A DNA stretch of 64,000 bases from a virus: positions 1 through 64,000 of IMG/VR virus record IMGVR_UViG_3300035034_001216; one strand, 5' to 3'. The stretch's first letter is position 1; the number at the start of each line of letters is the position of its first letter. The translations under genes were made by a program, and so were the position numbers. The notes below the pieces were generated by a model. That model saw only the letters and a list, made by a program, of their open reading frames with translations, searched no databases and was not told the origin of the DNA. Shown here one piece after another: positions 1 through 64,000 of the stretch.

Positions 1-2
1 CG

Positions 3-86
3 CTAAATATCATATTCACAACGGGAGCATCAGAATCAGTCGAAAATCCCGAGGTGACTTTAACCTGTAAATACACCGCCTCATGA
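3..86 (+). CDS. C-terminal end of an unidentified protein (5' partial)
   Basis: An open frame enters from the left edge and encodes about 27 residues ending in CKYTAS before a TGA stop. The stop overlaps the ATG of the next gene in an ATGA arrangement, which is the tight packing seen throughout this block and supports a real gene end. The fragment is too short to assign. Its position before surface-degrading enzymes and lysis genes would suit a tail fibre or other virion protein, but that is only positional inference. Confidence 0.5.
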   Translation, partial: LNIIFTTGASESVENPEVTLTCKYTAS

Positions 87-1075
87 TAGTCCTACCAGCG
101 CCATCTACCCCACCAGCTTTTCTCACATCCACTCAGACATTCTTTGGCAATGTAAAATTTTATCAGGATGTAAATCGTGACTATTTTCTCGATTACTATG
201 TTCCGCAAGGTACAAGACCTGTAGGAGGATGGCCATGTGTTATTGCTATTCATGGTGGATCATTTATTAATGGCGACAAAGACTTTATCAATTCTGCTGT
301 GTACGACGATATTTTCAATTCGCTTCTAGATGATGGGATAGCAGTTATCTCAATTCAATACAAATTATTAGATGCGGTTTATGACGCAATAGGTATTCCA
401 AAATGTATTAGCAGTGCTTTTAAAAACATATTGCAAATTAAATCTAATGCGTCAATTTTTGAAATTGATAAAACAAAAATGGCATATTTTGGTGTATCTG
501 CGGGAGGGTATATTTCTCAGCTTTTATCCATGAAAGAATTTGCGAACAAAGGAGCAAGTAAAGGACTTTTTACTGAAAGTAATCTACCAGTGTGTACAAT
601 GAGCTATCTTCCTAATGTGACACTAGATGTTTTTGAACAACAAGCGTTAGGATTGTGGGCTAATGGAGTAACAATAAATGATCTTTTAAATGCAAATGCA
701 ACATTTAAAGCTAACTGCAAAAGATGGTTCAGCATAATGGGTGATGTGGACACGGTGGAAGATTTGAATAATACAAAATCTCGACGTATTATGAATCAGA
801 TCAGTATGCTTTCACGAAGATTATATCTTCCTTCTAATAAACCCTTGTACTTGATTCACGACAAAGAGTACATTAAAGGAGATGGAAGCGACATTGAAAA
901 GTTGGTTCACCCTGCATACGCACTTGAAGAAATAAAAACTCGGTATGATTCAAATGGAGTAGAATGTTGGGTTTTTGGTGTAAATGCTCTAGCCGCAAAT
1001 GATAATCCAGTCCCTAGTACTCCTGGTATATCAATGCCCGATGCTTGGATGAAGGATAAATTAAACGTAACTTAA
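83..1075 (+). CDS. Alpha/beta-hydrolase esterase-like protein
   Basis: The 330-residue product has the layout of the carboxylesterase/lipase branch of the alpha/beta-hydrolase fold. An HGG oxyanion-hole motif lies at residues 57-59 and the nucleophile elbow GVSAGG at 137-142, with Ser139 as likely nucleophile. A C-terminal His near residue 275 (VHPAY) could complete the triad, but I cannot place the acid residue with certainty. No signal peptide or membrane segment is visible. It is followed by a glycosidase-like and a protease-like gene, so one inference is that it is a virion-associated deacetylase or esterase trimming host surface polysaccharide. A host-derived metabolic esterase is the alternative. 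The fold is fairly secure; the substrate is unknown. Confidence 0.7.
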   Translation: MIVLPAPSTPPAFLTSTQTFFGNVKFYQDVNRDYFLDYYVPQGTRPVGGWPCVIAIHGGSFINGDKDFINSAVYDDIFNSLLDDGIAVISIQYKLLDAVYDAIGIPKCISSAFKNILQIKSNASIFEIDKTKMAYFGVSAGGYISQLLSMKEFANKGASKGLFTESNLPVCTMSYLPNVTLDVFEQQALGLWANGVTINDLLNANATFKANCKRWFSIMGDVDTVEDLNNTKSRRIMNQISMLSRRLYLPSNKPLYLIHDKEYIKGDGSDIEKLVHPAYALEEIKTRYDSNGVECWVFGVNALAANDNPVPSTPGISMPDAWMKDKLNVT

Positions 1076-1089
1076 AAACAAAAAAAAGT

Positions 1090-2283
1090 ATGTTAATATT
1101 AAATAGTAGAATTTTTCAATTTAATGCGTCTGTAATTACAGAGTTACCAGCGATCTTTACTCATATACGTGGGTATGCTGCTGACTTTAATAGTGAATTA
1201 CCAGATGGTATGTATAACAGAGTATCAGAAACTGTATGGAAAGAGTGGGCTGACTTTGTAATAGCTAATGATCTTAAGGTTGTATGGACATTGTATATGA
1301 CAATAGACCGTACACTTGATGATGAAATAGCATTTGTACAAGATCTTGTAGATTATGGTGTAGAGATTTCACACTTCCAGTATGGTGGTGAGTTTTGGCT
1401 TGCTAAATATGCATTAGGAGATCTTAGTAAAAAAGGAGTTGTAGAGCAGGTAACTATTCAAACATATTTAGATATGTTAGACGAATGGATTCCAGCTGTA
1501 GAAGCTGCTTTTCCTGATGTTAAAACAATGCTATTAGGATGCTCACATGAATATACAGAAAGTGAAGTAACTCAAATAACAAATAAGTGGGAAAGTGATA
1601 ATAGAGAATTATCTTCAATTAAAAAGGCGGCATTTTATAGACCTATTTTTAATTACGAAGTGCTAAAATATATCAATGATAATACTTTAGATGCTGGTAT
1701 AACTGTACATTATTATGCTGGAGCTAAACCTGATGAACAACCTGCTAACGGCGAGGATGCAATTTTTGAAGGTATTAATTGGAATCCTTTTATAGACCAG
1801 TTTAGAAAGGCAGTTCCTAATATAGATGTTATAGTTCCCGAGTCTGGATGGTATAGGTCTGATAATAGTACACTCCAATTTGATAAAATGGGAGAGTTCT
1901 ATGAAGCTGGTGCTGAAGCTATTGGTGATAATGGTATAATGGGATTACATATACTACAAGCTAATGGTGGAATTCTAGGATGGTATACTCTTAACGGTAT
2001 AACTAATGTTGGTGAATACTTTTTAGATTACTTTATAGAGAATGTAGCACCACCAGAGCTCGGTGAAGAGGCTGTGTTAGTTAGTTTTTGGGAAAATGTA
2101 TATCCCGGATTTCTTGCTAATTTAAACTTTTCATATGGAACAACTTATTCACAAGGGTTATGGTTTTCAGATGGGTCGTTTCATTTTAATACTGCAAGAC
2201 AGCTAAGAAAACTACAAGGGTACAGAGTTGTGAACGAAGATTTAGGTAAACCAAAAAGTTACTTTTTAAATAAAATAAGCTAA
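1090..2283 (+). CDS. Putative TIM-barrel glycoside hydrolase-like protein
   Basis: The 397-residue protein has repeated beta-strand/alpha-helix units suggesting a TIM barrel. Two glutamates sit where clan GH-A glycosidases keep their catalytic pair: YGGEFW with Glu101 after an early strand (acid/base position) and VPESGW with Glu251 after a later strand (nucleophile position). Many Trp, Tyr and Asp residues near strand ends fit a sugar-binding cleft. I cannot name a GH family. There is no signal peptide, so if it acts outside the cell it would do so as part of the particle. It lies directly between the esterase-like gene and the secreted protease, with gaps of 14 bases and 1 base, suggesting one expression unit. 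The residues after about 320 may be a separate beta-rich domain. Confidence 0.55.
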   Translation: MLILNSRIFQFNASVITELPAIFTHIRGYAADFNSELPDGMYNRVSETVWKEWADFVIANDLKVVWTLYMTIDRTLDDEIAFVQDLVDYGVEISHFQYGGEFWLAKYALGDLSKKGVVEQVTIQTYLDMLDEWIPAVEAAFPDVKTMLLGCSHEYTESEVTQITNKWESDNRELSSIKKAAFYRPIFNYEVLKYINDNTLDAGITVHYYAGAKPDEQPANGEDAIFEGINWNPFIDQFRKAVPNIDVIVPESGWYRSDNSTLQFDKMGEFYEAGAEAIGDNGIMGLHILQANGGILGWYTLNGITNVGEYFLDYFIENVAPPELGEEAVLVSFWENVYPGFLANLNFSYGTTYSQGLWFSDGSFHFNTARQLRKLQGYRVVNEDLGKPKSYFLNKIS

Positions 2284-2284
2284 T

Positions 2285-4120
2285 ATGAAAAAATTAATCT
2301 CCTTAATACTAATACTAGTACTAGTAGCCATAACGTATGTAATACATGCGGATTACTCTCATGAGGATATAGCTCCTACTTGTGCGCAAGATAATGTTAA
2401 TACTAAAGAACAAATAGAATTAACTAATAAATCTATAGAAGGAAAGACATTTAACGATACTTTACAAGTGCTAAAGATACCAATGGTCTTTCATGTATAC
2501 TACTACACACAATATAATCAAGATGGTGATTCTATAGGATTAGATGGTGATGTGTCAATATACCAAATACATAGTGCTATTCATGAGCTTAACCAAACTT
2601 ATGATGGTACTTATGGTACTAAAGAAACGGGCGTTGATTGGAATATAGAATTCTACTTAATGAATATGTTTGAAGGTGAAAGGTTTGATGGTATAATTTA
2701 TCATAACATAGATACCGTTCCTTGGTTAACTGCTTCTGAAAGAGAAGAGTTTAGAACTCAAGGGGCATCTGCATCTACTTCTTCTGGATTAAGCTATGTT
2801 CAATTTGCTCCTGACACGCGCATAAATGATGAAGAAATTTTAAATTATCACATTGTCACAGAGTTTGACAATAACAACGGTGGTGGTGGAGTACAAGGTT
2901 ATGCCTATATAGGAAATAACGGTATTGTACAAGTAGATAACGCTACAGGAACATATCGTATAGGAGCTTATGATTTAGATAATAATGAAGAATTATCATC
3001 TAATGAAACAGCATTACGATTTCTTAAAACATATACTAATAAGAATGCTACTACAAGTCATGAGGTAGGTCACAATATAGGATTGTTTCATACATTTCAA
3101 AGTACAAATGATTGTGATGAAGGTAGTTGTAATATACAAGGAGACCGAGTATGTGATACTCCTCCTACTGTAATAGAACAATCATGTAGTAATTTCACAT
3201 GTCCTGATGCTCCTAATGATAATTATATGGGCTATACTTCAGAAAACTGTAAAACAAAATTTACAGCTGGACAAAGAGATAGAGGTAGACTTGTATTAGC
3301 ACAGGGTAGTAGGTCTGGTTATGATGAGCATTTTGACGAGTACTATGAAGATAGGCTTACAGATATAGTATTAGATATTAATTTACCTGCCACTCAATGT
3401 GAAAATGGTAATGATGTAAATATTAAAATTCGTAATGTAGGTGATGAAACTCTTGCTAATGTAAAACTTATATATGGCAGTAGTTATGAAGAAGCAGACA
3501 CTATTGATTTAATAATGTCTGTACTCCCATTTACATATGCTAACTTTGTACTTCCTAATCAAGGAGTATCTAAAAAGAACTTCGGAGTTCAGGTTATTGA
3601 GATTAACAATATAGAGGTTGATCTTGCAGCTCAAATTGAACAGGCACCCATAGGATCAATTACAATAGGTATAGAGACAACTTTAGACGTGCTAGGAGGT
3701 CAGAACTACTGGGAACTAATTAGACTGTCAGATGATAGCTTAATAGCAACCGCAGGACCATTCCCTAATTTCCAATCAGGAACTACAGTGATAAGTGAAT
3801 TTTGTATTAATCCCGCATGTTATAAGTTTGTCTTTTACGATATAGTTGGTAATGGATTTCAAAGCAACGGTTCTGGAATACCAGCTGGTGTAAAAATTAT
3901 TAAAGACGGAGTTGAATATGCAAGTCTTCCTGTTGATTTTCTAGATGAATGGGAGATAAGCAATTGTCCTAATCAATTAGTGTTTGAAACTAAAGATGAA
4001 ATAGTCGAGTACTACAATATGGATGGTGTAAAATTAAATGAAAAACCATTAGGAATTACGCATATTATTTTGTATCCTAGAACAGGCTTCTCTTATAAAG
4101 AGTTAAGAAAACCAAATTAA
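2285..4120 (+). CDS. Secreted M43 (pappalysin/cytophagalysin-type) zinc metalloprotease
   Basis: The 611-residue product starts with a clear signal peptide: MKK followed by a hydrophobic run to about residue 20. At about residues 259-269 it has HEVGHNIGLFH, the extended HExxHxxGxxH zinc site of metzincins. A Met-turn (NYMGY) follows at about 313, and a set of cysteines flanks it, matching family M43. The C-terminal third looks like Bacteroidota secreted-protein modules: a CARDB-like region, a domain with CYKFVFYDIVGNGF, and a final YYNMDGVKL segment resembling sorting-type tails. Such proteins are normally host enzymes, so this may be a captured gene. Its role in the phage could be degradation of host envelope or matrix proteins at exit. 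The protease assignment is strong; the role is inference. Confidence 0.85.
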   Translation: MKKLISLILILVLVAITYVIHADYSHEDIAPTCAQDNVNTKEQIELTNKSIEGKTFNDTLQVLKIPMVFHVYYYTQYNQDGDSIGLDGDVSIYQIHSAIHELNQTYDGTYGTKETGVDWNIEFYLMNMFEGERFDGIIYHNIDTVPWLTASEREEFRTQGASASTSSGLSYVQFAPDTRINDEEILNYHIVTEFDNNNGGGGVQGYAYIGNNGIVQVDNATGTYRIGAYDLDNNEELSSNETALRFLKTYTNKNATTSHEVGHNIGLFHTFQSTNDCDEGSCNIQGDRVCDTPPTVIEQSCSNFTCPDAPNDNYMGYTSENCKTKFTAGQRDRGRLVLAQGSRSGYDEHFDEYYEDRLTDIVLDINLPATQCENGNDVNIKIRNVGDETLANVKLIYGSSYEEADTIDLIMSVLPFTYANFVLPNQGVSKKNFGVQVIEINNIEVDLAAQIEQAPIGSITIGIETTLDVLGGQNYWELIRLSDDSLIATAGPFPNFQSGTTVISEFCINPACYKFVFYDIVGNGFQSNGSGIPAGVKIIKDGVEYASLPVDFLDEWEISNCPNQLVFETKDEIVEYYNMDGVKLNEKPLGITHIILYPRTGFSYKELRKPN

Positions 4121-4121
4121 T

Positions 4122-4466
4122 ATGATTAGTGAAGAACTAAGATATAAAAAAGCTAAGGCTTACGAAAGTAAGAGATTCATACTAACAGGGATAGGAATGT
4201 TCCTGTTAGTATTAGCTTCTTTATTCCCAATGAATGTTATATATAAAGCTGCTGATAAAGATCAGTTTGATATGACAGCTGCGTGGACAGCTTGGGGAAG
4301 TGTAGTATCTTCATTAGTATTAATAATAGGTAATTACGTAATTAAGGAAAGTAATAAGCCTTCACTTATAGGTTTTGGTGGAATGGGAATTAACATACCG
4401 AAGCCTAAATATAAAGAACTCAAAAATCATGAGGACGAATCTGACCCAGAAGACATGCCTTTTTAA
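4122..4466 (+). CDS. Two-transmembrane holin-like membrane protein
   Basis: The 114-residue product has a charged N-terminus, two hydrophobic segments (about residues 20-42 and 57-75) and a polar, acidic C-terminal tail ending in EDMPF. It sits between the secreted protease and a second small membrane protein and is three genes from the spanin-like pair, with the amidase next but one. That context fits a class II-type holin, which would permeabilise the inner membrane at lysis. No sequence motif proves holin activity, because holins are defined by topology and context. An unrelated small membrane protein remains possible. Confidence 0.5.
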   Translation: MISEELRYKKAKAYESKRFILTGIGMFLLVLASLFPMNVIYKAADKDQFDMTAAWTAWGSVVSSLVLIIGNYVIKESNKPSLIGFGGMGINIPKPKYKELKNHEDESDPEDMPF

Positions 4467-4477
4467 TAACGAATTAT

Positions 4478-4804
4478 ATGAAACTACTTACAACATTATC
4501 ATTTTTAGCACCTTTAGATGCTAGTGGAATAATTGCTGCACTAGTGATGATAGGAGCTATGATTGGTTTATATATTAAACAAGTTAAAGATATAGCTGAA
4601 ATAAAACTTACAATGAAACATGATAAGAATGAAACCGATAAAGAACTCGCTTTACTAAAGCTCCAAATAGAATCACAAGGTAAAAAGGATGAAGAAATAA
4701 TTGGTATTCTTTCTGATATAAAAACTACAATTGCTGTGTCAGACGAAAGAATGGCTAACTATCTTTCAAGAGAAGATAAAAGACAGGGTCAAATTAATAA
4801 CTAA
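4478..4804 (+). CDS. Single-transmembrane coiled-coil protein, possible lysis accessory
   Basis: The 108-residue product has one hydrophobic segment near the N-terminus (about residues 14-36) followed by a highly charged helix with heptad-like spacing (EIKLTMKHDKNETDKELALL). Its stop codon overlaps the start of the amidase (TAATG). This topology resembles phage proteins such as XhlA-like accessory factors or some class III holins, but I see no defining motif. Placement directly before the endolysin makes a lysis role the best guess. Confidence 0.45.
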   Translation: MKLLTTLSFLAPLDASGIIAALVMIGAMIGLYIKQVKDIAEIKLTMKHDKNETDKELALLKLQIESQGKKDEEIIGILSDIKTTIAVSDERMANYLSREDKRQGQINN

Positions 4805-5280
4805 TGAATATTAAATACGGTAGGCAAATAGATAATATTATCATACATTGTACAGCAAGTACACAACAAGCTACCGTGCAACAAATATTAGATTACTGGT
4901 ATAACGATTTAGAATGGAGACATCCCGGTTATCATTACATAATCGAACCTAATGGTAATACTACTGTATTAGCAGAACTTAACCAAGTCACTAACGGTGT
5001 TAAAGGTTATAACTGGAACTCAGTACACATATCATATATAGGCGGTAAAGGTGGTATAGATAATAGAACAGATGCTCAAAAGATTAAGATGGAGAGTATA
5101 GTAAAGAATTTAATTACAACTAATTACTTAGGTCCCGAAGTGCGCATCGCAGGTCACAGGGATTATTCACCCGACAAGAACGGTGATGGCATAGTTTCTC
5201 CTAATGAATGGTTGAAGCTATGCCCATCGTTTTCTGTATCACAATGGTTACAAGAAATAAATCTACCACAGTATGCCTGA
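4804..5280 (+). CDS. Endolysin: N-acetylmuramoyl-L-alanine amidase (Amidase_2 family)
   Basis: The 158-residue protein is a single-domain peptidoglycan amidase that should cleave the bond between N-acetylmuramic acid and L-alanine. Zinc ligands typical of the T7-lysozyme/PGRP fold are visible: His15 in IIIHCTAS, His118 in AGHRDYS and Cys140 in KLCPSF. HPGYHY at 40-45 fits the substrate groove. Between the second and third ligands is a DKNGDGI loop that looks like a calcium-type insertion; I recall the same feature in amidases of Bacteroidota phages. There is no signal peptide, so release would depend on a holin, and candidate holins lie immediately upstream. Family assignment is firm. Confidence 0.93.
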   Translation: MNIKYGRQIDNIIIHCTASTQQATVQQILDYWYNDLEWRHPGYHYIIEPNGNTTVLAELNQVTNGVKGYNWNSVHISYIGGKGGIDNRTDAQKIKMESIVKNLITTNYLGPEVRIAGHRDYSPDKNGDGIVSPNEWLKLCPSFSVSQWLQEINLPQYA

Positions 5281-6199
5281 TCCTATACAAAAACCAAAAC
5301 CATTTATTACTAATGATCCTAATCATGTAAGATTTCAACAATATAGTGATAGTTTAAATTTATATAATAGTCATAAATATTTATTACAAGATCTTTCGAA
5401 TGCGCATAATGTACAAACCGGAATAGGAGAATATAAAACAATTACTAATAGTTTTAATAGTAGTTTAAATTTTGATGATTTATTAAGTAGATCTAAAACT
5501 AGACCTAATAGTGGGTATGAGATTGATAAAGTATCAAACGAGCGATATAATCAAGGAACTAATCAAACATCTTTACATTCAATTAATGATTTTTTTCCAA
5601 GTGTAGTAAATGAACTTGTAGGTAGTCAATTATATTCTAATGAAATAAAACCACAAGGAGTACAATTTTTTGAAAGTGATATGAATTCAAATGTTGATAA
5701 AGCTAGTACACCTACAATTTTTAAATGGGATAAAAATAATGATGATTTTGTACCATTAAAAGATAATTTAAGTTTTTTACAAAAAATGAATGTAAGTCCT
5801 ATTGGAGATGTAAGAGGTGTTGCTGATTATTCTAATGTTGAACCACAGCAAGAAGTTATTTATAAACCCGATGATGTGGAAGAAGTAGGTAATAACTTAG
5901 CAAAAAATGATAAACCTGTTAGAGGTAAGCAAATGAATAGGATGCCTGTATTAAGCGGATTATTACATAGTGGTACATTAGATAAAGATTTAGCAGATGT
6001 AGTAATGAATCCTTTATTTAATAAAAGAAAAACACAAACAATGTATGCTACAGACCCTCAAGGAACAAAAGGTCAATATCCAATAGGGGAAAGAGTTTAT
6101 AGAGATGGTCAGTGGAAAGATAGACCTTGGTCAAAAGAAGATCAAAAAATATCAATGCAATTATTACGAAAAAATTATATACCCAAAATTAGTTTATAA
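5273..6199 (+). CDS. Unknown Asn/Ser-rich protein within the lysis module
   Basis: The 308-residue product overlaps the end of the amidase gene by 8 bases and the start of the spanin-like gene by 1 base. It is rich in Asn, Ser, Lys and Tyr, has no signal peptide or transmembrane segment, and no enzyme motif I recognise. The C-terminal third is basic and contains MPVLSGLLHSG and a Pro/Trp-containing tail. It could be a soluble virion or chaperone-like protein. Packing between two lysis genes shows it is transcribed with them but does not prove a lysis function. Confidence 0.6.
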   Translation: MPDPIQKPKPFITNDPNHVRFQQYSDSLNLYNSHKYLLQDLSNAHNVQTGIGEYKTITNSFNSSLNFDDLLSRSKTRPNSGYEIDKVSNERYNQGTNQTSLHSINDFFPSVVNELVGSQLYSNEIKPQGVQFFESDMNSNVDKASTPTIFKWDKNNDDFVPLKDNLSFLQKMNVSPIGDVRGVADYSNVEPQQEVIYKPDDVEEVGNNLAKNDKPVRGKQMNRMPVLSGLLHSGTLDKDLADVVMNPLFNKRKTQTMYATDPQGTKGQYPIGERVYRDGQWKDRPWSKEDQKISMQLLRKNYIPKISL

Positions 6200-6528
6200 T
6201 GAATAGAATATTATACGGAGTACTGATAGCAGTAATAGCTGCTTTAGCATGGAAAGTATATACAGATGAATCAAGGTATGAGGAAGATATTAAAAGGCTT
6301 GATGAGAGTTTAAATAGATCTAGAGTTCTTGTTGACTCATTAAGACAAAGAGATATCAGGCATACTGAAAAGATTAATGAGCTTACTATTATTTATAACG
6401 AACAACCTACGGATGAAATTATTAAAAAGAAATATGAAATCGTTATTAGTGACATTGACAATTCTGATTGGAATGAGCTTGACAGCATTCTCACAGCCGA
6501 AGGAATCATCCAGACTAGTAGTGATTGA
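6199..6528 (+). CDS. Inner-membrane spanin-like (Rz-like) protein
   Basis: The 109-residue protein has an N-terminal membrane anchor (about residues 4-20, YGVLIAVIAALAWKVY) followed by a long charged helix with coiled-coil character. That is the topology of Rz-type i-spanins, which span the periplasm and help fuse the membranes of Gram-negative hosts. Its last third is overlapped in another frame by the start of the next gene, as in classical nested Rz/Rz1 pairs. It lies downstream of the endolysin, as expected. The sequence itself is not diagnostic; topology, nesting and position are the evidence. Confidence 0.6.
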   Translation: MNRILYGVLIAVIAALAWKVYTDESRYEEDIKRLDESLNRSRVLVDSLRQRDIRHTEKINELTIIYNEQPTDEIIKKKYEIVISDIDNSDWNELDSILTAEGIIQTSSD

Positions 6529-6880
6529 TGGTGATACTTTAATGACATTCACTAAGGTAGAAGTTAGAGGTATTGCTAAAAAGGTTATAGAGGCTAAGCA
6601 ACTTAAAGAAAGAGTTACTAGCTGTATTGATAGAGAACGAATACTACTAAATATTAATGCAGAGCAAGAATTAAGATATCGAAACCTAAAGTTTGAATTG
6701 GTAGAGCAAGAATCACAAATTAAGATATGGGAAGATAAGTTCTTTTTAGCTGCTGATGAAATATTAGATGTTGCTGAGAAAGGAGATCAAAGAGCAAAGA
6801 AAAAGTTCTGGGATGGAGTACTGATAGGAGGAGGAATCACAATTGTAGGAATGGCTGGTATATTAATACTTGCCAATTAA
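6434..6880 (+). CDS. Exported coiled-coil protein with C-terminal membrane segment, nested in the Rz-like gene
   Basis: Read from ATG 6434 (alternative ATG at 6413, giving a more basic N-terminus), the 148-residue product begins with a signal-peptide-like sequence, MKSLLVTLTILIGMSLTAFS. A charged helical region follows, and a hydrophobic segment at about residues 127-145 ends the protein. It starts inside the upstream spanin-like gene in a different frame. Position suggests an outer-membrane spanin partner, but the lipobox cysteine expected of Rz1-type or unimolecular spanins is missing: the processing site reads AFSQ. It might be a variant spanin or a holin/antiholin-like factor. I chose 6434 because of the A-rich stretch just upstream; this is not decisive. 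Confidence 0.6.
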   Translation: MKSLLVTLTILIGMSLTAFSQPKESSRLVVIDGDTLMTFTKVEVRGIAKKVIEAKQLKERVTSCIDRERILLNINAEQELRYRNLKFELVEQESQIKIWEDKFFLAADEILDVAEKGDQRAKKKFWDGVLIGGGITIVGMAGILILAN

Positions 6881-6934
6881 TTTGCTTAAATAAATAATTT
6901 TCATTATATTAGTAAACATTTATAATTTTTAAAG

Positions 6935-8131
6935 ATGACTATAAGTAATATAAAAAGTTATTTAAAAGAAAGAACTGGATATCTTAAGAAAGGAGCTTCT
7001 GCTCTTAAAGACATTCTAGAAGCACAAGGGTTCGAGGTAACAGAAGATGACTGTTCAATAGCTCTTACTGAAACTCGACAGGAGTTTAAAGATGCATCAG
7101 TAGCTGAGACTACTACAAACTATTACCAAGTGTCGGGAGAAGACCAGAAACACATGCCTTCTTTTGATCTTAACGAATACAAGCCTTTAAAGATATGGGG
7201 TAAAGCTGGAAACTGGTCAGCGTCTTATGAACTTAAGAGTGATGATGAAGACGAAGAGCTAAAGAAATTTACAACAGAAACGATTGCCAAGCTTAAAGAT
7301 TACGTAGACAATAGACCTAAACCTAAAAAAGCAGAAGCTGAAGGAAAGGAAATAGGACATGTTGTTATTACAGATCTACACATTGGTGCGCAAGTTGGAA
7401 AACTTGTTAATGATACTGAGAACTACTCAATCGAAAAAGTAGTAGAATACTTGGACGAAGTTGCTAAACAAATAAATGACGAAAACTATGGTGAAGTACA
7501 TATTTCTATACTGGGAGATTTAATAGAATCATTTACTGGGACTAATCACCCTGCAACATGGAAAGAACTTTCTAATGTTGGTTATGGCTCTAATGTTTTA
7601 ATTATAGCCTACGAGATTCTAAACGCATTTCTATCATCTATCAACAATCTAAACACTGTTTATATGGTAGGTGGTAATCATGATAGGATTACACAAAAGA
7701 ATAATGAAGATCCTGAGTTAGGGGTTGCACATACTATTGCTCACTTCTTAAATTCTAAGCTAGATGCAAATGTATTTTATAATCATATGATACTCTCAGC
7801 TACAATTGATGGTATTGATTATATACTTACACACGGACATCTTCCTTTGATTAAAAAGAATCCCGAGTACTTAGTATTGAATTACGGAAAGAACAGAGAT
7901 AACTTTACAATGATATTATCAGGACATCTACACAGTAGAGGTAAAGTAGATCAAGTACGAACTAATACATCTACAGTTGTAGCAGACAATAAGAAGTATA
8001 GAGCATTAGTTTGTCCTAGTATATTTACTGGTAACTTCTATTCAGAGTCTATGGGATTCTCATGTTCACCGGGATTTGTAACATTTGAAACTAAAAATGG
8101 AAAACCAAGAGTAATAGATACTACTCTATAA
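6935..8131 (+). CDS. Calcineurin-like metallophosphoesterase (SbcD/Mre11-like motifs)
   Basis: The 398-residue protein carries the full series of calcineurin-like phosphoesterase motifs: DLHIG (Asp147, His149), GDLIES at about 192, GGNHDR at about 246, HGHL at about 300 and SGHLHSRG at about 329. These coordinate two metal ions and hydrolyse phosphoesters, often of DNA. The first 140 residues are separate and contain a segment that could be a helix-turn-helix, suggesting a DNA-binding N-terminus. The gene follows a 54-base AT-rich gap after the lysis module and precedes structural genes. It could be a DNA nuclease or phosphatase used in replication, repair or packaging. The catalytic family is secure; the substrate is not. 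Confidence 0.85.
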   Translation: MTISNIKSYLKERTGYLKKGASALKDILEAQGFEVTEDDCSIALTETRQEFKDASVAETTTNYYQVSGEDQKHMPSFDLNEYKPLKIWGKAGNWSASYELKSDDEDEELKKFTTETIAKLKDYVDNRPKPKKAEAEGKEIGHVVITDLHIGAQVGKLVNDTENYSIEKVVEYLDEVAKQINDENYGEVHISILGDLIESFTGTNHPATWKELSNVGYGSNVLIIAYEILNAFLSSINNLNTVYMVGGNHDRITQKNNEDPELGVAHTIAHFLNSKLDANVFYNHMILSATIDGIDYILTHGHLPLIKKNPEYLVLNYGKNRDNFTMILSGHLHSRGKVDQVRTNTSTVVADNKKYRALVCPSIFTGNFYSESMGFSCSPGFVTFETKNGKPRVIDTTL

Positions 8132-8141
8132 AGATTAAATA

Positions 8142-8825
8142 ATGGATACATTAAATCAGATAGCACAAGATATTTTAGGTATAGTCAAAGCCAAACGGGT
8201 TGATGATTATAATGTATCCGCTGCTCAAGTTAAACGATGGATTAATTATTCACGAGCGCAGTTTATAAAGAATGAATTAAATAAAAAGAGAGCAATCGAC
8301 GAAGACTTTATACAAGATCTTGGTTGTGTGGATTTAGAAAAAGTTCCTGATGCAGAATGTGGACCATCCTGTATTACTTTAAGAACTTGTAAAGAGATTC
8401 CTGCTCCTATAATTACAAACTTAGGTCTGGCAATAACAAGAGTGGGCCCTGTGAAGATTCTTTCACGGGCTTTCTCTTTTGTTCCATATAGACAAGCACA
8501 ATGGTCAGGTAATGGTAGGTTTGCTAACAAGCAAATATTTGCTTACTACTTAAATGGTTATATTTATATTAGAATTACTAAAGATCATACTTTAGCTAAA
8601 GCTCTTAAAGTTATAAACATACGAGGTGTATTCGAAGATCCTGAATCAGTTAATGAGTTTGACGATTGTGGTGGGTCATTATGTTATGATAGCGGTACTA
8701 AATACCCTGTAAAGAAATGGATGATTAACTCTATAATTAATCAAGTGCTTGAAGAAAGATTTGGTATTGTTGAGCGAGCTACATTAGATAATAAAAACGA
8801 TGAGGGAGACACAATGGAAGTATAA
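8142..8825 (+). CDS. Probable ring/head-tail connector protein (crAss-like)
   Basis: The 227-residue protein begins with an adaptor-like helical segment (TLNQIAQDILGIVKAK, then VSAAQVKRWINYSRAQF). A beta-rich middle, a segment reading YYLNGYIYIRI, and a terminal helix follow. Such a helix-beta-helix layout, with an assembly-type YLNGYIYI strand, is common in podoviral adaptor and ring proteins. It stands two genes before a second adaptor-like protein and three before the muzzle protein, matching the crAss-like tail module. The assignment rests on position and general layout, and no single motif proves it. A cysteine pair (ECGPSC) near residue 75 is unusual. Confidence 0.55.
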   Translation: MDTLNQIAQDILGIVKAKRVDDYNVSAAQVKRWINYSRAQFIKNELNKKRAIDEDFIQDLGCVDLEKVPDAECGPSCITLRTCKEIPAPIITNLGLAITRVGPVKILSRAFSFVPYRQAQWSGNGRFANKQIFAYYLNGYIYIRITKDHTLAKALKVINIRGVFEDPESVNEFDDCGGSLCYDSGTKYPVKKWMINSIINQVLEERFGIVERATLDNKNDEGDTMEV

Positions 8826-9387
8826 TCAGGATGTAAGTATAACAGATATATATGATTATTATTGTCATATGTATTTTAAAGAAAAGTTTATAAAAAAGAA
8901 TGGTGAAGTATCTAAGAAATCAATAGTACATAAAGACAGTAAGTATAATATACCTATAACTGTCTACAATACCATTTTAAAGGACTTTCACCTAATGATG
9001 TGTGAAAGTATATTAAAAGGAAAAGATTTTACCTTATTCGAACGCTTAGGCATTATTGGGATAAGGAAGAATAAGATTAGTATTAAAGTTAATGAAAAAG
9101 GTGAGGTTCTAACTAATGCTGCTATTGATTTTAAATCCACTCTAGAATTGTGGGATCAGAATAAAGAAGCAAAGGAAAAGAAAACATTAGTAAGACACAT
9201 TAACAATCATACTCAAAAATATGTTCATAGATGGTATTGGAATAAAGGAGATGCTAATTTTAGAAATAAAACTGCATATTCATTTATACCATCAAGAGCT
9301 AATAAAAGATTACTTGCTAAGATATTAAAAGATGAAGATAGTGACGTAGATTTTTATACAAGATTTAACCGAAGAAAAAAGTTTTAA
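8800..9387 (+). CDS. IHF/HU-subunit-like protein of the crAss tail module
   Basis: The 195-residue, very basic product overlaps the preceding gene by 26 bases. Its central part (about residues 45-95) contains a helix pair followed by FTLFERLGIIGIRK, a pattern like the body of HU/IHF proteins where GxF/LGxxxI leads into the beta arms. Crassvirales typically encode an IHF-subunit-like protein between their tail genes, so position supports the call. The C-terminal 80 residues are rich in Lys, Arg, Trp and Tyr and could bind DNA or the capsid. It could alternatively be a DNA-binding virion protein of another fold. Confidence 0.5.
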   Translation: MRETQWKYNQDVSITDIYDYYCHMYFKEKFIKKNGEVSKKSIVHKDSKYNIPITVYNTILKDFHLMMCESILKGKDFTLFERLGIIGIRKNKISIKVNEKGEVLTNAAIDFKSTLELWDQNKEAKEKKTLVRHINNHTQKYVHRWYWNKGDANFRNKTAYSFIPSRANKRLLAKILKDEDSDVDFYTRFNRRKKF

Positions 9388-9389
9388 TT

Positions 9390-10112
9390 ATGTTAAACGG
9401 AAATTATTTATCAATGGAGTTTATAGTTGAAAGGCTATTTAGAAACTCTATTATATTTCAAAAATCTAATGCTAGTGAATATGACCTTGCTGAATATATC
9501 GGTGAGGCATTGTTGCTTATAGGAGCTAAGCCTCAGTTTCAAGACAACTTCGCTAAAGTAACTATCAACTCTTATAGAGGTAAACTTCCTTGCAGTCCTA
9601 CAAGTATAGAAGCAATACGTATGTTTGATTCAGGAGAAGGTCTTAGAACCTCTACCAATGATTTCTCTGGTTCACCTAATAAGGTATCAGGTCAAGACAC
9701 ATATCTTGGCATACATGAGTATACTATTAAAGGACAGATCCTTCACATAGATACATTAAAACAAGGAGAAGTTGAAGTTAAGTTTCAATCGTTAGTAACT
9801 GACGACAATGGTTATCCTATGATTCCTGACAACGAACGTTATGCTAAAGCTATAGAAGCTTATGTTAAGTACATGGTATATAGACCTATGTGGGAGATAG
9901 GAGAGATTAGAGATAGAGTCTATTTAGCGGCGGAACAAGATTGGTTATTCTATGTTACCTCTGCTAAAACAGGTGCTCTTATGCCTAATGTAGATGGTAT
10001 GGAATCTATAAAAAATTCTATGGTTAAACTATTAAGAGACTTTAACACAAGAAGTAATACAGGTCGTGGTGTGGGTCAATCAGAGCAACGTAAAGGATAT
10101 AATATTAAGTAA
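9390..10112 (+). CDS. Ring/tail-tube adaptor protein (P22 gp4/T7 gp11-like)
   Basis: The 240-residue protein shows the layout of podoviral adaptor or tail-tubular proteins. Helices at the N-terminus (SEYDLAEYIGEALLLIGA) are followed by beta strands (YTIKGQILHID, then VEVKFQSLVTDDNGYPMIP) and a helical tail starting NERYAKAIEAYVKYMVYRP. The strand-turn phrase with DDxGxPxIPD before an Ala/Tyr-rich helix is, in my experience, typical of this family. Its TAA stop overlaps the ATG of the muzzle gene, indicating translational coupling with its structural neighbour. It would form a ring between portal and muzzle. Function is well supported by context. Confidence 0.7.
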   Translation: MLNGNYLSMEFIVERLFRNSIIFQKSNASEYDLAEYIGEALLLIGAKPQFQDNFAKVTINSYRGKLPCSPTSIEAIRMFDSGEGLRTSTNDFSGSPNKVSGQDTYLGIHEYTIKGQILHIDTLKQGEVEVKFQSLVTDDNGYPMIPDNERYAKAIEAYVKYMVYRPMWEIGEIRDRVYLAAEQDWLFYVTSAKTGALMPNVDGMESIKNSMVKLLRDFNTRSNTGRGVGQSEQRKGYNIK

Positions 10113-13100
10113 TGGCAAAAGATACTCAAGTAAACACATGGGAAGGTGGAATGAATAAGGACATAGCTCCTCATAAGATGCCACCTAATACATACTTTGA
10201 ACTTAGAGAAGGTAAGGTAATTACATCTGAACAAGGTAATAGTTATGGTATATCTCCAGTCAAAGGTAATAAGAAAGTCTTTGGTATTCCGAGGATCCCA
10301 GCAACATTTATACTAGGACAAACTGAACAAGAGTTTGCTACTGTCTCAGTAATATTTGTAGATTCAAATGGTGTTACACAATTTGTTATTGCATTTCAGT
10401 TACCAGAACAACCTTTAGAATCATTATATTTAGCTCTACTTGAACAGACACCTATCTCAGATGGTATAGCAGATGGTTCATTAAGTATTCAATATTCTGA
10501 AGATTATAATACTATATATATAACATTAAATAATGAAGACCCTGTCAACCAAGTTACTGTTCAAACAGGAGGTACTGTTACAGTTATAAGTCAAGAACCT
10601 CATTCACCTGAGATTATAGGTGGTGGTGATTTCAATGATGACTTTGTTATTTTTACTACATCTGAAAATACATGGGGACAAATATGGTTAGCTCTATATG
10701 ATGAAACTAGTGAGACTATAACTAATGTAGACGGTGACGGTAATTTACTATTAGATCAAAGTACTCTTAAATACAATGGTCCTTTAAACTTATCTAAAAA
10801 TACTCCTATAAGAAGAGTTAAGTCTGTTATAGAAGTTCCTAATGAGTATGGCTCTATCTATTGGACTGATGCTTTAAATCCCATTAGAGTATTAAATCTT
10901 TATGATGATAAGTCTTTAAATATTCCTATAGGTCAGTTATCATTACAGACTAGTACTACTTTTGGTAATCTACAGATTAATAAAATATTATCTACTGGAA
11001 CTTTACCATCAGGATCTACTGTACAATTTACTTATAGACTTGTATCAGAATCAGGAGCGAAAACTCAATACGCACCTTTAACAGGATTAGTTCCTTTAAC
11101 TGATAGTAATTCTTATCAAATTGGTGATGAATACGAAGGTACAACTCAAGATGAAAATACTCTTGTTAATAAATCAGTAAGTCTTGATATATCTAATCTT
11201 GACACTAGTTATTCAAGAATAGATATAGCAGCAGTAGTATATAGATTCCAAGGTATACCTGAAGTATTTTTAGATGTAGATATAGCTATTCCTGGTAATA
11301 GTAATATTAATTATACATTTACAGGAAACAACAGTTCTAATATAGATGTATTAGAACTTAATAATAGTTCAGCTCAAATAGTATCTGCAAATGATTTGGC
11401 AGTTAAAGATAATAGATTAATAGCATTTGGTATTAAAACAAGACCTGATGATTTAGATTTTGAAACTAGAGCTTTATCTTTCAGAAGAGCTACTACTGGT
11501 GAATTTACTAATGAATGGGTTAGTAGTGTATACAATAATATATCACAAGAAGGTATAGGTACATTTGATTATACTTCATTAAACAATGGTACATTAGATA
11601 TGCCATCAGAAACTTCGGATTGTATTAATCCATCATGGATTACTAAAAAAGATAATCTAATAGGAGGCTTTAATGATGAAGGTACTGTTAACTTTTCTGA
11701 TGAAGGTATACAATGCTTTAATCCATTTAATTCTGTTCAAGGAGGATGGGGACCTAATATAAGCTTCAATTTAATAGGTGCAGAATTAATAGCATTCCCT
11801 ACTCTTAATAGTTTTAATAATAATCCTGGAACTTTTAATGGAGAATTAGAATTGCATGAAAATGAAATTGTTAATTTTTCAGGGGAAATAGCTAATTTTA
11901 AATCACCAAAAGTATCTGCATATCTTAAAGGATATAAGCGTGGGGAAACTTATAGATTTGGTATTAAATTTTTTGATAAATATGGAGTACCATATCCTGT
12001 TAAATGGATATGTGATTATAGATTTCCAGATCAATTTAATAGGGGTGATTTAGACGAAGTACAATTTAGAACTAGACTTTTATATAGTCCTGGAAATGAA
12101 ACGGTAGTAACACCAAATACATTTGATATTACAAATAATGATTTTTCTAACCAAAAATCTAATTTAGAATCATTTGGTATTAAATTTGAAATAAACAATT
12201 TAGATCAAATACGAGATAAAATTTCAGGCTTTACAATAGTTAGAGCCGAGAGGGATATTAATGATAGATCAATATTAGCAAGTGGGTTATTAAACCCTTC
12301 TGTAGAAAGAGATGGATTTAATGGTGATAAGGATATAATAGTACCTACCAGTCCTGACTTAACAACTTTATATGCAATGGATGGAGGAGGAAGTGATCCT
12401 ATTACTATTAATAAAAGAAATCTTAATTTCACAACACCATTATCTCATAATTTAAATGAAGATATTAATTATTCTGAAGGTGATTATCTAGTAGTTACCA
12501 ATCGTATTAGTTCGTTATTAACGGCTTCAGATGATACAGATGGCTTTACATTACAGACAAGTACGTTATATGGATTTTCTACTAATAGTATATCTGCATA
12601 TCAAATATTACCTTTAAGAAAATCTAGATTCAAATCATTTGATGATGTTTCTACTTTTAATCCTAATACATCCTCTCCTAGTAATCATATAATATTTCCT
12701 AATAAAAATGAATTACCATTACCACAAACAACTAGTGGTTCAGGTAACGTAGGGTATGTAGCCAATATTTTAGGATATGGAATGACAGCTGCTGATGAAG
12801 TTTTCAGAGTTACTTATAATTCAACTACAAATAAACATTGGTTAAATATTGATGATGATGAAGATGGTTTAGTAGTATCTAATGAACTTAACGCTGATAG
12901 AGGTTTATATTTCGCAGAATATTGCAGAGATATATACGATACCCAATATGGGGGGTACACTTATCAATCTAGACAAAACAATACTTCTTACATAGATTGT
13001 AGTTCTTTTGTAAATGCAAATAAAGATCAAGTTGAAGTTAAAGTATTTGGAGGGGATACAACAGTACATGCATGGGATGTTTATTGGGGTGCTTTCAATT

Positions 13101-14443
13101 ATATTAAATTTGACGCAAGTCAAGAAGTATGTCATGGCGTAAAACTCATATTACCAATAGAGTCTTCTTACAACTTAGAATATAGATCTGAAGCAAGAGC
13201 TATTTATGATTATGACGATCATAGAAATGCTCAAAATAATCCCTATGGATTGGGAAGAGGTATTGATCCTATAAAGTTTTCCCTGATAGAAGATTATAAT
13301 TACAATAACGCATATGCTCAATCTAATATAATTAATCAATCAATTGCTAAAAGCACTATTAGTAAAACAACTAATAATCTTCCATCTTCTATATGGGCAT
13401 CAGAACCTAAAATACTAGGAGAAGTAGTAGACTCATGGAGAACTTTCTTACCTAATAACTTATATGATCTAGATGCTATTTACGGCCCTATTAACAGAGC
13501 TGAAATACTTCAGAATAACATTATAACTATACAGGATGAAGCTGTGGCTATAGTACCTATAAATGAACGTGTGATGATTAATGATGAAACTTCTACAGCA
13601 CTTACATTAGGTACAGGAGATGTTATAGGGAGACATAATTATATAACTACTACATCAGGATCTAAACAGCCATTTTCAGTTGTACAATCTGATCGTGGTA
13701 TATATTATTTTGATACTCGTAATAAAAAACTTAATAGAATTAATCAGGGTAAAGAACCGTTGTCTGTATTCAAAGGCATGGACTCATACTTTAGAGATGC
13801 TGTATCTGATTCTTTAATTATAAACGAATTCAATCCTCTCAATAATATAGGTATCGTTTCTGAAATAGATAGGGAAACTGATAGAGTACATATTTCATTG
13901 CTTGGAATTAATAAGGAGGAAGTATTATTAAACGGTGAGACAGTAGTCTTTAATGAAAGGTCTGATACGTTTGAGTATCTATCTAAACATGCTCCTAGAT
14001 TAATTCTCTCCAATAGTTCTATATTGATTAGCCCTGATCCTTCAGATTTATCACAAGGATACCTTGAAAATAAAGGTGCTTATTCTCAGTACTATGAGAA
14101 TGTTGATTTAGATAATCCTTATAAGACAGAGATGTATTTTTACATTAACAAAAATGCTCCTTTGTCTAAAACATTTAATAATATTCAATACCACTTAGAA
14201 GGTAATGATAATATTACAAGAATTAATGTAAATACTATTGATCAAAGTTCTGATAATAATGTTGATATAAGAAAAAGATTTAGAATATATAGACATACTA
14301 TTGGTAGAAACCAAGGAACTAAAGAACGTATGATGGGTCCGTGGGCCTTGGTACGACTACAAGCTGATAATACTTTTAGAGAATATTTTCTACTCCATGA
14401 TGTAGTTTCTTACTTCGATATTTACAATCTTGGAGCACAATAA
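10112..14443 (+). CDS. Muzzle / stabilisation protein of a crAss-like tail
   Basis: The 1,443-residue product is almost wholly beta-rich and begins with the sequence style of crAss/P22-type stabilisation proteins: WEGGMNKDIAPHKMPPNTYF, then a GNSYGISPVKGN segment. In crAss-like phages the equivalent protein of similar length forms the muzzle at the end of the short tail, with propeller-like beta domains. Many repeated strand-turn units with Asn, Asp, Gly and Tyr run to the C-terminus. No catalytic motif was seen. It directly follows the adaptor gene and is followed by internal virion proteins, exactly the expected order. Confidence is high for the role and moderate for domain details. Confidence 0.8.
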   Translation: MAKDTQVNTWEGGMNKDIAPHKMPPNTYFELREGKVITSEQGNSYGISPVKGNKKVFGIPRIPATFILGQTEQEFATVSVIFVDSNGVTQFVIAFQLPEQPLESLYLALLEQTPISDGIADGSLSIQYSEDYNTIYITLNNEDPVNQVTVQTGGTVTVISQEPHSPEIIGGGDFNDDFVIFTTSENTWGQIWLALYDETSETITNVDGDGNLLLDQSTLKYNGPLNLSKNTPIRRVKSVIEVPNEYGSIYWTDALNPIRVLNLYDDKSLNIPIGQLSLQTSTTFGNLQINKILSTGTLPSGSTVQFTYRLVSESGAKTQYAPLTGLVPLTDSNSYQIGDEYEGTTQDENTLVNKSVSLDISNLDTSYSRIDIAAVVYRFQGIPEVFLDVDIAIPGNSNINYTFTGNNSSNIDVLELNNSSAQIVSANDLAVKDNRLIAFGIKTRPDDLDFETRALSFRRATTGEFTNEWVSSVYNNISQEGIGTFDYTSLNNGTLDMPSETSDCINPSWITKKDNLIGGFNDEGTVNFSDEGIQCFNPFNSVQGGWGPNISFNLIGAELIAFPTLNSFNNNPGTFNGELELHENEIVNFSGEIANFKSPKVSAYLKGYKRGETYRFGIKFFDKYGVPYPVKWICDYRFPDQFNRGDLDEVQFRTRLLYSPGNETVVTPNTFDITNNDFSNQKSNLESFGIKFEINNLDQIRDKISGFTIVRAERDINDRSILASGLLNPSVERDGFNGDKDIIVPTSPDLTTLYAMDGGGSDPITINKRNLNFTTPLSHNLNEDINYSEGDYLVVTNRISSLLTASDDTDGFTLQTSTLYGFSTNSISAYQILPLRKSRFKSFDDVSTFNPNTSSPSNHIIFPNKNELPLPQTTSGSGNVGYVANILGYGMTAADEVFRVTYNSTTNKHWLNIDDDEDGLVVSNELNADRGLYFAEYCRDIYDTQYGGYTYQSRQNNTSYIDCSSFVNANKDQVEVKVFGGDTTVHAWDVYWGAFNYIKFDASQEVCHGVKLILPIESSYNLEYRSEARAIYDYDDHRNAQNNPYGLGRGIDPIKFSLIEDYNYNNAYAQSNIINQSIAKSTISKTTNNLPSSIWASEPKILGEVVDSWRTFLPNNLYDLDAIYGPINRAEILQNNIITIQDEAVAIVPINERVMINDETSTALTLGTGDVIGRHNYITTTSGSKQPFSVVQSDRGIYYFDTRNKKLNRINQGKEPLSVFKGMDSYFRDAVSDSLIINEFNPLNNIGIVSEIDRETDRVHISLLGINKEEVLLNGETVVFNERSDTFEYLSKHAPRLILSNSSILISPDPSDLSQGYLENKGAYSQYYENVDLDNPYKTEMYFYINKNAPLSKTFNNIQYHLEGNDNITRINVNTIDQSSDNNVDIRKRFRIYRHTIGRNQGTKERMMGPWALVRLQADNTFREYFLLHDVVSYFDIYNLGAQ

Positions 14444-14511
14444 CTTTAAAGTTTATATTAAAATATTTGGAAATATAAAAAATAATTTGTTAATTTAATA
14501 AAATACTAACT
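14444..14511 (+). promoter_or_regulatory. AT-rich gap, candidate promoter for the cargo genes
   Basis: This 68-base gap is unusually long for the left block, where genes mostly abut or overlap. It is almost pure A/T and contains ATTTGG and TAATTTG, which recall the TTTG and TAnnTTTG boxes of Bacteroidota promoters. The spacing and exact boxes do not fit the consensus well. It separates the tail-structure genes from the internal-protein genes, so an extra promoter here would make sense, but this is a weak call. Confidence 0.25.
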
Positions 14512-15720
14512 ATGCCTAATCCTAATGACCCTAGAACATATAGAACAACTAACCAACAATCTCCTATATTAAGTAATAATTTATTTGGTGGAACTCAAAT
14601 GGGTTTCGGTCAAGATTCCGGTGGCCTTAAAAATGCATTAATGCAAGGAGGCGGTGTAGGTGATGGAAGTTTTATGTTTGGTCAACCACCCAAAAACGTA
14701 CAAGGAATAATACCCCCTCTTAATCCATTTTCATCTGGTACTAATAAGATGATGTATAACAAAGCAATACTTGGTGACGGTGTTACTATGGATGAAGCTA
14801 GAGAAGGTGCTATGAAAAGCATGGACTTTGGTGTTTCTCAACAAGCTAACCCCAATCCTCAAATGGGAGATCTAAGTTCTCTCATGGGAGGTGGCGGTCC
14901 TGAGAATGTATTTTCAGATTCTCAGTTTGGAAGTTTTATGAATGATAGAAAATTTGGTGATAAGTCTGAACAAATCTTTGGTCCTAATTCTATGGGTAAA
15001 TTTGGTAATGATGGTAATCCTATACTTGCTAATGAATACAACATGCCTCCTACCGGTGATCCTAAAGGAGGACAAGTGGAAGCACCTAAACCATCACCAT
15101 TAGGTATGTTACCAGCAGTTGGTAATGCTATATCATTAGCTCAAGGATTAATAGAAGGTCCTCAAAAGACTCAACTAGATAGAGTTGATTTTGAAAACGT
15201 AGATTACAATCCTATAATGGCTGCTAACAATTCTGCTATTCAACGTGGAACTAATACTACTAATAAAAACATACGTGGTAATGCAAGGACATTTGGTCAG
15301 TTAAGTGGTGGTATGTCTGCTGCCAATCTTAGAGGCTCTCAAGCACAAGGAGAGAATAATGCTAGACTAGGAGCAATGCAGCGTAATACCAATGCTGAAA
15401 TTAACAATCAAGAGAGTCAAATTAATACAGGCCTTGCTAATCAAGAGACTATGATTAATGAGCAAAACCAAGCTGTTCATCAGAATAGAATGATTGGTGA
15501 TGTAATAGGTATAGGAACTAGTATTGCAGGATTTGGTGCTGATAAAGCAATGATGGCAGCCGACTTTGCTAAAAATAATAACTTTTTAGAAGCGCAGAAA
15601 TATATGTCTCCTATGTTTGCTGCAATGTTTGACGGAAAGAATTTAGGTATGGATACTACATACGCACAAGGTAAGGGTAAACCAATGTATGACCCCTACA
15701 CAGGTAAAAAAATAAATTAA
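14512..15720 (+). CDS. Gly/Asn/Met-rich probable internal virion protein
   Basis: The 402-residue protein has a low-complexity N-terminal half full of Gly, Met, Asn and Pro. A segment with a mild hydrophobic helix (MLPAVGNAISLAQGLIEG) follows, then a Gln/Asn/Ala-rich helical stretch (about residues 240-330) and another hydrophobic segment, VIGIGTSIAGFGADKAMMAA. The arrangement of a Q/N/A-rich helix flanked by membrane-active segments resembles podoviral ejection proteins such as T7 gp14. It lies between the muzzle and the larger cargo genes, as do the smaller cargo proteins of crAss-like phages. Ejection with the genome is inferred. Confidence 0.55.
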   Translation: MPNPNDPRTYRTTNQQSPILSNNLFGGTQMGFGQDSGGLKNALMQGGGVGDGSFMFGQPPKNVQGIIPPLNPFSSGTNKMMYNKAILGDGVTMDEAREGAMKSMDFGVSQQANPNPQMGDLSSLMGGGGPENVFSDSQFGSFMNDRKFGDKSEQIFGPNSMGKFGNDGNPILANEYNMPPTGDPKGGQVEAPKPSPLGMLPAVGNAISLAQGLIEGPQKTQLDRVDFENVDYNPIMAANNSAIQRGTNTTNKNIRGNARTFGQLSGGMSAANLRGSQAQGENNARLGAMQRNTNAEINNQESQINTGLANQETMINEQNQAVHQNRMIGDVIGIGTSIAGFGADKAMMAADFAKNNNFLEAQKYMSPMFAAMFDGKNLGMDTTYAQGKGKPMYDPYTGKKIN

Positions 15721-15721
15721 G

Positions 15722-18121
15722 ATGGCTAAAGTAAATAGATATTTTCAACAAGCACAAGCTCCGTATATTTCACAGTATGCGGATTACAAGCTTCCATACG
15801 AAGCAGTACAGAATGCTGTCATGCAACGTCAAGGAACGTTTGATAAGAATCAGGCTATGCTTGCTAATGCTGCTAATAAGTATGGACAGATTGCATCAAG
15901 AGGAGTGGACGCTGAAGGTAAAGCTAACGCAATAGATAAGTACTTAGGTGACGTAAACGAAACTGTTAATAACAAATACAACGGTGACTTCTCATTAGCT
16001 GCTGGCGATATCTTTGATAAGACTGCTAGGTTTACTGCTGATCCTATGTGGGATAAAATGAGAAGTTCATTGGAAGATGAAAAGGCTTATAAAGCAATGC
16101 AAGATCAAGCTAAACTAAACGGCATAAGTGTATATGAAACATCTAATTTCTCAGGAGAAAAATCTATATTCGCAGAGGATGGTGGATATAATGATGTCAA
16201 TTATGATTATATACCTGACAGTCCTGAAAGATATCAAGGTATATTAAAAGAATTCTTTAACGATTTTGATTCTAGTAAAACAACAGGGCTAAATGTTGAT
16301 GCTTTAAATGAAGCCGCTAAAGGTGGTGAGAATGCATTTGTAGGATATTTAGATAGGGAATATAAAAAGTTTAATGATCCATACTTAAAAGGTGTTATGG
16401 AACAATACAAAAACTTAAACCCTCAAAAATATCAAATATACAAAGATCAAGATGCTCGTAATGGAACAAATTTAGCAGATGGAAAAGCAATTAGTGATAT
16501 TTTAAGTGCGTCTAAAGAATTTGAATTTAATAGAATGACTGGTAAAGCTTTGCAAAATCCTACTGAACCGGAAGATACATTGAAGGACGACTTACCCCCT
16601 TTAGTTGAAATAGTTCCTATTGATTCAAATACTTCTACTATAATAGGACCTTCTAAAGAAAGTCAAGACGGTCATATAGATGAGCTATCAGAATGGAACG
16701 AAGGTAGAGATGCATCTATTACTGCGAACGATAGTATAACTACTGCTGTATATGACGAGATTGATAACTTGGCAGCAAGTGCTCTTGAAGCAGAAGCAGT
16801 TCCCGGTCAACCTCATGTTACAACTCATAACAAAAACTTTCAAAATGCATTAGTAGAAGAAGCCGAAGTTATTGTAGATGGTTTAATGCGTAGTTTAGAA
16901 ACTAGACTAGAGTTTAAAGATAAAAAAGGTAGAGATCTTGCTAGAGAGTTTATATTAAAAAGTTTAAATCCAAATAATGAAACAGATAAAGGATTTTGGA
17001 CAGATGTTCAGCGAGACTTGGGAACGGCTTTTGACTTTGCAGTAGGTCCCACTGATATGCACAGGATTACAACCTTAGTTCAAAACGCAGCTGAAACTCA
17101 ACAAGATAGGTTAAAAAAGTTAAAGGGTTATAATGGCAGTAAAGATGTTTATAAGAATTTAACAATGGCGTTAAATAGAATGACGGAAAACCCGGAACTG
17201 ATAGGTGCTGAAAAATTGGATTTGGGATTTGATCCATATGAAAGACCTATTGGTAAAAACCATGATATGGAACCCCAAACATATGAAGCTATAGAAAGAC
17301 TAGATGATTATAGAAAAAATTATCAAAATTATTATTTACCTGAGCTTCAAAAGAAAAGGAATGATATGAATAAAACAACAAGGCAAACAATAGTGCCTTC
17401 TTCATTATCTCCTGATTTCCAAAACACATTAAAACGTAGTGTTGCTTTATCTAATGCACGAGTATATGATTTCTTAAAAGATTCTGAGTTGTTTAGTAGA
17501 ATTGATGATGACGGCAAGAATGCTATTAGAAATAAGTATGATAAGAACAATATGACAATGGGTAATATTTTTGAATTTGGAACTATAGATCAAAATTATG
17601 GTACTGGTAATTATGAATTATACTTACCTATTCCCACTAAAGCAGACGGTACAAAACTTGCTGATATAGATGAGTTAGATGCTTATGATGGAAAAATTAG
17701 ACTTATTCCTAATAAAGAGTTACAAGGAAAGTTAAGGGAAGTCTTCGATGCAAATGGCGATAAATTTCAAAGGTATGATATTTCCGTAGCTAATAGAAAA
17801 CGAATGGCAGCTTTACTACCAGAGGGTTCTGATTTAACAGTAGGTACTTACATGAGAGATGATGAGGGTGTAGACGCATTTGGCGGTAACAGAGTTTTAA
17901 CTGTAAATAAACCTGATGGAGAACCTCTTACCTTTGAAGATGTAAATAATTTTGCATACCAACAAATAAGTCTTGGTGGAGAAATGAATCCTGATGTTGA
18001 AAGATTGCTTAAAAAAGCTATTGATAGATTTGGTAAAGAAGAACTAAAAAATATACCTATAACTCCTGAATTGGTTGGAAGAATTAAACCATTATTAGAC
18101 TACGCATATGGGAAATATTAA
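15722..18121 (+). CDS. Probable virion cargo protein, largely helical
   Basis: The 799-residue product is mostly charged and helical with long Lys/Glu/Asp/Asn stretches, and I see no catalytic motif. It starts 1 base after the preceding stop and its end overlaps the first giant gene by 14 bases, so it belongs to the cargo operon. The N-terminus (QQAQAPYISQYADYKLPYE) looks like the start of internal proteins in podoviruses, where a repeated Y/P-rich segment precedes helices. A structural or ejected role is the best inference from position; enzymatic activity is not supported. Confidence 0.5.
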   Translation: MAKVNRYFQQAQAPYISQYADYKLPYEAVQNAVMQRQGTFDKNQAMLANAANKYGQIASRGVDAEGKANAIDKYLGDVNETVNNKYNGDFSLAAGDIFDKTARFTADPMWDKMRSSLEDEKAYKAMQDQAKLNGISVYETSNFSGEKSIFAEDGGYNDVNYDYIPDSPERYQGILKEFFNDFDSSKTTGLNVDALNEAAKGGENAFVGYLDREYKKFNDPYLKGVMEQYKNLNPQKYQIYKDQDARNGTNLADGKAISDILSASKEFEFNRMTGKALQNPTEPEDTLKDDLPPLVEIVPIDSNTSTIIGPSKESQDGHIDELSEWNEGRDASITANDSITTAVYDEIDNLAASALEAEAVPGQPHVTTHNKNFQNALVEEAEVIVDGLMRSLETRLEFKDKKGRDLAREFILKSLNPNNETDKGFWTDVQRDLGTAFDFAVGPTDMHRITTLVQNAAETQQDRLKKLKGYNGSKDVYKNLTMALNRMTENPELIGAEKLDLGFDPYERPIGKNHDMEPQTYEAIERLDDYRKNYQNYYLPELQKKRNDMNKTTRQTIVPSSLSPDFQNTLKRSVALSNARVYDFLKDSELFSRIDDDGKNAIRNKYDKNNMTMGNIFEFGTIDQNYGTGNYELYLPIPTKADGTKLADIDELDAYDGKIRLIPNKELQGKLREVFDANGDKFQRYDISVANRKRMAALLPEGSDLTVGTYMRDDEGVDAFGGNRVLTVNKPDGEPLTFEDVNNFAYQQISLGGEMNPDVERLLKKAIDRFGKEELKNIPITPELVGRIKPLLDYAYGKY

Positions 18122-21100
18122 ATTTTTTGATCAAGATGATTTAAGTTATTTCGACGAAGGAACTACGAATTATGATCAAGAACCAAGAAGAAAAAATCCT
18201 TCTCAGTTATTAGGACAGAATGTTGTTCCCGGACAAGGACTTGGTTCGCCGTATGTATTTTCTTTTCAAGGAGAAGCGTTAGATGCATTCACACCTTATC
18301 TTGGTAAAAATATTAGGCCTGACAGTGATCCCGTTGAAGATAGAGCTCAAGCTCAAAGCGCAGGTGAAAGATGGTTAAATGCAGCAGGTAGATTTGCTCC
18401 AGCAGTTGTTGGTAAAACATTACAATCTGCCGGTAACATATTAGGGCTACCTGCAATTGCTGTTACTGGTGATATTAACACAATGATTGACAATCCTATT
18501 GTTAATCTTGGTAGAGCTATGGAAAATTATATGGATGAGTCGCTCCCCATATATCAGAAAAAAGTTTATACACAAGGATCGTTTACTGAAAAATTAGGAA
18601 CATCAGAGTTCTGGACTATTGACTTCATGGATGGTCTGGAATTTCTTACGTCTGCTTACGCTACATCTTTAGGTGTTGGAGCAGCAGTTAAAGGTATTGG
18701 TACTAAAGCTTTGCAAAATAGTATTACTAATATTAATAAAGTACATAAGACTCGTTTAGCTGAAAAACTTATACAGCAAAAGGTAACTGATGCTGCTCAG
18801 ATAGCTTATATGACCGAGTTTGGTTTAACAACTGCTTTGAATACCGTAGGAGAAGCAGGTATTGAAGCTCGGGAAATGAGAGATCAATTGCTTCAACAAG
18901 GAGCTAGTATGGAAGTAGCTACTAAAGCTGCTTCAAATGTCGCTATTCAAAACGTAGGGGCATTGTTATTATCTAATGCATGGCAGAGTAGATTGTTCAT
19001 GGGTAGTCCTATAAGTAAAGCATCGCGTTTGAAAGAAATGCAGAAAGCTTTTAACAAAACAGCTGGTAAGAAAGCTGGGGAAATGGTAACTTTACAACAG
19101 TTACAAAAAGGTGCCGAAGGAATTAAAACAAATTTAGGTAGAGAGTTTTTAAAACAAGGATCTATATCTGCAGTTACAGAAGGTGTATGGGAAGAGAATG
19201 TACAGACTGCTATTCAGATAGTAAATGAAGATAACGCTTTACATAATCCCGATTATTTAAATCAGAACGCGGTAAACCTGATGGGTAACATTGCTCATCA
19301 GATGGTTGATAACTTTACAGAAACAGAAGGTCAGTCTTCTATATTTCTAGGAGCAATGTTAGGTTTATTTGGTGCTGCAGGTTCTTCTATTAGAGACACT
19401 CGCAATTTAAAAAATGTAGATCAAAAGGTTTTAGAATCAATTGCAAGCGCAGAGTCTATGAATTGGGGGAACTTATCTTCATTCTTAAAAACTAAAAAAG
19501 ATGAGAAAGGTAATACTATTTTTGATACAGATGAAAACGGAGATGTAATTGCAGATCCATTCAATGCTGCTTTATTAACCTTTAAGCTTTTAGAAGACAA
19601 GTCTCTTTATGATTCTAATATGGCAGCCATTGCTCAAGAAGATGAAACTGCTCATAGAATATTAAGTCAAATGACATTGGCTAGAGATTTTTTCAGACAC
19701 TCAGGAGATAAAAGTGATATAGATTTTTTTAACGCTAAAAAAGATATACTAACCGTTGGGGAAGAAGAAGGGTATGAAGGTCAGATTAGAGAATTTCAAA
19801 GAAAATATTTACCTAAGTTAGCGAAATTAGCTGCTATTACAAAAGATATGGCTCCTATTAAAGGCGTATCTGAGGATGTAAATAAAACTATACAGGCAGC
19901 TACTTACTATCAAGGCGCAATGCAGTTTATAATAGATGAACTCATAGCAGAACAAAGTAAACTTGTATCCAATACAGGTACTCCATTAGATGAAGAATAT
20001 AATTCTAAAGTTAATAAGCGTTTAGAATTCTTAAAAACATTAAAAGAAGACAGTGAAAATAGATTTGAAAAGCTTACAGATCAAGATGTAATTAGAGATC
20101 TTGATAAAAAAGGTGCTTTTGATAGAAGAGCTCTTGACACAAGAATGAAAGAAATAGAAGAGCTTGAAACTAAACTTGGTCAAACTACAGATTTAAAAGA
20201 AAAGCTTAAACTTGAAGAAGAGTTAGAACAAAAACGTAGTACCTTTAATTATGAGTCTTACTTAGAATCTCAAAAGTACGGAATACTTTTTGGAAGAAAT
20301 AAAGAAAAACAAATAATCACAAGTGCAAAGCCACCTATCTTTTTTGATATAAATGTTGATGAGGCTAAACAAGCAAGACAAAATGAGGGAGGAATAAGTT
20401 CAAGCGGACTATCTAAAGTAGAGATGGCTATGTTTGAAGTTGGTACATCATACGCTTTAAGAGAGGAAATTGATGAGAATTTAAAAAAGATAACAGAAGA
20501 TGAGTCATCCTCGCTGGCTGAAAAAATGTCTAAGATAGATGCATTTCTTACAACTGTTGAAGGTTATGTTAGTTCTAAAAATTCTAATTACTTTGGTGAC
20601 CCCACAGGACAAATTGATTCTATCAGAGCTTTAAAGAATGATATAAAAGAAATTGAAGATGAGATCAATAATATTATTCTTCAACTAAATAAAGCAAAAC
20701 AAGCTGTCCTTCAGAATGATGATCCTATTATAGTTACACAGGAACTGACAGGTATAGATCAAGAAGGTAACATTGTAGATGAGGAAAGGGTGGCTTCTAT
20801 AGAAAGAGTTACATCTAAACCAACAACTGAATTAAAGCAAGCATTAGATGAAGCTTTCGAACAAGAAGATATTGAGGGTTATGCGAAGACTATAGATAAT
20901 GTAATTAAAGGTATTACTATATTCAATAATATTCCTATTAAAATAAATCAGTTAAATAATAAAGTTGATAACGTAACTGATGCATATGTAGAGAGTGTTC
21001 AACGAATTCAAGATTATACTGGTCAAAAAACTAAATTAGTTCAAGGAGATATTTACGGTTATGATAATTACTTTGATGCTATTATAACTGAAGAAGAGAT

Positions 21101-24100
21101 TAGTTCTTTAGAAACTAAAGCTGAAAACTATAAAGATCCTAATAAAGTTAATAGAGTATCAGATGTAGAAAAAGACATTAATATAGTAAAAGGAGGTATA
21201 GGTTATTATGTTAATAGATCTGCACAAGAATCCTCTAATCAAGAAGACAATAACAGGTTTTTAAAAGAATTTAAAGAACTGTTAAAAGAGCTTGAAAAAG
21301 GACTTAAAGTAGTTGAGGATAATGAAGAAAAGAATAAAGCAAAGCTTCTAAGAATTAAAGAAGACATTGCTGAAGAGAAATGGAATGGTCTTGGAAGAGA
21401 TAAGGATGGTAAAGTCGTAGATAAAGATATTGATGCTTGGTTAAGTAAAAATCTACCAGAAGAAGAAGGTAAATTATCATATGTTGATATTGTAGCTAAA
21501 GCAGAAAAAGATAATTGGAATCCTATTTATGCATCCTATATTTACTCTGAGATAAACAAAAGAAAGAAGCAAACTGGATTTAAGAAACTTTTAAATAAGA
21601 AATTAAACCAAGCAACTAATAATGCTTTAAATGAATTAAGAAGTTTAGGTGAGGAAGCTTATAACGGCGTATGGGAAGTATTAAACTATCAGGGTGATCA
21701 ATTACTACCTGCTTATAGAAAGAACCCCAGATCAACTCTCTATTCGCTATTTAAAGTTACGGATTTCTTCTTAGATGTGTATCCTTTAGATGCACCCGGC
21801 AATAGTAATGTAAGTAATTATTTAACTTCTAATTCTGTTAGTGACTTTGACATTAACAATAGTGATAAAAAATTAAAAGGATTAATAACAAATCATTTAA
21901 AAGGAGTTGCTTATGCAGAAGCTATAAATTTAGTGTCTTCTAATCAAAACTTAGTAAGTAGAATTAATACTGAAAAAGCTCTTACGGAGCTATTAGATAG
22001 AAATGATTTTGCTCCTACTCCAAACCAAGTAGATGCTATTAGATCCGCTTATTCATTCTTTTTAGCTGATAACAAGAAAGGACTATTTGGTAACACAGCA
22101 GTGTTGGGTGGGGTAACAGGTTCTGGTAAAACAAAAGTATTTGTAGATTGGGTTAAGAATTTATTAACAATAGACAACGATAATATATTTGCTTTAGGTC
22201 ATACAGAGAATAGTACTATGACTATTAATGCTGAAGTTCCTAATGCAAATAAGGAGGGACGAAGTATTATGGATTTTGTTCCACCAAACGTTCTTGATGG
22301 AAGTGATAACTTAACACCTCAGCAAGTAACTGAGATAGCAAAAACATTTCCTGAGAATATTGAGTTGTTTATAATGGATGAGGCATTTGCTTTGACTGCT
22401 ACTGCAATGCTAAGTTTTTCAAGACTTACTACTGAGTACAATAGATTAAATGAAAGTAAGGCTAAATTTGTAGTATTAGGAGATCCCTCTCAGCTTACTA
22501 TTGAAGCATTAGATTCTATATCAGGAATAGGTAGTAAGGGTAGCACTTCTAATTTCTTAGAAGACTCTGGCTTACGAGCAGAAGATGTTTCAAAAGGATT
22601 TATCAATCTTACATTTTTACCGTTCCTATCTATAAATTATAGAAGTAATAACTTTGCAATTGCAAATGCTCAAACGCAATATGTAGGAAAACAAAGTATA
22701 CCTGAGAACTTAAGCTTTCAGTCCTCTGACAAACCTCTTACCTCAAAAGCTCCTTATGGAGCACACTCTGTTGATACTAAAGATCAAGTCTTACAAGTAT
22801 TAGCTAACAACTTAGGGAATGGTAGGACAAAGTTAGTTATAACAGAAACTACGGGTGATGCTCAGAGAATAGTTGATGACCTTGGTAAGAGTCAAATGGC
22901 TAAGAAGGTTGGTAAGGAATTTGAAGTTAGAGTAATGGCGGCTATTGATGCGCAAGGAGATGAGGCTCAAGAAGTTTATATTCTTGTTAGTCCTGATGCA
23001 GCAGTTAACTCAAAAACTTATAATAAACCAATTCCTTTATCAGTAAGGAAAGTGATCAGAAATACTGGTGGTAAAAAAGAACTTACATACGGAGCATATA
23101 ATACTATTATGTATATGTTAATAGGTCGTGCTATGGATTATGTAGTACTACCTGCTGTAGCAAAAGGAACTATTAAACAAAAAGTCACTGACAATGCTGC
23201 CACTAATATACAGCAATTTAAAATAGGTATAAAAGAAAACAAAGATGAATATGTTGCTCAACTAAACGAAGAAGGTAGAATACTAGAAAGTTTAACGGGT
23301 TTAAAAAGTAAGCCAATAAATGTAAATACTAAATCATCAACTGAAACTACTAATAACCCGGAAGAAACGGAAGAAACGGAAGAGTCTCAAGAAGGTGCTA
23401 AATCTTACAAAAAAGAAGACACTGTTCTAGAGGAGCAATTAGGTGAGGATGATGATATAGAAGAAGGTACTACTGTGATTGTTGGAGAACAATCTCTTGC
23501 GAAACCCGGGGAAGAAAGTAGGAATGAAGAGTTCTCAGATCAAACCGAAACTAAAGAGGAAGGTAGAGCTGTAATGCTTGCTGACAATGAAAAGTCAGAA
23601 ACAGAAGAAGGTAATGAAAGTACTATACAAGAAGTACCAAACACATTAGTTAATATTGATTCTGAGAAAGGACCTTGGGATATGAAAATAGAACACCCTG
23701 TTTCTTTAAATATAAAGCAAATAGAAGAGTTACAACTACAGGGTGAAGAACTTGAAGGTAAACAGGTTTATTTTGCAAAGATAGCTACTGGTAAGAAAAA
23801 TGGCTTTGCAATAAAAGTTTATTATCCTATTAGACCTGTAAGTGGTAAAGGAAGTAGAGATAATGAGTTTCTTGAAATTGGTGAGATTAGTGCCGAGACT
23901 TTTAAATCTATTGCAGGTCAACATTTAAATAAAAACTTAAAAGTTAATAAACGTTCTACAGGACGAGGTAAAAATATTATATTTGATAGCATAGATAATC
24001 TGATTCCCGCTACTGTTAACTATGCATCTACGGCTAGAATTTTTTATCAAGACAAACCTATAGATCCAAATCCAAAAGTAGCGTTAAGAACAACATTGGA

Positions 24101-26462
24101 TATAATTCAAAATACATTCTTTAAACGAGAGCAAGTAGATAATAAAGAAATTGAGAGTGAGATAGTAATTGCAACTCAAAAAAATACTGATAGTCAAAAG
24201 AATACACATCCTGCTTTTGAAGTAAAACGTAATTACCAATTAGGTGCTCCTTATTTGTACATAAGTGCTGGTAACTCTAAATTCGTTGCAAGACTTAGTA
24301 TGCAAGCTCTAACTAGTACAGACCCTGAATCTAAAATTTTATTAGACTACTTAGATAATGTAGATCAATTAGAGGCTAGAGCTAAAGATGCTGGATTTGA
24401 TATTCAGATGGGAACTAAAGAATTCTCTACATTAGTTAAAATTGCAAGAACTTGGAACAGTATATCTGTAAGACCAAAGAAAGAACATTATGATGATGAT
24501 AACAATAGTAAGTATTATATTAGAAGGTTTAGAGGCTGGAAAGATAACATAGATTTAAAAGATAGTAAAAAAGCTGGTGTATCCGAAGAGTTTGTAATGA
24601 ATAATTTAGAGCTTATAAATAAATTATATATTGCTACACACTCCGTTTCTGTTTTTAATAAAGTTGTTACTCGTGAAGAATATGAAGACAAGTTTAGAGA
24701 TAAATGGGATGCGGTAGAAAGAGGTGATGGTAAGTTTACTCTTACAAGAACTGATAGTTCAACAGGACATATAGATCACTATATGGAGTTTAGAAAAACT
24801 CAAGTTAAATCTTCTGCTCTATCTGCTTTATATAAATTAGTTGTAGCAAATCAATTTGAAAATGAAGATGACATAGATGAAAAGACTGGGGAGGTTACTA
24901 AATCTAAACAAGCTAATGATTTTATAAAAGCCGTTAGATATAAAGTTAAAAATAGAGCTTCAAGAAAAGCTTTCAATCCATCAGGACTTTTACCTCAATC
25001 TCTTTTAAATTCCGAAAACATTCTATACAAAATTATAAGAGATAGATTTTTTAGATTAAAAAAGAAAAGCGGTTTTGGAGGATTACCTGATATTTCTAAT
25101 GATGAAATTGACGAGAATAATTATAAAGACTATATTAAAATTCTTGAAGACTTTGTAAAGAAATATAAAAACTTAGATACTGCTGAAATTACTAAGTCTA
25201 TAAATGATATAAAAAAGTACGAAGAAGACTACCCTCAAACAAAAATGACATCTCAAAATTTAAGAGATCTTTTACAGTTTGATGAGAATGGTATATCTAG
25301 TTTCGGTGACGGTACTTATTTAAGAAAACCTTTATTTATAAGAACAGTTGATTATTGGAGTGATAAAGATAAAACACAAAACTTTGAAGATTTAATAGAC
25401 AAAGCTTCTAAAGTTTTAACATCAAACGTCAGTGGTGCTCAAGCTACAGAACTTTATGTACGTATCAGTCCTGACAATACTACACAAACAGAAACGCAGC
25501 CTACAGAGACAGAAACTACGGAAGAGGATGATACTGGCCAAGATGATATTCCTGATAGCTTTGATGGCTTTCTTGATGATGATGATAATACAGAAAGAGG
25601 GTTTACTGAAGAAGTTACTAACCCTAGTCAAATTAGTATGGAGCAAGCTAAGGCAATTGCTCAAAGAATCATACCGGGAATTACAGACTCACAATTAGAG
25701 TTTGTACAGATGCATTTATTAAATTCTAAGATGGATTATAACGGTGCTAACAAAAGACTTGGAATGATGAAAGGTAATATGATTAAGCTAGGTCTTGTAG
25801 AAAGTACGGAGAAAGATCCTAAAGTTTATGAGCAAGTAGCTTATCATGAACTTATGCACTTGTTATGGAACTATTACATACCTTATAGCACTAAGAAAAA
25901 AGTTATTGCTTGGATGGCAAATGAGTATCCTGAAACACAGTCAATGAACCATATTGATCTCGATGAGTTCATTTCTAGAAAGTTTCAAGACTATAGACCT
26001 GAAGAAAAAGAACAAGGTAATTTGTTACAAAGACTATTTGATAAATTTATTTCTTGGTTTAATCTTTTGAATACTAAAGAAAAATCGTTATATTCGTTAT
26101 TCGAAGAAATACATCAGGGCAAATATTCAACAAGAAAAGATTATTCTTCGTCTGAGTTTAAGCAAATAACTAAAGAGTATAACACAAAAATTACTCAGAA
26201 GTTAAATGAACTTGTAAAAGAAAAAGAAATTGATAAAGAATGTAAAGGTGGTATTGGAGGTATATTTAAAGCTAAAGATGGTTTCTCTAATGGATTAACT
26301 AAAGGTGGTAAATGGAAAGTATTAAAAAGATTTAAAGGTAAGTCACATGAACAAGGAGGAATAGATATCACAGTAAGCAAAAGCGGAATAAAGATGAGTA
26401 AGTCTGAGGGCCTAATAGAAGCTAAGTATGGTCTTGTAATACCAAACAAAAGTTATGATTAA
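18108..26462 (+). CDS. Giant virion protein with SF1 helicase and zinc-metalloprotease-like motif
   Basis: This 2,784-residue protein begins with a region of small-residue-rich, membrane-active-looking helices (about 90-430). Long coiled-coil stretches occupy about 450-1150. A superfamily 1 helicase follows: GGVTGSGKT at about 1333 (motif I), IMDEAF at about 1419 (motif II), VLGDPSQL at about 1454 (motif III), NYRSNN at about 1510, AIDAQGDEAQEV (motif V-like) and LIGRAMDYVVL (motif VI-like). This is the RecD/Dda/Pif1-type set. An acidic linker follows, then HELMH at about 2579, a zinc-protease-type site. Near the end SHEQGGIDI resembles a motif I recall from phage structural proteins. The protein is probably packaged and ejected; the enzyme motifs are seen, the role is inferred. 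Confidence 0.8.
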   Translation: MGNIKFFDQDDLSYFDEGTTNYDQEPRRKNPSQLLGQNVVPGQGLGSPYVFSFQGEALDAFTPYLGKNIRPDSDPVEDRAQAQSAGERWLNAAGRFAPAVVGKTLQSAGNILGLPAIAVTGDINTMIDNPIVNLGRAMENYMDESLPIYQKKVYTQGSFTEKLGTSEFWTIDFMDGLEFLTSAYATSLGVGAAVKGIGTKALQNSITNINKVHKTRLAEKLIQQKVTDAAQIAYMTEFGLTTALNTVGEAGIEAREMRDQLLQQGASMEVATKAASNVAIQNVGALLLSNAWQSRLFMGSPISKASRLKEMQKAFNKTAGKKAGEMVTLQQLQKGAEGIKTNLGREFLKQGSISAVTEGVWEENVQTAIQIVNEDNALHNPDYLNQNAVNLMGNIAHQMVDNFTETEGQSSIFLGAMLGLFGAAGSSIRDTRNLKNVDQKVLESIASAESMNWGNLSSFLKTKKDEKGNTIFDTDENGDVIADPFNAALLTFKLLEDKSLYDSNMAAIAQEDETAHRILSQMTLARDFFRHSGDKSDIDFFNAKKDILTVGEEEGYEGQIREFQRKYLPKLAKLAAITKDMAPIKGVSEDVNKTIQAATYYQGAMQFIIDELIAEQSKLVSNTGTPLDEEYNSKVNKRLEFLKTLKEDSENRFEKLTDQDVIRDLDKKGAFDRRALDTRMKEIEELETKLGQTTDLKEKLKLEEELEQKRSTFNYESYLESQKYGILFGRNKEKQIITSAKPPIFFDINVDEAKQARQNEGGISSSGLSKVEMAMFEVGTSYALREEIDENLKKITEDESSSLAEKMSKIDAFLTTVEGYVSSKNSNYFGDPTGQIDSIRALKNDIKEIEDEINNIILQLNKAKQAVLQNDDPIIVTQELTGIDQEGNIVDEERVASIERVTSKPTTELKQALDEAFEQEDIEGYAKTIDNVIKGITIFNNIPIKINQLNNKVDNVTDAYVESVQRIQDYTGQKTKLVQGDIYGYDNYFDAIITEEEISSLETKAENYKDPNKVNRVSDVEKDINIVKGGIGYYVNRSAQESSNQEDNNRFLKEFKELLKELEKGLKVVEDNEEKNKAKLLRIKEDIAEEKWNGLGRDKDGKVVDKDIDAWLSKNLPEEEGKLSYVDIVAKAEKDNWNPIYASYIYSEINKRKKQTGFKKLLNKKLNQATNNALNELRSLGEEAYNGVWEVLNYQGDQLLPAYRKNPRSTLYSLFKVTDFFLDVYPLDAPGNSNVSNYLTSNSVSDFDINNSDKKLKGLITNHLKGVAYAEAINLVSSNQNLVSRINTEKALTELLDRNDFAPTPNQVDAIRSAYSFFLADNKKGLFGNTAVLGGVTGSGKTKVFVDWVKNLLTIDNDNIFALGHTENSTMTINAEVPNANKEGRSIMDFVPPNVLDGSDNLTPQQVTEIAKTFPENIELFIMDEAFALTATAMLSFSRLTTEYNRLNESKAKFVVLGDPSQLTIEALDSISGIGSKGSTSNFLEDSGLRAEDVSKGFINLTFLPFLSINYRSNNFAIANAQTQYVGKQSIPENLSFQSSDKPLTSKAPYGAHSVDTKDQVLQVLANNLGNGRTKLVITETTGDAQRIVDDLGKSQMAKKVGKEFEVRVMAAIDAQGDEAQEVYILVSPDAAVNSKTYNKPIPLSVRKVIRNTGGKKELTYGAYNTIMYMLIGRAMDYVVLPAVAKGTIKQKVTDNAATNIQQFKIGIKENKDEYVAQLNEEGRILESLTGLKSKPINVNTKSSTETTNNPEETEETEESQEGAKSYKKEDTVLEEQLGEDDDIEEGTTVIVGEQSLAKPGEESRNEEFSDQTETKEEGRAVMLADNEKSETEEGNESTIQEVPNTLVNIDSEKGPWDMKIEHPVSLNIKQIEELQLQGEELEGKQVYFAKIATGKKNGFAIKVYYPIRPVSGKGSRDNEFLEIGEISAETFKSIAGQHLNKNLKVNKRSTGRGKNIIFDSIDNLIPATVNYASTARIFYQDKPIDPNPKVALRTTLDIIQNTFFKREQVDNKEIESEIVIATQKNTDSQKNTHPAFEVKRNYQLGAPYLYISAGNSKFVARLSMQALTSTDPESKILLDYLDNVDQLEARAKDAGFDIQMGTKEFSTLVKIARTWNSISVRPKKEHYDDDNNSKYYIRRFRGWKDNIDLKDSKKAGVSEEFVMNNLELINKLYIATHSVSVFNKVVTREEYEDKFRDKWDAVERGDGKFTLTRTDSSTGHIDHYMEFRKTQVKSSALSALYKLVVANQFENEDDIDEKTGEVTKSKQANDFIKAVRYKVKNRASRKAFNPSGLLPQSLLNSENILYKIIRDRFFRLKKKSGFGGLPDISNDEIDENNYKDYIKILEDFVKKYKNLDTAEITKSINDIKKYEEDYPQTKMTSQNLRDLLQFDENGISSFGDGTYLRKPLFIRTVDYWSDKDKTQNFEDLIDKASKVLTSNVSGAQATELYVRISPDNTTQTETQPTETETTEEDDTGQDDIPDSFDGFLDDDDNTERGFTEEVTNPSQISMEQAKAIAQRIIPGITDSQLEFVQMHLLNSKMDYNGANKRLGMMKGNMIKLGLVESTEKDPKVYEQVAYHELMHLLWNYYIPYSTKKKVIAWMANEYPETQSMNHIDLDEFISRKFQDYRPEEKEQGNLLQRLFDKFISWFNLLNTKEKSLYSLFEEIHQGKYSTRKDYSSSEFKQITKEYNTKITQKLNELVKEKEIDKECKGGIGGIFKAKDGFSNGLTKGGKWKVLKRFKGKSHEQGGIDITVSKSGIKMSKSEGLIEAKYGLVIPNKSYD

Positions 26463-28389
26463 GATAGAAGTAGAAGGGTCCGAACTAGCTCTTCAAAATT
26501 CAAATGGAGATGTGGCTATCATACCTAAAAAATATAGGAGAGAAGCTGAAGACATGCTTAAAGAAGGATGTTACGATTGTCTTGACGATCTAATCAGTAC
26601 GTTGCCCGGAGCTAGTAATTATGCTCAGGACGGTACTCTTATAACTGATCCTCCACCTGTTAATCAAAATAACCCTGTAAACTTATCGCCAGTAGATATC
26701 GTTGCTGATAAGAATACTAAACAAGATCTACCTTTCTATTCAGATTTAAGTGAAGAAGAAAAACGTATGATGCCTCAGGATAATGTAATAGGTAGAGGTA
26801 TACGTCATAAAGCTCGTGAAGGTAAAGGTTTAGATGGTCAAGACATGGTAGACTTTACTAAAGGAATGATGTTTGGTGCTTTTAATAATGCAGGTCAGAT
26901 ACTTCAAACGCCACAATCATTAATGGTTGAAGGTATAGAACAAGCTAGAGGGAATGCCTATGATTATAATGTAGCATTACCAAACATTGGTAGCTATGAT
27001 TCTAATCAAAGAGTACCTTCTGATACTTTCTTAAAAGACGAACCCGGAGCTATTCAATTTGCTGGTGATATGTTATTAGATCCTACAGCCGCTGTAGGTG
27101 GAGCACTTGGAGCTCTTTCTAAAACTAGTAAAGCATCTAAAGCTACTAGGCTAGTAGATGATATAATACCTGAAGGTAAAGCTTCTAAAGTTATATCACC
27201 TGACCCAGATAAAGAGTTATTAAAAGCGATGCCCGAAGAAGGAGTGGTAAAGGAATTACAGAAAGATGATTATGGAAATACAAATGCTGAGTTTCAAAAA
27301 ACACTGAATGTAGATAAAGTTTTAGATGTGGATAATGTCAATATTGAAAAAGTAAGTGATCAGCTTAATAAAAAATATAATTTAGATCTTTATGGTGGTA
27401 AACAAGACTTTAAACCAATGAAACCAGAAGATATTCAAGACGCTTTAGAATTAAAGTATAAAGATAAAACCGCTAAAATAATAAAGAAAATTAGTTTAGA
27501 TGATCTCCCAACGGTTGATGAAAATTTTAAATTTGTTAGTAAACCTAAAAACAAGAGTAGTGAAAGGTTTAATTTAGATGAGGAATATTTTACAAATCTA
27601 AAAGAAAAATATAGAAAAGAATTTGAAAAAGTAATAGGTGTTGAAGATAAAACGACTAGACCAAATAATACAGATAAAGCAGAAGATTTCGAAACTAATT
27701 ATTCTGAAAAAGATTTAGGGTTATATGTAAAGTTTAAAGAAGCAGAAAATTTAGAAACGCTAGAAATGATTAGATCTAAAAAGCTTGAAAAAATTAATAA
27801 AGCTTTTATTGACAAACATAAGTTAGATAGTAATTTTTCTAAAGAAGAAGAAATATTAATAGACTCATATACTAGAGGGTATGACACTCAAATAAATAAC
27901 AGATATGATCATTTAAAAGGGTCTAATGTTCAAACTAATTTTTATAATAAAATGGTTGCTCCGAAATTAGAAGCTGTTATTAAAAAAAATCAATTAAAAG
28001 CTGAAGAGATTTTTAAAAGAAGTCTTGGTAATCATAAAACAGTTATAGAAAGAAATGGCAAACTTATTGAAGGTCGATTTAATGATCTTCAAGTTGGAGA
28101 TATTTACAATCCTGACAGTTTTACTTCAGCAGCTTTAGAGGAAGGTAATTATAACGGATCAAGTGCACGTGAATTAGAAATAGTAGCTCCTAAAGGTCAA
28201 TCAGTTTTGTTTCCAAACTCAAGCGGTGTTAAAAATTATGAGCAGGAATTAGAAATTATTTTACCTCAAAAATTAAAGTATGAAGTTATTGAAAAAAATG
28301 GCAACAATATCAAAACTAAAATAATAAATCCTTATGTATTATTACCACTTATAGCAGGTCCCGGCGCTGCTGAAATGTTAAACGAATAA
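26455..28389 (+). CDS. Cargo protein with C-terminal ADP-ribosyltransferase-like domain
   Basis: The 644-residue product overlaps the preceding giant gene by 8 bases. Its N-terminus (GSELALQNSNGDVAIIPKK) is of a type that in many phages continues the HEQGGI-containing domain found at the end of the upstream protein. A small-residue-rich helix (about 200-235) may touch membranes. The last 110 residues look like an ADP-ribosyltransferase: SFTSAAL at about 555 (STS-like), ELEIVAPKGQ at about 573, and YEQELEIILP at about 594 with the ExE catalytic pair, followed by a terminal strand. Such enzymes transfer ADP-ribose from NAD, as T4 Alt does after ejection. The Arg of the first motif is not certain. 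Targeting of a host protein is inferred. Confidence 0.65.
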   Translation: MIKIEVEGSELALQNSNGDVAIIPKKYRREAEDMLKEGCYDCLDDLISTLPGASNYAQDGTLITDPPPVNQNNPVNLSPVDIVADKNTKQDLPFYSDLSEEEKRMMPQDNVIGRGIRHKAREGKGLDGQDMVDFTKGMMFGAFNNAGQILQTPQSLMVEGIEQARGNAYDYNVALPNIGSYDSNQRVPSDTFLKDEPGAIQFAGDMLLDPTAAVGGALGALSKTSKASKATRLVDDIIPEGKASKVISPDPDKELLKAMPEEGVVKELQKDDYGNTNAEFQKTLNVDKVLDVDNVNIEKVSDQLNKKYNLDLYGGKQDFKPMKPEDIQDALELKYKDKTAKIIKKISLDDLPTVDENFKFVSKPKNKSSERFNLDEEYFTNLKEKYRKEFEKVIGVEDKTTRPNNTDKAEDFETNYSEKDLGLYVKFKEAENLETLEMIRSKKLEKINKAFIDKHKLDSNFSKEEEILIDSYTRGYDTQINNRYDHLKGSNVQTNFYNKMVAPKLEAVIKKNQLKAEEIFKRSLGNHKTVIERNGKLIEGRFNDLQVGDIYNPDSFTSAALEEGNYNGSSARELEIVAPKGQSVLFPNSSGVKNYEQELEIILPQKLKYEVIEKNGNNIKTKIINPYVLLPLIAGPGAAEMLNE

Positions 28390-28392
28390 AAT

Positions 28393-31300
28393 ATGATTTG
28401 TAAATATAGATATAAAGGTCAAATGTATTCTGAAGACGAGATTAGAAATCTTCTCGGTAATGAGTTCTTTGAAAAGGAACAATTTAATATTAAAGAATAC
28501 GAAGGTGCAGGAGCAGGTATGACTACTTACTCTCCTATTAGACTTGTTACTCTTAATGAGATTTTTGGTAGTGATACAGAAAGCCTTATACGTGCTCAGG
28601 ACATTATTACTAAGCGTATGGGAGAAATAGTCTATATAGGTAACGTGGGTGAAAATAAGACCCGAGGTGTAAGAAATGAAGATGGCACATTAAAAGAAGA
28701 GCAGAGTTATATATTCAAATTAAATAAAAAAGTTCAAGAGGGAAGATCTTTATTAGGACCTATACCCAAAAGAAGTTTATATGTCCCCGAAACTTTAGAA
28801 AGAGCAAGTGAAACAATGTACCAAAACATTGTAAGATATTTGAGACTTGTTGAAGATATGCAAAAGAAAAGGCCTTTGACTGAAAAGGAAGAAGCTAAAT
28901 TTTTACCATTGTATACATCACTTTCTAAGCTTGAAGACAAAAATAATTTTAAACACTTTTTGTCTACAATGTATCCAGAAGGTAGAAATACTATTAACAG
29001 TTCTAATTTAAATACTTTAGATCCATTAAGTGATCAAGATATACAAACTATATATGTTGACATTCAAGACAATATAAAGAAAGATCAAGAAAAAAGTCAG
29101 TCTAAACATATAAAGTTTCTTACAAATTTTATTGAGTACCAAACCCTTTCCCCTGAAGGTAAAGAAGTTATGAAGATTATTAGACAGCCTAAGTTTTCAT
29201 ATCTTGTTCTATTAGAAACTTTATCGGGTTCTTTTAATAGTAGGAATTTATTGTATGAACTAGATAGAACCTTTAAAAATTTAATGGGTATTTCTCCAGA
29301 TACTGATATATCAAATCTTACTGAAAAACAACAAAAGATAAAAGGTATATATATAAAGCTGACTGAGTTAATTACATATCAATTAGAAACAGGTCTTGAA
29401 ATACAAGAAGATAATATCCTAAACTCAATAAAGTTTGAAGGAGAAGACAATTTAATATTTGATAATACTTTTAAATTAAATCTTCATAAAACTTTTAATA
29501 GTAAAATAAACAAAGACTCTAATAAAATAATAACAAGAACTAGAATTAAAGGTGGTAAGAAAGGAGTAGAAACTACCTATGATTTTTTAGAAAGAATGGT
29601 TAAAGTTATAAATAGTCAAATTTTAGCAAACCCTAATCTTTCAGAAAAAGATTTAGTAGGTATAAAAGATTTAGCTAAAGCATGGACTTATCACTATAAT
29701 AAACTAACCCTTCAAGATTTATTTTCATTACTATCTTCTCAAAGAAATTCTCATCCTGAAATTACAGGTATAAGCGGTAAATATGGAAGTATAGTATTCA
29801 CGACAAGACCTATTACTAAGGGATCTCATGCTTATGATTTGCGTACTATATTTAGTGACAAGCTTATAAGAATGTTTAATACCAAGTCAGCAGTTGATGA
29901 ATTTAAAAAGAAACCTTATTACAAAGAAATATTAAAACTTTCTGATCCTAAAAAGAAAAGTTTAGATGATAAAACAAAAGCTATTAATTTATTTACACGT
30001 AATTTATTAGGAAAAAATAATATCAAGATTACAAATAATGATGATCTACGTATTATATCAAGGCAAATTAATTATTTTTTTACAGAGCTTGATAAAATAA
30101 CTATTACTCAAGAAGACTTAGATCACCTTTCTGCTAGAATATTAGCTGGGGATCAAACTGTGGAAGATGAGATTGAAAACACTCCTTTAGCAGATGCTAT
30201 AATAGAAGGCTCAGCTAACACAATTGTTAGTAAATTAGCTGAGTATTATGATGAAGTAGGTACTAGATCTCAAAAAGCTGTGGGGGTTTCTGCAGACGGA
30301 ACTCCGTTTTATGTATATCATTTATCATCTTATATAGAAAAATTACATGATTATGTTGCTGAAGCAGAAGGATTTAATCAAGTAAGACGAGTCAAAAATA
30401 AGATAAGTAATGCAGAGAGATTTGATATGCATCCCGAGTTGGTTAAAAAATACACGTCAAGAAATCCTATTGGTAAAAGAACATCTATTGGTAATATAAA
30501 ATTAGATAGAGGTACAAAAAATTATGGATTTCCTGTTATGTACAATCGTGAAAAAACTAATGATTGGTTTAAGCGTGAATTTTCTACAGGGTTTATAACA
30601 GCGGTTAAAAATTCTTCTAATGATGTTATTTATTATAATCACTATTACGCTCCTATTTCAAATAAACCTAATGCAAAAATGGTTGAGTTAGAGGTATTAA
30701 GTAGTGCTAATTTAAGAGCTAATATCAAAGATATAATTAGTATTATAGAAGATAGACCTGAAGATTTAAATGGACTAATAAAAAATTATAATAGCGAGGA
30801 TACATTACTATTTAGAGTTCTAAATGAAGTTGATCGTAGCAAGTCTAGAGATGATGTTGTTAGTCAAATATATGATAAGTTATTAGATATTGCAATTGAA
30901 GAAGCTCAAGAGTTTGTTGTAGATAATGAGCTATATATTTCAAAAGAAATTAGAGATGTAGAAGCAAAGCTTAGAGGTAATGGTAAAATTGGAGAAGAAC
31001 ATGATAATAGATTACTTAAAGCATTAAAAAGAGCAAAAATCATAAGTGAAAAAGATCAGACAATAAATAAAAGTCCTGATTTTTCTTATGGTAGTAAAAC
31101 ATTAAGTGATAATAATACTAGCATTAAAAACTATGATAATAAAGTTCAAGAGTTTATAGAAGTATATTCCTATTTTTTTGTAAATCATTATGTAAACTCA
31201 TTCCTATTAGGTGACTTATTTGTAGGGGACGCAGCCTTCTTTAAAGATGAAAACGATTACATAAAAAGATTATCTATACCTTTCTCTCCCGGAGTTAGTA

Positions 31301-34300
31301 TGTTTGTTCAATCTGAAATGGGAGCACTACCTTCCTTTAGAATGGCAGTACTTAGAGAATATGATACTAGTGGTCCTGAAATAATGAAAGAGTTATTTGA
31401 TAGACTTTTATCAGAGGCTACAACTGCTGACGAAAAAAATTATATAATTAAAATGTTTGATGATTTTGATAGAGCGGACGCACAGGGTTTTGCAATGCCA
31501 TCAAGATTAGATGATATACGAGAAGGAGCAGGTCAATCTTTCTCACAGGGTACTGCAATTAAGGGGGTTATTTACACTAAAAGAATTCAATCCTTAGATA
31601 GTATTAATGAAAACGGTAAAATACAAAGTGAAGAAAGACTAATTCCTACTGCTGTTAAATATTCTACATTTGTATTAACAGATGGGTTATTACAATTTAA
31701 GACAGTTATTGATGAAAAAACAAAAAAACCTATACGTAAATATAAATATCCCGCTGCTGCAAAATTAGCTGAATGGATGACTGCTAATAAAATAGATGAG
31801 GTAGTTTTTCAATCAGGAGTTAAAGTTGGTTCAGCTACTCCGGAGCATTTATATAGTTTAGAAGATATAGTAGCTCTTGATCGTAAACTGGATAAAGATG
31901 AATACTCTTCATTAAGTTCTGGAAATTATAATAAATCTAGTGCTGAGTACTATAAAGAAAGAATAGCAGCTATTGAATCAAAAGGTGATGATAATTATAC
32001 AGAACAAGATATAGAAGATCTTAAAGTGTTAAGAAAAAGTCAGAGAGTAAATAATGTTAAACTTTCTGTAATGGAAATTAACAACTCTGATTTTAGATTA
32101 CAGCAAAATCCTACTAGTAATAAAGAGTTTAACAAGGAAAGTGCTACTCCCTCACAGCTTGTTTATGTTATGAATATAGCAGCTTCTTCTTTAATGAAAG
32201 ATGAAGTAACAGGTATATATGATAAGTTTTCTCAAATCATGAAGGTTCAGGGTAAAGAGTTAATGGATCAATTAATAAATCCTGATAATGTTAGTGCTGA
32301 ATATTTCAAAAAAGTAATAGCTGATAAAATGAAAGGTCCCGGTAATGAAGGATTTGCTGAAGCTTTATCTGCGGGAGTTAATATTAATTTTCCTTCAATG
32401 ATGCAAAAATTAGGAATTCAATTTTCTTCTTTCATATCAAATGAAGTATTGGCAACTAAGTTTCCCGGAGGAAAATTTCAACTAGTATCTGATGTTATAT
32501 ACAATCATCCTGTAACAGGAAAACCATTGACTATTGTTAAGAATGAAGATGGTACGGCTGTGTATGCGGAGGTATTAGTTCCTAAAAGATTTGCTGATAG
32601 ATTACCTATAGATACAATGTTAGGAATAGACGGAGTTACTATACGTATACCTACATCAGGGCTTCACTCTACACTTCCATTTAAAGTAGTGGGTTATACT
32701 GATGAAGACTCTGATATCTTCGTAGGACCGCAACATATGACACCCGTTCAAGGTAGTGACTTTGATGCTGATGCTGTGTTTATAATTAGAGATATAACTT
32801 GGCAAGATTTTGAAAAAATATTCTTTCAAGAATTTAAATTAAGCAATGAATTAAAAAGTGATATAAGAAAGTATATTGCTAAAAATCATAATAAAAAAAC
32901 TGAAGACTTAAATGGTGATCCTAAAATTTCATCTACCGTTGTGGAAGAAAAAGACTTGGAAAACTTTTTATCTGAGTTTATTAATTCTGAAGAAATTGAT
33001 TTAAAAAAGTTTCAGAAGTTACAAAAAATGACTAACCTTAGACAAGGTATTATACGTCATATAAAGAAAATTCTTTCTGACCCTTCTGATCATAATGTAA
33101 AAGAAATGTTTTCCCCTATATATATGGGCCTTATTAATTCAAAAGAAGGTAACAGTGTGTACAACTGGTTAGCGAAAATGAGAGAAGTTAATTTTGATGA
33201 TCTATTAAAAAATCTAGATATATCCAGACCTCAATATAAAAACGCTTATTATCACAGGAATTTTGATGGTAATGCATTAACAGGTATTTTTGCTAACTTG
33301 TTTAAAGCATTGTCTTATATGGAAAAGGCAGGTATTAATGGTGAAAGACCTATGCTTAAGGAAAAGTTTTCTAAACAAAAGGATGAAAATGGTAAGTCTA
33401 TCAAAGTTAAAAACACAACATCTGATATTATAATTGGAGATGTCACTTACAATCAAATGCAAGAGAACACTACATTTCTTGACAATAATGTTAGTGTAAG
33501 AATGATAATGGATATCTTTATCAACTTGGCTATTGATAACGTAAAAGAGCAAGGTCTTCCTACTATTAATGCTTCCACTCAAACGGCAGCTCCTTATGTA
33601 TTAGGGCTATCACTAGGTATACCGTTAGAACAAATGGTAGGTCTTATGACTTCTCCTATGGCTATGAAAATAAGTTACTTTAAAAAGAGATCTGCTCCTT
33701 CTATGGTTAGAAATGTTATTCAGGAGCTTTATGATCAAGAAGACTTAATGGACAAAGCATCTGAAATTGAAATCACTAAAGAACTATTAGAGAAGCAAAC
33801 TCTTTATGACGGTAAACAATTGAAGAATTTAACAAAAGAAGAGCTTATAGAGCAATACGCACTTCTTAATTTCTTTGAAAAATTAAATACTCCTTCTGAG
33901 GAGTTGAATGATATATCTATGAACTTGAGTGTTATACAAAATATGCAAGTTAACTTCAAAGATATTGAAAAACTAGTTAACTACTTTAAAACTAAGCTTA
34001 AACTGTCTAAAGAAACGCTTGATAAACAAGGAGACCAAAATGAAATTAACTTTCTGGGTAGTTTAAATTCCGAAGAAGTAGAATATAATTCAAATAACTT
34101 TTCTATGCCTGAGTTATTTAAATCTGCTCCTCATATTTATCAATCAATTATTCATCAAAGAGCAATGCATGAGTATATTTCAAAATCATTACACATATAT
34201 ACACAGCAAGATCATTTTAAAACGTTTTTGAAAAAGTTACAAGTTAACATTAGTGAGGGATTTAATCAAGAAGATAGAGAAGATTTTTTAAGAAAAGAAG

Positions 34301-35640
34301 TTTTACACTTTTTTGCATCTTCTTTACCCAAAGTAAAAGAAATAAGAGAGCATCCTAGGAATGCGACACATCCATCCTATAGTTTTATTACAATGTCTAA
34401 TATAGATACATGGCAATACGAATTTGCAGAACAAGTAAAAGTATTAAAAGATAAGTTTCCAACTAATACATTTTTAGCAGGGTTGCAAATAGTTTACAAT
34501 AAAGGCGCAGGAAGAGCATTCATATCTTTAAGTAGTGGTAGAGCTTTAGATCCTATTTACATGTATGAAATGCAAAATGATTTTAAACAGCTTCCTAAAA
34601 GTGTACAAGAAGAATTTGTTAAGTATGTGATAATGTTTTACGGGGGTAAGTTTGGTTCAGCAAATTTTGTTATGACCATTCCCGGAGAAAGATATGTTGA
34701 CTATTCTAATGATATAGCAGATCTATTAAAAGAAGTAATTGATAAAAATGTATCTGAAAAATTTGATGTTGTAAAAGACCTTCTTGAAATACAAGTGATG
34801 ATCAACTCTCATGCTAAACTGTTTACATTTAATAAAAAATCAGTTGTAAGAGTTGAAAATGCTTCTTTTGAATTAGATAATAAGGATAAAGACCCTATAT
34901 ATTTTGATATGTATCATTCAAAAAGTATTGAAGCTGAAGGATTTCAATCTGATGAAAACAATAAAGACGAAGACCAAGACGATACAGAAGACGATATTAA
35001 TGAAACACAAGTAGAGTTAGAGGATGATAGACTTAAAAGCGCTAAGAAAAAATATATATCATTTGCTTTTAGAAAGAAAGGAAAAAACGCTTCTTATTTT
35101 TATTCAGTTTATAGAAGAATTGATTTACCAACTGAGTTAATGCCAAAAGATTGGAAAGATAAAGATATATATAAATATATAGGTACTTTAAGAAACAGTA
35201 AGAGTTATACATTTGATTCGGAAACACTTGATGGGCAAACTATTGATTCTCGATCATACAAAATAGAAGAAAGATTTAATCCTTTTTTACCAAGCAGAGG
35301 TATAGATAAAAAAAGTTTTGATGAAGGAAAATATACTCAATCAGTAGTTACTAGTGATATGAAGGAAGGTATGAACATTATAATGTATCCTTCTCAAGAT
35401 TTTTCTAGACAAAATGCTAAGCTGTTTAAAGTAGATTCTGTAATTACAACTACTGAAGATGATGTGATTGTTAAAAAAATTACGTATATTGAAGTAGATA
35501 GTCAAGTACCTTTTGTAAAAGAAGTAGATACTAATTACGGAACTTACTCAGGTGTTGAATCTAAATTAAGTAAAGAAGAGCAGGCTATGTATTTAAAGTA
35601 CCTGACCGAACTAAAGAATACTGAAAACATTTGTGATTAG
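28393..35640 (+). CDS. Virion RNA polymerase (crAss-type, DxDxD motif)
   Basis: The 2,415-residue protein contains GSDFDADAVF at about residues 1452-1461, the metal-binding DxDxD signature of double-psi beta-barrel RNA polymerases. Single-chain polymerases of this kind are packaged in crAss-like virions and ejected to transcribe early genes; Cellulophaga phage phi14:2 gp66 is the characterised example and is of comparable size. The sequence around it (VGPQHMTPVQGSDFDADA) fits the second barrel. Large helical regions surround it, and an acidic patch (about 2195-2215) precedes a basic C-terminal domain. The first 20 residues (MICKYRYKGQMYSEDE) match the start of the next giant protein. Assignment rests on the motif, size and place. 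Confidence 0.85.
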   Translation: MICKYRYKGQMYSEDEIRNLLGNEFFEKEQFNIKEYEGAGAGMTTYSPIRLVTLNEIFGSDTESLIRAQDIITKRMGEIVYIGNVGENKTRGVRNEDGTLKEEQSYIFKLNKKVQEGRSLLGPIPKRSLYVPETLERASETMYQNIVRYLRLVEDMQKKRPLTEKEEAKFLPLYTSLSKLEDKNNFKHFLSTMYPEGRNTINSSNLNTLDPLSDQDIQTIYVDIQDNIKKDQEKSQSKHIKFLTNFIEYQTLSPEGKEVMKIIRQPKFSYLVLLETLSGSFNSRNLLYELDRTFKNLMGISPDTDISNLTEKQQKIKGIYIKLTELITYQLETGLEIQEDNILNSIKFEGEDNLIFDNTFKLNLHKTFNSKINKDSNKIITRTRIKGGKKGVETTYDFLERMVKVINSQILANPNLSEKDLVGIKDLAKAWTYHYNKLTLQDLFSLLSSQRNSHPEITGISGKYGSIVFTTRPITKGSHAYDLRTIFSDKLIRMFNTKSAVDEFKKKPYYKEILKLSDPKKKSLDDKTKAINLFTRNLLGKNNIKITNNDDLRIISRQINYFFTELDKITITQEDLDHLSARILAGDQTVEDEIENTPLADAIIEGSANTIVSKLAEYYDEVGTRSQKAVGVSADGTPFYVYHLSSYIEKLHDYVAEAEGFNQVRRVKNKISNAERFDMHPELVKKYTSRNPIGKRTSIGNIKLDRGTKNYGFPVMYNREKTNDWFKREFSTGFITAVKNSSNDVIYYNHYYAPISNKPNAKMVELEVLSSANLRANIKDIISIIEDRPEDLNGLIKNYNSEDTLLFRVLNEVDRSKSRDDVVSQIYDKLLDIAIEEAQEFVVDNELYISKEIRDVEAKLRGNGKIGEEHDNRLLKALKRAKIISEKDQTINKSPDFSYGSKTLSDNNTSIKNYDNKVQEFIEVYSYFFVNHYVNSFLLGDLFVGDAAFFKDENDYIKRLSIPFSPGVSMFVQSEMGALPSFRMAVLREYDTSGPEIMKELFDRLLSEATTADEKNYIIKMFDDFDRADAQGFAMPSRLDDIREGAGQSFSQGTAIKGVIYTKRIQSLDSINENGKIQSEERLIPTAVKYSTFVLTDGLLQFKTVIDEKTKKPIRKYKYPAAAKLAEWMTANKIDEVVFQSGVKVGSATPEHLYSLEDIVALDRKLDKDEYSSLSSGNYNKSSAEYYKERIAAIESKGDDNYTEQDIEDLKVLRKSQRVNNVKLSVMEINNSDFRLQQNPTSNKEFNKESATPSQLVYVMNIAASSLMKDEVTGIYDKFSQIMKVQGKELMDQLINPDNVSAEYFKKVIADKMKGPGNEGFAEALSAGVNINFPSMMQKLGIQFSSFISNEVLATKFPGGKFQLVSDVIYNHPVTGKPLTIVKNEDGTAVYAEVLVPKRFADRLPIDTMLGIDGVTIRIPTSGLHSTLPFKVVGYTDEDSDIFVGPQHMTPVQGSDFDADAVFIIRDITWQDFEKIFFQEFKLSNELKSDIRKYIAKNHNKKTEDLNGDPKISSTVVEEKDLENFLSEFINSEEIDLKKFQKLQKMTNLRQGIIRHIKKILSDPSDHNVKEMFSPIYMGLINSKEGNSVYNWLAKMREVNFDDLLKNLDISRPQYKNAYYHRNFDGNALTGIFANLFKALSYMEKAGINGERPMLKEKFSKQKDENGKSIKVKNTTSDIIIGDVTYNQMQENTTFLDNNVSVRMIMDIFINLAIDNVKEQGLPTINASTQTAAPYVLGLSLGIPLEQMVGLMTSPMAMKISYFKKRSAPSMVRNVIQELYDQEDLMDKASEIEITKELLEKQTLYDGKQLKNLTKEELIEQYALLNFFEKLNTPSEELNDISMNLSVIQNMQVNFKDIEKLVNYFKTKLKLSKETLDKQGDQNEINFLGSLNSEEVEYNSNNFSMPELFKSAPHIYQSIIHQRAMHEYISKSLHIYTQQDHFKTFLKKLQVNISEGFNQEDREDFLRKEVLHFFASSLPKVKEIREHPRNATHPSYSFITMSNIDTWQYEFAEQVKVLKDKFPTNTFLAGLQIVYNKGAGRAFISLSSGRALDPIYMYEMQNDFKQLPKSVQEEFVKYVIMFYGGKFGSANFVMTIPGERYVDYSNDIADLLKEVIDKNVSEKFDVVKDLLEIQVMINSHAKLFTFNKKSVVRVENASFELDNKDKDPIYFDMYHSKSIEAEGFQSDENNKDEDQDDTEDDINETQVELEDDRLKSAKKKYISFAFRKKGKNASYFYSVYRRIDLPTELMPKDWKDKDIYKYIGTLRNSKSYTFDSETLDGQTIDSRSYKIEERFNPFLPSRGIDKKSFDEGKYTQSVVTSDMKEGMNIIMYPSQDFSRQNAKLFKVDSVITTTEDDVIVKKITYIEVDSQVPFVKEVDTNYGTYSGVESKLSKEEQAMYLKYLTELKNTENICD

Positions 35641-35646
35641 AAAATT

Positions 35647-38600
35647 ATGGCATGTAAAGTAATATATAGAGGACAGGAATATAATGAAGACGTATTTCTA
35701 TCAAGAGTTGAAAATAACTTAATACCAGAAATTGAGTTTATTAATGCTATGGCTAACAAAACAGTTGGTTACGTTTTTAACAAACACAGTGATGTTTTTT
35801 ATAAAGACGTTTCTGATTTAGATCTAAATAAAAAGTCTTTTGAATCCAAAGTTTTACCCAAATTATCAGAAGCTTCTGGAACAATATATGATATTATTAA
35901 ACATAAAATCCCCGAAGATTTAAAGATACTGAGTGTTGATGAAATAGGGTACAATAAAAGCAGAAGAGTTCTTGGCAATTATAACTATAATGAAAGAGAA
36001 ATAAAAATATTTGATCATGACGGTTATGAAGACAGTAAAGAACAAACTCTTATCCATGAGCTATTTCACAGTGCATTTGACGCTTTTATAGAAGCAGATG
36101 CTAGTCAGCTAACTTCAGAACAAAATAGTGCTATAACAGAGCTTAAAGGGCTTTTTGAAGAATACCACGTTAATATTCCTGAAGGTGCAATTAATTTCAA
36201 AGAGGAATCTGATAATGTAAAAACTCAATTAAAAGAATTTATCAACGAGGCAATTACAAATCCTAAATTTTTAGAACAGTTAAACAAGATAAATATTAAT
36301 AAATCTAGCAATGAAAATAACCTTAATAAATGGGTACAAGCGTTTATAGATATTATTAATAAGTTATTTGGATTAACTGAGGGAAGCATGGCTTCAAGTC
36401 TTATGAGTAATGTTATTTTTTTAATGAATACTCCTAAGCCTGAGGTCTCTTATAAAGTTGCTATTGCAAACAGAGAGGCTCCTGATATATCAAAAGTTGA
36501 TGAAGACGTTTTCGAAAATCAAAAAAAGTGGCAATCCATTATTGAAAAACATATGGATGATTTTAAAGAATTAAGCCACTTTGTAGATGATAAAGGAGAA
36601 GAACAAAATTATTATATGTGGCTTGGTCGTCGTTATGACGGTCTTACTTCTGTTATTAAAAATGACATTAGAGGTTTTCAAGAAGAGTTTGATTGGATAC
36701 AAAATTTAGCTGATTATGAATGGGATCAAGCGGGGTATAGTCCTAGCGTGATGCTCAACATAGTTGGTATGAAAGATAAAGTTGATAAAGCTGAGTTTAT
36801 AAAAAGAAAAAGATATGAGTTAGAAACTAATATGGCTAAAGGTAGATTAATTCACTACCAATTTCAGATACATATTGGTAATGGAAATAGACAGGCTATT
36901 GAAAAAAAGATGGAAGACATTCGAGATGAATACAGTCTTAGAATGGAAAGCACATCATGGGTAGAAGGATTATATGAATTTTATAAAAATAATATGTCCT
37001 ATACTAATAGGACTAAAGATTATTCAGAAGTACCATTAGCTAGTGATGAATTAGGAATAGCTACTACAATTGACCATATGATTCTTTATGATGATGGTCA
37101 AGTAGGTATAAATGATTGGAAATCTGGTAAGTCATTTGAGAATAAGGTCACCACTAATATGATGAAGTATGGTGATGTGCCGGGGATTGATATTGAAAAT
37201 ACTCCTATAAATGCTGCTAAACTCCAAGTAATGCTGGGAGCAGTTCTTTGGAAAATGAAACATCCAGAAGCACAATTTAAAAAACTAACAGTTCAATGGG
37301 TTAATAGATCAAATGAAACTAAGAGATATAGACCTACATCTGATGTAGATGTTGAAAGTTATTTGAAATTGGTAGAAGAATGGATGTTAGACAATCATCC
37401 TGAAGTTCATAAAAAATATCAAAACACTGGTCTTTTTACTAAATCATCTTATACTGGTTATCATAATTACACAACTACTGAGATGTTAAGAAGGGGTGTT
37501 GAGCCTAGTAAATATGAACAATTATTAGAAACTGACATTCTTAAAATAGCTCAATCAAAAGGATTTAGTGCTAGAAAAATAGCAGATCAGCAAGGTAGAG
37601 TTGGTTTGTCTGAAAGAGAGGAGTTAGCAGCAACAGCTAGAACATTACTAGAACTATCTGCAGGTGATGACCAATTTGATTCAAGAGGTGATAATCAGAT
37701 AGCCAGAGACTTACACCCTATAAAAAGGTGGATAGCTTCTTATGAAGATATAGATAACCCTTATTTGAACGAATTTAAAAAAATACTTGATAGAAAATCT
37801 AACTTAGCTAGAAGAGAAATAAATAAAAAACGTTTAGAATTTGAATCCCTGATGCTTCCTATTTATAAAACATGGATAGCTGCTCAAGGTAAAACGTTTT
37901 CACAAGCAGCATTTAAAGGTAGATTAACATCAGTTAGTCCTTGGAATGAAAAAGGAACAGGTTTATTTCAGTTTGCATGGATTAATGAAGAAATAGAGAA
38001 AGGATATAACAAAGATGTTCTTGTACATCCTGAAAAACATCCTGAAACTTGGAAAACTCTAAGTAATGACCAGCAAAAACTTTTAAATTTCTTTCATGAT
38101 ACTTTACATAGTTATTGGGATCCAAAAAATCCTGAGTCATTAATGAATAAAGTTGTTGGTACAGATGCTAGAAATAGACCTATAACTAATTATGATAAAG
38201 TAAAAGGTAAGTTTGCTAACTTTGGTAATAAAATATATGAATACGAAAAGGGAATGACTCCTCGTTATCATATGGGAAGTAAAGAAGTTATAGATAGATT
38301 TAAGTTTGGCGGTAAAACTATGCAATATATCTTCAATAAATACTTTACATTTAGGCTGGAAAATAACTGGGAGGAGTGGCAAAATGAAGAAGAAATAATC
38401 CCTGTAAAAGGTATTGAAAACGATCATAATACTCAAGATGATATGTATACACGTAATGTGGAAATCATGTTTGACCGTATGGTTCGTAATATGGAACTCA
38501 AAGACAAGCTGGATTATGTATATGCATTAGGACAAGGTATACGTACTTACTTACGTTTAAAAGATGATGGTCAAGGAGCTAATATGTATAAAAATACTAT

Positions 38601-40131
38601 TGACTTTTTAGAAGATCAATTACTAATGGATATACTCAATCAAGTTAAAACTAGTAATTTCTCCAATAAAATGTTTAAGACACTAACATTAAAGTTTCCA
38701 ACTAAGTTCGTAGGTAACGATGATAAAAAAGACCAAAGAAAAAATGAAACAGGATTTCAAGTAACAGCTATATCTTTTCATAAGATAATTCAATCTATGA
38801 AACATTTAGCATCGGCATCTATTATGTGGTTACAACCTATTAATGGTACTCGTAACGGTATATTTGTTAGTATTGTAAACGCTAAAGATGCCATTAGAAA
38901 CTCTATAGTTGAAAGAACTCTGGATGGTATTGATGAGAATTTTATAGATTTTACAGTTAAAGACATGGCATTTGCTCATAAAGAGGTTATGAAAATGTAT
39001 CGTGATTCTATGGTAGGAGATGTTAGAAAAAATAAAGTATATATACTCGCCAAAAGACTTGATTATTTACCAGATAACTTTGATTGGGCTACTTCAGAAA
39101 ATGAGCTTATTAGTGGTAATATGACATTAGTGCAGGAAAGTACTATGTATATGTTTCACACTATACCTGAGGAATTTAATGCACTTGCTATCATGGTAGC
39201 ACAGTTAAACAAAATGAAGAATAGATCTACTGGTAAAACTATATATGAGTCATATTCAGAACCTAAAGATATTGGAAATGGCGTATATGATGTAGAATGG
39301 ACTGGTGGTGTAAGAGGTATTGTTAAAAGAGGTCAGATAGAAGAGGAATTAACTGAATTAGATGGTCTTGAAGTACGTAAAATGAAGAGAGTATACCAGC
39401 GTATGCATGGTAACTATAGACGTGAAGAACGAGCAGCTATGGAAGCTTATATTATAGGTCAAGTATTTATACAGTTTAGAAAATACTTACCCTCTATTAT
39501 TATAGGTTCGTTTGGAGGGTTACGTAAAGATCAAACATTAGGGTATTATAAATTTACCGGAGATAAGAAGGATGGTAAAGAAGTAATGGAATGGACTGCT
39601 AGGCAAATTGAAGGTAGGTTTAGAGTCTTTGGTAGATTTTTAATGAATTTTTTAAGTTCAGAGAAAACATTATGGGATAACATGAAGACTGATCAAAAAG
39701 CACAAGTTATTGACTTTGGTGTTACAATGAGTTTTATGCTAATGATGTTGGCAGCTATGGCAGCAATCTTTGACGACGATGATGAAAAAGATTCATTCAA
39801 ACTTTGGTTAGATGTAATTAGACAAAACTCTACACAACACTGGAACTTCATGGATCAAATACGGTCATTACAACAACCTCCTGCTACGATTAAAAAACAA
39901 TTTGATTTGGCATTAGGTCTTGGTGAATTAACAGCATCTTTATATTTATTGACAATAGGTGATTCTGAAGGAGCATTAACTAGAGATGGTAGAATTAAAG
40001 GTATGGCTCAAACACAAAAGTCTTTACCGTTTGCATCTTCTATATATACAGCAAGACGTTTTGTAAATAACACTGACTTTTTAGGAGATAAAAATGAAAA
40101 CTTGGGAGTCTACTTGTGGAGAACTCGATAA
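35647..40131 (+). CDS. Giant virion protein with HExxH motif and RecB-type PD-(D/E)XK nuclease
   Basis: The 1,494-residue protein starts with MACKVIYRGQEYNED, closely resembling the start of the RNA polymerase gene. TLIHELFHSAF at about residues 134-144 has a zinc-protease HExxH. A RecB/Cas4-like nuclease core follows: GRLIHYQF at about 397, ATTIDHMILYDDG then GINDWKSGKSF at about 473-495 (the D...DxK catalytic set), and KLQVMLGAVLW (QxxxY-like helix). Near residue 1365 a hydrophobic run (MSFMLMMLAAMAAIF) precedes an acidic DDDDE patch. As the last gene of the cargo row, it is probably ejected. It could process host DNA or phage ends; both enzyme activities are predicted from motifs only. Confidence 0.75.
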   Translation: MACKVIYRGQEYNEDVFLSRVENNLIPEIEFINAMANKTVGYVFNKHSDVFYKDVSDLDLNKKSFESKVLPKLSEASGTIYDIIKHKIPEDLKILSVDEIGYNKSRRVLGNYNYNEREIKIFDHDGYEDSKEQTLIHELFHSAFDAFIEADASQLTSEQNSAITELKGLFEEYHVNIPEGAINFKEESDNVKTQLKEFINEAITNPKFLEQLNKININKSSNENNLNKWVQAFIDIINKLFGLTEGSMASSLMSNVIFLMNTPKPEVSYKVAIANREAPDISKVDEDVFENQKKWQSIIEKHMDDFKELSHFVDDKGEEQNYYMWLGRRYDGLTSVIKNDIRGFQEEFDWIQNLADYEWDQAGYSPSVMLNIVGMKDKVDKAEFIKRKRYELETNMAKGRLIHYQFQIHIGNGNRQAIEKKMEDIRDEYSLRMESTSWVEGLYEFYKNNMSYTNRTKDYSEVPLASDELGIATTIDHMILYDDGQVGINDWKSGKSFENKVTTNMMKYGDVPGIDIENTPINAAKLQVMLGAVLWKMKHPEAQFKKLTVQWVNRSNETKRYRPTSDVDVESYLKLVEEWMLDNHPEVHKKYQNTGLFTKSSYTGYHNYTTTEMLRRGVEPSKYEQLLETDILKIAQSKGFSARKIADQQGRVGLSEREELAATARTLLELSAGDDQFDSRGDNQIARDLHPIKRWIASYEDIDNPYLNEFKKILDRKSNLARREINKKRLEFESLMLPIYKTWIAAQGKTFSQAAFKGRLTSVSPWNEKGTGLFQFAWINEEIEKGYNKDVLVHPEKHPETWKTLSNDQQKLLNFFHDTLHSYWDPKNPESLMNKVVGTDARNRPITNYDKVKGKFANFGNKIYEYEKGMTPRYHMGSKEVIDRFKFGGKTMQYIFNKYFTFRLENNWEEWQNEEEIIPVKGIENDHNTQDDMYTRNVEIMFDRMVRNMELKDKLDYVYALGQGIRTYLRLKDDGQGANMYKNTIDFLEDQLLMDILNQVKTSNFSNKMFKTLTLKFPTKFVGNDDKKDQRKNETGFQVTAISFHKIIQSMKHLASASIMWLQPINGTRNGIFVSIVNAKDAIRNSIVERTLDGIDENFIDFTVKDMAFAHKEVMKMYRDSMVGDVRKNKVYILAKRLDYLPDNFDWATSENELISGNMTLVQESTMYMFHTIPEEFNALAIMVAQLNKMKNRSTGKTIYESYSEPKDIGNGVYDVEWTGGVRGIVKRGQIEEELTELDGLEVRKMKRVYQRMHGNYRREERAAMEAYIIGQVFIQFRKYLPSIIIGSFGGLRKDQTLGYYKFTGDKKDGKEVMEWTARQIEGRFRVFGRFLMNFLSSEKTLWDNMKTDQKAQVIDFGVTMSFMLMMLAAMAAIFDDDDEKDSFKLWLDVIRQNSTQHWNFMDQIRSLQQPPATIKKQFDLALGLGELTASLYLLTIGDSEGALTRDGRIKGMAQTQKSLPFASSIYTARRFVNNTDFLGDKNENLGVYLWRTR

Positions 40132-40154
40132 CAGACCAGACCTGAGCAACTAAA

Positions 40155-40189
40155 AAAAGGGGATATACCGTTATGGCATATCCCCTTTT
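40155..40189. terminator. Bidirectional terminator between the converging blocks
   Basis: A perfect 12-bp inverted repeat (AAAAGGGGATAT / ATATCCCCTTTT) with an 11-base loop lies 23 bases after the stop of the last plus-strand gene and 20 bases after the stop of the last minus-strand gene. The A and T runs at the arms give a U-tract on either strand, so it can stop transcription from both directions. The loop can form two additional C-G pairs. Confidence 0.9.
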
Positions 40190-40209
40190 ACTTTTACTAA
40201 CTAACCTTT

Positions 40210-40605
40210 TTAATACTTCTTACCATGTTTATGTTCTCTCAATCTATTATAACGCATCTTAGCGTTAATTTGAGCAAGCATATTTATTCCCTCTCCTGCT
40301 GCTAAATCAAAAATACGTATAAGAGCATCAGCTAGCTCATTCTCATACGTATCCTTAATATTTTTCCTCATATACTCCTTGAATTGTTCATCATCTTCAA
40401 TTTGTACTGCTTTAATTGCTTGTTCGTTTTTACTATGTTGTCCTTTTCTATGACATTCAAGGGCTTCTGAAACTTCAGCATGAATTAAGGCCAGTAGTTC
40501 ACCGCGATTACGCTTTTCACCATCTTCCCAAAATCCTTTCTCTATTGCTGTTGCATGTGCTTTATCTAAAAGCTTTTTAAAATCAGTTTCAAATTCCATT
40601 ATCAT
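40210..40605 (-). CDS. MazG-like nucleotide pyrophosphohydrolase
   Basis: The 131-residue product has the all-alpha NTP pyrophosphohydrolase pattern: ELLALIHAEVSEALE at about residues 34-48 with the ExxE metal-binding helix, and ENELADALIRIFDLA at about 89-103 with ExxD. Such enzymes hydrolyse nucleoside triphosphates to monophosphates and pyrophosphate, cleaning the dNTP pool or lowering alarmone levels. It is the last gene of the right block and 3 bases from a second, different family member. ATG codons at residues 1 and 3 are both possible starts. Confidence 0.85.
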   Translation of the reverse strand: MIMEFETDFKKLLDKAHATAIEKGFWEDGEKRNRGELLALIHAEVSEALECHRKGQHSKNEQAIKAVQIEDDEQFKEYMRKNIKDTYENELADALIRIFDLAAGEGINMLAQINAKMRYNRLREHKHGKKY

Positions 40606-40608
40606 ATA

Positions 40609-40890
40609 TTATATTTTATAAGATTTACCGCAGACACATGTTATCTTTGACGGTCTTATTCTAAACATACTACCTCTTAACTCTTCCAGCTCTTTTCTCT
40701 CAGCAGTAATTTGCTTACGAATTTTAACTATATAATTAAGAGCATCCCCAAGCTCTTCTTGGAGATGTAGTAAGTAATCATCTTTATTGTTCTCTTCTAG
40801 TGTTGTACCATATTTTTTAATACCTACATCACTTCTATCTTTCAGAAACTTCATAGCTTCTGTAACTATTGGATCTTTACTTTTTTTCAT
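40609..40890 (-). CDS. Second MazG-superfamily-like small protein with C-terminal CxC
   Basis: The 93-residue product reads DVGIKKYGTTLEENN followed by LLHLQEELGDALNYIVKIRK, the EExxD helix typical of small phage MazG-like pyrophosphohydrolases. Its last residues (ITCVCGKSYKI) form a CxC pair, perhaps the remains of a metal-binding tail. Its start overlaps the end of the short membrane-protein gene upstream. Paired with the other MazG-like gene and ribonucleotide reductase, it fits nucleotide-pool control. Confidence 0.7.
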   Translation of the reverse strand: MKKSKDPIVTEAMKFLKDRSDVGIKKYGTTLEENNKDDYLLHLQEELGDALNYIVKIRKQITAERKELEELRGSMFRIRPSKITCVCGKSYKI

Positions 40891-41008
40891 TTATTTCATC
40901 CCACTTCTTAAACATTTCAAATAGCATATAAACTGCTACTCCTACACATGTAGTTAATACTCCAAAGTATATTATTGTTATTAATAATAGATTTGTTGTT
41001 GTTATCAT
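40877..41008 (-). CDS. Small single-transmembrane protein (43 aa)
   Basis: A short frame from ATG 41008 encodes MITTTNLLLITIIYFGVLTT, a hydrophobic stretch continuing to about residue 28, then a charged tail ending NEKK. It fills what would otherwise be a hole between the ribonucleotide reductase and MazG-like genes, and its last codons overlap the next start by 14 bases. The membrane segment is clear; the function is unknown. Confidence 0.6.
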   Translation of the reverse strand: MITTTNLLLITIIYFGVLTTCVGVAVYMLFEMFKKWDEINEKK

Positions 41009-41026
41009 TTTTGTCTTTTTTTATTA

Positions 41027-42898
41027 TTAGTATGTTATTTCACAAGCTCCTCCTGCGCATGCAAGTTCAGCAGCCTGATCTGTGTTATCTTCATCTTCAA
41101 TAATAAGAGTTAGATCAATAGGATGGTTTTTAATATATTCCATCTTAGCATCATACTCTTCTTTTGTACATATTTGAAATGGCGCATCTTTATATGTACC
41201 GTTGTCGTATGGCAATACAGACATACCATTAAAGTTATGCTTGTTATTCCACATCCATTCTCCTACACTATCCCATTCATCTTCTCTCACATTACAAGTA
41301 GCTGACACATTATTAGTATTAGGACCTGTTCTATGACCTTCCTTAACCCAATCTAGGTTAAATTGTTTTACTCGTTCTAAGAATTCTAAAGCTGTTTCAT
41401 TATCCCTAAGTGTTGCTGTATCAGGAGCCATTTGAGGCATACCTATTACCGCATCTTTAGGTTGATAGTCCATAACTTTAATTAACTCAGGATGATTCTC
41501 ACTAAAGAATTTATGAAGATCATCTCCAACTGCACACTGCATATTACGTATATAGAATTTATCATGCCACGCGTGTATACCAGAACTTGTTCCTAATACA
41601 CATGAGGTTGTACCACTAGGTTTAATAGTAGTAGTCCTTGCAGCCTCATTAATTCCTAAACGTTTTGCAGTTTTAGCATTCATACGTTTAACGTAATCAA
41701 CTGCTTGTTTAAGATCTAATCCTTCTAAGTTACTATTAGCAATTCCAGTAATACCAACACCTATAAGACTATCTTTCTCGGTATTTGTTTTCCATACAGA
41801 TCTTAAATAATGAAAGTCAGTTATAGATGCTTGTAATGTACCAAAGAACGCTGCAACTGTAGCTCTAGCATTGAAATCATCTTGATCTTGAATTGTACCC
41901 GCATTAATCTCTGTAAGATTACAGAAAGTATACGGACGTAAACTAATTTCGCAACAAGGATTTGTTCCATAATCAGGATCATTGGTAAAATATATACCCG
42001 GTTCTCCTGACTTAGAATCAACTGTTACTTGCCATAGCTTACCAAAGTCATCAATAGAAGCTCTGTTCCGTAACACAACTGCTGAGTTATTTGCTCTGCC
42101 GAGCTCAGGGAACATTTCCCACCACTTACCATGTTTACACGTAGCCATTTCTGTATCGTCCATACTAAAGAGAGCAATAAGCGCTGCTCTTCTAATTCCA
42201 CCTGCGAGGACAGCATCCGCGATAAGGCAATTAATTCTGTGGACTTCAAATGGAGATAACTTGTGTCCATCCTCTTTTTCATTGAGTAAACTTTCTATTT
42301 TTGTTAAACATATTCTAAGAGGTTCTGGTCCCGGGGCTTTACCACCAGCTGTTACCAGCCTAGCTCCTTTTGATCTAATGTCTGTATAATCAAATCTTGG
42401 TTTGGTCTTAATTACACCAAAATAAGATTTCATTAATTGTTTTACAGCATCTGCCCAACCTTCAATACTATCTCCTATAAGGAATTTAGCTTCTTTTAAA
42501 GGTTTTTGGATTTCTGGCAATTGTTCTATATGTTTATATTGTACTGAATAGCCTACACCAGTACCACCTAACAATAGGAACATGAGTTCTGAAAACCCTT
42601 TGTAATGTTCCATTGGTAAATAAGCACAGTTATAACCTCTACTTTCATTTTTAGTCATAGCAGCTCCAGCGAACTGAAGTGCTCTCATAGACGGTAGTAC
42701 TTTCTTATCGTAAATATGATCCTTCATTGAATCTATCATTACGATGATAGCATTATCATCTTTAAATCTTTCTTTCATCATGCCGATATATCTATCGACA
42801 ATTTCTCTCCATGATTCTCTTCGTTTTAATTCTGGTATATATTTTGCATATTTAGTATATACAGCTACATTCGATAGTAATCTATTACTTTCATTCAT
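41027..42898 (-). CDS. nrdJ: Class II (adenosylcobalamin-dependent) ribonucleotide reductase, monomeric RTPR type
   Basis: The 623-residue enzyme should reduce ribonucleotides to deoxyribonucleotides using a B12 cofactor. It has NPCCEISL (radical cysteine, about 316) and FCNLTEIN (about 327), an N-terminal redox cysteine in RGYNCAYLP, and the C-terminal pair CAGGAC near the end, all as in Lactobacillus-type RTPR. GGTGVGYSV, AGGIRRAAL and TIKPSGTTSCVLG are further family segments. It is shorter than the roughly 740-residue bacterial form. I start it at ATG 42898 because the only upstream start would be TTG and the preceding gene stops at 42900. No small subunit or activase is nearby, which supports class II. 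Confidence 0.92.
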   Translation of the reverse strand: MNESNRLLSNVAVYTKYAKYIPELKRRESWREIVDRYIGMMKERFKDDNAIIVMIDSMKDHIYDKKVLPSMRALQFAGAAMTKNESRGYNCAYLPMEHYKGFSELMFLLLGGTGVGYSVQYKHIEQLPEIQKPLKEAKFLIGDSIEGWADAVKQLMKSYFGVIKTKPRFDYTDIRSKGARLVTAGGKAPGPEPLRICLTKIESLLNEKEDGHKLSPFEVHRINCLIADAVLAGGIRRAALIALFSMDDTEMATCKHGKWWEMFPELGRANNSAVVLRNRASIDDFGKLWQVTVDSKSGEPGIYFTNDPDYGTNPCCEISLRPYTFCNLTEINAGTIQDQDDFNARATVAAFFGTLQASITDFHYLRSVWKTNTEKDSLIGVGITGIANSNLEGLDLKQAVDYVKRMNAKTAKRLGINEAARTTTIKPSGTTSCVLGTSSGIHAWHDKFYIRNMQCAVGDDLHKFFSENHPELIKVMDYQPKDAVIGMPQMAPDTATLRDNETALEFLERVKQFNLDWVKEGHRTGPNTNNVSATCNVREDEWDSVGEWMWNNKHNFNGMSVLPYDNGTYKDAPFQICTKEEYDAKMEYIKNHPIDLTLIIEDEDNTDQAAELACAGGACEITY

Positions 42899-42899
42899 A

Positions 42900-43469
42900 T
42901 TAATCAAATATTACAGTTTGTTTATTATTAGGTTTTAAATCTATTTTTTTCTTGTGACATTCTAAACTTAAATCAATAAGATCACCGATCTCTTGATCCC
43001 TATCTATATGTGCACAATTTAACTCTATTTCCCTCTCAATATATAAAGATTCATCTTTGTATAAAACCTTAGATATTTTATGATCTAATGTCTTATTATG
43101 AAACTTTAATATATGTCTTTTATAAGAATCACTCACTAGTGAATACTTACTTGCTTTAATATTATCTAAATCTTTTTTGTAAGGTGTAGATATTTTAAAA
43201 CAATACACAAATACATCATCCTCTTCCGTTTCGTACTTATCTATAAAGTTGTTGGTACTTTCAAGCCATAAATAAAATTGCTTTAAGTAATCAACTTCTT
43301 TGTACTCAATAAATAAATGCTCTTTATGGTCTGGCATATATTCACTTGTAAAATAAGTATTGCGTAAGATTATATCAGATGTATCTTTAGGGTTCTTTTT
43401 AACAAACTGTAAATACGATTCACCTAACATAGGTAGCGCGTATATATAACTTCTATTATATTTCCTCAT
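42900..43469 (-). CDS. Unknown protein between exonuclease and ribonucleotide reductase genes
   Basis: The 189-residue product shows mixed beta strands and charged helices, no signal peptide and no membrane segment, and I recognise no motif. It overlaps the end of the exonuclease gene by 14 bases and stops 1 base before the reductase start. A strongly charged C-terminal part (LECHKKKIDLKPNNKQ) is notable. Its place suggests a role in replication or nucleotide metabolism, but no function can be assigned. Confidence 0.7.
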   Translation of the reverse strand: MRKYNRSYIYALPMLGESYLQFVKKNPKDTSDIILRNTYFTSEYMPDHKEHLFIEYKEVDYLKQFYLWLESTNNFIDKYETEEDDVFVYCFKISTPYKKDLDNIKASKYSLVSDSYKRHILKFHNKTLDHKISKVLYKDESLYIEREIELNCAHIDRDQEIGDLIDLSLECHKKKIDLKPNNKQTVIFD

Positions 43470-44196
43470 TCCTTTTAACAGTATTTAACTGCTCAGGGAT
43501 TTCAAGTTGATTTATTTCAAAATCTTCGTTGGTTCGTAATATGTATAATTGTTTATAATTTTTGTAAAACATTTCTATTCCATTGCTCATTCCAAACTGC
43601 TCAATATACTTAGATAATACCATCTGTTCATTAGTGACGATGGCCCTTCCTTTTATTCGATCAAGTTCTAATTCTTCTATTAATTTACTAGAAGTTTTAT
43701 CACCACAACCGGGAATTCCTTGTATACTGTCAGTACTATCACCCATTAGCATTTGTTTCCAAAAGAAAGTATTGATCTCTTCAATACTCTTCTCTACTAA
43801 TTCGTTCTTATTGTAATTGTAACACCTATCATTGGTGTTGATTACGTCTTTATCCGGACTACATACTATGCTGTCCTCTATTTTATTATTCCAATATGTA
43901 ACTAAATCATCAGCCTCAAGTTCTCTTTGAAATATGGCGTTTAATTGAGTTCTCATATATTCTTGTATATAATAAAATACAGGTTCTTTTCTTTGTTTAG
44001 GTCTGGACTTCTTATATCCTTCTGTCTTATTATGTCTAAATGTTCTTCCTATAGTTAGGAATAAAGCGTATTCATTAGATTCTGTTGCTTCAAGTATATC
44101 ATCTATTCTACCAGTCAAATAAAGGACAGCTTCATCAGGTGTCCTTTTATGAGCAGCAGCATAAATTAAACTGTCAGCATCTATTAACGCTATCAT
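43456..44196 (-). CDS. 5'-3' exonuclease (FEN/PIN-like, T4 RNase H/T7 gp6 type)
   Basis: The 246-residue protein has the acidic metal-binding motifs of flap/5'-3' exonucleases. These are ALIDADSLIY at residues 3-12, ELEADDLV at about 97, CSPDKDV at about 113, and GDSTDSIQGIPGCGDKTSSKLI at about 150, the helix-hairpin-helix DNA-binding element. It would remove RNA primers or flaps during replication. It sits beside the resolvase and reductase genes. The family call is secure; the exact substrate is not known. Confidence 0.9.
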   Translation of the reverse strand: MIALIDADSLIYAAAHKRTPDEAVLYLTGRIDDILEATESNEYALFLTIGRTFRHNKTEGYKKSRPKQRKEPVFYYIQEYMRTQLNAIFQRELEADDLVTYWNNKIEDSIVCSPDKDVINTNDRCYNYNKNELVEKSIEEINTFFWKQMLMGDSTDSIQGIPGCGDKTSSKLIEELELDRIKGRAIVTNEQMVLSKYIEQFGMSNGIEMFYKNYKQLYILRTNEDFEINQLEIPEQLNTVKRNEEI

Positions 44197-44201
44197 TTTA
44201 T

Positions 44202-44573
44202 TTATTTTTTCATTTGTTTATATGCTTCTTTTAATAACATAAGTTCATAAAAATCTTCTTTTTTCATTGAAACAAACTCATCATCAGTGTAAAACCTAGT
44301 ACCTTTCTTACTAACCTTCTTATGAAAAACTATAATAGGTTTGTCTTGAAAGCGTTCAGGTCTATCATTGTTGATAAGTTCGTCTAGCTTGGGGTATCCT
44401 TTATACACTTTACATTGTATATAATATGGAAAATCCCCAAGCACATCTATTCCCGCATTGTCAGCATTACGAGACTCTGATCTTGCCGTAACAACATCAT
44501 AGTTCATCTTTTTAAGATCATTAACTATATCTCGTTCATACTGATTTCCTGCAGTTCTATTTCTATTTGCCAT
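44202..44573 (-). CDS. Holliday-junction-resolvase-like PD-(D/E)XK nuclease
   Basis: The 123-residue protein follows the Hjc-type pattern: GNQYERDIVNDLKKMNYDVV near the N-terminus with the catalytic Glu, TARSESRNADNAGIDVLG with the key Asp, then YIQCKVYK with the QxK motif. Such enzymes cleave branched DNA. In a phage this would resolve recombination or replication intermediates before packaging. It lies 5 bases after the exonuclease-side gene and 4 bases from the next unknown gene, in a repair cluster with UDG and exonuclease. Confidence 0.8.
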   Translation of the reverse strand: MANRNRTAGNQYERDIVNDLKKMNYDVVTARSESRNADNAGIDVLGDFPYYIQCKVYKGYPKLDELINNDRPERFQDKPIIVFHKKVSKKGTRFYTDDEFVSMKKEDFYELMLLKEAYKQMKK

Positions 44574-44577
44574 TTAC

Positions 44578-44925
44578 TTAAATTAATTCATCCTCTCCCG
44601 TCCTAAAATATTTAATCATATCAAGTCTATTACCATACTCATCGTAACCGTTAGTAAATCCGTACAAGTCTTCGTCTTGCTTTTTAAGAAACCTCATAAA
44701 ATCAACAGATATAGGAGCTAATGAAGAAGATATATAAGCTCTATATGAACTATCATCTTCTTCTACACCAAACTCATCTTGATATAATTCTATAAAATCA
44801 GTATCTAACGGTATAAAGTTAGTTTTTAATTCTCCTCTAAATTTATTAGGAAGCTTAATAAGTTTCTCATTTATTACAAGAGCACTGGATTCTTCATTAA
44901 ATCCACTTGATTTTTCTTTTGTCAT
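44578..44925 (-). CDS. Unknown acidic protein overlapping the UDG gene
   Basis: The 115-residue product is acidic with no signal or membrane segment. It contains LIKLPNKFRGELKTNF, IPLDTDFIELYQDEFGVEEDD and a YGFTNGYDEYGNRL segment, none of which I recognise. Its start overlaps the end of the uracil-DNA glycosylase gene by 29 bases, so the two are probably translated together. Function unknown. Confidence 0.65.
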   Translation of the reverse strand: MTKEKSSGFNEESSALVINEKLIKLPNKFRGELKTNFIPLDTDFIELYQDEFGVEEDDSSYRAYISSSLAPISVDFMRFLKKQDEDLYGFTNGYDEYGNRLDMIKYFRTGEDELI

Positions 44926-45553
44926 TTTTACTTAGTATTTCGTTAGTTAGTTTAAAGTGGTTGTTTCCTACAAATCCTTTTGCCAATGGGCTAGGATGTG
45001 AAGACTCTAATATGTGGTTATTTTCATCTATAAGTTTTTTATAACCTTTGGCATGATTGCCCCACAATAAATAAACTAAATTAGATTTGTTATAATTAAG
45101 AGTTGAAAATACGAAATTTATGAATGAATTCCAAATTTTTGAGTGGGAATTTGGTTGACCCTCTCTAACAGTGAATGCTGTATTGATTAATAACACCCCT
45201 TGATCAACCCAAGACTTAAGTGTTTTATCAAATTCTTTATCACCCTCAGTTCTTTTTACTTCTTTAATTATATTATGTAAAGAAGGAGCTATTCTAAAAT
45301 CCTTGTTAACGCCAAATGCATAGCCTGTAGCAACACCTTTAGTATAATAAGGATCTTGACCTAGTATAACTACTTTAACGTCTTTAAATGGTACTTTAAA
45401 TGCGTTAAATATTTTATTACTTTCTGGAAATATATTATATCTCTTATTATCTTCTTTGAGATACTCAAAAATTACATCTCCTTCTTCACTACAAAGAAAT
45501 GGTAATAGATATTCATACCAAGATTCATGCATTAAAGGTTTTAATGATTTCAT
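44897..45553 (-). CDS. ung: Uracil-DNA glycosylase (family 1)
   Basis: The enzyme removes uracil from DNA. Key motifs are GQDPYY (the water-activating Asp motif, normally GQDPYH; the last residue here is Tyr), VATGYAFGV, LLINTAFTVREG, LLWGNHAKGYK and SSHPSPLAKG with the catalytic His. I placed the start at ATG 45553 (218 residues); ATG 45532 is also possible, and an upstream ATG at 45607 would overlap the primase gene by 83 bases. Crassvirales commonly encode a UDG. Neighbours are the primase upstream and an unknown overlapping gene downstream. Confidence 0.9.
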   Translation of the reverse strand: MKSLKPLMHESWYEYLLPFLCSEEGDVIFEYLKEDNKRYNIFPESNKIFNAFKVPFKDVKVVILGQDPYYTKGVATGYAFGVNKDFRIAPSLHNIIKEVKRTEGDKEFDKTLKSWVDQGVLLINTAFTVREGQPNSHSKIWNSFINFVFSTLNYNKSNLVYLLWGNHAKGYKKLIDENNHILESSHPSPLAKGFVGNNHFKLTNEILSKNDKRKIKWI

Positions 45554-46511
45554 CCGGCCTGAATATTTCTCCATATCTATCGTATCCATGTTCATAAACA
45601 AATTCATTAGTATCTTTTATATTATATTTTAGTGGAATATACCAATATGGTAGTTGATAGAGTTCATTTAATCTTTTAGCTGCAACAATACCCGGCTCAT
45701 CATTATCATATAAAACTATAATATGTTTAAACCTTTTACGAAGCATATCAAATATCTTGAGTTCAGGAAATGTAGTTTCACCGTTAAACGATACGGCTGC
45801 ATATCCCATCTCATAAAGATTCATTACATCCTTATAAGCTTTTGTTATGATCAGATATTCTCCTTCTTCTGGTAATTGTTTCCAGCCTTGTAATATATTC
45901 TTTGGACAGTTACTTCTAAATTTTACTTTCTTATTACCATAAGGTCTATATATCTCCATTATTTCAGGATCTCTTATCAGATATCTGTAAATAGGATCTG
46001 ATGGATGATATGTAAATATCTCTTCAGTTTTAGATATCCAAACTCTATGACAAGATCTAACATCAAAATACTCCAAAGTAGAAATACTAATGCCTCTATC
46101 ACTCCAATACTTAATGTCAAACTTTGTCCAATCCATCGTTTCACATTCAATGCTATTAAATTCTTTTTCAACTTTTACGTGTTTTACTTTATATTTTATT
46201 GGTTTTGCTTTTTGATGAAATCCTTTAGGCTGAAGATTAAGTTGAAAATCTTTATCTATCCTATACAGAATGTCTGGAAAACCCAATTTGGTATTTAACA
46301 TTGCTATTTTAAAACAATCACCGTTGTATTGTTTATAAGCAAAGTCTATAAATAATAATACCCCAGAGTCATAGTGAAAAGAACAGTCGGGATGTCTATC
46401 TTTTCTCATAGCGTTACAAATCTTTTGCTCTAACACTACATCTCCGGGGTAATATTTATCCATGATCTCTTCTTGGGTAATCCTTTCTAAGATCATTTCT
46501 TTTGTTATCAT
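45525..46511 (-). CDS. DnaG-type primase (Toprim domain)
   Basis: The 328-residue protein should make RNA primers. An N-terminal zinc-finger-like part has KICNAMRKDRHPDCSFHYD with Cys and His residues like the bacterial primase zinc ribbon, though only part of the set is seen. The Toprim core appears as LIITKAYKDVMNLYEMG at about 218 and IIVLYDNDEPGI at about 265, giving the DxD metal site. In the first motif the usual Glu of ITE is Lys, a change I recall in other phage primases. A DnaB-like helicase is encoded elsewhere in the block, so a primase-helicase pair exists. Confidence 0.83.
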   Translation of the reverse strand: MITKEMILERITQEEIMDKYYPGDVVLEQKICNAMRKDRHPDCSFHYDSGVLLFIDFAYKQYNGDCFKIAMLNTKLGFPDILYRIDKDFQLNLQPKGFHQKAKPIKYKVKHVKVEKEFNSIECETMDWTKFDIKYWSDRGISISTLEYFDVRSCHRVWISKTEEIFTYHPSDPIYRYLIRDPEIMEIYRPYGNKKVKFRSNCPKNILQGWKQLPEEGEYLIITKAYKDVMNLYEMGYAAVSFNGETTFPELKIFDMLRKRFKHIIVLYDNDEPGIVAAKRLNELYQLPYWYIPLKYNIKDTNEFVYEHGYDRYGEIFRPDEIIKTFNA

Positions 46512-46530
46512 TTTATTAATTTTTCTTTCA

Positions 46531-47304
46531 TTATCTTCCTTTTATATCTGGGTATATTTCTTTCATTGAATCACTTTGCCAATATTCTAAAGTATCAACA
46601 TCCATTATTGTAAGTTTACCTCCGAATCCAGCACCAGTATCTACATTAATTACTTCATTTGTAAACATAGGTGTATAAAAGTTCCAATTAATAGTAGGTG
46701 TATGACCTATAAATACTTTATCAAAACGGTTTTTTATTTTAAATGGATATTTATCTTTAGCTAATTGACTTCTAAGATCATTAGATAATGCTTGTAACCA
46801 TAGATCTCTATCCCATATTAATATATCTTTACTCTGACCTGATATATATTCATGTCTATTAAATCCACCATGAACAAAACAGTAATTACGTTTTAAATCT
46901 TCGTAATAGTAATGTTGTTTTTTAAAAAAATCAATATGTGAATCTGGTATATCTGTTTTGGCTAAATTTGTAACTCCTCCAGAATTTACATTACCTTGTA
47001 TTGATATATCTCTATCTGAATATCTAGCATAAGATTGAGCTGTAGCTAAAGCTCCTTGACTCCATTTAAATGGATGTATTCCCATATCTAACCATTCTAT
47101 AAATGTTTCGTCATGATTACCTCTAATGTCTATTCTGTTAGGATATTCTAATAATAATTCTACACATTCATATACAAAAGGCCATCCATCACATATGTCA
47201 CCTATTGTAATTAAAGTATCTTCTTTTGTGATAGGAGATCGCTGAAGCACCTGTTTTAGTGCCTCAGTTCCTCCATGAATATCACCTATTACGTATGTTT
47301 TCAT
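46531..47304 (-). CDS. Serine/threonine-protein-phosphatase-type metallophosphoesterase
   Basis: The 257-residue protein begins MKTYVIGDIHGG (Asp8, His10), followed by TIGDICDGW, IRGNHDE, FVHGGF and FIGHTPT, the complete metal-binding series of PP1/PP2A-like and lambda-type phosphatases. It may dephosphorylate proteins or nucleotides. It is a different family branch from the phosphoesterase gene of the left block. Its start overlaps the preceding small gene by 4 bases (ATGA). Confidence 0.88.
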   Translation of the reverse strand: MKTYVIGDIHGGTEALKQVLQRSPITKEDTLITIGDICDGWPFVYECVELLLEYPNRIDIRGNHDETFIEWLDMGIHPFKWSQGALATAQSYARYSDRDISIQGNVNSGGVTNLAKTDIPDSHIDFFKKQHYYYEDLKRNYCFVHGGFNRHEYISGQSKDILIWDRDLWLQALSNDLRSQLAKDKYPFKIKNRFDKVFIGHTPTINWNFYTPMFTNEVINVDTGAGFGGKLTIMDVDTLEYWQSDSMKEIYPDIKGR

Positions 47305-47525
47305 TTTGCTTTTTGTACGTTTATATATAATTTATTATAATTCTTCAAAGCTGCTTCTTTTTTCATTTTAAAATAACTTTCAGTTACTTTATTTAGTTCT
47401 ATAAAACTATGGTTTAAGTTTAAAAACTTAGCAGCTTGTTGTTTCGATGGTGCTCTTATGTAACCTATTACAACTCCTTTATCATTAGGACCACCATCAG
47501 TAAATTGTCTTTTTTCAAATATCAT
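47301..47525 (-). CDS. Small unknown protein
   Basis: A 74-residue product beginning MIFEKRQFTDGGPNDKGVV. It is basic with short helices (APSKQQAAKFLNLNHSF) that could suit nucleic-acid binding. I start it at ATG 47525 rather than further upstream, because an independent 41-codon gene ends at 47515 and overlaps this start. Function unknown. Confidence 0.6.
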   Translation of the reverse strand: MIFEKRQFTDGGPNDKGVVIGYIRAPSKQQAAKFLNLNHSFIELNKVTESYFKMKKEAALKNYNKLYINVQKAK

Positions 47526-47640
47526 CTTCCTTTCTCTTTTTAACTTCATTGTCATGTTTCCATGCGTTTCTATACATCATAACATAACCTCCGAACAATA
47601 CAGTAGCTAGTAATATACTATACCATATATGTTGTTTCAT
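47515..47640 (-). CDS. Small single-transmembrane protein (41 aa)
   Basis: A short frame from ATG 47640 encodes MKQHIWYSILLATVLFGGYV then a basic tail (MMYRNAWKHDNEVKKRKEDDI). Its start overlaps the stop of the preceding gene (TAATG) and its end overlaps the next start, which supports expression. The membrane segment is clear; role unknown. Confidence 0.6.
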   Translation of the reverse strand: MKQHIWYSILLATVLFGGYVMMYRNAWKHDNEVKKRKEDDI

Positions 47641-48260
47641 TATTCTAAATTGTTTTTAAACATATTTATTTCTTTTTGTGTAGGATTTTCAAGAAGAATA
47701 TAATATTTTTCATCAATCTCATTTTGATCTAACAAACTTTTAAATTCATAATCAACACGAGCTCCTTCATATTGATAAAAAGAATCTCCCTTTTCATTAA
47801 GTATATACTGATACCTACCTTTAGGAGTACACATTCCTTGCTTTTTAAAATTGGGATTTCCTTTAAAGATTTGCCCTCTTTTAAATTTATGTATTGGTGG
47901 TAATCCCTTTTCAACACGAACTTTACTATAATAATCAATTAAGTTTGCATCATAAATCCACATAAATTCCTTTAAAGGAGTTTTAATAGGTTGTTGAAAA
48001 AATCCATTGTATATAGTTACTACTTTATCTTCTTTAAAATTTACATAGCAATCATAACCACTTACTTTACCTGTTTCTTTATGAAGTACAGTAATATCTT
48101 TTCCCCAATCTTTATAATCAATATCCCGTTTATTAGGAAAAGTATCTTTAAATGAAGATCCATTTTTAAGAATTTCATTCCTTAACCCTTCATTGTGATA
48201 CATTGGGCCTTGTTTGTCAAATAAATTACAAACACATTTTTTCATTTGATTAGTTTTCAT
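47640..48260 (-). CDS. Unknown protein with Cys-containing N-terminus
   Basis: The 206-residue product starts MKTNQMKKCVCNLFDKQG, and an internal Met at residue 6 (ATG 48245) just after the upstream stop is an alternative start. It is beta-rich in the middle, including an ITVLHKETGKVSGYDCYVNF stretch, and ends in a charged helix. I recognise no domain. It overlaps the upstream gene by 11 bases in its longer form. Confidence 0.65.
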   Translation of the reverse strand: MKTNQMKKCVCNLFDKQGPMYHNEGLRNEILKNGSSFKDTFPNKRDIDYKDWGKDITVLHKETGKVSGYDCYVNFKEDKVVTIYNGFFQQPIKTPLKEFMWIYDANLIDYYSKVRVEKGLPPIHKFKRGQIFKGNPNFKKQGMCTPKGRYQYILNEKGDSFYQYEGARVDYEFKSLLDQNEIDEKYYILLENPTQKEINMFKNNLE

Positions 48261-48642
48261 TTTTTGATTTTATTAGTTTTAATGATTCAAATAACGCTTT
48301 TTCCAGCGCTTCCTCATATGTTTTTTCCACCACACTTATTTCTTTTTTTTGATACATTTTTAAAGTATCCATATAATATAATTGCCATCCAAAAGATTTA
48401 AAAGCTATTCCATTTTTACAAGTAACTCCTACAACAGCTATTTCAATATGAATTCTATGAGTTTCTCTAATCCATTTTTGAAGTAATGATTGTGTTGATG
48501 CAGAATACAGTTTTCTTTCCTGGTCTCCTATAAAATGTCTTGCCCAGATTTTTCCAGTTTCATTATAGAGTCTGTACCCTATAAAAAATCCTTTTTCTTT
48601 AGCTAATTTAGCTGTTTCAAATGATATTAATTGTTCTTTCAT
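48250..48642 (-). CDS. Unknown small protein
   Basis: The 130-residue product contains IGYRLYNETGKIWARHF, a LLQKWIRETHRIHIEIA segment and a final Lys/Glu-rich helix (TYEEALEKALFESLKLIKSK). Its layout resembles other short phage proteins that sit between enzymes of DNA metabolism, but I recognise no family. The neighbours are thymidylate synthase 3 bases upstream and an unknown gene downstream. Confidence 0.65.
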   Translation of the reverse strand: MKEQLISFETAKLAKEKGFFIGYRLYNETGKIWARHFIGDQERKLYSASTQSLLQKWIRETHRIHIEIAVVGVTCKNGIAFKSFGWQLYYMDTLKMYQKKEISVVEKTYEEALEKALFESLKLIKSKNEN

Positions 48643-48645
48643 ATT

Positions 48646-49731
48646 TTAATTTATAGGTGATAACATTTCTACTGGAATATTAGGATATGATTTGTAATCT
48701 TTTAGTTTAAAATCTGATATTTCAGCTTCATCCAATAAATCATCCAATGAACATGATTCTAAAGAAAAATCTGCTTGTGAAACTATATTTAAAGTAGGTA
48801 ACTCATATTTAAAAGCACTCCTTTTAGTTAACTCTCTGGCAGCATTCCAGCTATTCTCATATAAATGAACATTGCTTAAATCACCAATAAGACGTTTAGG
48901 AAGCATGTTGGTTAGCTTACCTATAATGTGCGCTAAAAGTGCGTAGGATGCTATATTAAAGGGCAAACCAAGGTATGTGTCTACACTACGTTGATGCCAT
49001 TTTAAATCAAATGTATAATAAGGTATATTATTTTCAGTTAAAAATTTAGAAATACTATTTTCTGCATCTGAAACAATACCTTCATTTGTAGTTCCCGGTT
49101 GAAATATTTGAATTCTTTCCAAAGTTGTTAAACGTCTTGGTAATATTTCAAAACTCCAATGACAAGGTGGTAAAGTTGTTTTATGTAATTCTGCTGGATT
49201 CCAAGCTGTTATAACATGTCTTCTGTTAATTGGATAATCAGATTTAAGATTATTAATTAATAATGATATTTGATCTGTATGAACACCTTCATTATTAATT
49301 TCATTTAATTTTCTCCATTGAACACCATAATTTCTACCTACATCTCCATATTTATAATTAATTTTACACTCTTTTCCTGGAAGATCATTTTCTATGATAG
49401 CTATTAAAAATTCTTTAAATTCTAATTGTATCATTTTATTATTAGAATTTTTTAAATACCAGTTATAAGCATCTTTATTCCAAATATTAATATCATTATC
49501 TATTAAATATTTAATGTTTGTATCACCTCTTAGAAACCATAGTAACTCACCAACTACACCTTTCCAGTATAACTTTTTGAGATTAATAGCTGGGAATCCT
49601 TCAGTTAGATCAATGTCTAACGTATGAGATGATATTTGTTTACATTTAACATCTCTTTTTTTATCTGTATACTCATACCCTTCATAGAGTATTTTTTTTA
49701 ATAATAATTTATATTGCTCGTTTACGTTCAT
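48646..49731 (-). CDS. thyA: Thymidylate synthase (ThyA)
   Basis: The 361-residue enzyme makes dTMP from dUMP using methylene-tetrahydrofolate. Motifs include ELLWFLRGDTNIKYL near residue 60, GVQWRKL, RRHVITAWNPAELHKTTLPPCHW with the catalytic Cys at about 187, and FDLKWHQRSVDTYLGLPFNIASYALL, the dUMP and folate binding region. It is longer than the roughly 264-residue bacterial form, with an insertion after the PCHWSFE region (the segment reading RRLTTLERIQIFQPGTTNEG) and extra residues before the active site. Together with ribonucleotide reductase and MazG-like genes it points to a phage-run dNTP supply. A stem-loop lies just upstream. Confidence 0.95.
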   Translation of the reverse strand: MNVNEQYKLLLKKILYEGYEYTDKKRDVKCKQISSHTLDIDLTEGFPAINLKKLYWKGVVGELLWFLRGDTNIKYLIDNDINIWNKDAYNWYLKNSNNKMIQLEFKEFLIAIIENDLPGKECKINYKYGDVGRNYGVQWRKLNEINNEGVHTDQISLLINNLKSDYPINRRHVITAWNPAELHKTTLPPCHWSFEILPRRLTTLERIQIFQPGTTNEGIVSDAENSISKFLTENNIPYYTFDLKWHQRSVDTYLGLPFNIASYALLAHIIGKLTNMLPKRLIGDLSNVHLYENSWNAARELTKRSAFKYELPTLNIVSQADFSLESCSLDDLLDEAEISDFKLKDYKSYPNIPVEMLSPIN

Positions 49732-49751
49732 TTTATTAATTTTTTAGTTTG

Positions 49752-49795
49752 AGCATAGAGGGGGAAACGATCCCCCTCCAAGTTCCAAATATGCT
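49752..49795 (-). promoter_or_regulatory. Stem-loop between the SSB-like and thymidylate synthase genes
   Basis: A 7-bp GC stem (GAGGGGG / CCCCCTC with a 7-base loop) sits inside a 5-bp outer stem (AGCAT / ATGCT). It lies in a 69-base gap. There is no U-run directly after it on the transcript, so it is not a classical intrinsic terminator. It could be an mRNA stabiliser, an attenuator or an RNA processing site that raises expression of the upstream SSB-like protein relative to thymidylate synthase. Confidence 0.65.
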
Positions 49796-49800
49796 TATAA

Positions 49801-50670
49801 TTAGAATAACTCATTCACTTCTTCTGCACTTTTGTCAGTTGGTTCTGACATATCATCACTCGATGTCGAAACAGGAGCAATAGGACGTACATAAGCTTGT
49901 AATGTAGTGTCATTCTGGAAATCAGCTTTAAATCCGTTATAATCGGAAGTGGCTGACTTTAGAAGATTACCAAATGTTTTTCTAGTACCTCTTTCGAAGT
50001 CATAGGCGTATACTCCTTGGTACTTACCATCTTGTACACCCAACAAAACATTTATTGTTTTATCTTCTTCATTCTTAGCTGCTACAATTTCTTGTAGCTC
50101 AGACATATCACCTGAAAGCATAGCATCGTAATCATTAAATACCAAGTTGGTATCATCATCACGTAGATCTGCATTAATATAGTTAGCAAAAAAGTTAATC
50201 ACTTGATCTTCTCCTTCCTTACATACTCTAATGCTATTCTCTGAGAACCATTTGTTCCCAGCTTTACTTTCATAATTAATAGCTACTTCAGCAGACTCTG
50301 CCCAAGTAGTTTGATTCTTACCATTGATGAACATATTTTTCGTTTCATCCTTGTTAATTCTTTCCTTTTCGGTTAGAAAAATAGCAAGTTTGAAAGGATC
50401 TTTATAGTCCTTCATTGTACTGGTTCCCGAATCAAAATATTTGGTTCCTTCTACAGGCTTCATCCAAATATCTAATCTTACATTAGGGTCACCATTACGG
50501 TTTTGTCCTATGTAAGACGGTTCTTTCATGCTATCAACATCTCTACCAACTATCTCAGCTAGTTCTTCTTTCGAAGGGTTAATACCTACTATAACTGAAT
50601 TACAAACACCTGTTACCAATGTTCGTTCTTGCTGCGTTTGCTCTTTAGCACTTAAAAAGTTATTGCTCAT
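49801..50670 (-). CDS. Single-stranded-DNA-binding-like protein with acidic C-terminal tail
   Basis: The 289-residue product has a beta-rich body (for example VRLDIWMKPVEG near residue 65, then DPFKLAIFLTEKE) and a Ser/Asp/Glu-rich tail ending EEVNELF. An acidic tail with terminal Phe is a hallmark of phage and bacterial SSB proteins, which use it to recruit partners. The gene lies next to an unknown gene, Sak4-like ATPase and DnaB-like helicase, as expected. It is not an OB-fold I can confirm by eye. Assignment is by tail, size and context. Confidence 0.6.
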   Translation of the reverse strand: MSNNFLSAKEQTQQERTLVTGVCNSVIVGINPSKEELAEIVGRDVDSMKEPSYIGQNRNGDPNVRLDIWMKPVEGTKYFDSGTSTMKDYKDPFKLAIFLTEKERINKDETKNMFINGKNQTTWAESAEVAINYESKAGNKWFSENSIRVCKEGEDQVINFFANYINADLRDDDTNLVFNDYDAMLSGDMSELQEIVAAKNEEDKTINVLLGVQDGKYQGVYAYDFERGTRKTFGNLLKSATSDYNGFKADFQNDTTLQAYVRPIAPVSTSSDDMSEPTDKSAEEVNELF

Positions 50671-50705
50671 ATATATTGTATTATTATTTGTCTATTTATT
50701 ATTAA

Positions 50706-51227
50706 TTAACGAATTGAAACTCTCATTCTACTTCTTTCTCTTGCTCTTCTTCTTTCCGTAATATTCCAATTGTAATTGTCTTTATCCTGAGATAATAAAA
50801 CATCTTCCCCTAATAGAGGTAAAATTTGAAAAATTGAATTACAACAATGTATTTCATTTAACTTATAAACTTTTGGATATTTTTTAATATCATAAGGCAT
50901 AAGTCTCAATCTAATTATATTTTCTACAATTAAATCTTTATTTAAAAGATTACTTCTATGTGAAGTACTCTCTTTCGATCTTCTTATTTCGAATTGTTCG
51001 ATAAGATCATCTTTTAACAAAATGTCAAAAATGAGTTTAGATTCTTCATTACTTTTAAATAATGTATCTGATATTTTTTCTGTGTTCTTAGTACCCGAAT
51101 CTTCTCCTATAAGAGAAAATCCATTTACTTTATCTTCAGTAAAAATTAATGATCTAAACTTCTTCTGATTTTCAACTTCTATATATATGTCTTCATTTTC
51201 TATATCGTAATAAAGATATTTTATCAT
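50706..51227 (-). CDS. Unknown replication-region protein with Arg-rich C-terminus
   Basis: The 173-residue product has a beta-rich N-terminus (IKYLYYDIENEDIYIEVEN) and a strongly basic end (NITERRRARERSRMRVSIR) that could bind nucleic acid. A Cys pair occurs in EIHCCNSIF. It stops 35 bases before the SSB-like start and begins 1 base from the end of the ATPase gene, so it is probably coexpressed with replication functions. Function unknown. Confidence 0.65.
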   Translation of the reverse strand: MIKYLYYDIENEDIYIEVENQKKFRSLIFTEDKVNGFSLIGEDSGTKNTEKISDTLFKSNEESKLIFDILLKDDLIEQFEIRRSKESTSHRSNLLNKDLIVENIIRLRLMPYDIKKYPKVYKLNEIHCCNSIFQILPLLGEDVLLSQDKDNYNWNITERRRARERSRMRVSIR

Positions 51228-51228
51228 T

Positions 51229-52002
51229 TTAGTCTATGTATATTTTGTCCCAATTATTAGTAATTAATTTTCTATCCATTCCTACACCGTCAAATTGTAG
51301 TAAAGGAAAGGATTGACCTGCTAAGTGAGGGCTTCTACTTCCACCTTCAATATTTTTACTATCAAAGTTAATCATCAAGTCACCAGTTTTTCTATCTGCA
51401 TAGAGAAACCCAATAGCTTGTGCTCCTGCCGCTGCAATATTAGCAGATTTACCTGTCAAATCAATTGAGTTGATAGGCATTTCTTTTCCTGTCTCATTAA
51501 TATATTTATCTTTGGTGTGACATACCATTATTAGATTTTTAGATATCTTACGAAATCTTTCAATCCAACTTTTGAGGGATTCTCTTGTGTACATATAACC
51601 ACCACCTTGAGGTAAAGAAAGAACAGATTCCCAGTCTCTACGGGCTAATATATTCCCAGCTGCGTCTCTGTTAAATTTCTTACCTATAGTGGTTTTCATA
51701 TAATTCTCAGTAGCTTCCCATTCACACCACTCTTCAAGTTTAGAAAGAGTATCCACAGCTATATAATCATATTTATGTTCTGATTTGTGTATGTCTATAA
51801 CTATTTGTTTCAATTCTTCTAAATTATTTGCATAGACTTTCATGGCTTCTATGCTTTGTGTGCCTCGTTCTAAATCAATAATTAAACAATTATCTAATGC
51901 TGAAAGAGCCGTTGTTTTACCAACTTTTGGTCTTCCAAATAGTATTAATTCAGTTGGACTTAGCTTTTCAGCTTTTGTTTTTGTTGTAGGTAATGTCATC
52001 AT
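51229..52002 (-). CDS. Sak4-like RecA-fold ATPase (AAA_24 type)
   Basis: The 257-residue protein has FGRPKVGKTTAL (Walker A, about 22-33), LIIDLERGTQS, YDYIAVDTLSKLEEW (Walker B, about 77) and NLIMVCHTKDKY, the series found in phage Sak4-type recombinases and related nucleotide-binding proteins. These assist single-strand annealing or recombination with a partner SSB, which is encoded two genes away. It overlaps the DnaB-like gene by 4 bases. Two adjacent ATG codons start it. Confidence 0.83.
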   Translation of the reverse strand: MMTLPTTKTKAEKLSPTELILFGRPKVGKTTALSALDNCLIIDLERGTQSIEAMKVYANNLEELKQIVIDIHKSEHKYDYIAVDTLSKLEEWCEWEATENYMKTTIGKKFNRDAAGNILARRDWESVLSLPQGGGYMYTRESLKSWIERFRKISKNLIMVCHTKDKYINETGKEMPINSIDLTGKSANIAAAGAQAIGFLYADRKTGDLMINFDSKNIEGGSRSPHLAGQSFPLLQFDGVGMDRKLITNNWDKIYID

Positions 52003-52994
52003 TTATATATCATTTCTTTTGGTAAAGGATATTCTTCAAAATATCCTGATTTTCCTATAAATTTTAACCCTACTGCTGCATTATCTTCTCCATCTCTATT
52101 CTTTAGCACATGTAATCCTCTGAATTCTCCTTTTAAATTGTTTATATCGTAATCTTTGTATTTATCTATTCCGTATCTGTATGGTGCAAATAGAGCTAAT
52201 ACAACATTAGCGTCTTCTTGCGTTGAAGAAGTATCCTTAAAATCTGACAGTTGAGGTTCTACCCTTTCTATCTTAAATCTATCAGATGAAGAAATACTTC
52301 TATTAAATTGTGATACCATTACTGGAATAATACCACATTTATTTCTATAATATATCAATCTTTTTGATACATCATCAATGGCTTTCTTTTTATCTCCTGA
52401 AGATATTAAGCCTACGTGATCCATGATAACTATAGTATACTTATTAGGATCATTAGCAACGTAATAACTTTCTCCTTTCTTGTTTTTATACCAAGAACCA
52501 TTATCCTTGACATATTTACTTAAAATTTGATTGATCTTTTCAGGAGTATAACTTTCATCATATATATCAACTACGTCTTCCATAGCTTCAAAATATGTCT
52601 TATATTCGTTTATAAGCTTTCTAACATAGGGAGGTATTTTAAAATTACCCCTTGATAGAATCTCATTTGCGGATATATCTATACCGTGATCAATGTATAA
52701 TCTTCTACATATACCTTTCACTAGTTTGAAATTATATTCAATCTCTAATGAGAAATATATTACTTTTAGACTGATTATATCTTTGTTTTTCATATAGTCA
52801 TAAGGACTATATAAGAATGCATGGTCTGTAAAAGCAGTTTTACCACTACCCGTTTCTCCACCAATTGTATAATAGGTTGATCGCTGTACGTTTGGTATTA
52901 TGCGTTTCAATCTATTAAACCCATGAGGAAGACCTTTATTTCTACCGGCCATCCCGTCATCCACCATTTTAATTATGTCTTCAAATCTACTCAT
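51999..52994 (-). CDS. DnaB-like replicative helicase (SF4)
   Basis: The 331-residue protein consists of little more than the RecA-like helicase core. It has GLPHGFNRLKRIIP before the P-loop, GGETGSGKTAF (about 45-55), IYFSLEI, the Walker B IVIMDHVGLISS (about 189) and PVMVSQFNR, with QLSDFKDTSSTQEDANVV as the final motif region. The N-terminal domain of bacterial DnaB, which binds primase, is absent. It overlaps both neighbours by 4 bases, the upstream one being a probable loader. It should unwind DNA at the fork. Confidence 0.88.
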   Translation of the reverse strand: MSRFEDIIKMVDDGMAGRNKGLPHGFNRLKRIIPNVQRSTYYTIGGETGSGKTAFTDHAFLYSPYDYMKNKDIISLKVIYFSLEIEYNFKLVKGICRRLYIDHGIDISANEILSRGNFKIPPYVRKLINEYKTYFEAMEDVVDIYDESYTPEKINQILSKYVKDNGSWYKNKKGESYYVANDPNKYTIVIMDHVGLISSGDKKKAIDDVSKRLIYYRNKCGIIPVMVSQFNRSISSSDRFKIERVEPQLSDFKDTSSTQEDANVVLALFAPYRYGIDKYKDYDINNLKGEFRGLHVLKNRDGEDNAAVGLKFIGKSGYFEEYPLPKEMIYK

Positions 52995-53515
52995 ATAAGA
53001 TCCCTCCCACTATTAGACGGATGTTCTTCTTCTACATCTAAATATCCTTCCCATGACTTATTGTTTATATAAGTGGACATTAATTTAGGTGCGGGGAAAA
53101 AATCATCACGTTTGGAAGCTATTGATCTTAGATCTATTTCGCTTTGAAGACCTTTGAGCACCTTCTCATGCACTTTCAAATCTTTCTTAAGTAACCTTAA
53201 ATATTTAGCCTTACAAGGGCTAGGAGAGTCATGTAAACGTCTTGGACCATCTTTCTTGGGATACATATCTTTAAATTGTTCCCAGTAGATGTCTAAGTCT
53301 TCTACTTTATTATCTCCAAATAGTTCGTCTGGTATTTTTATTGTTAAATTTCCATTGGAATCTATATATTGTTTTTCTTTCAGCTTTTCTAGAGCCTTAT
53401 CATAATTGAATTTTGTATCGTTTAGCTTGTTATTCTTTATCAGAAATAGAACTATATATTCATTGGCACTTAATCCGTATTCGTATAAGCTTTCAATGTT
53501 TATAGCTATATTCAT
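52991..53515 (-). CDS. Probable helicase loader / replication accessory protein
   Basis: The 174-residue product begins with a helix-rich segment resembling a winged helix (LSANEYIVLFLIKNNKLND, then ALEKLKEKQYIDSNGNLTI). A middle part with YWEQFKDMYPKKDG follows, and the C-terminal region ends with PKLMSTYINNKSWEGYLD. The phrase around F..YPKK and a W near the end are common in phage proteins encoded next to DnaB helicases. It overlaps the helicase gene by 4 bases. The loader role is inferred from this. Confidence 0.5.
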   Translation of the reverse strand: MNIAINIESLYEYGLSANEYIVLFLIKNNKLNDTKFNYDKALEKLKEKQYIDSNGNLTIKIPDELFGDNKVEDLDIYWEQFKDMYPKKDGPRRLHDSPSPCKAKYLRLLKKDLKVHEKVLKGLQSEIDLRSIASKRDDFFPAPKLMSTYINNKSWEGYLDVEEEHPSNSGRDLI

Positions 53516-53516
53516 A

Positions 53517-53696
53517 TTATTTTCTCTTTTTCTTGTTAGGAACTCGTTTATAATTTAAATTACATTCCATGCAGTCTACTATAATTGGCGTATTTCCATA
53601 GCCTATATCAACTACTCCACCACCACCACAATTGCCGCATACAAAACCTTTTTTTATCTTTTTTTTACTATTTTCATCAGGCACATCTTGTATCAT
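53517..53696 (-). CDS. Small zinc-ribbon protein (59 aa)
   Basis: A frame from ATG 53696 overlaps the stop of the SF2 helicase gene (TAATG) and encodes a basic 59-residue protein. It contains FVCGNCGGGGV and DCMECNLNYK, so two CxxC pairs are about 20 residues apart. This is a classic zinc ribbon. It could bind nucleic acid or a replication protein. Spacing and cysteines make it a convincing small gene. Confidence 0.8.
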   Translation of the reverse strand: MIQDVPDENSKKKIKKGFVCGNCGGGGVVDIGYGNTPIIVDCMECNLNYKRVPNKKKRK

Positions 53697-54784
53697 TATA
53701 AGTTTTTTTGATTTATATATTCTATGTTTTCAAATGTAGATAGAGCATTATCCACCCATACTTCATCTTGTGTATCTAATACAGATATAATCCATATCAT
53801 AGCTTTGTGATCATCTCTAAGTCTAACTATTCTACCTACTCTTTGTACAAGATCTTTTTCTTTAGAATTAGCTTGTACAATTAAAGCAGCATCTACATTT
53901 GGTATATTTAAACCTTCATTAAGTGCTTTAACACACGACAAACGATTAATTTTACCATCTATAAATGCTTGTAGATCTTTATCATCAGTTTTAGAATGAT
54001 ACCTGTGTTTACAAAGTTCATCTGCTTGTTTAATACTACCACAGAAGATGATTGTGCGTAAATCTTTATCAATATATTGATCTAATATTTTCTTGGCAAG
54101 TTCTGTTTTAGACTCCAAATCATATATAAATCTCATTCTACTCATAGTGGCCCATATAGGATCTTTTCCACCATAACGTAGTATATTAATAAGTCGACTT
54201 AAGTTTTCGTACTTCTTCCGTTCTGTAACATAATAATAATTTCCTTTTTTCCCAGCTTTTACTGATTTATTTTTATGGTCTAAACGAGTTTCTACAACTT
54301 TTATCTCATAAGGTGATACAACTCCGTCTTTTACACCTTCACTTAATGTGTATGTAAATTTTACAGGAGCTATCTTATTAATAATTTCATATTTAATATC
54401 ATCTTCTGGTACAGTTGCTGTTAAACCTATTACTCTTTTAACTTTGTTATTTTTAAAGAATACTACATTATTTTCTGTAATGTTATGTATTTCATCACAT
54501 ATAACTAAATCAAAATCTTCATCTATTACTTTTGCTATGGATGCATAGCAATACCTTTTAATTTTATCATAATATTTTATTGCGTCCCATTTCTCAAACT
54601 CTTCCTTCCAATTATTATCTCTTAATTTAACAGTAGGAACGATAAGAGCTATTGTTTTGGACTTTAATTCTTTTAAAGCCATAATACTGACTCGAGATTT
54701 TCCCGAGCCAGTACACATAGCCAACGTTAATTTATCATTCTCCAGACACTGCTGGAGAGCTTTCTCTTGTACTTCTCTCCTCAT
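53696..54784 (-). CDS. SF2 DNA/RNA helicase (DEAD/DEAH-like)
   Basis: The 362-residue protein has a Q-type start (RREVQEKALQQCL), TGSGKSR at about 25 (motif I), LVICDEIHNI at about 93 (motif II, DEIH), IGLTATVP at about 119 (motif III), and NEGLNIPNV and QRVGRIVRLRD (motifs V and VI). It is a compact two-RecA-domain helicase as found in crAss-like replication modules. Its first 50 bases overlap the end of the upstream glutamine-amidotransferase-like gene; I kept this start because it holds the Q-like motif. Confidence 0.88.
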   Translation of the reverse strand: MRREVQEKALQQCLENDKLTLAMCTGSGKSRVSIMALKELKSKTIALIVPTVKLRDNNWKEEFEKWDAIKYYDKIKRYCYASIAKVIDEDFDLVICDEIHNITENNVVFFKNNKVKRVIGLTATVPEDDIKYEIINKIAPVKFTYTLSEGVKDGVVSPYEIKVVETRLDHKNKSVKAGKKGNYYYVTERKKYENLSRLINILRYGGKDPIWATMSRMRFIYDLESKTELAKKILDQYIDKDLRTIIFCGSIKQADELCKHRYHSKTDDKDLQAFIDGKINRLSCVKALNEGLNIPNVDAALIVQANSKEKDLVQRVGRIVRLRDDHKAMIWIISVLDTQDEVWVDNALSTFENIEYINQKNL

Positions 54785-56252
54785 TTTCTTTCACTTCTTC
54801 AAGGAGTTTGTTTTTAATATAAGTAACTAACTTTTTAACAACTGTATTTACTTTTACTCTTTGTTCTTCAGCAGCGGGTATAATTTCATAGTCACGTTCT
54901 AGTAATATAGAATCTATAACCCTTCTCGAATCTTGAGACTTTTTATCGTCTATAAACATAAACAATCCTAGTTTTAATTTAGTTTCATGACACGAATTAC
55001 ACGGGATTTTGTTATTAAAACCAATAACTTGTTGTGAAACACAACTTTCACATTCAGTCCAATACCAATCAATCCTCTTTCTAGAATCATCTATTGCTGT
55101 TAGAGTATCGACTACAATTTTACCAAGCTTTGTTTCTTCAGCAAAATCTAAATCAAGATATTCTCTTTTAGAAACAAATTGATAAATTCTTTGTCGTATA
55201 GCCATTGTTGTAAAATCTTGTGCTTTTTCTATTTCTTTACAACAACCTTTACTAATACCACATTGATCTCCGTCAAAAGCACTATTACAATGACATGCAA
55301 ATGGATTAACACTTGTAATTATGTTCTTTTTGTAATAAGAATTTTGTAAAGAAGCAGTTCTATAGAAAAACGTAAAAGCTATACTTCTTATAACATCATT
55401 ATCAGGAAAAATATCAACTTGATGAGAATTTGCTTTTGATGCCCATAAATTGGACATATAAACATTCATATTCCTATGTGCTGAATCATTAATACCAGTA
55501 GTACTAGGAGTGCTACGAACATTAGGATGAGTACTTCCAAAATTAGATTGCCTGGGATTGTTGAATGACTGTTCTCTATGTCCCTGATTCCAATTAGTTG
55601 TAGACCTGTGTTTAGTTGGAAATTCATCTTTAAATGAATCATTTGAAAAGTAATAACCTTTATTTGAATCACTCTGTATAAAATTTCCATGCACAACAGC
55701 AGGTCTTCCCGCTTTTAAAACCACTATCTTATTACTCCACCCCATGTCGTAAAAGTCTCTGAATTCATCATCAAAGTGTTTCTTCATGTACTGCATAAAG
55801 GTAAAATCATTTTCTTTTGATAAAAAATGATCTGTAAATAACAAAGTATCAGAAGTATCTTCTTTAGAATTACTAACTTTCATTCTAAACTTACTTATGT
55901 ACCCATTGTGAAATACAACATTGTTCTTAGTTAATATACGTTTTTGTTTGTTTTCATCTTCATTTGATATTATAGGATGTGTTGTTTTTAAATTACTAGC
56001 AGTTCCGGGAGATGAATTTCTTAAGTGTACAACAATTAATTTATCCTTCAACAACCCTTTTCTGTCAAACCAATTTAATGATTTCAACATAGAAGCTGCT
56101 GTTTTAAATCCCTTCTTTACTAGTATATCTTCTTTGTTTTTTATAGCAAAACCAAACCCCGTATTATTTTTAACACTTGAGTTTTCAACACATTTTGTTA
56201 TAAATTCATGATCATATTCACTCGATTGCTTCTTGTATATTATTAGGCACAT
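54735..56252 (-). CDS. Class II glutamine-amidotransferase-like protein with zinc-ribbon cysteines
   Basis: The 505-residue protein begins MCLIIYK, giving Cys2 as the expected N-terminal nucleophile of Ntn-type amidotransferases. VVHLRNSSPGTASNLKTTHP at about 75 and VVFHNGYI at about 114 fit the glutamine-binding part. After about residue 260 it has a separate part with Cys groups (FACHCNSAFDGDQCGISKGCC, then CESCVSQQ and IPCNSCHE) that could bind zinc. It overlaps the amidoligase gene by 35 bases and is the last of six peptide-bond-type genes in order of transcription. It may supply ammonia or trim gamma-glutamyl groups. The domain is well supported; the reaction is not known. Confidence 0.75.
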   Translation of the reverse strand: MCLIIYKKQSSEYDHEFITKCVENSSVKNNTGFGFAIKNKEDILVKKGFKTAASMLKSLNWFDRKGLLKDKLIVVHLRNSSPGTASNLKTTHPIISNEDENKQKRILTKNNVVFHNGYISKFRMKVSNSKEDTSDTLLFTDHFLSKENDFTFMQYMKKHFDDEFRDFYDMGWSNKIVVLKAGRPAVVHGNFIQSDSNKGYYFSNDSFKDEFPTKHRSTTNWNQGHREQSFNNPRQSNFGSTHPNVRSTPSTTGINDSAHRNMNVYMSNLWASKANSHQVDIFPDNDVIRSIAFTFFYRTASLQNSYYKKNIITSVNPFACHCNSAFDGDQCGISKGCCKEIEKAQDFTTMAIRQRIYQFVSKREYLDLDFAEETKLGKIVVDTLTAIDDSRKRIDWYWTECESCVSQQVIGFNNKIPCNSCHETKLKLGLFMFIDDKKSQDSRRVIDSILLERDYEIIPAAEEQRVKVNTVVKKLVTYIKNKLLEEVKENEERSTRESSPAVSGE

Positions 56253-57816
56253 GTATCTTATTGTTTATTTTGTTTCTATGATTTAAAAATTGAGTAAATG
56301 ATAAATTTTCAGGATAAGTATTTTTTCTACCTATCATTGAAATTCTATTATTCATACGATCGTATAACTCATTGTCATAACTTTCAAGTATTATGTCTTT
56401 AACAGTAATCTTATCGGTTGTTAATATTTTGTATGATTTGTTTACTATAAACTTAACAAATGCTTTACAAAATAAAATCCAATCTTCTATTTCTTGATAA
56501 TCAAGACTAGCTTGATATGGTCTAAATTCAAGAGTAAGATATTTATAAGGATATTCTCCTTTTTTATTACTTACACGACCATTTCTCTGATTGAACGTAC
56601 AACTAATTAAATTTAACCATTTATATCTAAATTGTTGTGGAGTAATTTCACCTCTAAAAGGATCTTGATACCTACCACAATAACGATTTCCGGGATGTGG
56701 ATTCTTTTTATTTTGCAAAGAACCTACAAAGTTTCTATCGTATAGCATTTTATCATATAAATAAGAGTAAAAGAAATTGTCTGACATCTTTTTGTTATTA
56801 AACATCTTGTAAGATTTAACTCCTACATTATAATGTTCTTCAAGTAACAAACCACACATGTTATTATTACTCCTTGACTTGTGTAGAAAACCAAACAATT
56901 CATCTTGAATTTTATATCCAAGTATATATGCTAAATTTGTAAACCTTTTACTAAAAACAGTATTACCTACATGAACATGAATTCCACATGTATCATTAGT
57001 AATACATCTTTGGTTTACAACATCTAGTATGTTGTACAAATCATAAAATCCAGAGTCCTTATTTAAAATGCCAGTAACATATTCTCCACCAGTTATAGAT
57101 CCATCTCTTGAACATTCAACATCTACATTTCTTAGTTTAAATAAGTTTGAACTTATAGATCCCGCAGATGTTTCTATTTCTACTCCAAAAGTTAAATCGT
57201 CTTTTGATATTGAATTAAGATTACTCTCTTTTCTATTAAACTTAGAAACATTACACCTTAGATAATTTCCTTGAAGTGCTTGATCACGTTTAGCCCATTC
57301 TGATTTATATTCAGACATACTGACAATTCTTCCCGGTTCAGATAAAAGCTCTTTAAAACCAAACTTTTCAATTTGATCATGTCTCATTACTATTAATGAA
57401 TTTTTATGAGAAACTTTTATTAAAATACCCATTAATTCAGAAATATAAAATCGATCTTTATTACTGAACTTTTCATTTGAGTAATCATTTTTAAAACTAG
57501 CTTTTATATCATGAAATACTTCATTAATCAACATTTTATCTACAAGAGATACCTTTAAATTACTGGTATGAATTAATTGTTTATTCCCATCTTTGTCTAT
57601 GAACTTTAACAAGCTTAGCCTTTTTGTTTCTTGTTCTTTATCTGTAGCATGATCCATTGTGAACATGCCTTTTTTGTATAATTTATAACCTTCTGATGTT
57701 TTGATTATTCTTTTGTCATCCTTTTTATAAAACGTGCCTTTTATTCTCACATAATCATTGGGATTTTTAAGAATATCATTATTAATATCTAGGTTCCCTA
57801 TGTTGGCAACTTTCAT
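56218..57816 (-). CDS. Phage amidoligase (glutamine-synthetase-like fold, PF12224 type)
   Basis: The 532-residue protein has a middle domain typical of the amidoligase family: LTFGVEIETSAG at about 205, SRDGSITGGEYVTG at about 230, and TNDTCGIHVHVG at about 270. The E, E and HVH residues would bind ATP-metal in the glutamine-synthetase-like pocket. Such enzymes join a carboxylate to an amine. The N-terminal 200 residues are separate and may bind a substrate; the C-terminal part has FRPYQASLDYQEIEDW. It lies between two amidotransferase-like genes, overlapping both. Confidence 0.85.
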   Translation of the reverse strand: MKVANIGNLDINNDILKNPNDYVRIKGTFYKKDDKRIIKTSEGYKLYKKGMFTMDHATDKEQETKRLSLLKFIDKDGNKQLIHTSNLKVSLVDKMLINEVFHDIKASFKNDYSNEKFSNKDRFYISELMGILIKVSHKNSLIVMRHDQIEKFGFKELLSEPGRIVSMSEYKSEWAKRDQALQGNYLRCNVSKFNRKESNLNSISKDDLTFGVEIETSAGSISSNLFKLRNVDVECSRDGSITGGEYVTGILNKDSGFYDLYNILDVVNQRCITNDTCGIHVHVGNTVFSKRFTNLAYILGYKIQDELFGFLHKSRSNNNMCGLLLEEHYNVGVKSYKMFNNKKMSDNFFYSYLYDKMLYDRNFVGSLQNKKNPHPGNRYCGRYQDPFRGEITPQQFRYKWLNLISCTFNQRNGRVSNKKGEYPYKYLTLEFRPYQASLDYQEIEDWILFCKAFVKFIVNKSYKILTTDKITVKDIILESYDNELYDRMNNRISMIGRKNTYPENLSFTQFLNHRNKINNKIHVPNNIQEAIE

Positions 57817-59720
57817 ACTATTTCTTTTTTCTCTTTTATAGCGAGTAAGGATCGTTCATAAATTGTATTATTCCTTAGTCGCTGGTTATTAATAAAGTTT
57901 AACATTCGATTTAACTTTTCTGATGAAACTGTAGATAAAGAATCTGAAGCAATGTCACTAAGACCGTTTTCTAATTCTTTAAAAAAGCTCTTAAAAGATA
58001 TTCCACCAAATATAGCATCAAGACGTAACTGATGTTCCCAGATAGCATTATCTCTAAAACTATCTAATTCAAACTCATTGTCTAGATTTTCAGCAAAGTT
58101 TTCGTATTCCTCTGTAAGCTTTCTGACATATGCAACGTTTGTAAGCAAATCTTTAGCTGATACATTCATTGTAATATGACGATAATCCAGATGATAAGGA
58201 GTTACAAGAACTTTTCCTGAAGTAAACCTTTTTCTTATTGAACATTTTATGAATTTATCATCAATTAACAAGATACCAGTAGAAAGCTTAGTGGGTTTTA
58301 TTTCCTCACCTTCTTCTTGAAATAATTTTTCAAGTTCTTTTTGTCTTTTCTCCTTTACAAACGGAGATAAGCTTTGTGTAGATTTAAAAGGAATTAAACT
58401 TGTTTGTTTTTTACTAGTCAAATTGTTTTCAATTTCTTTACTAGCTTTTTCATCTAAGAATTTAATAAAACTAGGTGCTATAAATTCTTCAATCTTCAAG
58501 TCTTTACCGCATACACTTTTTATTTCTAATTCAGAAGATGCTTCGGAGATAGTCATTTTATGTTTACGTTCGAAATTCTTAGCAAACGTTTCATCTATTT
58601 TAATAAATATATGTAAATGACTATCTTTTTCATCACCAGTATGAAAATTTAAATATCCTACTAGAACATCTAATTTCTTATCTTGAAATGCAAAGAAATT
58701 GGTAAAATTAAACCTTCTATAATCACTTGTTAAGAAACCTATATGGTCACCGCCTTTTGATTGAGAGAATATAAAACTAACATTGTCTTGATAATTTTTA
58801 ACAAGTCGTTTATGTTCTTCAATCAATTTAAAAGGAATAAATAATTTACTACCTTTAAATTCAGTTTCAATATATTTTTCCCTCGTATTTATTGTTTTTA
58901 CCTCCCCGATTTCTTTTAGTGTAACGGATATTTCTTCCTCCAAGATCAACGCGTCCTGTACCGTCGTATTGTACTGTTTGCTTGTTTCGCTGGACGCGGG
59001 TGACTTTTTTGCTGGTTCAGGCTTTTTCCAAGGACTTCTTGTAATCTTCTGAAAAGAAAGTAATTCTCCATCTTTATAAGTATAAAGCTGATATTTATCA
59101 AGTTCTTTGATATTTTTACAACCTATTGACTGTAACGGATGACCTTCTGAAGAGAAATATAAACCTTCTTCTCGTTCTCCAACATGAAGAGGTCTTCCAT
59201 CATCATGATATACATGAAGAGTTCCATCTTTCTTAATAGCCATCATAGCTATAGCACCTTCATACACTTCAAGAACTTCTTTGAAATCCTCATTATTAAA
59301 TAGTTTGTATAAAAGTCTTGAATCAGATATATCTTTTCCTAAACTATTACGTTTTGGAATGTCAGTATTCTTTTCTGCAAACTTATCATACATATATTCA
59401 TGATTCAACAAAGTACCATTATGTACACCTGATATGTGTTCACCAATAAAAGGATGAGCATTAGCTATTGTATTTTGACCTACTGTTTTGGCTCTTGTAT
59501 GACCTATGAATATATTTCTGTCATCATGTATCTCTGGGTTATTTACGTTATATTGAAAACCTGATATAATGTCTTTATGCATAAAGAAATCGTTATCTTT
59601 TAAAGTTAAGATTCCTGTTGAATCATAACCTCTAGATACATTATATAGGCAAAGTAATTTTAATGCATTACTATTTGCTTGTTTGTCTTTTTTTCCTATG
59701 AAACCATAGATACCACACAT
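57813..59720 (-). CDS. Class II glutamine amidotransferase (GlmS/PurF/AsnB-like N-terminal domain)
   Basis: The 635-residue protein starts MCGIYGFIGK with Cys2 as nucleophile. RGYDSTG at 30-36, GHTRAKTVG at 73-81 and GVHNGTL at 98-104 complete the class II glutaminase site that releases ammonia from glutamine. The synthetase domain of GlmS or AsnB is absent. Instead there is a long (about 400-residue) charged C-terminal part with no motif I know, in which Lys/Ser-rich segments occur. Neighbouring amidoligase and ATP-grasp ligase genes are likely partners that use the ammonia or act on the amide product. It overlaps the amidoligase gene by 4 bases. Confidence 0.85.
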   Translation of the reverse strand: MCGIYGFIGKKDKQANSNALKLLCLYNVSRGYDSTGILTLKDNDFFMHKDIISGFQYNVNNPEIHDDRNIFIGHTRAKTVGQNTIANAHPFIGEHISGVHNGTLLNHEYMYDKFAEKNTDIPKRNSLGKDISDSRLLYKLFNNEDFKEVLEVYEGAIAMMAIKKDGTLHVYHDDGRPLHVGEREEGLYFSSEGHPLQSIGCKNIKELDKYQLYTYKDGELLSFQKITRSPWKKPEPAKKSPASSETSKQYNTTVQDALILEEEISVTLKEIGEVKTINTREKYIETEFKGSKLFIPFKLIEEHKRLVKNYQDNVSFIFSQSKGGDHIGFLTSDYRRFNFTNFFAFQDKKLDVLVGYLNFHTGDEKDSHLHIFIKIDETFAKNFERKHKMTISEASSELEIKSVCGKDLKIEEFIAPSFIKFLDEKASKEIENNLTSKKQTSLIPFKSTQSLSPFVKEKRQKELEKLFQEEGEEIKPTKLSTGILLIDDKFIKCSIRKRFTSGKVLVTPYHLDYRHITMNVSAKDLLTNVAYVRKLTEEYENFAENLDNEFELDSFRDNAIWEHQLRLDAIFGGISFKSFFKELENGLSDIASDSLSTVSSEKLNRMLNFINNQRLRNNTIYERSLLAIKEKKEIV

Positions 59721-59738
59721 ATTATGTTATTTTAATTA

Positions 59739-60152
59739 TTAATAATACTTATTTTTGTAATCTGAAAAATCTCCTGTAGGTACTGCATCTCCTTGTATTC
59801 CATTATGGTTTAAGAAATACATCCATGCCTCTTCAACGTCGCCATGTTCACTATCATCGAGGACGATCTGTGTCATCTTACGAGTGTAAAAGTCTGGATG
59901 ACCTTCAAGACCGTCTAAAGGACCTAATAATGTTGATTCTTCTACTTCATATAGTTCTCCAACTATAGTAGAGTCATTACCATCATTCAATTCTTGACTT
60001 ACAAATGGAAAACCACCACTTCTCATATTAAAAGTGCCTACTGTTTTTCCTTTCCCCATAAATTTCAGGTTGGGGGCACCTGCTAAGCAAGCGTTATGAT
60101 TTCCATAACCCTTGCGAAGCGTACCGTATACAAATACTTTTTGTCTACTCAT
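59739..60152 (-). CDS. Gamma-glutamylcyclotransferase-like protein (AIG2/BtrG family)
   Basis: The 137-residue protein has FVYGTLRKGYGNH at residues 7-19, the nucleotide-free glutamyl-binding YGTLR loop, and LDGLEGHPDFYTRKM at about 77-92 with the catalytic Glu. Such enzymes release gamma-linked glutamyl groups as 5-oxoproline (pyroglutamate). In operons with ATP-grasp and amidoligase genes the family is thought to remove a protecting gamma-glutamyl group, as BtrG does in butirosin biosynthesis. It lies 1 base from the ATP-grasp gene. Confidence 0.88.
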   Translation of the reverse strand: MSRQKVFVYGTLRKGYGNHNACLAGAPNLKFMGKGKTVGTFNMRSGGFPFVSQELNDGNDSTIVGELYEVEESTLLGPLDGLEGHPDFYTRKMTQIVLDDSEHGDVEEAWMYFLNHNGIQGDAVPTGDFSDYKNKYY

Positions 60153-60153
60153 A

Positions 60154-61116
60154 TTAAAGTTTACTGTTAATAATTTCTGGCATAGCTTCTACGTATGCCT
60201 TTAGTGTTCCATCACCAAATGAAGGTGATGAGTTAATTTCAACGATAAAGAATTTAGGATCTTTACGTTTGTTTCCTTTGTACATGCTACCTTGAACACG
60301 TACATCTACCGCACCAATATCAAGTCCTACCGCTTTAAGACTTTTCTTAGACTCGTTTACAATCTTATCCCAGTTTACAGGACGATCGAACGCAGGGTTA
60401 TCTTCTGTATACCATACACTATTACTATCATTACGATAGAAACGTTCATCTTCATGTGTATCAGATTTCAACATTTTTCTGTTGGTGTAAATTACACCAT
60501 TTTCAGAAACGTGAATTCTATACTCACGTAAATAGTTATGATACTTTTCAAACAAGTAACCACCAATCCCAATATTAGTATCTTTGATACCCATATCTTC
60601 ATGATCTTTGAATTGTTGGAAGTTGGTACAGAAAGTCTCAAGCTCATCTACTGTTTCAAATAAAACAATACCAAGACCTTTAGAACCTTTACGTACTTTA
60701 CCAATAAATGGTGCTCCAATCTCTTCTAGTTGTTTTTTGGAAAGAAGAGTATCTTTACCTCTAAGATCTGTACTAAGATTGTTAGGATTTGAAGCATTTA
60801 ACTTATGAAAAGTTCCATTTGTAATGTTAAATGTAAATGCTTCCGCAGTAATAACTTTATCTCTGTTGAAACAAGCTTTCATTCTAAACTTATCAGAAGC
60901 ATTATCTGTAGCCTGAACACTGTTAAGAATTAAACGTTTGTGACCATCAGTATATTGATATCTTGATCCAAACATTATGCTTACTCTTTGAGGAAAAGTA
61001 ATACCACTTTTCTTCATTGCATCTTGCAATTGTTTGTTTGAGTTTTTAGATCTTACAACTGGTGCAAATTCTCTATTTTTTCTTACTTTATTATGAATAC
61101 TTTTAAATCTAGTCAT
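60154..61116 (-). CDS. ATP-grasp ligase (COOH-NH2 ligase type)
   Basis: The 320-residue protein has an ATP-grasp core: GAPFIGKVRKGSKGLGI at 134-150 (phosphate-binding loop), GGYLFEKYH at 185-193, LREYRIHV at 196-203, AVDVRVQG near 270 and FIVEINSSPSFG at 290-301 (metal-binding E and N). Such enzymes activate a carboxylate as acyl phosphate and join it to an amine. In this block it stands between the GGCT-like and the COOH-NH2 ligase genes. The first 130 residues would form the N-terminal pre-ATP-grasp domain. It may add amino acids to a peptide or protein. Confidence 0.87.
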   Translation of the reverse strand: MTRFKSIHNKVRKNREFAPVVRSKNSNKQLQDAMKKSGITFPQRVSIMFGSRYQYTDGHKRLILNSVQATDNASDKFRMKACFNRDKVITAEAFTFNITNGTFHKLNASNPNNLSTDLRGKDTLLSKKQLEEIGAPFIGKVRKGSKGLGIVLFETVDELETFCTNFQQFKDHEDMGIKDTNIGIGGYLFEKYHNYLREYRIHVSENGVIYTNRKMLKSDTHEDERFYRNDSNSVWYTEDNPAFDRPVNWDKIVNESKKSLKAVGLDIGAVDVRVQGSMYKGNKRKDPKFFIVEINSSPSFGDGTLKAYVEAMPEIINSKL

Positions 61117-61128
61117 TTTGTTTATTTT

Positions 61129-61905
61129 TTAAGCGTTAATTTCTTGAACTTCTTGGATTGTTGTTTCTTCTTTAACTTGAGTTGTTTGAAAACTATCAAA
61201 TACGATCTTTTCGTATTTTTCTCCCAAGTATTTTTTATAATTGTTTACTACTTCTTGAACAATATCATATACTCTACCCATTTTTACAATATCTTTTAAC
61301 CAAAAGTTAGATAGAGATCTGTATTCAAATCCGTAGTCTTTAAATCTGAATCTTCCGGGTGTACCATAGATATCTTTTCTTGATTGGTTGTTATCTTCTC
61401 TAACTACCATATCTAAAAATAGATAATCCATTGCTTTAACCATATCTACCACCACATCCATATCTTCTGATAATTCGGGTGGTAGCCCTACATGGACATG
61501 CCCACCTGCGTATCTTACACCATCTTTGAATTCAATCTTAGGATTTTCATTCTTAGTGTAAGCTGATAAATCAGGATCACATCCTATTTCCCAGTCATGA
61601 TCTTCTTTTAAGTCTTCTTTCTCAAAAGTCATAGAAGGTACAACTGATAGAAAATCATCTCCAATAATATCTTGCAGCTTTGATTTTCCTACAAGAATAT
61701 TATTTATGAATCCTTTTTTACTAGTAGCAGGTGGTATATTCAATTCTAACATTACATTGTCAGCATGAACAGCATATCCATTTTTTAAATCTTCAACATC
61801 GTCTTTTGTTCCCGGTGTAAAATCTGCTGCTTTTTTTCCTTTCTGTGTATCTCTTCCTAAAATAAAAAATTCAGGATCAGTTCCTATTGTAAAGGATCTA
61901 TTCAT
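61129..61905 (-). CDS. COOH-NH2 ligase (amidoligase type 2, PF14395-like)
   Basis: The 258-residue protein shows the phage-type COOH-NH2 ligase sequence: IGTDPEFF at 7-14, PGTK at 31-34, ADNVMLELNIPPA at 48-60, IGCDPDLSAY at 107-116, RYAGGHVHVGLP at 131-142 and FEYRSLSNFWL at 192-202. These correspond to the glutamine-synthetase-like catalytic core with metal-binding Glu and His. The family is expected to join an amine to a carboxylate with ATP. It is the first gene of the amidoligase cluster in transcription order, following the polymerase end by 19 bases. Confidence 0.9.
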   Translation of the reverse strand: MNRSFTIGTDPEFFILGRDTQKGKKAADFTPGTKDDVEDLKNGYAVHADNVMLELNIPPATSKKGFINNILVGKSKLQDIIGDDFLSVVPSMTFEKEDLKEDHDWEIGCDPDLSAYTKNENPKIEFKDGVRYAGGHVHVGLPPELSEDMDVVVDMVKAMDYLFLDMVVREDNNQSRKDIYGTPGRFRFKDYGFEYRSLSNFWLKDIVKMGRVYDIVQEVVNNYKKYLGEKYEKIVFDSFQTTQVKEETTIQEVQEINA

Positions 61906-61924
61906 TATAAATTAAAAATTTAAA

Positions 61925-62689
61925 TTATTTAATAGGGTTAACTATTTTTTCAACTTCATTGATATAATAATTATAATTGACATCATAATCTAAAAAATCA
62001 ACTTGTTGAAAAAATTTATTAAAATAAGTAACAAGATATTTACTTTCTACTTCAAAAGATCTGTCATCTACAAATACACCATCAAATAGCGTATTCTCAT
62101 ATACAGATTCTTTCCCTTCAAGAGGTGGCATTTTCTTTATTAGTTTTTTACCATGATTAGAAATATAATACCTTACTGTTTTACTAGCTTTCTCTACTGT
62201 TTTATCAGAACTTAAAACATCTTTTAAAATGTAATGAGATCCTTTATTAGATTTAACTGCTTTACAAAAGTCATATATGTCGTCACATTCATAAATAGTC
62301 TTTTTATAGTCTATATTATGAACGTAATAATCATATATTGCCTTTGCTACAATTATCATAGAATGATTCTTATGAGGCTCACGGTTATAATCATACCAAC
62401 CTTTAAGTTTCACTCTATCGTCTACTTTTTCATTTCCAGTTTTGATTGCTAGGTAATTATTTACATTACTCATAACAAGTAAGTCATAAAACGTTTCTTC
62501 TAAAACAAATTTCGTTTTATTTTCCCATTGTCTTTGTAATGATCTAAATTCATCTAACCTTTCTTTACTAAATAGTACAACTACACCATCAGTATTAGCA
62601 GATAAAACAGAAAATCCTGATATATCAAGATCTTCTATAAGCATTAACAATGATAATTGACCAATAGTGGTCGTTTGGATTGTTACTAC
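61925..62689 (-). CDS. Family B DNA polymerase, C-terminal exon (gene interrupted)
   Basis: The coding frame includes TTTIGQLSLLMLIEDLD, the start of the palm segment, then SANTDGVVVLF (motif C with the catalytic Asp), NVNNYLAIKTG, VKLKGWYDYN, HKNHSMIIVAKAIYDYYV and a terminal helix: the C-terminal half of a phage family B polymerase. The segment upstream of TTG 62650 and ATG 62644 remains open and conserved back to a TAA at 62690-62692, with no start codon that would include it. The rest of the polymerase (exonuclease domain and motifs A and B) is not present to the right within 1.3 kb. It is therefore probably the last exon of a split gene, rather than an independent short protein. Confidence 0.72.
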   Translation of the reverse strand, partial: VVTIQTTTIGQLSLLMLIEDLDISGFSVLSANTDGVVVLFSKERLDEFRSLQRQWENKTKFVLEETFYDLLVMSNVNNYLAIKTGNEKVDDRVKLKGWYDYNREPHKNHSMIIVAKAIYDYYVHNIDYKKTIYECDDIYDFCKAVKSNKGSHYILKDVLSSDKTVEKASKTVRYYISNHGKKLIKKMPPLEGKESVYENTLFDGVFVDDRSFEVESKYLVTYFNKFFQQVDFLDYDVNYNYYINEVEKIVNPIK

Positions 62690-62697
62690 TTACCACA

Positions 62698-62711
62698 CTC
62701 AGTCACCTGAG
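62698..62711 (-). other. GNRA-capped RNA hairpin next to the polymerase exon
   Basis: On the transcript strand the sequence CTCAGGTGACTGAG forms a 5-bp stem with a GTGA tetraloop. Flanking bases add three further pairs (two G-U wobbles and one A-U). It lies 6 to 19 bases before the TAA that closes the polymerase frame. Terminal GNRA hairpins like this are common near 3' splice sites of group I introns. Confidence 0.55.
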
Positions 62712-62721
62712 CATAATAAAA

Positions 62722-63354
62722 TTACGTTAATTTATCAGCAACTGTTTCTCTGTTGAATATCCATATTTTAATGAAATTTCTACTGTTATTATTATAAGCA
62801 GGTTCTGTACATGTTTCGCACATTTCAGTAAGACATCCATCTAATATTGCCCATTCATTTGTCACACCTATCGGTTCATTTTTTGTACTTTGTCCGCCAG
62901 AAGTCATGTTGGTAGATACTAGAGTAAAAGCTGGACATTTTGTTAGTATCCTATCAAGAATCATATTTTGAAAAACCCATTTTATAAGTTTTTCTTCTAT
63001 AAATTCTTTGTTATACAAAACACCTTTAAGTTCAGAAATCATATTAGGTATTAATGTCGCAGATGAGTATTTTAAAGATGGATTATCTCGAGTCCCTTTC
63101 AAAAATGAAACTATTCTGCGAGATTCTCCATAAGCTGAGTTGATACCTGACATTTGGAGAGCACCACATGATATGTCAGTGCCTCCTACTCCTAAATGTT
63201 TATTGCCTGAGTAATTTATTAGTTCTTTAATACGAGATAAAACTTCAGGATTATCTTTTAATGTCTCAGGCGTTAGCTTTGAACTTTTTTTTTCTTCTAC
63301 TTTTAGTACTTTCAATTTGCTCATAATAAATTGTTTTTTTTGTTTTGATTTCAT
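62722..63354 (-). CDS. Unknown protein inside the intron-like insertion
   Basis: Read from ATG 63354 the product has about 210 residues; ATG 63324 (MSKLKVLKVEEKKSSK) is an alternative and a longer form from 63426 overlaps the upstream gene. It contains LINYSGNKHLGVGGTDISCG, a GESRRIVSFLKGTRDN stretch, TNMTSGGQSTK and a Cys cluster (DGCLTEMCETC). None matches HNH, GIY-YIG or LAGLIDADG homing endonucleases that I can recognise. It may be an unrelated gene carried in the insertion. Function unknown. Confidence 0.6.
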   Translation of the reverse strand: MKSKQKKQFIMSKLKVLKVEEKKSSKLTPETLKDNPEVLSRIKELINYSGNKHLGVGGTDISCGALQMSGINSAYGESRRIVSFLKGTRDNPSLKYSSATLIPNMISELKGVLYNKEFIEEKLIKWVFQNMILDRILTKCPAFTLVSTNMTSGGQSTKNEPIGVTNEWAILDGCLTEMCETCTEPAYNNNSRNFIKIWIFNRETVADKLT

Positions 63355-63385
63355 AATTTTATTATTTGTAGTCTGGACCATCTCA

Positions 63386-63697
63386 TCAACCGCATTCAAT
63401 GTCACATGTAGGACTATTAAGTCCACATTTACATTTAATTTTAGGTTGCTCGTTGTTGGCCTCTACGCCGTTTTCTAATTTTTCACATAAACTAATAACT
63501 TCTTCATCATCACCATAAGCGCATAATGCTTCTAAAATTAATTTAATGTCTTTATTATCAAGTGACGGCACGGGATTGTCAAATTTTTTAAGTACTATTT
63601 TACAAAAGTCTACTTCAAATTGCTTTTGGAGATCTTCTTGAACTGCTTTTATATAATCAGGATTTTCATCTGATTGAAATTGTACTATAATTTTCAT
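63386..63697 (-). CDS. Small acidic protein with Cys-rich C-terminus
   Basis: The 103-residue product begins MKIIVQFQSDENPDYIKAVQ, is acidic in the middle (ALCAYGDDEEVISLCEKLE) and ends with IKCKCGLNSPTCDIECG, four cysteines within 15 residues that may bind zinc. The gene lies in the intron-like insertion beside another Cys-rich reading frame. Function unknown. Confidence 0.6.
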   Translation of the reverse strand: MKIIVQFQSDENPDYIKAVQEDLQKQFEVDFCKIVLKKFDNPVPSLDNKDIKLILEALCAYGDDEEVISLCEKLENGVEANNEQPKIKCKCGLNSPTCDIECG

Positions 63698-63723
63698 ATT
63701 TTTTTTAAATTTGAGTTTCCCCG

Positions 63724-63896
63724 TTAGCTAATATTAAATTCTGTTAAATATTTACATTCTGATTTTTTACCACCACATTTAATTATCTCATATCTTTTTG
63801 ATAATTTACAATTACATGATGGTGGTCCACAATGTGAACCGGGTATATAACTTCCATTACCACACCCATCATCATAATGTTTACATTTTTTTTCAT
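63724..63896 (-). pseudogene. Cys-rich small gene needing a frameshift at an A8 run
   Basis: ATG 63896 is followed at once by eight A residues and then a frame that soon stops. The frame shifted by one base is open to TAA at 63724 and encodes a Cys-rich peptide (CKHYDDGCGNGS, HCGPPSCNCK, IKCGGKKSECKYL) with no start codon of its own. One extra A at the run would give a 57-residue protein starting MKKKCK. Either a sequencing or assembly error at the homopolymer, a mutation, or transcriptional or ribosomal slippage would explain it. Confidence 0.55.
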
Positions 63897-64000
63897 AATT
63901 TTAATATTAACCCCTCTTTCGAGGATTCCGAGTTATTCGAAGTACATTACTGTACTAAGCCGCTAGTTTGACTTTATTATTAAATCGTTTTAAGAATATT
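63897..64000 (-). other. Non-coding right edge with two GNRA-capped hairpins
   Basis: No reading frame is evident here. On the transcript strand two hairpins occur: AGTACA-GTAA-TGTACT at 63956-63941 and CCTC-GAAA-GAGG at 63924-63913. Both have GNRA tetraloops and they are separated by 16 bases. This suggests a folded RNA, perhaps the core region of the intron-like element, but the element is incomplete because the window ends here. Confidence 0.5.

Follow-up and report, generated by a model that had tools for sequence, protein, structure and literature searches.

Which reaction calls for two amidoligases of different families, an ATP-grasp ligase, a cyclotransferase, and two glutaminases encoded side by side in a virus, and on which molecule would it act? 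This question was raised by the window analysed here, that is, the first 64,000 nucleotides of IMG/VR record IMGVR_UViG_3300035034_001216, in which six co-directional, coupled ORFs occupy positions 54735–61905 of the minus strand. The adjacency of six genes on one strand, as claimed in the original prediction, was borne out by every ORF. Neighbours within the cluster are 12, 1, 18, −4, and −35 bp apart (maximum 18 bp), and the sixth gene overlaps a downstream helicase gene by 50 bp. In the order of transcription, the genes are:

61129–61905, minus strand, COOH-NH2 ligase of the GS-fold type (PF14395), 258 aa
60154–61116, minus strand, RimK-like ATP-grasp ligase, 320 aa
59739–60152, minus strand, gamma-glutamyl(amine) cyclotransferase of the GGACT family, 137 aa
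57813–59720, minus strand, class II glutamine amidotransferase domain (GATase_6) plus a C-terminal region of ∼400 aa, 635 aa
56218–57816, minus strand, Amidoligase_2 (PF12224), 532 aa
54735–56252, minus strand, second class II glutaminase with a GATase_4/EgtC-like N-terminal domain, 505 aa
53696–54784, minus strand, helicase downstream of and outside the cassette (ResIII/Helicase_C; phrog_16, 2e-39)

Five of the six genes were placed by Pfam or PHROGs, and the key motifs, said earlier to be visible, were located in each of the six proteins. The first ligase matched PF14395 COOH-NH2_lig (Pfam, 3.1e-11) and phrog_3815 (3.5e-54), and its motifs IGTDPE, ELN, GGHVHVG, and EYR are largely invariant across five phages. 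The ATP-grasp protein, which has no Pfam match, was recognized by phrog_2599 (“S6 glutaminyl transferase”; 1.8e-26), with the match to the RimK family model TIGR00768 (2.2e-7) staying under the cut-off; it shares 37% identity with a protein of phage phi14:2 over 99% of the length, and its residues D271, E293, and N295 are invariant. The second amidoligase passed the cut-off for PF12224 Amidoligase_2 (1.3e-7; phrog_2443, 6.8e-13) and contains GVEIE, HVHVG, and LEFR. The cyclotransferase matched PF06094 GGACT (Pfam, 7.5e-22), and the solved structures closest to it are of AIG2-like domain protein 1, which we take to be GGACT; it contains VYGTLR and a GLE motif whose Glu, presumably the catalytic one, aligns with a Glu of 2kl2/1vkb. 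The GATase_6 protein matched PF13522 (1.2e-11) and phrog_4736 (1e-25), its profile matched PurF/GlmS glutaminase domains (best 1e-18), and C2, R76, N101-G102, and D133 are invariant.

The product of the sixth gene had no direct match in Pfam or PHROGs. With this protein as the query, tblastn found no match in the named phages, and the sole match in IMG/VR was another fragment of the same virus; the family was reached via the neighbourhoods of other cassettes. According to its predicted fold, the N-terminal ∼210 residues form a class II glutaminase domain (Foldseek, 3.7e-6), with Z scores tied between the GlmS glutaminase domain (12.8) and EgtC (12.0). In the alignment of the family, Cys2, Arg78, Asn116-Gly117, and Asp135 are invariant, and PF13230 GATase_4 was matched by 10 of the 16 members (best 3.3e-5); the best NCBIfam match of the protein itself, again EgtC, was weak (0.028). 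Because of the predicted fold, the invariant catalytic residues, and the homologues, the sixth gene is placed, as a class II glutaminase, near the GATase_4/EgtC type. Thus, each of the six genes could be assigned to a family, although the second glutaminase is nearer to GATase_4 than to the GATase_6/7 originally proposed. A profile comparison of the two glutaminases gave a weak result (probability 9.6) and was replaced by fold, alignment, and tree, the latter separating the sixth-gene family from the GATase_6 gene with 100/100 support. Structure prediction, suggested earlier as a check, returned a GlmS/EgtC-like fold for the N-terminal domain of the sixth protein, but a pLDDT <50 for the C-terminal region of the GATase_6 protein. 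These ∼400 aa, and the remaining ∼290 aa of the sixth protein, have no family assignment and could hide another activity. In GlmS, the Cys/Arg/Asn-Gly/Asp residues read the alpha-amino and alpha-carboxyl groups of glutamine; as this set is invariant in both phage glutaminases, binding of gamma-glutamyl substrates is expected to be retained in each.

The 1,443-aa stabilization/virion protein of the virus has its matches in crAss-like phages, as does the replicative helicase, and by these two proteins the virus carrying the cluster is crAss-like, in agreement with the original prediction. No match to TerL, portal, or capsid proteins was found among the ORFs scanned, the record being a 72.5-kb fragment. 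The cluster lies within replication genes, its neighbours being the helicase, a DnaB-like helicase, Sak4, and DNA polymerase. Hydropathy revealed neither a signal peptide nor a membrane segment in any of the six proteins, all of which appear to be cytoplasmic, and none of them had an anti-defence match in PADLOC. Because the cluster had no match at the DNA level in 50,697 phage records, it was compared throughout at the protein level.

Is the cluster, then, new? This gene set had already been described in many unrelated phages, and the present cluster is its crAss-like variant. In LUZ24-, phiEco32-, and RIO-1-like podophages, it was named the “peptidoglycan modification cassette” and usually adjoins primase/helicase genes (PMC5498523, PMC3890496). 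With the cassettes of RIO-1-, phiEco32-, LUZ24-, PaP3-, and tf-like podophages, the window shares five families on a single strand beside replication genes: the PF14395 ligase, the PF12224 amidoligase, the RimK-like ATP-grasp ligase, the class II glutamine amidotransferase, and the gamma-glutamyl cyclotransferase. It differs from them in that the amidoligase is followed by a second class II glutaminase and that no class I glutaminase is recognizable. The placement in a replication block, called striking in the original prediction, turned out to be the rule, since the cassette is also bordered by primase/helicase genes in LUZ24, a Zobellviridae phage, Escherichia phage Bas89, phi14:2, and cr108_1. 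The last two, Cellulophaga phage phi14:2 and the uncultured crAss-like phage cr108_1, are members of the Steigviridae (Crassvirales). In phi14:2, genes for GGCT, ATP-grasp, PF14395, GATase_6, and PF12224 are adjacent beside the primase, and cr108_1 has a similar gene set; however, the order in both differs from that in the window, a uracil-DNA glycosylase and no second class II glutaminase follows PF12224, and cr108_1 has the class I glutaminase that the window lacks. In mycobacteriophage Marvin and the OM43 phages MEP401/402 (PMC10580990), a PF12224-type gene is followed by a glutaminase of the sixth-gene family, and neither PF14395 nor GGACT nor ATP-grasp was detected in the genomes of Marvin and MEP402.

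Co-conservation was counted in 76 loci that had enough flanking sequence on either side. GATase_6 and PF12224 were each present in 75, PF14395 in 74, ATP-grasp in 70, a class I GATase in 62, and GGCT in 47, the frequencies of PF14395 and ATP-grasp being inflated by the use of these two profiles for recruiting the loci. The class I glutaminase (Peptidase_C26 type) is thus a usual, not a universal, member; as none was found in the 72.5-kb record, itself a fragment, it was an overstatement to call the cluster complete. The exact six-gene order, in contrast, is not unique to this assembly: it recurs in five other distinct viral contigs, two of which carry a homologue of the crAss stabilization protein. 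The second glutaminase adjoins the amidoligase in 18 of 19 distinct loci, and this pair occurs apart from the other ligases in Marvin, MEP402, and a Christensenellales phage. A scan for the PF14395 ligase yielded 425 viral matches as opposed to 7 in 84,980 bacterial and archaeal genomes, and all 7 were on MAG contigs; the ligase is almost confined to viruses. Hosts of cassette-bearing phages include Bacteroidota, Proteobacteria, and cyanobacteria, and the amidoligase pair reaches mycobacteria. The genes that travel with the cassette are replication genes, homing endonucleases, and families lacking an assignment, with no obvious acceptor protein among them.

The families, the retained catalytic residues, the tight translational coupling, the co-conservation, the location among replication genes, and the near-restriction to viruses are what the sequence data show. 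At even odds (∼0.5), we regard the cluster as the crAss-like member of the known cassette, specifying a virus-specific cytoplasmic pathway that would form and trim gamma-glutamyl or amide bonds. The two GS-fold ligases, PF14395 and PF12224, would first activate a carboxyl group, for which the gamma-carboxyl of glutamate is the best candidate, and then couple an amine to it; a further amino acid would be attached by the RimK-like ATP-grasp ligase, and the GGACT-type cyclotransferase and the glutaminases would then release the gamma-glutamyl group from an intermediate, with the second glutaminase partnering specifically with the PF12224 amidoligase. In PuuA/PuuD, BtrJ/BtrG, and EgtA/EgtC, a gamma-glutamyl group is likewise put on and then released by an ATP-dependent ligase and a gamma-glutamyl amide hydrolase (as which EgtC acts) or cyclotransferase; this is an analogy only, with the phage proteins falling outside these families by curated cut-offs. 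The gamma-glutamyl ligate-then-remove logic of the original prediction is supported. Because GGCT is missing from 29 of the 76 loci, the cyclotransferase step is not obligatory in the cassette. The product, formed midway through infection, would be a conjugate of amino-acid or peptide-like nature, and a host peptide, an envelope precursor, or a protein is a likelier acceptor than DNA.

The adjacency and overlap of glutaminase and amidoligase genes fit a supply of ammonia equally well. In such a glutamine-dependent amidation, which we consider a possible but less probable mechanism, the two class II glutaminases would feed ammonia to PF12224 and a carboxyl of some host or phage molecule would become an amide, as with GatD for MurT. 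GATase_6 directly upstream of PF12224 (58 adjacencies), the second glutaminase directly after it, overlaps of 4 and 35 bp at these two junctions in the window, the pair standing alone in three phages, and the glutamine-binding residues kept in both glutaminases are all consistent with it. However, the characterized free-standing GATase_4-type proteins, EgtC and Dug3, hydrolyse gamma-glutamyl amides, a cyclotransferase would not be needed, and two suppliers beside a class I one look redundant. Ammonia supply concerns the mechanism and is compatible with several targets.

As to the target, the published reading for RIO-1-, phiEco32-, and LUZ24-like phages, offered there as a hypothesis, is that groups on the stem-peptide carboxyls of peptidoglycan precursors are added or removed by the ligases and glutaminases, a change that would prevent superinfection. 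The apparently cytoplasmic location of the six proteins, where lipid-II precursors arise, agrees with it, but we hold it to be rather doubtful: no experimental test was found in the literature searched, the module of LUZ24-like PaP3 belongs to the middle genes with replication instead of the earliest ones, the regular members include no transporter, hydrolase, or surface protein, and the hosts are as diverse as listed above. Somewhat less probable still is that the ATP-grasp and GS-fold ligases tag a protein of host or phage with glutamate or a short peptide, the tag then being edited by the hydrolases. The ATP-grasp protein belongs to the RimK alpha-L-glutamate ligase family, and tagging would accord with what Iyer and colleagues (2009) predicted in general terms, as given in papers that cite them, yet an operon this tight (gaps ≤18 bp) contains no conserved acceptor protein or carrier. 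A role in assisting the host's assimilation of ammonia and amino acids, suggested for Phage-ZRK32, is improbable, given that the PF14395 ligase, unlike host-derived metabolic genes, is almost absent from cellular genomes and that assimilation would not call for as many as two amidoligases and two to four hydrolases. Despite the location inside the replication block, DNA is an unlikely target, and base modification by amide chemistry is the reading to which we give the least credence: DNA of the cassette-bearing phage tf is cut by RsaI, HpaI, EcoRV, SmaI, and HaeIII, which also disfavours the nucleobase amide proposed earlier, and no hypermodification enzyme was recognized among the window proteins scanned.

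What this analysis adds to the known cassette is that the pair of amidoligase and second glutaminase also exists alone in unrelated phages, and that the PF14395 ligase is nearly exclusive to viruses. Tentatively, the amidoligase and the GATase_4-type glutaminase may be an independent mobile unit for one undescribed reaction, which, joined to the classic cassette in a branch of crAss-like and other phages, would lengthen the pathway and yield a product of new chemistry on a molecule of the host or phage. Compared with the full cassette, the two-gene pair of Marvin and MEP402 offers a far smaller starting point, and among cultivated phages, phi14:2 and LUZ24 have five of the six genes. A pathway of six to seven enzymes is nearly confined to viruses and widespread across phages of very different hosts; its chemistry, if found, would show what many unrelated phages, including crAss-like ones of the human gut, gain from the ∼7 kb spent on it.

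All six ORFs of the cassette are encoded on the minus strand and follow one another head to tail from 61905 down to 54735, with spacings of 12, 1, 18, −4, and −35 bp between neighbors. The original prediction of a six-gene cluster was correct and its family assignments were good; those of the first five products were supported by Pfam, PHROGs, and NCBIfam.

Products of the cassette genes, in order
Gene 1, minus strand, 258 aa: PF14395 COOH-NH2 ligase
Gene 2, minus strand, 320 aa: RimK-family-like ATP-grasp protein
Gene 3, minus strand, 137 aa: GGACT-family cyclotransferase
Gene 4, 57813–59720, minus strand, 635 aa: GATase_6 protein
Gene 5, 56218–57816, minus strand, 532 aa: PF12224 amidoligase
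Gene 6, 54735–56252, minus strand, 505 aa: class II glutaminase by fold, residues, and homologues

The sequence upstream of each gene is A/T-rich and lacks a clear Shine-Dalgarno motif, as expected for a Bacteroidota host.

The sixth gene had no matches in Pfam and PHROG searches, and none by tblastn among 50,697 phage records. Mining related cassettes recovered a protein family in its position, in which Cys2, His76, Arg78, His115-Asn116-Gly117, and Asp135 are invariant (n = 16). The AlphaFold2 model, confident at residues 1–210 only, matched over this region the GlmS glutaminase domain (Z 12.8, rmsd 4.3, 181 aligned), EgtC (Z 12.0, rmsd 4.1, 177 aligned), and also PurF; PF13230 (GATase_4) was matched by 10 of the 16 family members (best 3.3e-5). 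The class II glutaminase originally predicted here was therefore upheld, its type being nearer to GATase_4/EgtC by fold, residues, and GATase_4 matches. In a tree of 28 glutaminase domains, the sixth-gene proteins stood apart (100/100 support) from the GATase_6 proteins encoded in the same operons; thus, the two genes belong to different families rather than stemming from a recent duplication.

A member of the sixth-gene family directly follows the amidoligase in 18 of 19 distinct loci. Both also occur in mycobacteriophage Marvin, OM43 phage MEP402 (amidoligase matches of these two slightly below the Pfam cut-off), and a Christensenellales phage, where three small ORFs separate them. No PF14395, GGACT, or ATP-grasp protein was detected in these three genomes (the PF14395 search recovered its target in 7/7 positive control records), which suggests that the second glutaminase and its amidoligase function together as a unit.

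Two IMG/VR scans, with ATP-grasp and PF14395 alignments, together with named phages yielded 145 usable cassette loci, 120 of them distinct. In the 76 that had enough flanking sequence to either side, GATase_6 and PF12224 were each present in 75, class I GATase in 62, and GGCT in 47, a missing gene possibly sitting beyond the stretch fetched. The counts for PF14395 (74) and ATP-grasp (70) are inflated, since the loci had been collected with those two profiles; the remaining four counts are not affected. The exact gene order recurred in five other distinct contigs, in all of which (L019, L024, L032, L075, and L082) a class I GATase precedes the cassette. None was found in the window's record, itself incomplete, so that "complete" was not the right description of the cluster. 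With the PF14395 alignment, 425 viral stretches were hit, as against only seven hits, all on MAG contigs, across 84,980 genomes of bacteria and archaea.

Further proteins accompany cassettes at the compared loci (L-numbers). A phrog_4877-like uncharacterized protein (∼190–250 aa), not found in the window, adjoins PF12224 inside podophage-type cassettes (L005:8170–8739 and 47 other ORFs), accompanied by a class I glutaminase in 38 loci. Divergent unassigned proteins of ∼280–330 aa, often between ATP-grasp and class I glutaminase, may be a single fast-evolving family. Radical-SAM-like proteins (GYGCxxxCxYCYM motif) are encoded several kb upstream of cassettes bearing the second glutaminase.

Proteins accompanying cassettes
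L003:8749–9738 (16 loci), L011:10857–11714, L042:10635–11492, L051:4182–5039: divergent proteins
L019:783–1646, L032:736–1605, L067:1995–2855: Radical-SAM-like proteins

The source record is a 72.5-kb viral fragment. Its 1443-aa protein matches a crAss-like stabilization/virion protein, with matches falling on crAss-like phages; two other proteins, one the replicative helicase and one a virion protein, likewise point to these. For L032 and L082, the underlying records carry a gene for a crAss stabilization-protein homologue too. The scanned part of the record yielded no TerL, portal, or major capsid protein, so the assignment goes no further than Crassvirales. The DNA polymerase is split between two ORFs (window 61925–62650 and record 65185–66339, L008:2185–3339), covering phrog_1252 profile positions 52–425 in one and 438–651 in the other, with ∼2.5 kb and four ORFs in between; an Rfam search found no intron within the window. 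A weak twister-P1 ribozyme match (record 72334–72385, L008:9334–9385, minus strand; 30.8 bits, E 0.0018), far under the family's gathering score, is probably a chance or divergent element.

In the LUZ24-like phage UFV-P2, PF14395, PF12224, GATase_6, ATP-grasp, and AIG2/GGCT proteins adjoin primase/helicase (PMC3890496). A seven-gene "peptidoglycan modification cassette," proposed to block superinfection, is conserved in RIO-1, phiEco32, 7-11, PA11, tf, MR299-2, LUZ24, PaP3, and CW02 (PMC5498523); an amidoligase and a GATase were reported in OM43 phages, with Marvin cited (PMC10580990), and a role in nitrogen metabolism has been proposed (PMC10945688). Among Crassvirales, phi14:2 has its own contiguous GGCT, ATP-grasp, PF14395, GATase_6, and PF12224 genes adjoining primase, and the gene set of cr108_1 resembles it. 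The cluster was thus already in databases, crAss-like phages included; the window's cassette is of a known type, and its occurrence in a crAss-like phage is not what makes it of interest.

Both cassette glutaminases retain the residues that in GlmS recognize the alpha groups of glutamine, and the nearest solved relatives of the cyclotransferase are AIG2-like domain protein 1 (GGACT). Gamma-glutamyl groups protect and are later removed in the PuuA/PuuD, BtrJ/BtrG, and EgtA/EgtC pathways. Two GS-fold ligases with up to four enzymes of gamma-glutamyl-amide-cleaving families repeat this ligase and hydrolase pattern, for which reason we prefer a pathway in which gamma-glutamyl chemistry would yield an amide-linked conjugate of an amino acid or peptide over the main mechanistic rival, ammonia supply to the PF12224 amidoligase. 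The absence of GGCT from 29 of the 76 loci means that, judged by gene content, the cyclotransferase would be an accessory step of the conjugate pathway. As to the target, DNA is disfavored because that of phage tf is restriction-sensitive. The PaP3 module, positioned through the PaP3p44 and PaP3p47 homologues in the UFV-P2 table (PMC3890496), is timed with the middle genes, which fits an intracellular role during replication but does not favor any one of envelope, protein, and metabolite over the others. The interest of the cassette lies in its function and in the small amidoligase/glutaminase unit.
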